This document shows positions 1-33,362 of a stretch of 33,362 nt of DNA, one piece after another. The stretch comes from a virus, in the IMG/VR virus record IMGVR_UViG_3300046723_000510, positions 1-33,362 of that record. One strand, 5' to 3'. The notes beneath the pieces were generated by a model that saw only the letters and a program-made list of their open reading frames with translations, did no database searches and was not told the DNA's origin. The position numbers and the translations under genes are program-made. Positions within the stretch are counted from its first letter, which is position 1. Each line of letters opens with the position of its first letter.

Positions 1-43
1 CCGGCGCCCCGAAGAGCGCCGGCGGGTGGCCGGCTATCCGGCC
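1..43 (-). terminator. Tandem inverted repeats after the tail tube gene
   Basis: Two perfect inverted repeats lie just downstream of the tail tube stop codon. Positions 28-33 pair with 38-43 (GGCCGG/CCGGCC, 4-nt loop) and positions 1-7 pair with 16-22 (CCGGCGC/GCGCCGG, 8-nt loop). On the minus-strand transcript these would fold as two consecutive GC hairpins. There is no T-tract within the window. They could attenuate or terminate transcription after the abundant tail tube mRNA; the role is inferred. Confidence 0.4.
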
Positions 44-1095
44 TATTCGGTGTAGCTTTTGACGTCGTTGATGACGGTGACGGTGACGTCCGCTTTCCCC
101 GTTTCCGAAGACCCGGCCTGCCAGTCATAGGACGACTCGTGACGGGCCTGCTGCTTCAGGTTTTCGGGACCGCCGCCGGTGAACTGGCAGGAAGGCGATT
201 CCACGAACATCGAGTAGGGGTAGTTGCCACCTTCCGAGCCGGGGATGTTCTGCTCGGACTGGAAGATGAACTGCAACCCGAAGATCGACGCGGCGATCAG
301 GGCATCCCAATCGACCACATCGAAGTCCCGACGCTGAAGGCTTCCCTGAAAGTGCAGGAAGCCGTCGGGCGAGTTCACCCGTTCGGTCGCCTGCGGGAAA
401 CCGGACGCGACTCCCAGCGGATGCACCGCCTCGAGCGACTGCTCGAGGGAGAAGTCGACCGAGTCGAGCAGCTTCGTCGCCGCAAGCGAGGTCGCGGTGA
501 CTTTCAGGTTGCGCCGGCGGAACGGCAGCACCGAAAGAGCATCGGTGTTCGAGATGGTGTCCGCCGGGTCGACCGTGAGCCGTTTGAGGTAGTTCGCCAT
601 GAGTGCCGTCTGCGCCTTGACGCCGTCCTGCGCCAGGGAGAAGGCCATGCTCGCGACGCTGACCCCGCGGGCTTCGAGCCATTTGTCGAAGTAAGCGAGG
701 GTCGCGCGGGCCGTCGCCGGTGAGGAACCGGGCTTCTTTTTGAAGGTGTGCTTGAAGATTTTTTTCGGCAGCACGGCTTCGAGCGGATCTTTGGTGGTGG
801 TCCCATCGGGTTCGACCGTCGTCACTTCCCCGAAGAGGAGGAGCATCAGGAAGCCCATGTAGCGGGTGTATGCGCGCATGTTCGCCTGACCCGTCGGCGC
901 GTATTCATTCTGCGCGCCGATGATCCGCCCGTCGATCTGCTGAATCTCGTCCGAGCGGTCGAGCAGCGCCGGCGTCGGCGCGAAGCCGATCTCCTCGGCC
1001 GGCAGGAACCAATCTTTCGTTTTCACGACCGAGGCGGTGTTCTCATTGCCTTCGGTCGACTCGAGCTCCAATTTCGCGTATCGCTGACTCGTCAT
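43..1095 (-). CDS. Major tail (tube) protein
   Basis: A 350-residue protein, the last complete gene of the head-to-tail operon. Its position after the connector and tail-terminator-sized genes, and its length, fit the major tail protein that polymerises into the tube of a long non-contractile tail. I recognise no catalytic motif. The N-terminal part is acidic (TEGNENTASV) and the C-terminus ends in a beta-rich KADVTVTVINDVKSYTE-like stretch, as often seen in tube proteins. ATG at 1095 is preceded by AAGGAG at good spacing. The identification rests mainly on gene order; a different minor tail structural role cannot be excluded. Confidence 0.6.
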   Translation of the reverse strand: MTSQRYAKLELESTEGNENTASVVKTKDWFLPAEEIGFAPTPALLDRSDEIQQIDGRIIGAQNEYAPTGQANMRAYTRYMGFLMLLLFGEVTTVEPDGTTTKDPLEAVLPKKIFKHTFKKKPGSSPATARATLAYFDKWLEARGVSVASMAFSLAQDGVKAQTALMANYLKRLTVDPADTISNTDALSVLPFRRRNLKVTATSLAATKLLDSVDFSLEQSLEAVHPLGVASGFPQATERVNSPDGFLHFQGSLQRRDFDVVDWDALIAASIFGLQFIFQSEQNIPGSEGGNYPYSMFVESPSCQFTGGGPENLKQQARHESSYDWQAGSSETGKADVTVTVINDVKSYTE

Positions 1096-1105
1096 CTCTG
1101 ACTCC

Positions 1106-1570
1106 TTATGTGTTTAGGGGTTCCTCGGTCTCGACCTGGCAATCGCACGTGAGCATGAGCATCGCCTGCCCCGACTGCGGCCGGACAATGACCGACTCGC
1201 CAGATGCGAGAGTCGAGTCATTCGCAACCCCTCCGAGGGAGCGGTCTGACTCGAGCGCGCTAACCACCTTCGCGATGAGCGCGTCCTGTTCGTCTTGCGC
1301 GGCCTCGGGGTCTGACTTCAGGGCGACCCACACCCGCACGTACAACCTCCAAACCCACCGCCGGCCCATCAGCGGGTCGACAATCGGGCCTTGAACTTCG
1401 TCGCTGTCGAGCTTGGCGCGGACGAAGCCGCGCGTTTGCATCGTCAGCAAGGGAAGCGCCGGCGCCTGCGTCGGCTCATAGCCGAGCACGGTGAGCCCTT
1501 CCACGAGCTCGAAGTTCGTCGCGAGGCCTTCCTTGACCTCGGCGAGCGGGTTTTCGGTGAGCGTCGGCAT
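1106..1570 (-). CDS. Tail terminator-like (tail completion) protein
   Basis: A 154-residue protein starting MPTLTENPLAEVKEGL. The ATG at 1570 overlaps the TGA of the preceding gp10-like gene (TGATG), so the two are translationally coupled. In tailed phages a protein of about 130-160 residues directly before the tail tube gene is usually the tail terminator, which caps the tube and docks it to the head. The sequence contains beta-strand-like stretches (RWVWRLYVRVWVALKS; AMLMLTCDCQVETEE) in keeping with that fold, but no diagnostic motif. Function is assigned from position and size. Confidence 0.5.
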   Translation of the reverse strand: MPTLTENPLAEVKEGLATNFELVEGLTVLGYEPTQAPALPLLTMQTRGFVRAKLDSDEVQGPIVDPLMGRRWVWRLYVRVWVALKSDPEAAQDEQDALIAKVVSALESDRSLGGVANDSTLASGESVIVRPQSGQAMLMLTCDCQVETEEPLNT

Positions 1571-2019
1571 CAGGCCGTGAACACTCCCGTCAACTCGGCG
1601 GCGAGGATCGAAGAGGCCTCGTGGCCGGCCTCGAACTCCTCCATCGCATCGCGGGCGTAGCGCTTCTCGCGGATCTTGACTTCTTTCACCGCGTGCCACG
1701 CGCCATCGGGCGTCTGAAAGATCAGGTAGTCGCCGTGGATCGGCTTGATCGTGCCGCCGTACTCGTGGATCGCCGCGTAGACGGGCGAGTCCTTGCCGAG
1801 CATGAAGCTGCCCTCCTCGCTCGGCACCGGCACGAGGAAGGAGCGGGAGAGTCGGCGCGTGCCGACGGTTTCCTTGAAGGCCTCGACCTTCTCGGCGATC
1901 AGCTTGCCGAGGAGCAGCGAGGCTTTGAGCAGGCCGCGAAGGAGCGCCGGGCCCACGTCGGCGGCGAAGTGCTCGCTCGCCGCCAGGGCGTCGCCCTCGG
2001 ACTCGATCAGCAATTTCAT
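1570..2019 (-). CDS. HK97 gp10-like head-tail joining protein
   Basis: A 149-residue protein starting MKLLIESEGDAL. The segment with SRSFLVPVPSEEGSF, then YAAIHEYGGTI, is the classical HK97 gp10-type signature: a strand followed by an A-x-x-x-E-Y/F-G motif. Family members sit at the head-tail junction or neck. ATG 2019 overlaps the TGA of the connector gene (ATGA). It lies between the head-tail adaptor and the tail terminator, the usual place. A longer upstream reading in the same frame overlaps the connector gene and is not used. Confidence 0.7.
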   Translation of the reverse strand: MKLLIESEGDALAASEHFAADVGPALLRGLLKASLLLGKLIAEKVEAFKETVGTRRLSRSFLVPVPSEEGSFMLGKDSPVYAAIHEYGGTIKPIHGDYLIFQTPDGAWHAVKEVKIREKRYARDAMEEFEAGHEASSILAAELTGVFTA

Positions 2020-2729
2020 ACCGCCACCGCCGAGGTCGTGTAACTCTCCTGGCCCTCGAGGAGCTCTTCGACGTCGGCCGGCATTTTGAGGCCGGCCATC
2101 GCTTTGCCGAAGTCCTCGGAGAAGAAGGCCTGATCGCGCTTGTGGATGTTCTGCAACCACATGAGCAGCGCCAGCTTGACGTTCGGCGGCACGGTTGTGC
2201 GATCCGGGCCGAAGCCCCATTTCGCGGTGACCCGCACCACGGCGTAGGAATTGAGTTCGGCCCGCACCTCGTTCGGCCAGGGCGTGCCGCCGCGCTCGTT
2301 GGAGGGAACGTGCGCAGAGAGGACGCCCCACCCGACGCCCTGCGCCGGCAACTCCTGCGGCAGAAGAAAGCGAACCCGGGTGAAGGTCGCCGCCGAACCG
2401 CTGAGCGGCTCGAGCGCGTATTCCTCGACGCCGAGTAAGCGCCAGGTCGCCTCGTCGCCCGGTGTCCCGCTCACCTCCACTTTTTCGACCGAGCGGCAGT
2501 CGGTTATCTCGGCGTGCTTGGCGCCGGGGTCGAAGGTGAACTCTCGGCTCGAGGCTTTGTCTTTCGAGTCGTCGCTGATGTAGCAATGACCCGTCCGCTC
2601 CACGATCCGAGCCGAGAGCCCTTCGATGATCTGTTCGAGCAGCGCGTCGCCGGGAAGGTCCGTTTTCCCCACGGCGAGGTAGGTGCGAACCTCCTCGGTG
2701 CTGACGAGTGCCTGATCGGCGAGCGCCAC
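2016..2729 (-). CDS. Head-tail connector (gp6/adaptor-like) protein
   Basis: A 237-residue protein. The N-terminus (ALVSTEEVRTYLAV... DALLEQIIEGLSARIVERTGH) resembles the helical start of HK97 gp6/SPP1 gp15-type adaptors, in which a short helix is followed by DxxLexlI and a membership helix. The C-terminal part (VPPNVKLALLMWLQNIHKRDQAFFSEDFG) also fits, since adaptors often end in a helix with P-x-x-V-k-x-A. The middle is longer than in minimal adaptors (about 100 aa), with a beta-rich insert. The start is GTG at 2729, four bases after the previous stop, with no well-spaced Shine-Dalgarno, so the exact start is uncertain. Confidence 0.6.
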   Translation of the reverse strand: MALADQALVSTEEVRTYLAVGKTDLPGDALLEQIIEGLSARIVERTGHCYISDDSKDKASSREFTFDPGAKHAEITDCRSVEKVEVSGTPGDEATWRLLGVEEYALEPLSGSAATFTRVRFLLPQELPAQGVGWGVLSAHVPSNERGGTPWPNEVRAELNSYAVVRVTAKWGFGPDRTTVPPNVKLALLMWLQNIHKRDQAFFSEDFGKAMAGLKMPADVEELLEGQESYTTSAVAV

Positions 2730-2732
2730 CCT

Positions 2733-3041
2733 TTACCGCCCGCGCCGGGCCGCCCTGCGTCCCGCCCAACCCTTCGGCTGTCGGTCTGCCCGATCCTGCT
2801 TCTGAGTCGCGACCGAGGCCTTGCGCGCATCGGCGCGCTGTTGCGCCCGATCCGCGGCCTCGCTCGGCGTCAGCTTGCGGTCGTGGTGGCGACGGGTGCC
2901 CGAGCGATCCTTCCGCTCGGGCAGGCCGCTGCCGCCCGACTTCCCTCCCCCGCGCTTGTCGCGCGAGGGAGAGTCCGACTTGTCACGAGATGGGCCGGTG
3001 GACTTGGCGCCACCGCTTTTGCCGTCTTTCGTGTCAGCCAT
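2733..3041 (-). CDS. Small, highly basic low-complexity protein
   Basis: A 102-residue protein dominated by Lys, Arg, Gly, Ser and Asp (GGGKSGGSGLPERKDRSG... ending GWAGRRAARRGR). It looks disordered and nucleic-acid-binding in composition. It lies 13 bases after the major capsid gene and four bases before the connector, a position where phages may encode a small capsid accessory or head-completion peptide. No family was recognised. ATG at 3041. Confidence 0.5.
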   Translation of the reverse strand: MADTKDGKSGGAKSTGPSRDKSDSPSRDKRGGGKSGGSGLPERKDRSGTRRHHDRKLTPSEAADRAQQRADARKASVATQKQDRADRQPKGWAGRRAARRGR

Positions 3042-3054
3042 CGCCGGTCAGCCC

Positions 3055-4809
3055 CTAGACGACCGGGGTCGGTTTGACGCCCGTCACGGTGACGAACGAT
3101 TTCGGCCGCACGACGATGAAGCCCATCCGCTCCTCGCCGCGGAACGAGGTCAGATTCTTTTTGAACCCGATGCTCGTGTCGATGTCGATGCGGAAGGGAG
3201 AGCGCCGAAGCACGATCCCGTCCATGAAGTTGCCGACGATGATCGGCGACTCGTCTTCTTCTTCGCCGGCGTCGAGCGGGATGTAGCTCGACCAGGTGAT
3301 CGGCAGCCCCAGGATCCGCGGCGGCGCCTGACCGAGCGGCGGGCCGCTGTCCGAGGTTCCCTCGGTTTGCATCGGCCCGTAGAGGAAGCCGATTGCGTCC
3401 TCGAAGGAGAGCGCGATGTCCGTCCACGTGGCCGGATTGAGCGCCCCGTCGGTCGGCTCCATGTGCCCTTCGACGCGGACCTGCTGCGCCGCCCGGAAGA
3501 TGGAGGTGATGAAGTTGCGCCCGGCGGATGCTTTCGCCGCTTCATCGACTTTGCGAGTCGGGATGTCTTCGTTTTTCAGGATGCCGAGAGGCTCGCCCGT
3601 TCCCGAACCGCTGAGAACGTCGTTCTCCTCCTGCACTCCGGTCACGGTGCCGAGCTCGGTGCTGATCCACCCGCGAGCAGCCGGGAAGTCTTCGAGCGTC
3701 GGGTTCGGGACGTCGGAGATGCCGGCGATGGTGAAGACCCGCGCCACCTCGAGGTCGAACGTCGGGTCCGATTCGGGCTTCGGTTCGCCCTCATCGACGT
3801 GCCCGACTGAGAGCCCCGATTTGAAGACCGGGAACTCGACCGCCGGCGAGCTCGTCCGAATCTCTCGGAAAAGCTGCACGACCTTCGCCTGCGCCCGCAG
3901 GAACGGAAGCGCCTGCTGAATGTCGGGGAGGATCAGGTCGACGTCTTCGAGGTCTTCGGTCGCCCATGCCTTCTGACGCTCGGGCGAGTTGAACTTCTCC
4001 TCGTAGTCGTGAAGGCGACTCGAGAGCTCCTGATCGTGCGTCTTGATCGCGTCACGCATTTCGAGGAAGAGGTTGTCGCCCTCCCATCGCTCGAGCTCCT
4101 TGCCGCGCTTGAGGCCTGCGCCCCGCGGGCCCGAGGCCGGTTGGTCGAAGTAGTCCTTGACCTGCTTCTCGAACTTCTCGATGCGCTCATCGAGTTCGGC
4201 CTTGAAGTCGGCCATCTCGGTCGACTCGCGTTTCTTGGAGAAGGCGACGAGCTCATCGACTTTTTCGCCGAGCTCCTTCTCGCGCTTCTCGACCTCGGCC
4301 TTGTCCTCGCCCTTTATGTCCATCTCGCCGAGACGCTTGACCAGGTCGCCGCGCAGCTTGTCGACCTGCTCGCCGACTGCCTTCATCGTGGCGAGGTCGC
4401 CATCTCCGAGGGTGTCGTCGTCATCGCCGTCAGCGCCGGCGAAGGGGAAGACGAACATCTTCGCCGTGAGCGGATTTCGCAGCGCCGCGAAGAGCCCGTC
4501 GAGCCCGACCGAGCGGAAAGCCCGGAAGGCGCCGCGGAGTCGGATTGAGCCGCCGGACACTTTGCGCGCCGTGCGCTTGGCGATTCCCTCGCGGCCCTGC
4601 CCGCTCGCGTGCACGATTGCGTGCAAGCCGGGGTCGACCGACAATGGGATGAGCGCTACGGACAGGCAGCCGATGGCGAAGCGATAGCCGAGGCGCTTGA
4701 CCGCGCGACGCGGCTTCGCTGCCCCGGGAAGTTCGACTGCAAGCCACACGGCGAGGAGGGCGAACACCGCGAGGGCGATGACGCCGAACGTCGTCAGGTT
4801 GTGGAACAT
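3055..4809 (-). CDS. Major capsid protein, HK97 fold, with hydrophobic N-terminal extension
   Basis: A 584-residue protein. Residues from about 285 carry the HK97 capsid core, including the hallmark GSGTGEPLGIL near residues 400-410 and the C-terminal VRPKSFVTVTGV strand. Residues about 138-225 are a charged coiled coil (KLRGDLVKRLGEMD; KREKELGEKVDELV) like the HK97 delta/scaffold domain that the maturation protease removes. The first 115 residues are odd: a strongly hydrophobic segment at about 5-27 (VIALAVFALLAVWLAVEL), a basic loop, and a second hydrophobic stretch at about 45-60. ATG 4809 has a well-spaced AAGGAG overlapping the protease stop, and codon third positions stay GC-rich from this start onward, so the extension appears genuinely coded. 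Ordinary starts at 4458 or 4386 lack a good ribosome site. Confidence 0.85.
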   Translation of the reverse strand: MFHNLTTFGVIALAVFALLAVWLAVELPGAAKPRRAVKRLGYRFAIGCLSVALIPLSVDPGLHAIVHASGQGREGIAKRTARKVSGGSIRLRGAFRAFRSVGLDGLFAALRNPLTAKMFVFPFAGADGDDDDTLGDGDLATMKAVGEQVDKLRGDLVKRLGEMDIKGEDKAEVEKREKELGEKVDELVAFSKKRESTEMADFKAELDERIEKFEKQVKDYFDQPASGPRGAGLKRGKELERWEGDNLFLEMRDAIKTHDQELSSRLHDYEEKFNSPERQKAWATEDLEDVDLILPDIQQALPFLRAQAKVVQLFREIRTSSPAVEFPVFKSGLSVGHVDEGEPKPESDPTFDLEVARVFTIAGISDVPNPTLEDFPAARGWISTELGTVTGVQEENDVLSGSGTGEPLGILKNEDIPTRKVDEAAKASAGRNFITSIFRAAQQVRVEGHMEPTDGALNPATWTDIALSFEDAIGFLYGPMQTEGTSDSGPPLGQAPPRILGLPITWSSYIPLDAGEEEDESPIIVGNFMDGIVLRRSPFRIDIDTSIGFKKNLTSFRGEERMGFIVVRPKSFVTVTGVKPTPVV

Positions 4810-4811
4810 CG

Positions 4812-5708
4812 TCACTCCTTCTCGATAGGTGGTGAGCCGAGCGCCTCGAGCAAATCGTTTGCGCCCCGCATGTAGGCCAACTCGATCAACTTTGCGTTAA
4901 CCGCTTCAGCGCCGGGGAGTTTGCCTCCGAGAAGGGCGTGAAGAGTGGCGATCTGCTCCGAAGGTAGCACCCCTCGTCGGTCAGACTTTGCGAAGTACCC
5001 CTCGAGCTCGTGGATCAGCGCCTTCGAGTGGCGATTCACCCGGGCGACGTGCTCGTCGTCGCGACCGCCGAGATTCTTGACCTCGCTGACCGTCGCGAGC
5101 TCGTTCGCCGGGAAGGTGACGGGCGACCACTCCCAGAGGTCGATGTCCTTGAGGAACCAGGCTTCGAGCTCGGCGTTGTATTCCTCGACCACGACGTCAT
5201 AGCCGATGGAGAGGCCGGTGACGACGCCGTCGAGCATCAGCGGCACGACCTCGTCTTTCACCTTCGGGATGTTGGAGAGGACGCCGACCACGTCGAGCCC
5301 GAACTCATCCTCGACGCCGGACTCCTGCTTGCCGATGGGCTCGCGGGTGGAATGCTGCCATAGCACCTTGACATCGGGTTTCTCGCGAAGCGTGCGCTCG
5401 AAGGCGCCGGGCATGATGATGTCGCCGTAGGCGTCGCGGTTGCCGAACACGGCGGCATAGCCGGCGATCCGCCGGCGTCCGTCATCCGACGGTTCCTCGA
5501 GGCGAAGACGCGACATCGGGAAGACCGACCGCCGTGCCTTGTGATGCCGCTCGCCGCTCGGCGCACTTTTCCCCATCAGGGAGGTCATCTGCGCTTCAGC
5601 TTCGGCTTTGGTCGCGTGGCAGCCCATGACCATGCCGCTGTCGCTGTTGACGCAGGCCCAGGGATGAGTCTCCGGACACTCGTCTGATTTTTCGACGTGG
5701 TATTTCAT
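4812..5708 (-). CDS. Prohead maturation protease, HK97 (S78) type
   Basis: A 298-residue protein. The catalytic pattern is visible: His119 in KVLWQHSTREPIG and Ser167 in VTGLSIGYD, with a downstream EWSPVTFPA segment. It would cleave the capsid delta domain inside the prohead. Residues 1-45 form an additional small domain with two or three cysteines (CPETHPWACVNSDSG... GCHATKAEAEAQ), a module I have seen at the front of phage proteases and in separate small phage proteins. The C-terminal 80 residues are probably self-cleaved scaffold-like sequence. ATG 5708 follows GGGGAG. It lies directly upstream of the capsid gene. Confidence 0.85.
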   Translation of the reverse strand: MKYHVEKSDECPETHPWACVNSDSGMVMGCHATKAEAEAQMTSLMGKSAPSGERHHKARRSVFPMSRLRLEEPSDDGRRRIAGYAAVFGNRDAYGDIIMPGAFERTLREKPDVKVLWQHSTREPIGKQESGVEDEFGLDVVGVLSNIPKVKDEVVPLMLDGVVTGLSIGYDVVVEEYNAELEAWFLKDIDLWEWSPVTFPANELATVSEVKNLGGRDDEHVARVNRHSKALIHELEGYFAKSDRRGVLPSEQIATLHALLGGKLPGAEAVNAKLIELAYMRGANDLLEALGSPPIEKE

Positions 5709-5778
5709 AGGACTCCCCTCGTTTGCCGAGGTCGAGTCCCGCCGCCCGGATCGCGCCGACGGGACTCGACTTCCCGGG

Positions 5779-6648
5779 TTAGGACGCGGCGACCGTCCGC
5801 AGCGCCATCAGCGGTGCTTTCGTGCCGGCCGCTTCTCCGATGGCGACCGTTTTCGGCAGCGGGTAGCCGCCGGCCGCGAGTGTGATGAGCTCGCGCTTGC
5901 CGGCGGTGCCGCCGAGCAGGTCGGCCGCCGCCGCGTCGGCGCTGACCAGGTGCAGCACTTTCGCCGCGCCCCCCTGCGAGCCGAGGGCCGCGTAGTAGTA
6001 ACGGCCCGGCTGTACCTGCACGACCGAGGCGAAGTCGAGCGCCTTCGCGCCGGCCGTGGCCGCGACTTCGTGGCCGCCGTTCGAGCCGAGCAGGTTGAGG
6101 TCCGCGTCGTAGATGCCGACGTCGACGGCGACCGAGTCGCCCGGGGTCTGCGTGGTGATCGTGACCGTTTTCGTGCCTTCGGTGAGGCCGGTCGCGTCAG
6201 CGGTCAGAGCCGGCACGTCCTGTTTGCCGAGCGTGCCCTTGAAGGTGACGATGTACGGCGTGGTGCCGTTTTCGTCGCCGGGCCCGCCGGTCACTTCGAC
6301 GTCGCCCGAGGCGATGTTCGAGAGCGCGACGAGCGCCGCCTGCACCGCCGCGGCTTCCGCGTTGAAGGCGATGGGCGCCGTCGTCTGACCCCTGAAGGTC
6401 AGCGTGAAGGTGCCTTTTTTCGCTTTGACCTGGACTTTCTGCACCTCGTTCGCCGCGGTGCTCGAGTCGCTGACGTCGAAGCCGAGCCCGACCAGGCCGA
6501 AGCCGGCCTTCGGCGAGAAGCGGGCGAGTTGCGCGACGCCGTCGGCGAGCGCGAGCTTTTCCGTGCTGAGTCCGGGGAGCTCGGGCACGTAGATGCCGGA
6601 CTCCGGGGAGACGTGGGCCGCGACGGGGCGACCGAATCCACTAGTCAT
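5779..6648 (-). CDS. Capsid decoration / head fibre-like structural protein
   Basis: A 289-residue protein. Residues about 70-170 form a beta-rich repeat-like domain (GTFTLTFRGQTTAPIAFNA..., AAAVQAALVALSNI..., DVEVTGGPG..., YIVTFKGTL) that occurs in phage and bacterial surface structural proteins. The C-terminus (VVQVQPGRYYYAAL) is also beta-rich. Its place between portal and protease suits a capsid decoration protein, and head display is inferred from that. ATG 6648 is chosen because AGGAGG, which overlaps the portal TAG stop, is 7 bases away; the in-frame ATG at 6654 would be too close. Confidence 0.5.
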   Translation of the reverse strand: MTSGFGRPVAAHVSPESGIYVPELPGLSTEKLALADGVAQLARFSPKAGFGLVGLGFDVSDSSTAANEVQKVQVKAKKGTFTLTFRGQTTAPIAFNAEAAAVQAALVALSNIASGDVEVTGGPGDENGTTPYIVTFKGTLGKQDVPALTADATGLTEGTKTVTITTQTPGDSVAVDVGIYDADLNLLGSNGGHEVAATAGAKALDFASVVQVQPGRYYYAALGSQGGAAKVLHLVSADAAAADLLGGTAGKRELITLAAGGYPLPKTVAIGEAAGTKAPLMALRTVAAS

Positions 6649-6659
6649 CTTCATTCCTC

Positions 6660-8753
6660 CTATTTCGGGACTTCTATGACGGGCAGACCAATCCGCGTGC
6701 AATTCGGGTGGCTGATCGGGTTGGCTTCGTATTCCTCGAGGGTCCACCGCGAACCGTTTGCGTCCGCGCACTCCTCGTCTTCGTCGCCGTCCATGATGTC
6801 GACGGACTCGATACCCGCCTCGCGCATAAGCCCCGCGCTCGACTGATTGAAGGTAACGGCGGCCTCGGTCCGAGCGATGCGCTCGGCCTGCCAGGTCGTG
6901 TACTCCTCGTAGACGCCCTTGATCCCCTTGATCGTCACGTCAGGCGCGCCGGCCTGCGTGGAGGTGAAGGTGCCGCCCTCGGCGATCTGCCGATAGGTGA
7001 GGCCGTGGGCGATGCCTTCGCGGACCTCCTCGAGCACCTCGTTCTTGACCCGGCCCGAGACCGAGGCGATGCCCTCGGGCCGGTTGGCGAGCGCTTTCAG
7101 GGTGCGCGCGATAAGCGACTCGCTCGCCGCCTGATCGACGGCCTCGGCGGTGATCTTGAAGGAGGCCAGCGCGAGCCCCTCTTGCATCGTCTCCACGACC
7201 TGATGGAAGTTGGCGGCGTCGTCTGACCATCCGTACTCGCTGAGCAGGCGCTCGAGCTCCGCGGCCTTTTCCTGCCCCTCCACGATGGAGAGAACCCGGT
7301 CGCGCTGCTCGGCGAAGTGCTTGACGATCTCCATTTTGCCGCGCTCGGAGAAGCGGGCTTTCGCCTCGAGGGCGTTGCGCAGCCACTCGGTGACGGTCGT
7401 CTTGGACTCGCGCAGCACCCACGACTCGAGGCGGTATCCGGGCCGCGCCTTCGGCACATTGACGCCGGGCTCTTCTTCGAGTTGCGGCGTCGGCGCGGCT
7501 TCGATGAGGTCGACAATCGGCCGCGATTTCGTCGGCATCCACAAGCTGTCGGCGCCGGCTTCTTCAATCGGATCGTCGCCGAGGTCGCCGCGGCCTTCGT
7601 TCGGCGTCTTGAGGCCGCCGGACACCTCTTTCGCGGCCCGTTCGGAGCGCCATCCTTCGGCCCGGGCGAGCGCCGGCACGACGGTCGTATCGAAGCGGAA
7701 GTCCTCGACGTCGGGATAGAAGGGCATCAGCGTGACTTTCGTCCACGTGGCGAAGAAGCCGAGCTTCGGCAGCATCGTGATCTTCCAGAAGATCGGCTCG
7801 GCATTCTCGAAGTTCGAGTAGGTGGCGCGGGTCATATCGCCGACCAGGACCGGCGGCACACCGAAGGCGGCGCATTGGCCCTCGCGGGCGAGCCGGCGCC
7901 CCTCGAGGTACTCGACGTCCTTTTGGGACTGCGTCAAGAGGGTGATGTCGGGATCGCCGCTGAGGATCGCGGCGCGATGGGCCCGGTCGACGCCCTTGAA
8001 CTCGGCCCATTCCTCCTTGTTGAGCTTGCGCTCTTCGGAGTCCATCTTGCCTTTGAAGCCGATGACCAGGTCCGGGCGGGCGGCGTTGCGGAAGAAGCGA
8101 TGGTCATAGCGGACGCCGAAGTACTCGCTGATGATGTCGTCTTTCGCGGCGCGAAGCGGGCTCATCCCGTAGAGGTCATCTTTCGGGTTTGCGTAGCGGC
8201 CGGCGACGACGATGCTCTTTTCGCCCTCGCCGCTGACCTTCGGGTTGTAGGGGTCGAGCGCGTCGAATTGCACGACGTCGACGCCGTTGACGTTCGGGTC
8301 GTAGCTGTAGCCCTCGATGGTGCCGCCCTCGCCGGGCTTGATCCGCACGAATTGCCCGCGCAGCGGGAAGAGTTGAGCGATGTCGCCGCCGCGCGAGGGC
8401 ACTATCTCCCAGAACCACTCGCCGATGACCTCGGCCCACTTGATCGTCCACTCGAAGAACATCAGCGCCGGGTCGCGCGGGCTCGGCCGGCGCAGGAGGT
8501 CGAGCATCTTGTGCTCTTCGATCCACTCGCCGCGGACCTTGACTTGCATCGGCACCTGCGTCGCCGAGCTCGAGATGAGGTTCACGCAACGGTTGACCCA
8601 CACCCGGTCGAAGTAGGCGTCGACCAACTCCTGCCGCGATTCGGGCTCATAGCGTTCGCCATAGGCGCCGGTCATTCCGTAGCCGTAGGTATCGGGAGTC
8701 GCCCCCCGCGGGCCCGACTTGCCGGTGAGGAAATCAAGGATGGCGCTACGCAA
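6660..8753 (-). CDS. Portal protein fused to a MuF-like head morphogenesis domain
   Basis: A 697-residue fusion. About the first 400 residues are an HK97/phage_portal-type protein (VNRCVNLISSSATQVPMQV; PLRGQFVRIKPG; FGVPPVLVGDMTRATYSNFE), forming the dodecameric DNA channel. The last 200 residues carry a MuF-like head morphogenesis domain: AERIARTEAAVTFNQSS and then MDGDEDEECADANG... ISHPNCTRIGLPV. The start chosen is TTG 8753 because a perfect AGGAGG lies six bases upstream, inside the end of the WbqC-like gene, whose TAG it overlaps. Upstream in-frame ATGs at 8792 and 8807 have no ribosome site. Portal-MuF fusions are known, but separate genes are the commoner arrangement. Confidence 0.85.
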   Translation of the reverse strand: MRSAILDFLTGKSGPRGATPDTYGYGMTGAYGERYEPESRQELVDAYFDRVWVNRCVNLISSSATQVPMQVKVRGEWIEEHKMLDLLRRPSPRDPALMFFEWTIKWAEVIGEWFWEIVPSRGGDIAQLFPLRGQFVRIKPGEGGTIEGYSYDPNVNGVDVVQFDALDPYNPKVSGEGEKSIVVAGRYANPKDDLYGMSPLRAAKDDIISEYFGVRYDHRFFRNAARPDLVIGFKGKMDSEERKLNKEEWAEFKGVDRAHRAAILSGDPDITLLTQSQKDVEYLEGRRLAREGQCAAFGVPPVLVGDMTRATYSNFENAEPIFWKITMLPKLGFFATWTKVTLMPFYPDVEDFRFDTTVVPALARAEGWRSERAAKEVSGGLKTPNEGRGDLGDDPIEEAGADSLWMPTKSRPIVDLIEAAPTPQLEEEPGVNVPKARPGYRLESWVLRESKTTVTEWLRNALEAKARFSERGKMEIVKHFAEQRDRVLSIVEGQEKAAELERLLSEYGWSDDAANFHQVVETMQEGLALASFKITAEAVDQAASESLIARTLKALANRPEGIASVSGRVKNEVLEEVREGIAHGLTYRQIAEGGTFTSTQAGAPDVTIKGIKGVYEEYTTWQAERIARTEAAVTFNQSSAGLMREAGIESVDIMDGDEDEECADANGSRWTLEEYEANPISHPNCTRIGLPVIEVPK

Positions 8754-9393
8754 CGGAGACCTCCTGTTCGGGACGGGTCGGAAGAGCGCCATCGGTGAAG
8801 ACCGCATCGATGACGGATGGATTCTCGCCGGCAAACCGGAAGAAGAGAAGGTCGATGCCGCCGGCCTCGAAGACCTCGGCGTCGAGCCGGGCGCCGGGCC
8901 CGGTCAGGTAGGCCGAGCCGCCGACTGCCTGCACCATGTGGACGATCCTCGAGGAGACCGAGCCGCGAGGCGTCGGCGCGAGTTGGGATTGGCGGAACTC
9001 GCGCGTCCCGAAGCCGAGGCGGCCGATGATCCACTCGATGAGCTCGAGGTTGAGGTCGACCAGGGGCGAGCCGTGGAAGGCGAGCTCGCCGGCGAGGATG
9101 TCGAAGATGTAGGGGTCGAAGTGCTCGGCGCCGGCGTAGCGCTCGCGCAGGATGTTGACGTGCTCACCCTGCCAGTCCTCGCCGGCGATGGTGACCTCGC
9201 GGATCGGCGTCAGGTGGTCGCGCCGGTCGACGGGCACCGTGAGCCACTCGCCGCGGGGAAGCTGGTTGCGGTTGACGTAACCGGGCGTGGTGAAGCGAAC
9301 GTCATCGAGCCACACGACCGCATCGGCCCGGGCGATCTTCGAGACCACACTTACTCCCGGTAGATACCCCGGCTGATGGGCGGTGACGATCAT
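8746..9393 (-). CDS. WbqC-like family protein
   Basis: A 215-residue protein. Its start, MIVTAHQPGYLPGVS... KIARADAVVWLDDVRF... YVNRNQL, matches the WbqC-like family pattern (HQPxYLPw, Kixx-aDxfVxlDdvqf, nRnxi). The family is common in bacterial surface-polysaccharide clusters and its biochemistry is poorly defined. The length is near the family's usual 210-240. ATG 9393 overlaps the preceding TGA (ATGA), and the gene's end contains the ribosome site of the portal gene, so it is translationally locked into the morphogenesis operon. A GTG at 9405 is possible but its AAGG is too close. Why a phage makes it together with its portal is unknown. Confidence 0.75.
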   Translation of the reverse strand: MIVTAHQPGYLPGVSVVSKIARADAVVWLDDVRFTTPGYVNRNQLPRGEWLTVPVDRRDHLTPIREVTIAGEDWQGEHVNILRERYAGAEHFDPYIFDILAGELAFHGSPLVDLNLELIEWIIGRLGFGTREFRQSQLAPTPRGSVSSRIVHMVQAVGGSAYLTGPGARLDAEVFEAGGIDLLFFRFAGENPSVIDAVFTDGALPTRPEQEVSVA

Positions 9394-9575
9394 TGCGAGA
9401 GCCACCCTTCACCGAGCGCGACGAAGAACAGGGCCCACGCCGCGGCGCAGACGGCGAGGGCGCCGAGCCAGAGAAGAATTACCTCAACCCTTAGGCCCCC
9501 AGCGGATCGCCCTCTTCGGTTTCGGCGCCGGCTTCGGTGTGCGCTTCCGAGAGGGCTTTCGTCGCTTGCCGTCAT
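9390..9575 (-). CDS. Small single-span membrane protein (start uncertain)
   Basis: The C-terminal 30 residues form one strong membrane segment (ILLWLGALAVCAAAWALFFVAL) followed by GEGWLSQ. The ATG at 9575 would make 61 residues but overlaps the previous gene by about 90 bases and has no ribosome site. The convincing part begins near 9485. An ATT at 9479 with AAGGG upstream could be a rare start. The stop TGA overlaps the WbqC-like ATG. A small phage membrane peptide of unknown role. Confidence 0.45.
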   Translation of the reverse strand: MTASDESPLGSAHRSRRRNRRGRSAGGLRVEVILLWLGALAVCAAAWALFFVALGEGWLSQ

Positions 9576-9720
9576 CGGCGTCGTTCCAGGGAATCCGCCG
9601 CTGCTTCTTCACCTTCCCGCAAGCGCAAGTCGACCTTGAGGGTTGATCGAAGTCGATCTGCCAGACGTGATTGTGCGGCCCCGTAGATACCGAGAGCCTA
9701 GCCTGCCCGTCAGCGGTCAT
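9484..9720 (-). CDS. Small basic protein, possibly zinc-binding
   Basis: A 78-residue protein starting MTADGQARLSVS. It contains H-N-H and a short C-x-C (STCACGKVKKQ) followed by a very basic tail rich in Lys, Arg and Pro (KRTPKPAPKPKRA). ATG 9720 directly follows the TAA of the gene before it. Composition suggests nucleic-acid contact, but no family was recognised. It belongs to the run of micro-genes ahead of the portal. Confidence 0.5.
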   Translation of the reverse strand: MTADGQARLSVSTGPHNHVWQIDFDQPSRSTCACGKVKKQRRIPWNDADDGKRRKPSRKRTPKPAPKPKRAIRWGPKG

Positions 9721-10011
9721 TTACGCGACGCGGCGGGCGTTCTGCTTCGCGCGGAATGTGGCGAGGCGCTCGAGCGGCTTCGCGAGCTCGTCTAGAAGTT
9801 CCTGATGTGCCTGCTCGCCGGCGAGATTCTCGCGTGCGATCCGATCATGTTCGGTGCATAGCCAGATGACCTCGCCGTCCGGTCCCTCGTGGCGAGCGAG
9901 GGCGAGACTTAGGCAGCCTCGAGCCCGGCATGCGCAGGCCGGCTTCCGCGGCGCCGCCTTCGCCGTCGGTTCCGGCTCCGGTATCCGCCGCTTCTTCTTG
10001 CCCTTCGCCAT
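9721..10011 (-). CDS. Small Cys/His-rich protein, possible zinc finger
   Basis: A 96-residue protein. A basic N-terminus (MAKGKKKRRIPEPEPTAK) is followed by CACRARGC and then WLCTEHD, which together could bind one zinc ion. A helical C-terminal half (AHQELLDELAKPLERLATFRAKQ) follows. A finger plus helix of this size is common among phage DNA-contacting small proteins. ATG 10011. It ends one base before the next gene starts. Confidence 0.6.
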   Translation of the reverse strand: MAKGKKKRRIPEPEPTAKAAPRKPACACRARGCLSLALARHEGPDGEVIWLCTEHDRIARENLAGEQAHQELLDELAKPLERLATFRAKQNARRVA

Positions 10012-10087
10012 CGCGAATCAGCGCCAGGAGGCGCGGGTCGGCGAGCCCGGGATAGGCCTCATAGATGTCACGAAGCGACGCCGGCAT
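9845..10087 (-). CDS. Possible small overlapping gene
   Basis: An 80-residue frame starting MPASLRDIYEAYPGLADPRLLAL. The first 27 residues fill the space between the upstream membrane peptide and the ATG at 10011 and read like protein. The remainder overlaps the Cys/His-rich gene in another frame and looks like shadow sequence. It overlaps the preceding gene by 20 bases. Either it is a real, partly overlapping small gene, or the spacer simply happens to be open. Confidence 0.3.
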   Translation of the reverse strand: MPASLRDIYEAYPGLADPRLLALIRDGEGQEEAADTGAGTDGEGGAAEAGLRMPGSRLPKSRPRSPRGTGRRGHLAMHRT

Positions 10088-10250
10088 AGGCGATGACTAC
10101 CCCAAACCCGATAGCGAGTGAACATCCGATGACCACCTCGACACGCATCGGCCGCCGCGGCGCCCGGATCGCAAGGCGCCACTCGTCGCCGAGCGCGACG
10201 GCCGCGGCGACGGCGATTGCAATTCCGAGTCCGAGTAGGGCGAGCATCAT
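10068..10250 (-). CDS. Small two-span membrane protein
   Basis: A 60-residue protein with two hydrophobic segments, about 2-21 (LALLGLGIAIAVAAAVAL) and 39-57 (VVIGCSLAIGFGVVIAYAG), joined by a basic loop (RLAIRAPRRPMR). Two consecutive ATGs lie at 10250 and 10247; CCACGAAAGG upstream, a variant of the phage's start-associated leader, suits the second. Size and topology resemble small holin- or superinfection-exclusion-type peptides, but it is far from the lysis genes and no family was recognised. Confidence 0.6.
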   Translation of the reverse strand: MMLALLGLGIAIAVAAAVALGDEWRLAIRAPRRPMRVEVVIGCSLAIGFGVVIAYAGVAS

Positions 10251-10268
10251 GTGCCTTTCGTGGTGGAG

Positions 10269-10284
10269 CGTTCCACGTGGAACG
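10269..10284. promoter_or_regulatory. 16-bp perfect palindrome matching the parS core
   Basis: CGTTCCACGTGGAACG is perfectly palindromic. Its inner 14 bases match the widely conserved bacterial parS pattern GTTnCACGTGnAAC at every defined position; the outermost pair is C/G instead of T/A. It lies between a hairpin (10297-10335) and the leader of the small membrane protein at 10250. It could be a ParB-binding site borrowed from the host or an operator. No ParA or ParB gene is visible in the window. Confidence 0.6.
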
Positions 10285-10296
10285 GTAAGGGGAGGT

Positions 10297-10335
10297 GCGG
10301 CCGGATCGCCTACCGCCCGCAGGCGACCCGGCCGC
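10297..10335 (-). terminator. Strong hairpin, terminator-like
   Basis: Positions 10297-10311 pair with 10321-10335 over 15 positions with a single mismatch (G-U capable on the minus-strand transcript) and a 9-nt loop. It follows the C-terminal DUF2303 piece that ends at 10356 and precedes the next gene's leader. There is no T-run, so termination is inferred from stem strength and place. Confidence 0.5.
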
Positions 10336-10355
10336 TATAAGGCTCGACTTGAGGC

Positions 10356-10525
10356 TTACGCCCCGGTGCCGGGTGTGCCGCGGTAGACGAGCTCGTGCAT
10401 TTCCGCGAGGCGCTCGGCGATGCCGTCGAGCACGACCCGCACCGCCCGGTCGGGCCGGTCGAGCTTGTAGCCGAGGCCGACCTTGCCGCCGTTCATCCGC
10501 ACCCGGAAGCGCGCGGTGGCACCCG
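10356..10525 (-). pseudogene. C-terminal fragment of a DUF2303 (YfdQ-like) protein
   Basis: The minus-strand reading ATARFRVRMNGGKVGLGYKL and on to VVLDGIAERLAEMHELVYRG looks like the conserved C-terminus of DUF2303 proteins, whose last strands read roughly aRfRyR...G.l.lgYkLdRPd. The rest of the same protein is encoded on the opposite strand starting at 10574. The fragment's apparent GTG starts (10553 and others) have no ribosome site, because upstream of about 10526 the sequence belongs to something else. The simplest explanation is that an inversion separated this piece from its gene. Confidence 0.65.
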
Positions 10526-10561
10526 CTGCCCGACGACGAGTCACCACGACCACTCAACTAG
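10523..10561 (+). pseudogene. Displaced C-terminal codons of the gene upstream of DUF2303
   Basis: Read on the plus strand, this short stretch gives PLPDDESPRPLN and then TAG, and the TAG overlaps AGGAGG, the ribosome site of the DUF2303 start at 10574. That is the stop/Shine-Dalgarno overlap used elsewhere in this genome. It therefore looks like the true end of the gene whose body now lies on the minus strand at 11303-11656. The inference depends on the inversion model. Confidence 0.45.
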
Positions 10562-10573
10562 GAGGAACCACGA

Positions 10574-11302
10574 ATGCCTGAGCACGACGAGACAGCGCCC
10601 GATTTCAAACCCCTTGAGGCCGAGCTCGGTGCCATCCATGCCGGCGACGCGGCCATCATCCAAACCGCGCAAGAGGCCGTCGCGCCGAAGGAGCTCAACG
10701 TCACCGAGCTCTACGCAGTCCGCGGCGAGGATGGCGCCCTCGAGGTGCTCGACCTCGAGCGTTACCGAGTGCAACCCGACCGGGCCCGCTGCACCGTGCG
10801 GCCCGGAACGGTCGACGCCCTCTCGGCCTACGTCAAGCGCCACGGCATCGAGGGGCATACCTCGGTGTGGGTTGCGCCGGACGCCGGCAGGATCATCGCC
10901 GTCATCGATGAGCACGGCGCCGACGCCGTCGCCGAGGCGCGCTTTCGACAGCACCGCGCCGAGCTCGAGCTCCTGGTCACGCCCGAGTGGGAGTTCTGGC
11001 TCAAGCGCGACGGCGAGCTCATGGATCAGCAGGCCTTCGCCGAACACATCGAGGAGGGTCTTGACGACATCCGCGAGCCGGACGGCGCCACGATGCTCGA
11101 GGTCGCGCAGTCGATCCACGGCACGAACAAAGCGACCTTCCGCTCGGGCTACAAGCTCGAGAACGGCGAGCTCAAGTTCGGCTACGACGAGGACGTCAAC
11201 ATCCGCGCCGGCGACCCGCAGAAGCACGGCGAGCTCGCCATCCCGCACGAACTCAAACTCGCGGTCGCGCCGTTCATCGGCGAGCCCGCCTTCGAGCTGC
11301 AC
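10574..11302 (+). pseudogene. DUF2303 (YfdQ-like) protein, N-terminal and central part
   Basis: From ATG 10574 about 242 residues read as a DUF2303 protein: LDLERYRVQPDRARCTVRPGTVDALSAYV, VAPDAGRIIAVIDEHG, then LLVTPEWEFWLKRDGELMDQQAFAEHIEEGL and PFIGEPAFEL. Family function is unknown; the E. coli prophage member is YfdQ. After Leu at 11299 the frame continues as antisense of the neighbouring gene (to 11686), so the native C-terminus is missing here and sits on the minus strand at 10356-10525. AGGAGG precedes the ATG. This is the only plus-strand gene in the 43-21870 block. Confidence 0.7.
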
Positions 11303-11656
11303 CGGCATCGATGTCTGATTCGGGTTGCGACGGGTGAGGTTGCCCTTGCCGTCGGTGAAGAACATCGAGCTCTGCTTGTCGACCGGCGGTTTCGCCTTCA
11401 CCTCGTCGGTGATGAAGACGGCCGCCTGCCCCTTGCCGGCCGGGTTGATCTTCAGCGTCAGCGTCAGCGTGCCCGACTTGTTGAGGTCGATGACGGCCTG
11501 CGAGATGTTCGCGAGCTCGTCGGAGAGCTCGGCGTGCAAGCTGCCCTGCCGCTGTTCCTGCAAGACCGCGGCGAATGGCCGGCGCTCGGGCCCCTCGGGA
11601 GGTTGGCCGTCGCCAGGTTGCTCGGGCGGATCGGGAACGGCGGTCGGCTTCGTCAT
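11303..11656 (-). pseudogene. Conserved phage protein partnered with DUF2303, 3-prime end displaced
   Basis: From ATG 11656 about 118 native residues are readable: RPFAAVLQEQRQGSLHAELSDELANISQAVIDLNKSG, then LTLTLKINPAGKG and DEVKAKPPVDKQSSMFFTDGKGNL TRRNPNQ. This is a widespread small phage protein of unknown function, normally encoded just before DUF2303. After codon MPV (near 11300) the frame runs antisense through the DUF2303 piece and stops only at 10541, giving a nominal 371 residues. Its natural ending appears to be at 10523-10561 on the other strand. The leader contains ACGACGACGAAGGAG. Confidence 0.65.
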
Positions 11657-11726
11657 CGTGAGGGCTCCTTCGTCGTCGTGGTCTAGATCGCGCTCGCGAC
11701 CCTACACCCCTCGGCGGTCGAAGGAG

Positions 11727-11884
11727 TTATCCACAAGCGCGGGTGTGGATAACTACGGATGCGGTGTGGAAACCGTGGCCGGCGCGGGCGTGGCCGGACT
11801 TGTCCACACCTTTCCACAACCGTTTCAACAGGCGGTTTTCGGCGCCGGCGCGGGCGAAACCCCGCCTTCCGCGACTTCTCCACA
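11727..11884. other. DnaA-box cluster, candidate replication origin
   Basis: In the largest spacer of the small-gene block (11657-11913) there are two perfect TTATCCACA boxes (11727-11735 plus; 11744-11752 minus), TTGTCCACA at 11800-11808, TTCTCCACA at 11876-11884 and two weaker boxes (minus 11765-11773, GTTTCCACA; plus 11810-11818, CTTTCCACA). TTGTCCACA/TTATCCACA-type 9-mers are the actinobacterial DnaA consensus. A less GC-rich stretch (CTACTACTACTCGAATAGAT) adjoins at about 11888-11912. No protein-coding frame is convincing here. An origin read by host DnaA is the best interpretation. Confidence 0.55.
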
Positions 11885-11913
11885 AGCCCTACTACTACTC
11901 GAATAGATAGAAG

Positions 11914-12177
11914 CTAGGAGAGGTCTCGGGAAACGGTGACGATGAGATGCTGCGCGTTGGGCGAGTCGCCGGCGTCCTCGTGCCCTTCGATGGTGACGAG
12001 CTTGTCGCCGGCGATGCCCTCGGCCGCGGCGATGGCGGCCTTGACGCCGGCGTCGAGTTGCTTCTGCGGGATGTGGCCGGTCTCGGTCTCCTCATCGAAG
12101 GCGACCTCGGCGTCCTCGCGGCCGAAGCCCGTCCACTTGCCGCCGGCCTTCACCTTCTTCTCGATGCGCCAGTTCAT
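11914..12177 (-). CDS. Small phage protein, unknown function
   Basis: An 87-residue acidic protein starting MNWRIEKKVKAGGKWTGFG. The middle (KQLDAGVKAAIAAAEGIAGDKLVTIEGHEDAG) alternates helix and strand and the end (HLIVTVSRDLS) is a strand, a small alpha/beta pattern. ATG 12177 overlaps the TGA of the gene before it (TGATG). It is the last gene before the putative origin. No family recognised. Confidence 0.65.
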   Translation of the reverse strand: MNWRIEKKVKAGGKWTGFGREDAEVAFDEETETGHIPQKQLDAGVKAAIAAAEGIAGDKLVTIEGHEDAGDSPNAQHLIVTVSRDLS

Positions 12178-12680
12178 CAGCCGAGCATCGCAAGCTGATC
12201 GGATCTATTCGGCGGCGGGAAACCGGCCATGAGCTCACCGTAGTCGAAGCGCTTGCCGAGGCAGTAGCGGATCCCGACCAGGTCGCCGGCGGTGCCGAGG
12301 ACGTCGCCGTCGTAGATCAGCGCGTACTTCGGCACCTGCGCCGCGCCGCGGACGAACGCGACGCCGCGGTCAGTCACGCGCCAGTAGCCCGCGCGACCGC
12401 CGTCAGGGCGCCGCACGAGCTCCTCCTCGAGCAAGCCCCACCACGAAAGCTGCGAGGCCTCGTGGCTGTCGCAGGGAAGCGAGGGCGTGTGGATGAAGCC
12501 GCGTGCCAGGTCGGCGCGGTAGGCCTCGATGAGGGTGCGCGCCATGCCGGCGTTGATCGTGCGGCGGTAGACCTTCGCGAGTTGGCCGCAGCACGGACAT
12601 TCGACGCCCTCGTCGCGGTTCATTCGTACGTACTCGCGCGCCTCGAGCAGCGACGAGCCGGTCGGGTGTGGCGCCGCCAT
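12177..12680 (-). CDS. Zinc-ribbon and winged-helix-like phage protein
   Basis: A 167-residue protein. CPCCGQLAKVYRRTINAGMARTLIEAY near residue 28 gives a zinc-knuckle-like CxCC followed by a helix. LSWWGLLEEELVRRP... GYWRVTDRGVAFVRG resembles a winged-helix wing (the WRVTdrG..Fv.G pattern typical of MarR-like or phage HTH proteins). A C-terminal KYALIYDGDVLG strand follows. It probably binds nucleic acid; the family is widespread in phages and functionally unassigned. TGATG overlaps occur at both ends. Confidence 0.65.
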   Translation of the reverse strand: MAAPHPTGSSLLEAREYVRMNRDEGVECPCCGQLAKVYRRTINAGMARTLIEAYRADLARGFIHTPSLPCDSHEASQLSWWGLLEEELVRRPDGGRAGYWRVTDRGVAFVRGAAQVPKYALIYDGDVLGTAGDLVGIRYCLGKRFDYGELMAGFPPPNRSDQLAMLG

Positions 12681-13204
12681 CAGAGCGGGCTCAACTCATA
12701 GCGGCGGCATGAGCAAGCGACGGCCTGATCGGCACCGCCGCTGTAGAAGCAACCCTCGCCGCCGTCTACTCCGCGGTGGATAGCGTAGGGATGACCGCAC
12801 GTCGCGCAGTCGGGCTTGCCCTGCGCGCGCTTCGCCTCGACCTCATCTACCGGCACGACGTCCGGCCCGCGCCGCTTGATCGTGAGTTGGACGCTGCCGG
12901 TGGTCGGCGATTCGTTCGTGTAGGTGAGCTCGTAGTTGGGCCCGAGCGTCAGAACGTAGTCGGCATCCGGGCCCATGATCTTCTGCTCGAAGACGCCGGT
13001 CGGCTCGATCATCGTCGTCACGAGGCAGCGGTCGCGCTCGCCAGGTCCGAACGGTTGCCGCGGCTCTTCGGCGCAGAGTTCGAGCACCGCCTGCGCCACG
13101 TCGCCGGGCGCCGCGCCATGCATGATCGCCTCGGAGGCGATGGCGCGCACGACCTCAATCGGATCGCTCGGCGGGCGCCCGCCGGCGCGGGCCTCGGTGC
13201 CCAT
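12680..13204 (-). CDS. Phage protein with C-terminal zinc-binding segment
   Basis: A 174-residue protein starting MGTEARAGGRPPSDPIEVV. The C-terminal third reads CATCGHPYAIHRGVD... GCFYSGG... ACSCRRYE, a Cys/His cluster that can bind zinc and is common in phage and actinobacterial proteins of unknown function. The central part (FEQKIMGPDADYVLTLG... SVQLTIKRRGPDVVP) is beta-rich. ATG 13204 overlaps the preceding TGA. The longer upstream reading overlaps another gene and is not used. Confidence 0.65.
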   Translation of the reverse strand: MGTEARAGGRPPSDPIEVVRAIASEAIMHGAAPGDVAQAVLELCAEEPRQPFGPGERDRCLVTTMIEPTGVFEQKIMGPDADYVLTLGPNYELTYTNESPTTGSVQLTIKRRGPDVVPVDEVEAKRAQGKPDCATCGHPYAIHRGVDGGEGCFYSGGADQAVACSCRRYELSPL

Positions 13205-13557
13205 CAGCCGGCCTTCCCCTCGTCGCCCGGTAATTGGATGAATCGTTGCGAGCCGAGGAGGCGTTCGCGGCCGGGAATGTGCGCCTCGAGCTCGTCGCGG
13301 ACGCGGTCGATCTTCTCCTGCTCGATGGTGCCGTCGCCGGCGAAGAGGATGCCCTCGTCGTCGTCGCGGTAATCCCATACGCCGCCGAGGTGCTCGCTGC
13401 CATCCTCCTCAATCACGACCTCGAGCGCCAGGCCGAGCGGGTGCAGTATGAGCCGGTTGACCTCTTGCAGATAGCCGCGCTCGCGGAACTCGCGAACGTC
13501 GATCCGGTTCACCTCTTTCATCGGCGGGGTCGGCGTCTCGCCGGGTAGCTCGCCCAT
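13204..13557 (-). CDS. Conserved phage protein, unknown function
   Basis: A 117-residue protein. The pattern IDVREFRERGYLQEVNRLIL HPLGLALEV, then LGGVWDYRDDDEGILF, and a helical KIDRVRDELEAHIPGRERLLG, is one I recognise from many tailed phages, without a known activity. ATG 13557 overlaps the previous TGA; a GTG at 13560 just upstream is less likely. Confidence 0.65.
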   Translation of the reverse strand: MGELPGETPTPPMKEVNRIDVREFRERGYLQEVNRLILHPLGLALEVVIEEDGSEHLGGVWDYRDDDEGILFAGDGTIEQEKIDRVRDELEAHIPGRERLLGSQRFIQLPGDEGKAG

Positions 13558-14378
13558 CACCGATCCTCCTTCGAGCCGCGGACTTCACCGGACTTGGGCG
13601 GCCACACCATGCGCTCGATGTCATGGAGCGCATCAGCCGCCTCTAGCCACCACGCGGCGGGGAAGCCATCAGACCCGTTGAGGTTGCCAACCAGGACGCG
13701 GCTTGCATTTTCGAGGCGCTGCGTCCGGTTCACCCGGGCATCGCGGTCGCGGATGGCCTCGGCTAGCTCGTCGGTGAGTTCGCCTACTCGCTTCCGACCA
13801 ATTTCGTCATGCAGCGTTGCCGTCGCTAGGCGCTGCTCGAGGAACTCGCGCTCGACGCCGGCGACGAGATTCGCCTCGGCCTCGGGCACGAAGATGCGGT
13901 CGGTGCCGTCATTGCCGATGCGGATGAGGAAGGCGTCGCGGCATCCGGGGCACCATTCGATGAAGAGCGGATCGCCGGCCGGCCCGTCGGCGATCCGATA
14001 GGCCGCCGTTCGGTTGAAGTCGTGGACGTGCTCGCCCTCATCGGTCGCCGCGGGCGCATCCTCGCCCCCTTCGCCGGCCATCTGCCGCATCTCGCGGGAG
14101 AGCGCAGCGCCGAGGCCGTCGCGCATATCGGCGGCCAACTCGCGGAGACCCTCGGCCGCCCATGTCATCACGCTCTGAGGCGGGGTCGGAGACTCTAGAT
14201 TCTCCGCGATCAACTCGACCCGCTCGATGAGCTCCTCCTCGCGGCCGTCGGGTTGCGGCAGTCCCGCCGCCTCCTCGAGAGCCGCTTCGATGGCGAATTG
14301 CTGCTTCACCGTCGTGTGGTTGTCGGGGATGAGGTCGAGCTCGAGCATCAGCGCCCGGGCCCGCTCGTGAGAGTTCAT
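13557..14378 (-). CDS. Phage protein with coiled regions, unknown function
   Basis: A 273-residue protein starting MNSHERARALMLELDL. Mostly helical with acidic patches (EEELIERVELIAENLE; LREMRQ-like; ELTDELAEAIRDRDARVNRTQRLENA). A middle segment (FIEWCPGCRDAFLIRIG) holds a single CxxC. ATG 14378 carries the best example of the start-associated leader (CCACGACGAAGGAGG then CACCACGAA). It is the first gene of the sub-operon that runs to the origin. Confidence 0.65.
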   Translation of the reverse strand: MNSHERARALMLELDLIPDNHTTVKQQFAIEAALEEAAGLPQPDGREEELIERVELIAENLESPTPPQSVMTWAAEGLRELAADMRDGLGAALSREMRQMAGEGGEDAPAATDEGEHVHDFNRTAAYRIADGPAGDPLFIEWCPGCRDAFLIRIGNDGTDRIFVPEAEANLVAGVEREFLEQRLATATLHDEIGRKRVGELTDELAEAIRDRDARVNRTQRLENASRVLVGNLNGSDGFPAAWWLEAADALHDIERMVWPPKSGEVRGSKEDR

Positions 14379-14410
14379 TTCGTGGTGCCTCCTTCGTCGT
14401 GGTCGCTTCG

Positions 14411-14430
14411 TTGCGCGAAAGGGTAACACC
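14411..14430 (-). promoter_or_regulatory. Recurrent GGTGTTACCCTT promoter-like motif, copy 1
   Basis: On the minus strand the sequence is GGTGTTACCCTTTCGCGCAA, whose upstream edge is 52 bases before ATG 14378. The same GGTGTTACCCTT core recurs 41-52 bases upstream of two other starts (16931 minus, 24578 plus). TACCCT fits a TAnnnT -10 element. No clear -35 is visible, so it may equally be an operator. Confidence 0.45.
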
Positions 14431-14447
14431 GCGAGCGGCAGCGAGGA

Positions 14448-14475
14448 GCGCCCCGGACCCGAAGACCCGGGGCGC
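14448..14475 (-). terminator. Perfect 9-bp GC hairpin between sub-operons
   Basis: Positions 14448-14456 (GCGCCCCGG) pair perfectly with 14467-14475, with a 10-nt loop that can itself form a small GGGTCTTCGGG-like hairpin. It lies between the stop of the 61-residue gene (14617) and the promoter-like motif at 14411-14430, which suits an operon boundary. No T-run is present. The rest of 14379-14616 shows no convincing gene. Confidence 0.45.
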
Positions 14476-14616
14476 CACCCGGAAAGGAGACCATCGCCCC
14501 ATGCGTTCGCGATGGCACTTCGCCGTGGTTAGCCGGCTCCAATGTCAAGGCCGGCCTGTCGAGCACTCACGTCTTACCCGTCATGCCCCAAAGCGAGATG
14601 AAGTCTACCGCCGGCG

Positions 14617-14802
14617 TCAGCGCCCCATCGTGTTTCGCAGGTTGCCGAGCGCCTCTTTCAGGTCGGCGATGACCTTCTCGGCGACGTCGGTCGGGAGTTC
14701 GATGACCTCCCACTCGCCGGCCCGGTAGACGCGGGCGAGGTAGGTCGACTGGCACCCGTCCTCGCTCTTCCAAATCGAGTCGATGAGAAGTTCGGCGGCC
14801 AT
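14617..14802 (-). CDS. Small protein, unknown function
   Basis: A 61-residue protein starting MAAELLIDSIWKSEDG and ending ADLKEALGNLRNTMGR. Codon third positions are strongly GC, and strand-then-helix structure is plausible (STYLARVYRAGEWEVIEL, then EKVIADLKEAL). It overlaps the C-terminal 48 codons of the cysteine-peptidase-like gene in another frame, which is unusually long for this genome. Confidence 0.6.
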   Translation of the reverse strand: MAAELLIDSIWKSEDGCQSTYLARVYRAGEWEVIELPTDVAEKVIADLKEALGNLRNTMGR

Positions 14803-15194
14803 CTGATGACCCCGACTACTTCCTGCACGACCTTCCATAGCCCGAGGATCAGGAACGGCCGCTTGCCCGGCGGCGAGAGCGGATCGAAGACCCGGCCGAT
14901 GTTGTCCATCACGACGATGTGCGCGTTGCCGGTGTCGTTCTGATGGACGAGCGCGAAGTGCGCCGGGGCGAAGGCGCGCGGCGGCCATCCGGTAGGACTG
15001 TCCTCGCGCAAGTCAACCACGCGGCAGAACCTCCCATCGCGTTCGAGTTCACGACGAAGGCGACCATGCGGAAGCCCCTCGCCATCGGACACGAAGTTGA
15101 GGTGCCGCGCTGCCGCGACGTAGCTGCGCCCGGTGAGCATCGCGAAGGCGGCGACGCCGCACCCGTCGGGGTCTCTCTGTCGCACGAGCCTCAC
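14658..15194 (-). CDS. C39-like (papain-fold) cysteine peptidase
   Basis: A 178-residue protein. It begins with GTG at 15194, overlapping the TGA of the gene upstream (GTGA). DPDGCGVAAFAMLTGRSY places a catalytic-type Cys at residue 12, and NAHIVVMDNIGRVFDP supplies His92 and an Asp, the C39-like/papain pattern; a Trp-Pro spacer lies between. Phages carry such proteins with unknown substrates, and inhibitor processing or protein maturation are possibilities. The C-terminal 48 residues after KVVQEVVGVIRWPP overlap the next gene and are Ser/Arg/Pro-rich shadow-like sequence, so the native stop may have been lost. Confidence 0.65.
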   Translation of the reverse strand: MRLVRQRDPDGCGVAAFAMLTGRSYVAAARHLNFVSDGEGLPHGRLRRELERDGRFCRVVDLREDSPTGWPPRAFAPAHFALVHQNDTGNAHIVVMDNIGRVFDPLSPPGKRPFLILGLWKVVQEVVGVIRWPPNFSSTRFGRARTGASRPTSPASTGPASGRSSNSRPTSPRRSSPT

Positions 15195-15571
15195 CTGGCC
15201 CCCGGCATCGTGTCGAGCACGGTCACCTCGTCGGGCACCTGGCCGATGCGCACGACGCCGTCGAGCAGGAAGGCCGGGCAGAGCACGACCGGCAGGCCGC
15301 ACCACTCGAGCGTGCCCGAGACCCGCCAGGCGACGGGCCCATCGTGGCCGGGGAAGATCTCGCTCGTCAGGTGCCGCGGACGGCGTTCGACCTTGCCCCG
15401 CCAGGCGACCTCGCGGGCCGAATAGAGAAGTGACGGGATTACCTCGATGGTCGTGCAGCCGTTGTATTCCATCGACTCGACGCGGCCTATCTCTTCGCCG
15501 TTCACGACCCATGTATCGCCGACCCGGTTGTCGGCATAGAGGTGGAAGCCGGGTCCGCTGATGGTGGTCAC
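15191..15571 (-). CDS. Small beta-rich phage protein, unknown function
   Basis: A 126-residue protein. Start GTG 15571, overlapping the previous gene's TGA. It opens with GPGFHLYADNRVGDTWVVNGE and includes LYSAREVAWRGKVERRP and PVVLCPAFLLDGVVRIGQV, an all-beta appearance. No family recognised. It is coupled to the peptidase-like gene by a GTGA overlap. Confidence 0.6.
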   Translation of the reverse strand: MTTISGPGFHLYADNRVGDTWVVNGEEIGRVESMEYNGCTTIEVIPSLLYSAREVAWRGKVERRPRHLTSEIFPGHDGPVAWRVSGTLEWCGLPVVLCPAFLLDGVVRIGQVPDEVTVLDTMPGAR

Positions 15572-16221
15572 GACGGCACCCCGGCATCGGTGCCGCGGAC
15601 GAGCTCGCCCTCGACGCGCCACTCGGCGATCAGGGTCTCGTCGGTGGTCTCGAGGGCGTGAAGCACGTTCGGGCACTTGTTCATCCACATCGAACGCGGC
15701 GGGATGCCGAGCACGAAGGGCACACCGGGCCGAAGCTGATGGACGATGGCGACGAAGTCGCGCCAGACCGGCACCTCGTGGCCGCCCTTCAGGTGCTCTT
15801 CGTCAGAGACCGAGATGTGCCATCGCCGGTCGTCGGGATCGTCGTGCATCGGGTCGCGGCTGATGAGCACGCAGTAGCGCCGCCCGTTGAGCGTGCCCCA
15901 CATCCGGTCGCCGGCGTGCGGTTTGACGACGCCCTCTTCGGTCTTCTCGACGTGGAAGATGCCGTCATGCTCGCCCTCGGCCTCGGGCCGCCGGTCGTGG
16001 TCGGCCTCGATGGCGAAGGCGGCGATGGTGGCCGCCAGGCCGAGCGATTCGCCGCGGGTGAGCTTGCGGTCCTCGGGAATCCTCGAGGAGACGAAGGCGA
16101 TCAGGTCGTCGTAGCTCCACTCGAGGTCGAGCGCGTCCCACAAGGCGCGCACCTCGCCGCCGTTGGCGGCGTGTCTCTCCATCACACGCCTCGCGGCGCG
16201 GGAGGTGGCGACCTCGGTCAC
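15568..16221 (-). CDS. Phage protein of unknown function
   Basis: A 217-residue protein starting at GTG 16221 (VTEVATSRAARRVMERHAANGGE), chosen because it overlaps the preceding TGA as GTGA; the longer upstream frame is antisense-like and ignored. Features: WSYDDLIAFVSSRIPEDRKLTRGESLGL, which is helical, and MWGTLNGRRYCVLISRDPM... DDRRWHISVSDEEHLKGG, which resembles a small beta domain of the DUF7694 kind seen in phage and plasmid proteins (the last point is a weak memory match). No enzyme motif seen. Confidence 0.6.
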   Translation of the reverse strand: MTEVATSRAARRVMERHAANGGEVRALWDALDLEWSYDDLIAFVSSRIPEDRKLTRGESLGLAATIAAFAIEADHDRRPEAEGEHDGIFHVEKTEEGVVKPHAGDRMWGTLNGRRYCVLISRDPMHDDPDDRRWHISVSDEEHLKGGHEVPVWRDFVAIVHQLRPGVPFVLGIPPRSMWMNKCPNVLHALETTDETLIAEWRVEGELVRGTDAGVPS

Positions 16222-16409
16222 GGCCGGCGCCTCGGCGATGTCGAGAGCCGGGCGAGCGTTTCGCCGAACTCTCGCATCGTCACCCCGGCGGCCTGCGCCA
16301 TCCTCGATAGGTCGCGGCCGAACTTCGCCATCGCCTTGAGTTCGCGTCGGCGCCGGGCGTTGCGCTGATCGACGGTCTCGGTGAACGGCGGCTTGAAGTC
16401 GCCGGTCAT
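16218..16409 (-). CDS. Small basic helical protein
   Basis: A 63-residue protein starting MTGDFKPPFTETVDQRNARRRRELKAMAK. It is basic and helical, and the part GRDLSRMAQAAGVTMREFGETLARL looks like a two-helix DNA-contacting or oligomerising unit. ATG 16409 forms an ATGA overlap with the membrane peptide gene upstream. Unknown function. Confidence 0.6.
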   Translation of the reverse strand: MTGDFKPPFTETVDQRNARRRRELKAMAKFGRDLSRMAQAAGVTMREFGETLARLSTSPRRRP

Positions 16410-16519
16410 AGGTTCGAGACCACGATGACGACGGCGCAGACAATGGCCGCGCAGACGAGGAGGCCGACCAGGATCGCCAGGGCGCAGCCGGTTTCGGGAT
16501 CGTGGCGCTCGTGACTCAT
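16406..16519 (-). CDS. 37-residue membrane peptide
   Basis: A very short protein. MSHERHDPETG is followed by one uninterrupted hydrophobic span, CALAILVGLLVCAAIVCAVV, and ends in SNL. ATG 16519 forms an ATGA overlap with the 44-residue gene before it, which is why the short start is preferred to an upstream one at 16588. A phage mini-membrane protein of unknown role. Confidence 0.55.
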   Translation of the reverse strand: MSHERHDPETGCALAILVGLLVCAAIVCAVVIVVSNL

Positions 16520-16650
16520 CGCGGGCCCCGCTGACGCTCGGCGAAGCCGCACGAGCACGCGCCCTGGTTGTGGACGGCGGCACACCAATGCTTATGCCCG
16601 CGCTTGCCCTTCGGCCGGTGCGGCTTGGATTTGCCGCGCTTCTTGCTCAT
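16516..16650 (-). CDS. 44-residue Cys/His-rich basic peptide
   Basis: The open frame from ATG 16650 reads MSKKRGKSKPHRPKGKRGHK followed by HWCAAVHNQGACSCGFAE. It is very basic, with Cys and His residues spaced for one zinc ion. It overlaps both neighbours by ATGA. These overlaps, and the GC-rich third positions, argue that it is real despite its size. Probably a nucleic-acid-binding peptide. Confidence 0.6.
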   Translation of the reverse strand: MSKKRGKSKPHRPKGKRGHKHWCAAVHNQGACSCGFAERQRGPR

Positions 16651-16931
16651 CGGCTACGACGATGCAAGCGGCGAGCCCGGCGGACTCGCAGGCGAGCGAA
16701 GGGACGGTCGCGCCATCGCGGCAGCATGTAGACGGTCGTCCTCTTGAGCAGCGGGTCATACACCTCGACGCGATCCTCGCCGGCAAGGATGCGCTCCTCG
16801 ACTCGCTTCGCCGCCCGGTGAGCGCGAAGCCGAGATTCGAGTTCGACCGCTCGGCAGATGGTCGACGGCGTCCCGGTGACGCTGAAAACGGCCTGCGGCT
16901 TCGTCGGATCGGGGCGTGGTCGTGGTTGCAT
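16647..16931 (-). CDS. Small basic phage protein, unknown
   Basis: A 94-residue protein starting MQPRPRPDPTKPQAVFSVTG. A helical arginine-rich centre (AVELESRLRAHRAAKRVEERIL) leads to AGEDRVEVYDPLLKRTTVYMLPRW and a very basic tail (RLRVRRARRLHRRSR). ATG 16931 has a full leader (CCACGACGAAGGAGG then AAGGA). It opens a new sub-operon, preceded by the GGTGTTACCCTT motif. Confidence 0.6.
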   Translation of the reverse strand: MQPRPRPDPTKPQAVFSVTGTPSTICRAVELESRLRAHRAAKRVEERILAGEDRVEVYDPLLKRTTVYMLPRWRDRPFARLRVRRARRLHRRSR

Positions 16932-16951
16932 TCCTTCCTCCTTCGTCGTGG

Positions 16952-16972
16952 TGTGCGCGGAAGGGTAACACC
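16952..16972 (-). promoter_or_regulatory. Recurrent GGTGTTACCCTT promoter-like motif, copy 2
   Basis: On the minus strand this reads GGTGTTACCCTTCCGCGCAC, 41 bases before ATG 16931, and it touches the TAG stop of the gene upstream (16972-16974). The spacing to the start resembles that of the other two copies. Confidence 0.45.
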
Positions 16973-17157
16973 TACTCGGGCGGCGCCATCTCCTCTCGCT
17001 TCAGCCGCTCGAGCTCCGCTTCGGCCATCTCCTGCGCGGCGTCGGCTTGGCCCTCGAGGATCAGCGCCGAGGGGTCGGGACCGGCGAGGACGTTCGCCCG
17101 CTCGCGGGTGGTCAGCGGCCGGTGCCGCGCCGGCGGGTCGAAGTCGCCCGCGGTCAT
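16972..17157 (-). CDS. Small helical protein
   Basis: A 61-residue protein starting MTAGDFDPPARHRPLTTRER. Its C-terminal half is an acidic/basic helix (DAAQEMAEAELERLKREEM). ATG 17157 gives an ATGA overlap with the gene before; an ATG at 17172 would overlap more and is not preferred. No family recognised. Confidence 0.6.
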   Translation of the reverse strand: MTAGDFDPPARHRPLTTRERANVLAGPDPSALILEGQADAAQEMAEAELERLKREEMAPPE

Positions 17158-17408
17158 CCGGGGAACGTCCATGCGGTGACGGACGTCGCCTCATAGCCGG
17201 CCGGTGGTGCGAGCAGCGCCCCGCCGGTGTCGGCGTGGAAGAAGCGGCCTAGCACATAGGGCACCCATCCCGGCCAATCGCGCCAGAGGTGCGCCTCCTC
17301 GCCGGGCCCATTGCGACCCGGGCCCGAGAGGAAGTCCATGAAGGCTTCAGCCTCTCGCCGGTCGTGCGGATGTAGCTGCTCGAGGTTCGCCTCGGTGACG
17401 ACGGTCAT
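17154..17408 (-). CDS. Small phage protein, unknown
   Basis: An 84-residue protein starting MTVVTEANLEQLHPHDRREAEAF. Rich in Trp and Gly (AHLWRDWPGWVPYVLGRFFHADTG), suggesting a compact fold. Overlaps both neighbours by ATGA. Unknown function. Confidence 0.6.
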   Translation of the reverse strand: MTVVTEANLEQLHPHDRREAEAFMDFLSGPGRNGPGEEAHLWRDWPGWVPYVLGRFFHADTGGALLAPPAGYEATSVTAWTFPG

Positions 17409-17668
17409 ACCCGCCCCGCTTCGATGTCGATGGCGACGGCCTCTCGCTGTTCGGCGCGGAGTTTTTCCCGTTCGGTCATCACCGCCTCGAGCTCCTCGGC
17501 CGGCACGACCTCGATGCGCTTCCACGTCACCTGCTCTAGCGTTCCGACGCCGCCGCGGCCGTGGTCGCACCACACGGTCCGGCTCGCGCCGAGATTGTGG
17601 TCGACGTGCGGCGTCACTTGGCGACCGCATTTCTCGCAGACCTTGACGTAGAGCTTCACCTCGCTCAT
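17405..17668 (-). CDS. Small zinc-ribbon-like protein with helical tail
   Basis: An 87-residue protein. The sequence has VKVCEKCGRQV, then HNLGASRTVWCDHG: a CxxC with a later Cys/His pair, as in half zinc ribbons. A helical tail follows (AEELEAVMTEREKLRAEQREAVAI). ATG 17668 has GAGGAGGAG upstream, inside the preceding small gene. Possibly a nucleic-acid-binding protein. Confidence 0.6.
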   Translation of the reverse strand: MSEVKLYVKVCEKCGRQVTPHVDHNLGASRTVWCDHGRGGVGTLEQVTWKRIEVVPAEELEAVMTEREKLRAEQREAVAIDIEAGRV

Positions 17669-17805
17669 CGGCTCGGCTCCTCCTCGGGTTGCGCGGGCCA
17701 GCTGCGCAGGACGGCGAAGGCGGTAGGGCTGTCGCCCGGGCGGATCGTGGCCCAGGCGACATGCCGCCCAAACAGCATCCACTTGTAGATCCGGAAGCCG
17801 AACAT
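17665..17805 (-). CDS. 46-residue protein, unknown
   Basis: The open frame from ATG 17805 reads MFGFRIYKWMLFGRHVAWAT, then IRPGDSPTAFAVLRSWPAQ and an acidic end. It overlaps the previous TGA as TGATG and the next ATG as ATGA, and its last codons contain the next gene's ribosome site. Those overlaps are the main reason to believe it. Function unknown. Confidence 0.55.
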   Translation of the reverse strand: MFGFRIYKWMLFGRHVAWATIRPGDSPTAFAVLRSWPAQPEEEPSR

Positions 17806-18023
17806 CAGACGTGCACCGGGCAGTCCTCGAAGCCGTCCATATCAGCGCACGTGCAGCGCGGGTCGGCGTCCTTGATCGGCACCATCGGCGGGCCCTTCAG
17901 CGGGCGCACGTTCAGGTTCGCCGGGATGCGAGCGCCGGGCGCGGTGCCCTCGCCGACGACCTTCTCGCTCGTGTCCTTGTGGTTGTAGTCGCCGGGCTTG
18001 TGGCGGAAGCCGCGCCCGTTCAT
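17805..18023 (-). CDS. Small protein with C-terminal Cys-rich end
   Basis: A 72-residue protein starting MNGRGFRHKPGDYNHKDTSE. It ends DADPRCTCADMDGFEDCPVHV: a CxC, a distant Cys and a His that could bind zinc. This tail is seen on many actinophage small proteins. Start 18023, ATGA with the upstream gene. Confidence 0.6.
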   Translation of the reverse strand: MNGRGFRHKPGDYNHKDTSEKVVGEGTAPGARIPANLNVRPLKGPPMVPIKDADPRCTCADMDGFEDCPVHV

Positions 18024-18475
18024 CGTTCCTCCTCGCTCGCGCTGACGACGACGCTCGCTTTTCGTCCGGCCGGGTCGGCGTAGATGACGGTCAGGTCACC
18101 GGCGACCAGGCCGCCGCCGGCGTAGACCTCGGCCCGGAAGCGGCGGCCGACGGTGCGGGCGCCGTCCTCGGTCCATCGGCCGTGCTCTTGGATGTCGATG
18201 ATCGCGTCGCGCTCGTTGTCCTCGAGGGCGTAGACGCCGAGTTGCACGGTCGACGTGCCGACGTAGACCGGCGGCGTGCCGGTGCCCCAGATGAGGAGCT
18301 CGACGTTCGCCCCCTCGGCGATGGCCTTCCGCTCGAGGTCGTTCGGCACCCACGTCGAGCCGATGACGGGCTCGCCATGCTCGCCGCGGCGCTCCTCAAC
18401 CCATAGGTCATTCGCGTCGGTGCCGCCGGGTAGGACGAAGCGCTTCGTGCACCGGACGGTGCGCTCGTGCTTCAT
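18020..18475 (-). CDS. Beta-rich phage protein, unknown function
   Basis: A 151-residue protein starting MKHERTVRCTKRFVLPGG. Long alternating strands dominate (NVELLIWGTGTPPVYVGTSTVQLGVYAL; RRFRAEVYAGGGLVAGDLTVIYAD). No motif recognised. ATG 18475 overlaps the TGA before it. It shares a sub-operon with the following zinc-binding-type small genes. Confidence 0.6.
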   Translation of the reverse strand: MKHERTVRCTKRFVLPGGTDANDLWVEERRGEHGEPVIGSTWVPNDLERKAIAEGANVELLIWGTGTPPVYVGTSTVQLGVYALEDNERDAIIDIQEHGRWTEDGARTVGRRFRAEVYAGGGLVAGDLTVIYADPAGRKASVVVSASEEER

Positions 18476-18702
18476 GCCCCGATTGGGAAGAGCTCGGGCC
18501 GTTGGCCGATGAGCTCATTGCAGGCCGCGAGCTCGTCCGCATCCTGCTCGCGATCCGGGTCGAAGAGGCTCGGCCAATCGCGGAAGACGGCGAGGCGTGA
18601 TGCCTGCTCCCATTGCTGCTTGAGCATCACCCGCGCTCGCTGCGTCGGACTCAACTTTTTCCACGCCTCCCGGTACTCGGCGTAGCTCGGATCGGTGCTC
18701 AT
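18472..18702 (-). CDS. Small helical phage protein
   Basis: A 76-residue protein starting MSTDPSYAEYREAWKKLSPTQRARVML. It is strongly helical with Trp residues and an acidic middle (DPDREQDADELAACNELIG). ATG 18702 has a full copy of the leader (CCACGACGAAGGAGG then CACCACGA), identical over its length to the copy at 14379. First gene of its sub-operon. Confidence 0.6.
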   Translation of the reverse strand: MSTDPSYAEYREAWKKLSPTQRARVMLKQQWEQASRLAVFRDWPSLFDPDREQDADELAACNELIGQRPELFPIGA

Positions 18703-18828
18703 TCGTGGTGCCTCCTTCGTCGTGGTTATCGCTCCGACGCCGGCGGCCCGAGTAGCCCACCCTGATCGCGCCGACGCCGAAGCGTGTCTCGTCCGCGAGC
18801 GAGACTACACCCGCGACCGGAAGAAGGC

Positions 18829-18878
18829 GACCCCTCGAGGGTTGCCGCGACTCGATGGTCGCAGTCCCTCGAGGGGTC
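18829..18878 (-). terminator. 13-bp perfect inverted repeat with inner stem
   Basis: Positions 18829-18841 (GACCCCTCGAGGG) pair perfectly with 18866-18878. The 24-nt loop contains a second stem (GCGAC/GTCGC). It lies 26 bases after the stop of the DUF1508-like gene (18904) on the minus strand, as a terminator would, but has no T-run. Each arm is itself nearly palindromic (CCCTCGAGGG), so protein binding is also possible. The remaining spacer (18703-18828) shows only the leader of the next gene. Confidence 0.45.
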
Positions 18879-18903
18879 ACGTGGTGCCCCGCGAGCTCGA
18901 AGG

Positions 18904-19251
18904 CTACTCGGCGGTGGTGTCGATGCGCGCCTTGCCGGCGATGCGCCAGACCGCCACGGCTCCTTCGCGAGCGTGCTCCTTCGTGGTGTAGCCCTCCGAC
19001 TGCGCGACGACCTCGCCGTTGCCGGACTTCAGCCGCCACCGGAAACCGTCCTCGCTCGGGAAGACCTCGAAGACCGCGTCATGCTGCGCGCCCGGGTCGA
19101 TGGCGGTGAGCGCGACCTTGTGCATCGTCCCGCCCTCGCCCTCGGGATAGCCGAGGTAATAGCCCGGGTCGGTGAAGCGCTCGCCGGCGTAGTAGAGGAC
19201 TCGGCCATCGGGAAGCTCCGCGACCTTGTCCATTGGGGATGAGACCTCCAT
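18904..19251 (-). CDS. DUF1508 (YegP-like) domain protein
   Basis: A 115-residue protein. The C-terminal 45 residues (FRWRLKSGNGEVVAQSEGYTTKEHAREGAVAVWRIAG) match the DUF1508/YegP repeat pattern FrWrLka.NGevia.SegY.tk..a..gi..vk. The family is small, beta-rich and of unknown function. The N-terminal 60 residues (DGRVLYYAGERFTDPGYYLGY) belong to no family I know. ATG 19251 with CACGACGAAGGAGG leader. Confidence 0.7.
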   Translation of the reverse strand: MEVSSPMDKVAELPDGRVLYYAGERFTDPGYYLGYPEGEGGTMHKVALTAIDPGAQHDAVFEVFPSEDGFRWRLKSGNGEVVAQSEGYTTKEHAREGAVAVWRIAGKARIDTTAE

Positions 19252-19380
19252 CGTGATTCCTCCTTCGTCGTGACTGAAGGCGGCGCGAGCGCAAAGCGGC
19301 CGATGCCCGGCGCCCTACCCGTATGGCCATCGCAGCATCGACCGCCGCTGCACCTGCTTAGGATTACCGCCGCCGGCAGC

Positions 19381-19695
19381 CTACACCGACGTCCACTCGC
19401 CGGCGCGCAGCCATCCATGCCAGCGGTTGCCGTGAGTCACGACGATGGAAGGCGAGACCGTGATCGTCCCGTCGGCATGCTCCTCGACGGTGTGGTGCTC
19501 GAAGCGGATGCTCGAGACGTCGCCGGTCGGGTCGCGGATATACCACGCCCAGACTTCGCCCTCGGGTCCGAGCACCTTCATATAGGCGCCGAGCGGAGCG
19601 ACGAGCACCCGCCGCCTGCCCCGTTGCAGCCGGTCCCACTTCGACCACCCGCGGCGAGCGTCGCGCTTGACGTCGGGAAGGCGGGTGCCCTTCAC
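19381..19695 (-). CDS. Small phage protein, DUF6527-like end
   Basis: A 104-residue protein. The end WYIRDPTGDVSSIRFEHHTV, then HADGTITVSPSIVV and RWHGWLRAGEW, resembles the DGTitvsPSi...WHG.l..G.w pattern of a small Cys/His domain family found in phages (tentative). GTG 19695 shares bases with the TGA of the preceding gene (GTGA) and has GGAG six bases upstream. The spacer 19252-19380 upstream of the next gene holds only the leader at 19252-19272. Confidence 0.5.
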   Translation of the reverse strand: MKGTRLPDVKRDARRGWSKWDRLQRGRRRVLVAPLGAYMKVLGPEGEVWAWYIRDPTGDVSSIRFEHHTVEEHADGTITVSPSIVVTHGNRWHGWLRAGEWTSV

Positions 19696-19868
19696 CTATT
19701 ACTCCGCGCCGAAGCCCTGCTTTTCGGACACGAGAGAGGCGTTACCCCCCGTTTTTTCGACCTCGAGGGCTCTGAGAGGCCGCGATCAGGCCGCCGCCAG
19801 CCATCGCCGAGCGGCCAATAGGGACCGCCGGCCGCCGCCCACTCCGGCCACCCGAGGAGCTCGCTCAC
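19692..19868 (-). CDS. 58-residue protein bridging TerL and the next gene
   Basis: A short frame from GTG 19868: MSELLGWPEWAAAGGPYWPL, then GDGWRRPDRGLSEPSRSKKR and a Ser/Lys/Arg-rich end. Its GTG overlaps the TerL stop as GTGA and its own TGA overlaps the next GTG the same way, which strongly suggests a real gene in an otherwise unexplained 170-base gap. A run of six A (19752-19757 on the plus strand as T) and one of six G lie close together in it. Function unknown. Confidence 0.6.
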   Translation of the reverse strand: MSELLGWPEWAAAGGPYWPLGDGWRRPDRGLSEPSRSKKRGVTPLSCPKSRASARSNR

Positions 19869-21265
19869 CAGATTTCGACGCCGCCTTCCCGGGCAGGAAC
19901 GAAGAGCATGTTCACCGAGTCTGCCCGATCCGGCGAGCGCCCGAGGCGCTTCTTCGTCGCATCCTTCGGCTCGACTTCGCGCCGGCCGTGCTTATCGAGT
20001 TTGTAGCGCGGCGAGAGGAGGTCGGCGGCTAGCTGCTCGTCGTCGGGGATCCGCACCTTCTCGAGCCGCTCGGCGGTGCGGAACCAGGACTCCGAGCGGG
20101 CGTTCGGATAGATGTCTTCCTCGATGGCGGTTTCGCCGGCGTTGAAGGCGGTGACGGGCACCTTCTCGTGGCGCAGGTTGTCGGTGACGCCGCCGCCGAC
20201 GCCGGTGTCATCGACCACGATCCGCGCCGTCCCTTTGCCGGCGGCGAGCTCGCGATAGACCTCCATCACCCGGCCGGTGGTCTCGACGGTGTCGCGCCCC
20301 TGGTAGATGTCGGCGATCTTGACCTCGTTCCCGATCAGCGTCGAGATGACGGTCTCATCCGATCCGAAGCGCGCGACGTCGCAGGCGATGACGGCCTCGC
20401 GGTCGACGGGCGCCGGGACGATGAGGCGCTCCTCGGACTGCGCGGCCTCGACCAGGGCGAGGGAGATGACGGTGTCGTCGGCTCGCTTGGAGAAGTTGCC
20501 TTCGACTTTCACGTCCCATAGCGCCGTGCCCTCCCACCGCGCCCGCCGTTCCTCGACCCACGCCTCGGAGACGAGCCGGGCGGCGAGCTCCGCGCTGACC
20601 TCCTCGTCGGTGAAGTTCGGCGTGTCGAAGGCGCTGATGTGGTGGCAGGCGTACTTGTCGCGCTCGGAGTGGAAGGCCTTGTAGAACTCGCCCTCGGCGC
20701 GGGTCGGGTTGCCGATCATCAGCTTCCGCGCGCCCTCGGTGGTCATGTAGCCCTCGCCTGCTTCGTAGACCGGCTCGGGGATGCCCGAGGCCTCGTCGTA
20801 GAGAAGGAGGATGTGCGGCGCATGGTGGCCCTGGAAAGACTCCTCCTGGCCGGGCCGCGTGGAGAGGCCGAGCGCGTAGCGGCCATCGGGAAGGTATAGC
20901 TGCGTCTGAAGGCAGGTGCCGCCCATCTTCGCCCGGGCCCGCGAGTGGAGTTGGTTGACCTCGTGCCAGAGGAGATTCTTGACCTGCGACCACTTCGTCG
21001 CCGTCGTCACCACTCGCGAGTTCGGGAAGGAGTAGAGGAACCACAAGACCACCGCGGCGGCGATGAAGGTCTTCCCCGGGCCGTGGCAGGAGCGGACCGC
21101 GGTCTGCCGGTTGTCGCGCACCGAGCGGGTGATCGCCCGTTGCCCGCTCCATAGTTCGGCGCCGAGCACGGTTTCGATCCACCACACCGGGTCGGTCTGA
21201 GAGCGCCGGCGGAATTGCTCGGCCGAAGCGCGCGGCTTACTTCGCGCCGGCATCGGGCGACTCAT
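19865..21265 (-). CDS. terL: Terminase large subunit
   Basis: A 466-residue packaging motor. The ATPase half has a Walker A-type CHGPGKTF at residues 60-67 and a Walker B HILLLYDEAS ending in Asp157-Glu158. The nuclease half has VIACDVARFGSDETVI (Asp296) and ARIVVDDTGVGGGVTDNL (Asp352/353), ending in a DRADSVNM that supplies the third acidic site. It cuts concatemers and pumps DNA into the prohead. ATG 21265 overlaps TerS TGA as ATGA. The size is typical; the portal is unusually far away, about 11 kb. Confidence 0.92.
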   Translation of the reverse strand: MSRPMPARSKPRASAEQFRRRSQTDPVWWIETVLGAELWSGQRAITRSVRDNRQTAVRSCHGPGKTFIAAAVVLWFLYSFPNSRVVTTATKWSQVKNLLWHEVNQLHSRARAKMGGTCLQTQLYLPDGRYALGLSTRPGQEESFQGHHAPHILLLYDEASGIPEPVYEAGEGYMTTEGARKLMIGNPTRAEGEFYKAFHSERDKYACHHISAFDTPNFTDEEVSAELAARLVSEAWVEERRARWEGTALWDVKVEGNFSKRADDTVISLALVEAAQSEERLIVPAPVDREAVIACDVARFGSDETVISTLIGNEVKIADIYQGRDTVETTGRVMEVYRELAAGKGTARIVVDDTGVGGGVTDNLRHEKVPVTAFNAGETAIEEDIYPNARSESWFRTAERLEKVRIPDDEQLAADLLSPRYKLDKHGRREVEPKDATKKRLGRSPDRADSVNMLFVPAREGGVEIW

Positions 21266-21870
21266 CCATCGCCGTCGCCGTCCTCGGTCGGCGGATCGGT
21301 CGCCGAGCGGGCGAAGAGCTCGGCGAGGCTGATGTGCTCGCCGTCGGGCCCGATGCCGCCGTGATCGAAGCGGGTGCGGCGACCGTACTCGTCGGGCCGG
21401 CTTCGCTCGAGGAACCACGCCCACGCGCGCCAGTCGGTTTTACCTGCCTCGAGGATCCCGCGAAGGGCGATGTGCACGACCTGCTCGCGCGCCCGCGTGA
21501 CGGCCTCGGAAAACTCGATGTAGGGCATCTCGCTCGCCGGCGGGTTGTCCTGCCCCCGATGCTCCTCGGCGCGCGCCATCCAATCGTGAACCGTGGACTC
21601 GTGGAGACCGAGAGCCTCGGCCGCGGTCTTGATCGACGTGCCGGCTTCGAGCACCATCACGACGCCCTCGCCGGTGGTGACCTGAAGCTCGAGCTCGCCC
21701 TTGCCATCGGGGCGCGGCATCGTGACCGTGACGTACTGCGTGATTTTCGGCGGGCGCCCGGGCTTGCGGACCTGGCGCGGCGGTTTGCGCCTGCGCTTTG
21801 CTTTCCCCTTCGCCGGCGCGCGCTTCGGTGTGGCCGTGGTCTTCTTCGTCTTGCTCTTCGTGGATGCCAC
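21262..21870 (-). CDS. terS: Terminase small subunit
   Basis: A 202-residue protein. The N-terminal 45 residues are extremely basic (KRRRKPPRQVRKPGRPPKIT). Then GTSIKTAAEALGLHESTVHDWMARA forms a helix-turn-helix that would recognise the packaging site, and VTRAREQVVHIALRGILEAG and WRAWAWFLERS are oligomerisation helices; RSRPDEYGRRTR is typical of this family. It precedes and overlaps TerL. The start is GTG 21870 with GGGAG adjoining, which is tight, so the exact start is uncertain. Confidence 0.85.
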   Translation of the reverse strand: MASTKSKTKKTTATPKRAPAKGKAKRRRKPPRQVRKPGRPPKITQYVTVTMPRPDGKGELELQVTTGEGVVMVLEAGTSIKTAAEALGLHESTVHDWMARAEEHRGQDNPPASEMPYIEFSEAVTRAREQVVHIALRGILEAGKTDWRAWAWFLERSRPDEYGRRTRFDHGGIGPDGEHISLAELFARSATDPPTEDGDGDG

Positions 21871-21929
21871 CTCCCGAAGGCTACCCGCGGGGTCGGCTCT
21901 AGTCCATTCGTCCCTATTAGTTAAAGGTC

Positions 21930-21959
21930 TTGACAGGTTAGGGTCTTTTGTGGTTTAAT
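21930..21959 (+). promoter_or_regulatory. Sigma70-type promoter for the rightward block
   Basis: TTGACA at 21930-21935 and TTTAAT at 21954-21959, separated by 18 bases, in a region much less GC-rich than its surroundings. Transcription would begin near 21966, giving a leader of about 25 bases before ATG 21990. This is the clearest promoter in the window and sits in the divergent spacer between terS and the methyltransferase. Confidence 0.75.
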
Positions 21960-21989
21960 AGACCTATGACCACGACGAAGGGAGACACG

Positions 21990-22760
21990 ATGGATAGCAC
22001 GGATCAGATGGGAACCGACCGCACGACAGACGCGAGGGAGTTGACTGCCGCCCCGATTCTCCTCGATGCCTTCTGCGGCGCCGGTGGCGCGGGAGAGGGG
22101 TACCGCCGCTCAGGTTTCGACGTCATCGGCGTCGACCACAAGCGCCAGCCTAACTATCCCTTTCAGATTTTCTATGGCGACGTGATCGAGATTCTCGGCG
22201 CAATTCTCGATGGGAGGTGGGTAGAGCGATGGGGATTGCCGATGCCACAAGGCATCCATGCCTCGCCCCCATGCCAGGCGCACTCGGACCTTCGCCACCG
22301 GACGGGCCTCGAGTACCCCGAACTCGTCGCGCCAGTCCGCGAGCTCCTCGAAGAGACCGGACTGCCGTGGATCATCGAGAACGTGGAGGGCGCTCCGCTC
22401 CGCGACCCGGTCACTCTCTGCGGCACGATGTTCCCCGGCTTGCGAGTGCTTCGCCATCGGCTCTTCGAGTCGAACTTCCCGCTCGAGACGCCCGCGCATC
22501 CAACCGAGCCGCACCCCCCGGTCTTCACGACCGACAAACGGAAATCGCATTACGGCAAGCTCGATCAGGACATCTCATTCGTGTCGGTCACCGGCGGCGG
22601 GAACTGCTCGATTGCGAACGCACGCTCGGCAATGGGCATTGAGTGGATGACGAAGCCCGAGCTCAACGAGGCGATTCCCCCGGCCTACACCGAGTATCTC
22701 GGCCGTCAGCTTCTCTCACACATTGAATCCACCACGACGAAAGGAGCACCACGACCATGA
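21990..22760 (+). CDS. DNA (cytosine-5) methyltransferase
   Basis: A 256-residue protein. Motif I is LLDAFCGAGGAGEGY (residues 24-38), motif IV is ASPPCQ with catalytic Cys95, and motif VI is PWIIENVEG (about 127-134). A conserved end, AMGIEWMTKPELNEAIPPAY, is typical of phage C5 enzymes. It is short: the target-recognition region is small. Host defence evasion or regulation is inferred. No endonuclease partner is nearby, so it is an orphan. ATG 21990 is preferred to the ATGs at 21948 and 21966 because GGGAG precedes it and the promoter would start at about 21966. Confidence 0.88.
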   Translation: MDSTDQMGTDRTTDARELTAAPILLDAFCGAGGAGEGYRRSGFDVIGVDHKRQPNYPFQIFYGDVIEILGAILDGRWVERWGLPMPQGIHASPPCQAHSDLRHRTGLEYPELVAPVRELLEETGLPWIIENVEGAPLRDPVTLCGTMFPGLRVLRHRLFESNFPLETPAHPTEPHPPVFTTDKRKSHYGKLDQDISFVSVTGGGNCSIANARSAMGIEWMTKPELNEAIPPAYTEYLGRQLLSHIESTTTKGAPRP

Positions 22761-23014
22761 AGGTAATCGAGAGCAGAGAGGTCATTTCCTTCTCGCTGAC
22801 CGTTGAAGTGCCGCTCACTCAAGCGCGGGCTTTCTCGGCCGCGATGACCGGGAATGACGATGACATCGTCCTCGCCGCCGAGACCGCCATGCGGGATCGG
22901 ATTGAGGATGAGGTGCATGAAGACGACGACGAGCGCCTCGAGGTCGGCTTTCCGAACGAGCGCTATGCCGGCGACTTCCTGCACAACCACGGCAGAGAGC
23001 CGCGGCCCCGGTGA
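22757..23014 (+). CDS. Small acidic phage protein
   Basis: An 85-residue protein starting MKVIESREVISFSLTVEVPL. Acidic helical middle (AAETAMRDRIEDEVHEDDDERLEV) and a C-terminus of GFPNERYAGDFL. The start carries a leader with two ACCACGAC repeats around AAGGAG. ATGA overlap with the methyltransferase stop. Unknown function, possibly transcribed with it. Confidence 0.6.
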   Translation: MKVIESREVISFSLTVEVPLTQARAFSAAMTGNDDDIVLAAETAMRDRIEDEVHEDDDERLEVGFPNERYAGDFLHNHGREPRPR

Positions 23015-23277
23015 CCGGCGAGCCAATCAAGCGCGAGCCGGCCGAGACGCCCGGCGGCCTGCAACCGCTGAAGGTGATGGACGAGGTCAACCGGCTCAAA
23101 CGGCTCGGCATCCATGAGCTTCGGTCCGAGGCGCGGGCGTGTCGTCTCTCGAAAGCGAAGGTCGCCGGCGCCGCGACCGGCGACGAGCTTCGGCTCGCGA
23201 TCCTCGAGGTCAAGCTCGCCGAGGCACTTGGCGGGGAACCCACAACGAAGGGAGAGCACGATGCGAAAGACGAGTGA
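23011..23277 (+). CDS. Small helical phage protein
   Basis: An 88-residue protein starting at GTG 23011, which overlaps the previous TGA. Its sequence MTGEPIKREPAETPGGLQPL is followed by a helical middle (MDEVNRLKRLGIHELRSEARACRLSKAKV and ELRLAILEVKLAEALGGE). The stop overlaps the next gene's start by 17 bases. No family recognised. Confidence 0.6.
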   Translation: MTGEPIKREPAETPGGLQPLKVMDEVNRLKRLGIHELRSEARACRLSKAKVAGAATGDELRLAILEVKLAEALGGEPTTKGEHDAKDE

Positions 23278-23530
23278 CGTGCGGGACACGACCTTCCCGT
23301 TCACCGCGGACACGACGGCCTTCATCTTGGTCGTGACCGAGCACGAGGGCGACCATCGCGGCTTCGAGCACGCGAGCACCTTCGAGAAGAAGAGGGCGCT
23401 CGTGGAACACGCGATCAGGCGGGAAGAGGACGGCTACGGCTCGACTCTGCTCGCGGTGTGGCCGGGGAAAACCCGCTCCGACGTCTTCCACGTCGACAAC
23501 CTCGAGGAGGCGCTTCACGCATTCGCCTAG
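23261..23530 (+). CDS. Small phage protein, unknown
   Basis: An 89-residue protein starting MRKTSDVRDTTFPFTADTTAF. It contains FILVVTEHEGDHRGFEH, a helical lysine-rich part, and DGYGSTLLAVWPGKTRSDVF. ATG 23261 follows CACAACGAAGGGAGAGCACG, a leader variant. Probably an alpha/beta small protein; no motif known. Confidence 0.6.
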   Translation: MRKTSDVRDTTFPFTADTTAFILVVTEHEGDHRGFEHASTFEKKRALVEHAIRREEDGYGSTLLAVWPGKTRSDVFHVDNLEEALHAFA

Positions 23531-23537
23531 AGAAGCA

Positions 23538-23606
23538 GCGAGCCCGGCAAGTCTCCCGGCCGGGCTCGCAGACGACGAAGGTCGCCGCACCACGACGAGG
23601 GCGACC
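23538..23606 (+). terminator. Two consecutive hairpins with leader fragments
   Basis: A perfect 10-bp stem pairs 23538-23547 (GCGAGCCCGG) with 23560-23569. A second stem (7 bp) pairs 23580-23586 with 23600-23606 and carries CCACGACGA in its loop. They follow the stop at 23530 and precede the metalloprotease. No T-tract. The 118-base spacer also carries leader-like pieces (GACGACGAAGG, CCACGACGAGG) without start codons. Confidence 0.45.
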
Positions 23607-23648
23607 GCCTCACATACCCTATCCACGAACGACGACGAAGGAAAAACT

Positions 23649-24137
23649 ATGACGAGAGCAGAGAGAATCGTAATCGCCGCGATCATCGCGATCATGCTCC
23701 TCCTGGCGGCCATCGCCGGCGGGATGGACAAGGCCGACGCGGCCATCAGCGGGCCGGTGCCGTTCTCCCCGAAGGCCGAGCGCTTCTATGAGGAAGCCCT
23801 CACATACTGGAATCTGCCGGTGCCCGAGGCATGCCCGACCGTGACGCGCGAGCTCGTGCCGGCCGGTTCGCTGACGCCCGACCTCGGCTTCTTCGAGTAC
23901 GAAGAAGGGGTCTACTGCCGGATCCAAATTGACGAGTCGGTCGTGAGGTCGTGCGAACTTCGGCAATTGGTCTTCCACGAGACCGGCCACCTTGTCGGCC
24001 TCGAACACTCGACCGACCCGCGGAGCTATATGTATCCCGATACCTACCAGGGCGCGCCGGCCACCTGGCAGATGTGTCGGGAAGAGCATCCGAAGCTGCA
24101 CCACGGCGCGACGATTCACGCGGGGCGAGCGCGATGA
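23649..24137 (+). CDS. Secreted or membrane-anchored metzincin-like metalloprotease
   Basis: A 162-residue protein. Residues about 7-24 form a hydrophobic signal segment (IVIAAIIAIMLLLAAIAG), followed by a possible AxA-type cleavage site (ADAA near residues 29-32). The zinc-binding motif HETGHLVGLEH (His110, Glu111, His114, His120) fits HExxHxxGxxH, and SYMYP provides the Met-turn (Met128). Four Cys could form disulfides outside the cell. It is smaller than most metzincins and resembles small matrixin-like peptidases. The substrate is unknown. The leader is ACGACGACGAAGGAAAAACT. Confidence 0.75.
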   Translation: MTRAERIVIAAIIAIMLLLAAIAGGMDKADAAISGPVPFSPKAERFYEEALTYWNLPVPEACPTVTRELVPAGSLTPDLGFFEYEEGVYCRIQIDESVVRSCELRQLVFHETGHLVGLEHSTDPRSYMYPDTYQGAPATWQMCREEHPKLHHGATIHAGRAR

Positions 24138-24526
24138 AGCGGCCGACGAAAGCCGAGCGCGACGCGGCGACGAGCGCACGGATGCTCGCCCATCCGATTC
24201 GCCGGCGGATCCTGCGCCGCCTCGAGGAAGCGAAGTTCGCCTCGCCGGCCGAGCTCGGTCGCGAACTCGAGCTTCCGGTCGCCACCGTCAGCTACCACAT
24301 GCGGGTGCTTCGCTCGAACGGCGCGGTGAAGCAGGTGAAGACGCGGCGGGTGCGCGGCGCGACCGAGCACTTCTTTCGGTCGACGGGGAAGGTCTCACTC
24401 AGGAGTGACGCCGAGACCGCGCTCGACCGCATCACCGAGGTTGTCGACGTGCGCGAAGGGGAAACCGACGTGATGATCGAAGCGGTCCGCGACATTCTGG
24501 CCGAGACGGGCCGCGGCACTCGGTAG
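24134..24526 (+). CDS. ArsR-type winged-helix transcription regulator
   Basis: A 130-residue protein. Residues 17-70 form a winged helix: MLAHPIRRRILRRLEE, then SPAELGRELELPVATVSYHMRVLRSNGAVK and the wing KTRRVRGATEHFFR. The C-terminal part (DAETALDRITEVVDVREGETDVMIEAVRDIL) is acidic and helical. ATGA overlap with the protease gene, so the two are co-translated. No metal-binding cysteines, so it is not a metal sensor. Confidence 0.85.
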   Translation: MKRPTKAERDAATSARMLAHPIRRRILRRLEEAKFASPAELGRELELPVATVSYHMRVLRSNGAVKQVKTRRVRGATEHFFRSTGKVSLRSDAETALDRITEVVDVREGETDVMIEAVRDILAETGRGTR

Positions 24527-24535
24527 CCCGCGCAA

Positions 24536-24550
24536 GGTGTTACCCTTTCG
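24536..24550 (+). promoter_or_regulatory. Recurrent GGTGTTACCCTT promoter-like motif, copy 3
   Basis: GGTGTTACCCTTTCG lies 42 bases before ATG 24578 and just after the regulator gene's stop. It has the same core as the minus-strand copies at 14411-14430 and 16952-16972, and is followed, as they are, by the start-associated leader. A match in antisense orientation (GTGTTACCCC) lies at 27769-27779. Confidence 0.45.
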
Positions 24551-24577
24551 CCGGCCACCACGACGAAAGGAAGCAGG

Positions 24578-24874
24578 ATGCGAAGCAAACCACCACCGCC
24601 CCTAGCCGAGACGGCGCAGGTCATCATCAGCATCGAGGTCAAGGACGGGACCGGCTACGGCGCCCGCCAGGTCGCGAAGACGGTCCTCGAGGAGCAGGTC
24701 GTACTCGAGGACGCCGGCGAGTTTGATCGCTACCCGCCGGTGCGCGACAAGGTCCGCGACCTGGCCGACAACGCGATCAGCCGTACCGACACGCAGGTCG
24801 ACGCTCACAACGCGCTCGTCAAGGCCGAGCAGGCGAAGGCCGAGGCCGAGAGGCCTGATACCCCGCCGGCCTGA
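24578..24874 (+). CDS. Small phage protein, unknown
   Basis: A 98-residue protein starting MRSKPPPPLAETAQVIISIEV. A strand is followed by helices (GARQVAKTVLEEQVVLEDAGEFDRYP, VRDKVRDLADNAISRTDTQVDAHNALV) and a Pro-rich end. Start 24578, leader CCACCACGACGAAAGGAAGCAGG. Unknown function. Confidence 0.6.
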   Translation: MRSKPPPPLAETAQVIISIEVKDGTGYGARQVAKTVLEEQVVLEDAGEFDRYPPVRDKVRDLADNAISRTDTQVDAHNALVKAEQAKAEAERPDTPPA

Positions 24875-25068
24875 TGTCCCGCCATCCCCGCTATGACACC
24901 GAGCTCCGCGAGAAGGCACTCGCCGTCTATCGCGAGCTCAAGAGCTACCGGAAGACCGGCACGCGGCTCGGTGTCAGCGGGAAGCGGGCCCACGTACTTG
25001 TGAAGGAGGGGATGCGCCTCGAGCTCGAGGCCGCCCGTAAACGCGACGAAGGAGACACGACGAAATGA
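24874..25068 (+). CDS. Helix-turn-helix small protein
   Basis: A 64-residue protein. DTELREKALAVYRELKSYRKTGTRLGVSGKRAHVLVKEGMRLE looks like a transposase-like or homeodomain-type HTH, in which GTRLGVS precedes a recognition helix. It would bind DNA. TGATG overlap with the gene before it. The ribosome site of the following gene lies in its end (ACGAAGGAGACACGACGAA). Confidence 0.65.
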   Translation: MSRHPRYDTELREKALAVYRELKSYRKTGTRLGVSGKRAHVLVKEGMRLELEAARKRDEGDTTK

Positions 25069-25724
25069 GCACCACGACGCAGGTTCAACCCCTGATCGAC
25101 CCGACCGAGCTCGAGAGCTTCGAGGAGGCGCAGGAGAAGATCAAGCGGGCCCGCGGCCTGATCGACCGGATCCCGGCCGAGCTCGATGACGACTCGGCGA
25201 GCACCGCGGCCGACGCCCTGAAAGAAGCCCGCTTCGCGGTGCAGGACTTGGAGGTCTCGCGCAAGGCCGAGAAAGAGCCCTATGCCGTCACCGGCCGGCG
25301 CATCGACGCCGACTTCAACGAGCTCAAGTCCTCGCTCGAGGCGGCGATGGACTCGCTGAAAGCGCGGGTCATCGCCTACAACGCGAGGGTGCAGAAGGCG
25401 GCCGAGGAAGAGCGCAAGCGAATCGAGCGGAATGCCGAGGCGCGCCAGAAGCGAGAGGACGAGAAAGCGGCGAAAGAGAACCGCGCCTCTCACGATAAAC
25501 GCGGCGCGCCGGCGCCACCACCGCCGCCGCCATCTGCCCGCGGCATGAATGCGAAGACCACGATCAAGAAAGTGAAGAAGTACCGCATCGAGGACGAGTC
25601 GCTGCTGCCCGACCACCTCGTCAAACGGGTGCCGGACAAACTCAAGATCAAGGCGGCCGTCAACGCGGGCGAAGCGATCCCCGGCGTGAGGATGTGGGAA
25701 GAGGACGAGGTCGCGACCCGATGA
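25065..25724 (+). CDS. Coiled-coil phage protein near recombination genes
   Basis: A 219-residue protein. The first two-thirds are coiled coil (LESFEEAQEKIKRARGLIDRIPAEL; KAAEEERKRIERNAEARQKREDEKAAK), then a proline stretch, and a conserved end, KYRIEDESLLPDHLV, then KIKAAVNAGEAIPGVRMWEE. The latter pattern is frequent in phage proteins encoded beside recombination/ssDNA-annealing genes. Function is not established. Start 25065 with a leader that contains ACGAAGGAGACACGACGAA. Confidence 0.65.
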   Translation: MSTTTQVQPLIDPTELESFEEAQEKIKRARGLIDRIPAELDDDSASTAADALKEARFAVQDLEVSRKAEKEPYAVTGRRIDADFNELKSSLEAAMDSLKARVIAYNARVQKAAEEERKRIERNAEARQKREDEKAAKENRASHDKRGAPAPPPPPPSARGMNAKTTIKKVKKYRIEDESLLPDHLVKRVPDKLKIKAAVNAGEAIPGVRMWEEDEVATR

Positions 25725-25945
25725 AGACCTATGTGATCCACGCGACCTGCCGCTATGTGGTCAAGCAAAAAGAGACCGGCGAGACCGAGAGCGGTCAAAA
25801 CCGCCCGACGATTTCGGTCGAAGCCTCGAGTGAAGGTGCCGCAATCCGCAAGGCAACGAAGGAGCAGAAGAAGCGGATCGGCACCGAATGGTGGCCGGTC
25901 GTCAGCTTCCACCTAGTCCCCGAGCTCGTGACGGTGATCGACTGA
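25721..25945 (+). CDS. Small phage protein, unknown
   Basis: A 74-residue protein starting MKTYVIHATCRYVVKQKETG. It is alpha/beta: a beta pair, then EASSEGAAIRKATKEQKKRIGTEWWPV. ATGA overlap with the coiled-coil gene. A longer upstream reading is less likely. No family. Confidence 0.6.
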   Translation: MKTYVIHATCRYVVKQKETGETESGQNRPTISVEASSEGAAIRKATKEQKKRIGTEWWPVVSFHLVPELVTVID

Positions 25946-26217
25946 TGAGCACCGGGTCGACCATCGTCCCGCGGCCGGGCTCGATTACGGTCGCCGACCT
26001 GCCCGACGATCAGCGCGAGGGTCTCGTGCTGCCCTACGGCGTCGGCGGAAAGCCGGACGTCGGAATCGTTGTGCGGGTCGGCCTCGGTGTCGAGCTCGGC
26101 CTCGAGGCGGGCGACAAGGTCTTCTACGGCAAGGGACATTCCCACGAAGTAGAGGACGTCAAGGTGGTCGACCAGGGTTGCGTCATCGCCTACGACGATT
26201 CGGGCCGGTCTTTCTGA
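25945..26217 (+). CDS. GroES-like (cpn10-fold) small protein
   Basis: A 90-residue protein. EGLVLPYG... KPDVGIVVRVGLG followed by LGLEAGDKVFYGKGHSHEVEDVKVVDQGCVIAYDD matches the cpn10 order: GivLP, PxxGxVvavGxG, vkxGDkVxfxkyxgxEv, then a last strand. The length (about 90-100) is right. It could adjust the host chaperonin, as T4 gp31 does, or simply share the fold. The N-terminal 25 residues lack a clear mobile-loop sequence. TGATG overlap with the gene upstream. Confidence 0.5.
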   Translation: MSTGSTIVPRPGSITVADLPDDQREGLVLPYGVGGKPDVGIVVRVGLGVELGLEAGDKVFYGKGHSHEVEDVKVVDQGCVIAYDDSGRSF

Positions 26218-26375
26218 TGGGCTTCACGATGCCGCGCCCCCTGCCGCCGCTGCCGTTCACCTACCGCGGCTTGCTCGAGCAGCACGCGGTCACCTTCCGC
26301 CGGATGCCGCGGCGGGCGCCGGCCGATTCCGAGATACGCGGCCGGCCCTACAATTGGAGGCGCGACGGTATATAA
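26217..26375 (+). CDS. 52-residue basic protein
   Basis: A small protein starting MGFTMPRPLPPLPFTYRGLL, basic and Pro-rich with RRMPRRAPADSEIRGRPYNW. ATG 26217 overlaps the previous TGA (TGATG). It is followed by a tandem repeat region. Unknown function; the real start may be the second Met (26229). Confidence 0.5.
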   Translation: MGFTMPRPLPPLPFTYRGLLEQHAVTFRRMPRRAPADSEIRGRPYNWRRDGI

Positions 26376-26393
26376 CCCCTGCTAAGCGCCATT

Positions 26394-26435
26394 TTGCGAT
26401 TCGCACATTGCGATTCGCACATTGCGAAATGCACC
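26394..26435. repeat. Three tandem 14-bp repeats, candidate operator
   Basis: TTGCGATTCGCACA at 26394-26407 and 26408-26421, then TTGCGAAATGCACC at 26422-26435. Each unit contains a nearly palindromic TGCGA-t-TCGCA. The repeats lie between the 52-residue gene and the leader of the 358-residue gene, so they may bind a repressor (for example the ArsR-type or HTH protein nearby). No such repeats were noticed elsewhere in the window. Confidence 0.6.
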
Positions 26436-26460
26436 ACGACGACGAAGGAGCACCACGACC

Positions 26461-27537
26461 ATGAGCGATGAGCAGCACCACGACGAAGACGTTGTAGAGC
26501 CCGACGCAGTAGAAGAGCCCGCGGCGCCGGACACCGCCCGCACCTCGCGGGCGCTCGAGCCGGTGGCGGCGGCGCCGGCCGTCCCGAGCGTCACCCCGCA
26601 GGTAACCGCGATGGAACTCGGCGAGCGGCTCGAGCTCATCGAAGAGGTGATGCGCGAGAAGATGGAGAAGGGCGTCGACTACGGCGTCATCCCGGGCACC
26701 GACAAGCCGGCGCTCTTCAAGCCGGGCGCCGAGAAGTTGGCGGTGCTCTTCCGGCTCGACGTGCAACCGCGCAGCACGAAGACATGGGAAGGCGAGCACC
26801 TCACCGTCGAGAATGCGGCGACCGTCTATGACATCGCCACCGGCGCCCGCATCGGCTACGGCGAGGGTCTCTGCACGACCCGCGAGAAGAAGTACGCGCG
26901 GCGCTATGGCGGCCTCTCCTGCCCGACCTGCGCGAAGGAAACGGTCAAGCGCTCCAAGAAGGAGGCCGAGTTCTACTGTTGGGCGAAGATCGGCGGGTGC
27001 GGAGAGACCTTCGCCCTCGAGGACGAGCGCATCACCTCCCAGAAGCCCGGGGAGATTCCAAACCCCGACCTCCCCGATATGTGGAACACGGTCATAAAGA
27101 TGGCCGAGAAGCGGGCCCGGGTCGACGCCGTGCTCGCCGTCACCGGCGCCTCGGCGATCTTCACGCAGGACATCGAGGACCGGGCCGAGAGCGAAGAGAC
27201 CGTCGCGGCGCCCGGCCTGCCGGCGGCCACCGAGGAAGAGCTCGGCGCCCTGCGGGCCGGCCTCGAATACATCCTCCCGACGGCCGAAGCGAAGCGGGTG
27301 TGGGAGGAGATAAGAACGGCCTTCGGCGGGAACCTGTATGGGCCCGCCACGGTCGCCGCCCTGGCGCCGATCCGGGCGTTGAAGTCGATCCACGACGACG
27401 AGGCCGAGACCGAGGCCGAGACGAAACGCGACGAAGAAGCGCAGGCCGAGGCGGGTGAATCGGCCGAGGAGAAGCGCGAGCGCGAAGCCCGGGAGAAGGC
27501 CGGGAAAAAACGGACCTCGAAAGGGAAGAAATCGTGA
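26461..27537 (+). CDS. Conserved phage protein with central zinc motif, likely recombination/replication
   Basis: A 358-residue protein. The conserved part begins MELGERLELIEEVMREKMEKGVDYGVIPGTDKP and LFKPGAEKLAVLF, then GYGEGLCTTREKKYARRYGGLSCPTCAKETVKRSK... FYCWAKIGGCGETF (four cysteines spaced for zinc) and NPDLPDMWNTVIKMAEKRARVDAVLAVTGASAIFTQD. The C-terminal 70 residues are charged and probably disordered. The family is frequent in phages near single-strand annealing and replication genes. I cannot name the function. Leader CACCACGACGACGAAGGAGC precedes ATG 26461. Confidence 0.7.
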   Translation: MSDEQHHDEDVVEPDAVEEPAAPDTARTSRALEPVAAAPAVPSVTPQVTAMELGERLELIEEVMREKMEKGVDYGVIPGTDKPALFKPGAEKLAVLFRLDVQPRSTKTWEGEHLTVENAATVYDIATGARIGYGEGLCTTREKKYARRYGGLSCPTCAKETVKRSKKEAEFYCWAKIGGCGETFALEDERITSQKPGEIPNPDLPDMWNTVIKMAEKRARVDAVLAVTGASAIFTQDIEDRAESEETVAAPGLPAATEEELGALRAGLEYILPTAEAKRVWEEIRTAFGGNLYGPATVAALAPIRALKSIHDDEAETEAETKRDEEAQAEAGESAEEKREREAREKAGKKRTSKGKKS

Positions 27538-27776
27538 CCCGCTGCTCGGTCATCCTGCCCGACACCCGCTCGGTGAACATCGAGTGCGCGCGGGTGCCGT
27601 GTATCGGTGAGGAGATTGTGCTCGACCGGATCGCGGCGCCCGACGACGGCGGCGATCAATGGGCAGATGACATCAGCGGTAAGGCCTTCGTCGTGAAGGG
27701 AGTGATTTGGGCAGCACCGGCGCCGGGCATCCGGGCTCGCGTCGTGCTATCGACCGAGGATCGCGAGAAGGGGTAA
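27534..27776 (+). CDS. Small beta-rich protein
   Basis: An 80-residue protein starting at GTG 27534, overlapping the previous TGA. Its sequence MTRCSVILPDTRSVNIECAR... GEEIVLDRIA... AFVVKGVIWAAP... RARVVLSTED suggests an all-beta SH3-like small barrel. Unknown function. Confidence 0.55.
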   Translation: MTRCSVILPDTRSVNIECARVPCIGEEIVLDRIAAPDDGGDQWADDISGKAFVVKGVIWAAPAPGIRARVVLSTEDREKG

Positions 27777-27840
27777 CACTTGACCGATGCCGGTGCGACG
27801 ATGCGCCGGCCAAGCTGACCTACATCCCCGAGGAGGGACG

Positions 27841-28110
27841 ATGACGACTGAGAAGACCGAAAAGAAAGAGCTCACCGCCGAGCAGACGGCGGTGCTGCAA
27901 CTCGTGACCATCGAACCGGCGCCGCGCACGGCGACCGAGCTCGCGAACAACTACGGCGGGCGGGTGATCGCGAATCTTTGGCCCGAGCAGACAGTCGACC
28001 AGGTGAAGAGCCGCCTGAAGGAGCTCGTCGGCTCGAAGCATCTGAAGTACGGCGAGGAGGCGCCCGACGGTGAGAAGACGCTCGAGCTCACCGCCGCCGA
28101 GCGCGACTAA
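27841..28110 (+). CDS. Winged-helix-like small protein
   Basis: An 89-residue protein. ELTAEQTAVLQLVTIEPAPRTATELANNYGGRV, then TVDQVKSRLKELVGSKHLKYGEE and KTLELTAAERD form the helix-helix-wing order of a winged helix. It may bind DNA or mediate protein interaction. ATG 27841 has GAGGAGGGACG. The gap before it (27777-27840) holds only a 12-codon open frame starting TTG 27780. Confidence 0.6.
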   Translation: MTTEKTEKKELTAEQTAVLQLVTIEPAPRTATELANNYGGRVIANLWPEQTVDQVKSRLKELVGSKHLKYGEEAPDGEKTLELTAAERD

Positions 28111-28122
28111 GGGACGAAGGGT

Positions 28123-28152
28123 GCGGCGCCGGCGTTCACCCGCCGGCGCCGC
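28123..28152 (+). terminator. 12-bp perfect GC hairpin
   Basis: Positions 28123-28134 (GCGGCGCCGGCG) pair perfectly with 28141-28152, with a 6-nt loop. It follows the stop at 28110 and precedes the next leader (28169-28198). A strong intrinsic-type hairpin, but without a T-run. The bases after it are GGCAGGAATCG. Confidence 0.55.
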
Positions 28153-28198
28153 GGCAGGAATCGTATCCGCACCACGACGAAGTGAAGGAGGGATAGCG

Positions 28199-28489
28199 AT
28201 GACGAAGGCGCCGCGTCTACTTTCGGACGCCGACCAGGCGATAAGCGATGCCGCCGTGGCCGCCGTTACCGACGCCGACCAGGACCGGCGGCTCGAGGCT
28301 TGGCGAGTGGTCGGAGACCTCGCCCCGCCCGCGGCCGAGCGGCCGTTCCATTGGTCGGCCTACCTACTATTGAGCTCGGATCCGATGTGGGAGGAAAACG
28401 CGGCCGACATCGTGGTTTGCGCCGGGGAACTGCTCGACATCCATGAGCGCCATCTCGCCGCGGTCGCCGCCAGGAAGCGGGCCGGCTGA
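28199..28489 (+). CDS. Small helical protein, unknown
   Basis: A 96-residue protein starting MTKAPRLLSDADQAISDAAV. It is helical and alanine-rich, with a Trp-containing middle (RPFHWSAYLLLSSDPMWEENA) and a HERHLAAVAARKRAG end. ATG 28199 has a leader with CACCACGACGAAGTGAAGGAGG. Unknown. Confidence 0.6.
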   Translation: MTKAPRLLSDADQAISDAAVAAVTDADQDRRLEAWRVVGDLAPPAAERPFHWSAYLLLSSDPMWEENAADIVVCAGELLDIHERHLAAVAARKRAG

Positions 28490-28752
28490 TGGCCGTGATG
28501 GTGGAGGTGACCTGCCCGAACGAGGAGTGCCCCGCGCGCGAGGTCACCCACTCGAGCGCCTGCCGCTGCAAGGGCAGCGAACGGGTGCCGAGCGAAGACG
28601 GTCCCGGTTGGGAACCGTGTCCCGAGGAGGCCGAGGTCATCCCGCACCGATGGATGGCCGAATGGCTTCCGACCACCTACCGCCGGCTCGGCGATTGGGG
28701 TCCGTCTATCTACTGCTCCGGGTGCGGAGAGGAAGGTCAGGAGTCTCCATGA
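28489..28752 (+). CDS. Small zinc-binding-like protein
   Basis: An 87-residue protein. It has CPNEECPAREV, CRCKGSE, WEPCPEE and YCSGCGEE: several CxxC-type pairs, enough for two zinc sites. TGATG overlap with the previous gene. Zinc-ribbon proteins of this size are common in phages and poorly defined. Confidence 0.65.
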   Translation: MAVMVEVTCPNEECPAREVTHSSACRCKGSERVPSEDGPGWEPCPEEAEVIPHRWMAEWLPTTYRRLGDWGPSIYCSGCGEEGQESP

Positions 28753-29180
28753 TCCGCTACATCGACTCCGAAGCGATCCTGCGCTCGATGAGCGACGAGT
28801 GCCCGGGGATCCTCGGCATCAGCCGGCGCCCCGAGCACGACTACGGCGCCTTCATCATCGACACGAAGTGGCAGCCGCCGAAGCCGAGCGCCGGCAGGAT
28901 CGTCCGGGTCGCGGCGAATGAGGATCCGCGGCTCGAGGTGCCGCCGCCCGGCGAGCCGGTGCCGTGGCTCACCGCGCTCACCGCGGAAGAAGTCGTGGAG
29001 GAGCTCGAGGGCGCGAAAGAGGTCGTCTTCCTCCTGCACATGCTGCGCGTCGACCTTCACGGCTCGGTCGATTCCGACTACGCACGGATGAGCTTCGCCA
29101 CCACGCAGGCCCTCGCCCGCCTCGCTGACGAGACCATCGTCGCGATCAGGCTGCGATGGCCGCGGGACTTCCCGGCCTAG
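28749..29180 (+). CDS. Phage protein, unknown
   Basis: A 143-residue protein starting MIRYIDSEAILRSMSDECPG. Contains LTAEEVVEELEGAKEVVFLLHMLRVDL and TTQALARLADETIVAIRLRWPRDFPA, alpha/beta in look. Its TAG stop overlaps the stop of the convergent holin-like gene, sharing CTAG. Last gene of the rightward block. Confidence 0.6.
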   Translation: MIRYIDSEAILRSMSDECPGILGISRRPEHDYGAFIIDTKWQPPKPSAGRIVRVAANEDPRLEVPPPGEPVPWLTALTAEEVVEELEGAKEVVFLLHMLRVDLHGSVDSDYARMSFATTQALARLADETIVAIRLRWPRDFPA

Positions 29181-29356
29181 CCGCGGACCGCGTCCACGAA
29201 CTCCGAGACCACGGCGGGCCCGAAGGCGACGACGGCGCCGGCGATGGCGGCGACGATGCCGGTGACGCCGTCCTGCGTGAGGAAGCCGTAGAGAGCGGTG
29301 CCGAGCGCGACGCCGGTGAGCGCCTCGGTCGGGCGCTGAGCGATCTTCTTCTTCAT
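29177..29356 (-). CDS. Small two-span membrane protein, holin-like
   Basis: A 59-residue protein. MKKKIAQRPTEALTG is followed by LGTALYGFL and VTGIVAAIAGAVVAFGPAVV, giving probably two membrane segments with a basic start. ATG 29356 overlaps the lysozyme stop (ATGA). Position after the lysozyme and small size suggest a holin or holin-like protein. The TAG stop meets the convergent gene's stop. Confidence 0.55.
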   Translation of the reverse strand: MKKKIAQRPTEALTGVALGTALYGFLTQDGVTGIVAAIAGAVVAFGPAVVSEFVDAVRG

Positions 29357-29844
29357 CGGTGCGATCCCTTCGTGTGAGTGTGGACGGGCGTGACCTTCTT
29401 CTTCGAGTGCAGGAACATCCACCGCTCGGCCTCGCGGCGATTCTTCAAGCCTTCGACCACGACCCCGCCGGCGTGATCCCATTCGAGGAAGCACTCCGCG
29501 GCGCCCTTGTAGTTGCGGGCGTTGAGCTTGTGGGCGAGGGTTGAGCCGACGACGGCGCCGGGCCCGCAGTTGAAGACGAGGCTGATGAGGGCGATCCGCT
29601 GTCGGACGCTGAGCCGCACATGGATGTTGTCGCGCACCGCCCGCGCCGCGCTGCGCAGGTCGGCGGTGAGCAGGCGAAGCCCCTCGCGTTTCGTGATGTG
29701 CTCGCCCGCGTAGACGTCAGAGCCGGTATGGCCGAAGCCGATGGTGTAGACGGCCGGGCTCGCGATGGTGTCGAGATAGGCGTGAGGAAGCCAGCCCTCC
29801 CACTTCGAGACGAACCGCGCCGCCCATAGCAGCGACCACTTCAT
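29353..29844 (-). CDS. GH24 (T4-type) lysozyme endolysin
   Basis: A 163-residue protein. Glu16 in VSKWEGW, Asp25 in AYLDTIA and Thr34 in VYTIGFGHTG correspond to the T4 lysozyme Glu-Asp-Thr catalytic set, and RIALISLVFNCGPGAVVGSTL is the second conserved region. It cleaves the glycan strand of peptidoglycan. No signal peptide, so it probably needs a holin. ATG 29844 overlaps the previous TGA as ATGA. Confidence 0.85.
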   Translation of the reverse strand: MKWSLLWAARFVSKWEGWLPHAYLDTIASPAVYTIGFGHTGSDVYAGEHITKREGLRLLTADLRSAARAVRDNIHVRLSVRQRIALISLVFNCGPGAVVGSTLAHKLNARNYKGAAECFLEWDHAGGVVVEGLKNRREAERWMFLHSKKKVTPVHTHTKGSHR

Positions 29845-30482
29845 CGGTGCCCCTTCTTCGGCGCGTGGCGCTCGTGGTACTGGCGATGGAAGACGCCGTC
29901 GATCTTGGCGCCGGTCTTCGGCCCTATCTCGCCGTCGACGTGGAGATGGTAGGAGCGCTGGAACTCGCGCACCGCGCGCTCGACGCGCGAGCCGAAGCGC
30001 CCGGGCGCCCGCGCCAGGTAGGCGCCGCCGTCGGCGTGGTGGATGAAGGCGAGCCGGCGCGTGTAGTGCTTGACGCGGTGGCCCTTCGAGCCGCGCTTCA
30101 GGGTCTCGAAGCTCGGGAAGCTGACACCGCCGACGAAGTTCACGTGCCACCACTCGCTGAAGGCTTCGGTCTTCGCCCATCCATAGGTCGCGCCGTGCTC
30201 GTCTATCCACGAGCGCATCCACGGTTCCTTCAGGTCGACGCAGACGCCCTCGCCATGAAGCGAGGTGCCGACTTCGGCGGCGAGCGGACCGCCGGCCTTG
30301 TAGGCGGCCCACGTCTTTTCCTGGCCGGCGATGTCGCGATAGCTGCCCTCGGGCCCCTCGGGTCGCAGGCCGGCATCTGCGGGCCCACCGTGAGCGTTCC
30401 ACCCCGCCGCGGCCGAGACGGAGAGCTCGCCGCCCGGTATCGCGGCGAGTTCGGAAGGCTTCAGCTTGCCGTTCTCTGACAC
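29841..30482 (-). CDS. M15-type (VanY-like) peptidase with peptidoglycan-binding domain
   Basis: A 213-residue protein. SLHGEGVCVDL (His76, Asp83) and EWWHVNF (Glu110, His113) form the M15 SxHxxGxAxD...ExWH zinc site. The last 80 residues (GSKGHRVKHYTRRLAFIH... VERAVREFQRSYHLHVDGEIGPKTGAKI) are a PG_binding_1 domain. It would cut peptide crosslinks, complementing the glycan-cutting lysozyme next door. Start is GTG 30482. No good ribosome site was seen, so it may depend on read-through from the gene before. Confidence 0.8.
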   Translation of the reverse strand: MSENGKLKPSELAAIPGGELSVSAAAGWNAHGGPADAGLRPEGPEGSYRDIAGQEKTWAAYKAGGPLAAEVGTSLHGEGVCVDLKEPWMRSWIDEHGATYGWAKTEAFSEWWHVNFVGGVSFPSFETLKRGSKGHRVKHYTRRLAFIHHADGGAYLARAPGRFGSRVERAVREFQRSYHLHVDGEIGPKTGAKIDGVFHRQYHERHAPKKGHR

Positions 30483-30490
30483 CGCGAGAA

Positions 30491-30520
30491 GCCTAGCGCG
30501 CCCTCTCGGACGCTCTAGGC
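30491..30520 (-). terminator. Inverted repeat after the collagen-like gene
   Basis: GCCTAG at 30491-30496 pairs with CTAGGC at 30515-30520, extendable by CG/CG with a 2-nt bulge; the loop is about 18 nt. It overlaps the TAG stop (30515-30517) of the collagen-like gene and precedes the M15 peptidase. A weak stem that could modulate translation of the following gene. No T-run. Confidence 0.3.
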
Positions 30521-31126
30521 GGGTGTGCAGGTGAAGACGCCCGGCGAGGCTTCGACGCACGTGAGCGTCCCTGGCGGCGTCCCTGGCGGCCCTTCTGGCC
30601 CCGGCGGTCCCGGTGGACCTTCGGGACCGCGTTCGCCGGGCGGTCCCGGCGCCCCTTCCGGTCCTGGCGGCCCTTCGGGACCGCGGTCACCCTTTTCGCC
30701 CTCGGGCCCGGCACTCCCCACGCTTCCTTCCGGCCCGGCAGGGCCGGGTGAGCCGGGTGAGCCGGGAGCTCCGGTCTCTCCTGCCGGACCTGGCGGCCCG
30801 ATCAGACCGGCCTTACCTTCCGGTCCAATCAGACCGGCGAGGCCGCGTTCTCCCATCGGACCGAGGCCGCCCGGGGCGCCGGGGAATCCGCGTTCGCCGC
30901 GCAGGTAGCCGGCGATGCGTTTGGTCTGATGGTGCGCTCGTTTCGCTTCAACGTGCGCCTTGTTCGCCGTGCTCTGAGCCTGCTCGGTTGCCTGTTCCCG
31001 TTCGGTCGTCTTGCCGCGCAGCATCAGGGCGAGCACGACCGCCCCGATGAGCACTAGAGCGGCGGCGAACATGAGCCGCAGCATGTCGCGACGGAAGAGC
31101 GGTTGGTCACGGCGGCGTTCGCTCAT
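30515..31126 (-). CDS. Membrane-anchored collagen-like protein
   Basis: A 203-residue protein. Residues about 15-36 are one membrane segment ([20 protein letters not shown]), then a charged coiled stretch ([27 protein letters not shown]), and from about 77 to 185 Gly-x-y triplets ([19 protein letters not shown] and similar), ending [15 protein letters not shown] with two Cys. Collagen-like triplets usually sit in phage tail fibres; here a membrane anchor comes first. It may form a trimeric stalk on the cell envelope. ATGA overlap with the gene before it. Confidence 0.8.
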
Positions 31127-31368
31127 CCGCCGAGTGCCTTTGTTGCGAAGGCCAGGATGAGGGTGACGATACCGCCCCCGACGACCGAGCCGATGGCCGC
31201 CGCGAGGCCGATTTTCGTCGTCACTCGTGTCATTTCTCGGTCGAGTTCGTCTTGCCGGTCATCGATTTCCTTGATCCGGGCGTCGCCTCGTTCGAGGCGT
31301 TTGTCGGTGCCCTCAATCCATTTGTCGACGCCGCCGCGCCATCGCTCGAGTCCGGCACCGGCCTCCAT
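31123..31368 (-). CDS. XhlA-like holin / coiled-coil membrane protein
   Basis: An 81-residue protein. Residues 8-48 are a coiled coil ([25 protein letters not shown]) and residues 53-76 a single membrane span ([22 protein letters not shown]). This order (charged coil then C-terminal span) resembles the XhlA hemolysin/holin family. ATG 31368; it shares ATGA with the collagen-like gene. It would act in lysis if the assignment is right; the alternative is a membrane protein of unknown role. Confidence 0.55.
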
Positions 31369-31390
31369 CTCGCGAATCCTACGGGCACCG

Positions 31391-33073
31391 TCAGCCGGTC
31401 ACGCCGACGAGGACAACGCCCATCCTCTCCATCAGCGCATCGATCTTGTGCGGGGTCGCATCCATCGAAGCGGAGCAGGTCCGCGAGTCGTGGTCATAGG
31501 TGGTCTCGATGATGCCGCGCTCGATGTTGTCGCCGTCGGTGACGATGGCCGAATCGCCGGCGCGCATACACCACGCCGGATAGAGGGCGCCGGTCGCGTC
31601 GTCTTCGACCAGGCCGGTAACGACGACCGAGCCGCGCGACCTCGCGCTAAGGAGTTTGTCAGCGAGCCACGCGGCCGCGACCTGAATCGCTCCGATGACC
31701 GTGGTGACGAAGCCGAGCTTGAGTTCTGCCCACTTGCGCGGGATGCCGGCCAGGTTGACCGGGTTCGTGGCGCTCGTGTCTTCGAGCGCCGGGGAGGTCG
31801 CGTAGGCCGTCGGGCAGCCGGTCGGCCCGATGACGCGGGTCACACCGCTCGGGTCGGTGAAGGTGCAGACCACGCCGTTATAGGCATCCTCGGCTTGCGG
31901 GCCGAGGAGGTCGACACCGTGAGCTTTACTTCGACGGATGCGCCACCGTTTGCGGTATTCGGTGGCCGGGCGCCAGAAGAAGGTTTTGTCCTCATAGACG
32001 CCCCATGAGCGGTAGTGGAAGGCGTTCGTGGCGAGAATCGCGTCCGATCCCTTTACGCCTTCCTTGAAGACGAGGTGTGGGATCGCGAAGGTCGACGGCT
32101 GAATGGTGCCGCCCGCGCCGGTGGTGAATTGCAGGTCGGACGCCGCGCGCCCCACGATGTCGGCGATCACGTCGCTGCCGAGCACCCCGACGTTCGGCCA
32201 CGCGCCGGCAAGAGTCAGGCCGTGGCGCCCCATTACCTTCGGGATCTCGAACATCGTCTTAGCGTTGTAGGCCGGATTCGCCGCCCCGGCGTTGGTGAAA
32301 GCGACGATCAGCGAGGCGTATTTGCGGCCGGCGGCGGTGGCGGCGAGTTCTTTCTGAGTCTGAAGCGGGTTGTTTTTGTAGTTGGCCGAGATATCGAATG
32401 TGCCGGCCGCGAAGTTCGTGTCGCTGAAGTTGGCGAGCAGCGCTTGGGTCTGCCAGGTTTCGGCTTCGACCAGGCCGCGGAAGTTGTAGAGCAGCCGGCC
32501 GATGTCCACCCCGCCGCCGTAGTACCACGCTTCATTCCCGGAAATGCCATTGGGCAGATTGGTAAAGATCCACGCGATGCCGGGCAGGTTTCCGCTCGTG
32601 TCCTGGTAGGTGGCCTGCGGATCGGGTTGAACGTGCCACGCCCCCGGCGCTTGCAATTCGCTGATTCGTTGCAGGCTCGGCGGCCCCCATCCGCTCAGGT
32701 CCGAGTCAAGATAAATCTCCGCGAAGCTCGGGTCATCATCGAGCCTTGCCACGTGCCCGACCGCGCCGGGCACTTCGTCTTCATCGGCCGCGGCATGATG
32801 CGGCGTTTCGTGAAGGCGGCCCTCCCATGCCGTCCGTTCGCCTTCGCCATAGATGCGGATTGGTCGCAGAATCTCGGTGTCGGGATAGGACTCGGCGATT
32901 GCTCGGGCGAGCGACATCGTCGCGTCCTTGAAACCGCCCGGATCCGAGGTCGAGAAACCGAGTCCCTTCGGGATATCGGCGACGGCTTCCTCATCGGCGC
33001 CGAGCCGGCCGCCGACGCTGCCGTCTGCGTTGAGCAACGAGACCGCGAGCTCCGTTGAGGGCTCGCCGATCAT
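31391..33073 (-). CDS. Minor tail protein, siphovirus ReqiPepy6 Gp37-like
   Basis: A 560-residue protein. It starts MIGEPSTELAVSLLNADGSVGG and includes IPKGLGFSTSDPGGF and GRLHETPHHAAADE... DSDLSGWGPPS, fitting the Gp37-like tail protein domain known from actinophages such as Rhodococcus ReqiPepy6. The middle (DEAWYYGGG-like, YASLIVAFTNAGAANPAY) is beta-rich. Probably in the tail tip or baseplate. ATG 33073 overlaps the previous gene's TGA. Confidence 0.65.
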   Translation of the reverse strand: MIGEPSTELAVSLLNADGSVGGRLGADEEAVADIPKGLGFSTSDPGGFKDATMSLARAIAESYPDTEILRPIRIYGEGERTAWEGRLHETPHHAAADEDEVPGAVGHVARLDDDPSFAEIYLDSDLSGWGPPSLQRISELQAPGAWHVQPDPQATYQDTSGNLPGIAWIFTNLPNGISGNEAWYYGGGVDIGRLLYNFRGLVEAETWQTQALLANFSDTNFAAGTFDISANYKNNPLQTQKELAATAAGRKYASLIVAFTNAGAANPAYNAKTMFEIPKVMGRHGLTLAGAWPNVGVLGSDVIADIVGRAASDLQFTTGAGGTIQPSTFAIPHLVFKEGVKGSDAILATNAFHYRSWGVYEDKTFFWRPATEYRKRWRIRRSKAHGVDLLGPQAEDAYNGVVCTFTDPSGVTRVIGPTGCPTAYATSPALEDTSATNPVNLAGIPRKWAELKLGFVTTVIGAIQVAAAWLADKLLSARSRGSVVVTGLVEDDATGALYPAWCMRAGDSAIVTDGDNIERGIIETTYDHDSRTCSASMDATPHKIDALMERMGVVLVGVTG

Positions 33074-33362
33074 GTGGGCGGTGCGATCAGGTAGCGCGGC
33101 TGCACGAAGAGTTTTGCCGCGATGTCGTCAATACCGGCATCGTTGCGCGGATCGCGCGAGTCCTTGACCAGGATGCGGGTGATGCCCTTCTCCGGTCCGG
33201 CCGGCGGGATTGTGCAGTATTGCCCCTGGTAGGAAGGCGTGCCCCATGTGACACCGGCCGAATCCTGTCGGCGGATCTGATCGCTGCGCACCTCAAGTTG
33301 GCGACTTGCGAAGATCGCCGCGTTCGACGCGGGTGCCCATGCTTCGAGCTGGTCGAAGGTTC
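33070..33362 (-). CDS. Tail protein, 5-prime end outside the window
   Basis: The frame is open to the right edge: it reads TFDQLEAWAPASNAAIFASR, then QLEVRSDQIRRQDSAGVTWG... YCTIPPAG... IAAKLFVQPRYLIAPPT, and stops at 33070. GTG at 33291 is only an internal codon. About 97 C-terminal residues are visible. It lies just before the Gp37-like gene in transcription order, as in other siphovirus tail-tip clusters. Function not identifiable from this part. Confidence 0.5.
   Translation of the reverse strand, partial: TFDQLEAWAPASNAAIFASRQLEVRSDQIRRQDSAGVTWGTPSYQGQYCTIPPAGPEKGITRILVKDSRDPRNDAGIDDIAAKLFVQPRYLIAPPT

Follow-up and report, generated by a model that had tools for sequence, protein, structure and literature searches.

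We find that two adjacent phage genes, a DUF2303 gene and its usual upstream partner phrog_204, are each divided between the two strands of the window, by which we mean the whole 33362-base stretch of DNA, from an uncultured bacterial virus, that was analysed. The split arrangement is confirmed as sequence, and it is quite probably the product of an illegitimate inversion that happened recently, spanned about 782 bases, split both genes and left a small net change in length at a junction. The rearrangement itself is of an ordinary kind, one small inversion breaking two genes; if it is real, it amounts to a natural knock-out, in that this phage population manages without two genes that are present and collinear in all 111 relatives examined. 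Coordinates are collected in Table 1.

Table 1 Features of the divided gene pair and its surroundings; positions are those of the window unless a relative is named
Feature	Position	Strand	Basis or remark
Virus record IMGVR_UViG_3300046723_000510	33362 bases		IMG/VR class linear; GC 0.668
DUF2303 C-terminal 53 codons and stop, outside the inversion	10356..10517	-	PF10065, phrog_210, relatives' profile
CGGTG, left junction	10514..10518	+	inverted match to right junction, offset by one base
Inverted segment, about 782 bases	10518..11299		DUF2303 piece boundaries in relatives' profile; AT skew
Putative phrog_204 3' end, inside inverted segment	10523..10561	+	position ahead of DUF2303 ATG, with L020 and L021 for comparison; too short for similarity
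New 371-codon frame: phrog_204 plus DUF2303 antisense	10541..11656	-	open reading frame list; overlaps nearly all of the 370-codon frame
DUF2303 (PF10065, phrog_210) residues 1-242	10574..11299	+	start codon, AGGAGG upstream
New 370-codon frame: DUF2303 1-242 plus antisense tail	10574..11686	+	open reading frame list
phrog_204 gene, 5' part; usual upstream partner of DUF2303	11300..11656	-	phrog_204 profile match
CGGTG (CACCG on +), right junction	11300..11304	-	junction comparison
DnaA-box-like cluster: TTATCCACA x2 in inverted orientation, TTGTCCACA, TTTCCACA x2, TTCTCCACA	11727..11884		upstream of operon
Relatives' DnaA-box-like clusters	L020 about 2323-2420; L021 about 1355-1510		upstream of phrog_204-DUF2303 operon

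The N-terminal part of the DUF2303 protein matches PF10065 at E 3.8e-31 (108.8 bits, cut-off 26.6) and phrog_210 at E 7e-39. The C-terminal part is not in the same open frame; it lies on the opposite strand and, when scanned alone, matches PF10065 positions 221-268 at E 0.0015 and 18.2 bits, which is under the Pfam cut-off of 26.6, and phrog_210 positions 222-272 at E 8.3e-4. A third profile was made from 50 intact relatives (alignment A5), with start codons chosen by a simple rule under which one relative, L021, began 21 codons late. The N piece occupies positions 10-219 of this profile with one residue left over and the C piece positions 221-269, with no overlap, and the single position between them, 220, can be filled by the leftover residue, L242. 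Alone against the 50-relative profile the C piece gives E 9.4e-8 for a search space size of 100,000, and among the window's 595 stop-to-stop frames its frame reaches E 3.1e-10, while the next frame apart from both DUF2303 frames stands at E 6.5, so the C-terminal match exceeds chance. Since the two pieces do not overlap in the profile, together they make one protein. The initial annotation had proposed that a DUF2303 gene is split over opposite strands and that the minus-strand piece resembles the expected C-terminus; the searches of both fragments with all three profiles bear out both claims. The exact ends that it gave need correcting, as the N part stops at 11299 (L242) rather than 11302, and the C part begins at 10517 (the T of TARFRV).

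The small gene whose body the same annotation had placed on the minus strand proves to be phrog_204 (E 2.7e-22 over positions 18-113 of the 143-position profile), and the similarity does end near the right junction, at 11303-11306. The match to the phrog_204 family profile in relatives often ends at 107 of 122, slightly beyond the point where the match in the window ends, and this end alone is therefore weak evidence. The stop of the putative tail is 12 bases upstream of the DUF2303 ATG; the small gene stops 6 bases upstream of this ATG in L020 and 3 bases upstream in L021, beside GGAG in both, and phrog_204 C-terminal ends vary among relatives. The end of the phrog_204 similarity also bears on a reading that needs no inversion, namely that a second DUF2303 gene arrived on the plus strand and the old C-terminus was left behind on the minus strand. 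This would fit with pieces on opposite strands that were found through separate matches, but the pieces have no profile positions in common and lack none save 220, which L242 can fill, an outcome not expected from a chance arrival, and the phrog_204 similarity ends at the very junction where the DUF2303 pieces part. Given this complementarity we reject the explanation as scarcely credible.

Gene order was compared in a survey of 113 entries, comprising the window, its twin contig (L019, described below) and 111 relatives. Of these relatives, 6 come from phage records, 26 are genome loci and 79 are viral loci; the viral set was limited to the 80 best out of 277 stretches encoding a relative, of which 79 were counted, and some rows repeat one phage (e.g., L061 and L062). 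After the twin, the next DUF2303 relative among the matches listed has 51% protein identity. The pair, widespread yet poorly understood, is one of tailed phages and prophages, and both of its genes are recognizable by profile and adjacent in the window, as they are elsewhere. In 111/111 relatives, however, phrog_204 is followed by DUF2303 on one strand with the C-terminus in place, the DUF2303 match extending to profile position 263 or beyond of 285, whereas in the window the inversion cuts each gene. None of the 111 relatives has a flipped or split-strand form, which answers the question, raised by the initial annotation, of whether homologous phages have the split arrangement too; the loci were retrieved via peptides of the N part, so inverted forms were as findable as normal ones. 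The DUF2303 match falls in two stretches in eight relatives (L113-L118, L121 and L123), both stretches being on the same strand in each. One relative, L056 (1829-2155, 2911-3642), has a phrog_204-DUF2303 gap of about 700 bases (720 by match), the next widest of the 111 being 259.

The end of the N part at 11299 and the beginning of the C part at 10517 define the turned segment as about 10518-11299, and base composition agrees with this placement. AT skew on the plus strand is 0.209 in 10518-11299, compared with -0.108 in 9500-10517 and -0.267 in 11300-11656, so that the composition of the segment is that of its neighbours turned over. Elsewhere in 43-21870, 782-base stretches never reach 0.209 (19482 compared; highest 0.175; 9.5% above zero); the stretches compared exclude overlap with the segment but overlap one another and are thus not independent tests. 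The reversed skew, the complementary DUF2303 pieces and the order in the 111 relatives together support the earlier proposal that an inversion of some 0.78 kb cut the two genes. That proposal came with a frame count by which a clean flip could not restore both genes, and the count is correct: of 1681 break-point pairs near the junctions, 560 restore DUF2303, 560 restore the small gene and none restores both, from which it follows that length changed at a junction or that one of the assumed frames is wrong.

An illegitimate inversion would have reversed the phrog_204 3' end and the first 242 DUF2303 codons relative to the remainder of the operon and left a small indel at a junction, and the likely route would be break repair or a template switch, perhaps aided by short inverted microhomology of the bases CGGTG. 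These five bases are common to the two junctions one base out of register, a match equalled by 3.1% of 5000 random place pairs; compared in register, the junctions have no bases in common. As microhomology, CGGTG is a weak hint. There is no stop or frameshift within either DUF2303 piece, and for this reason the event looks recent.

A programmed, reversible switch that turns both genes on and off is very improbable. The segment resembles invertons, intragenic ones included, in being a short inverted stretch that alters coding capacity, and it sits inside an operon, as a switch might; only one orientation is seen among the contigs, and a single orientation in two contigs is not in itself enough to dismiss switching. 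Known invertons, as described in the excerpted text of PMC11892184, carry flanking inverted repeats of 10-40 bases. In contrast, perfect inverted repeats no more than 30 bases from the segment's ends reach 5 bases, a length that 97% of 300 random pairs equal or exceed, and allowing two mismatches raises the maximum to 11 bases, matched by 46% of random pairs. Neither PF00239 (resolvase) nor PF00589 (tyrosine integrase) is matched in the window or in the twin contig, both of which may be incomplete, and a host enzyme is possible; the search covered these two recombinase families and matched PF00239 in 11 and PF00589 in 14 of 14 control genomes. The window segment thus differs from invertons in that its ends lack inverted repeats, neither of the two recombinase families is matched and no orientation restores both genes, and no relative among the 111 carries the flipped form. 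On repeats, recombinases and frames we reject the switch, and the initial annotation was right not to rank a programmed invertase switch above an illegitimate event.

The main rival to a genuine inversion is an artefact of amplification or assembly, in which inverted chimeras from library preparation were built into contigs; this is unlikely, though appreciably less so than any of the other alternatives. Most chimeras that multiple displacement amplification produces are inverted joins: in the excerpted text of PMC1855051, 406/475 chimeras (85%) are inversions, mostly inverted joins with an intervening deletion, and the window's junctions resemble those described there in being inverted joins with few complementary bases. 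Undecayed DUF2303 pieces are also what an artefact would be expected to leave. Unlike the chimeras described in that excerpt, however, the window joins both ends with no part of DUF2303 missing, which would need two matching events, and the same joins occur in two contigs. The second, IMGVR_UViG_3300046529_001166 (41506 bases), has both junctions exactly and yet differs from the window at two other positions (2/33362), 14804 and 33349, the latter 13 bases from the window's end. An artefact common to both contigs is possible, but the twin makes the assembly error entertained by the initial annotation less likely, and we infer that the inversion is real DNA. Two exact junction patterns, which detect near-exact copies only, found no unflipped copy in viral_contigs, from which the records nearest the window may be absent.

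The consequences for the two proteins were considered with a structure model of L020, the best-scoring intact relative (mean pLDDT 85.5). Placed by sequence, the cut falls inside the model's strand 240-251; strand 254-261 and helix 264-283, which have pLDDT of about 94-97, lie beyond it and are lost. Near-invariant columns in the lost part are, in L020 numbering, A244, R247, Y248, R249, L255 and L261. As the cut interrupts a predicted beta strand and takes away a further strand and a helix that are both modelled with confidence, DUF2303 function is likely lost, and both genes are probably inactivated. The inversion does create two long open frames, and one could suppose that re-tailed products of 370 and 371 codons are made and used, which would make the arrangement functional, since both frames are open to their ends. 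A long open antisense frame under DUF2303 is nonetheless common, present in 53/75 relatives with GC of at least 0.62 and in 77/111 overall, so that the two new frames require no special explanation; the lost part, moreover, holds near-invariant columns, and such a form occurs in 0/111 relatives. We give this functional reading hardly any credence. No sigma-70-like promoter was found in 9500-12500, an absence that says little, as chance alone would yield no more than 0.2 and the search covered this one promoter type.

Upstream of the operon we find a cluster of sites that includes two exact copies of TTATCCACA, the DnaA-box consensus; the two copies, in inverted orientation, carry 11-base arms. 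All four window sites that match TTNTCCACA fall within the cluster, just upstream of phrog_204, where 0.29 are expected window-wide and 0/100 shuffles reach four. Likewise, 6/15 window copies of TCCACA, counted in both directions, lie in 11657-11900, with at most one per 244-base stretch starting outside 11400-12100. The two best-scoring relatives, L020 and L021 (51% and 44% identity), each have six TCCACA copies in the 300 bases that precede the phrog_204 match; the other 107 of the 109 relatives counted have none in 102 cases, one in 4 and two in 1, and L022 (45% identity) has no copy upstream of its phrog_204 match. Judged from sequence, the cluster might serve as an origin of replication, titrate DnaA or act as an operator. 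A DnaA-box-like cluster upstream of the DUF2303 operon in three related phages offers a testable link between an unexplained family and the control of DNA replication, and this side result may matter more than the rearrangement.

A connection to replication also emerges from the only solved DUF2303 relative found by sequence. The DUF2303 profile matches PDB 9o7m_C, named YfdQ protein, at E 2.2e-15; the entry contains 36 chains, which suggests that YfdQ forms a large assembly. YfdQ of the E. coli cryptic prophage belongs to the same DUF2303 family but is one protein, whereas the window's gene is split. Of 14 control genomes, E. coli alone matches DUF2303 and alone matches phrog_204, the latter match being, at a guess, YfdP. 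Among the matches listed from open-licence PubMed Central papers, none is on the YfdQ structure. A structure search with the L020 model gave no Foldseek match at E of 0.001 or lower and none with Z of 5 or higher, and 9o7m is absent among the matches listed, which is uninformative either way; for the phrog_204 profile, the best match to a solved structure has E 0.44 and is unconvincing. Within the cluster yfdQ-yfdR-yfdS-yfdT, YfdR is a DnaA-binding protein, and replication initiation is inhibited when the cluster is overexpressed, according to the excerpted text of PMC4776307. Because this E. coli cluster inhibits initiation when overexpressed, as that excerpt has it, and because the window's pair adjoins a DnaA-box-like cluster, one might regard the inversion as a selected off-switch of a replication-control module: it would make the pair two mutually antisense frames and so remove control from a phage that may be replicating here. 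We hold this to be improbable, and prefer the illegitimate inversion without such a role.

Elsewhere in the window, PHROG profile matches identify portal, head protease, major head protein and terminase genes, and the five proteins compared with NCBIfam have no match there. Near-identity searches with window positions 1-25000 returned, against phages, a sole match of 147 bases in 2 records of one Mycobacterium phage and, against plasmids, no match. A gene for a WbqC-like protein (PF08889, E 7e-33; 8749-9405, minus strand), which has no PHROG match, adjoins the portal gene, and a DNA methyltransferase gene (phrog_363, E 4.1e-36; 21948-22757, plus strand) lies near the point where the AT skew changes sign.
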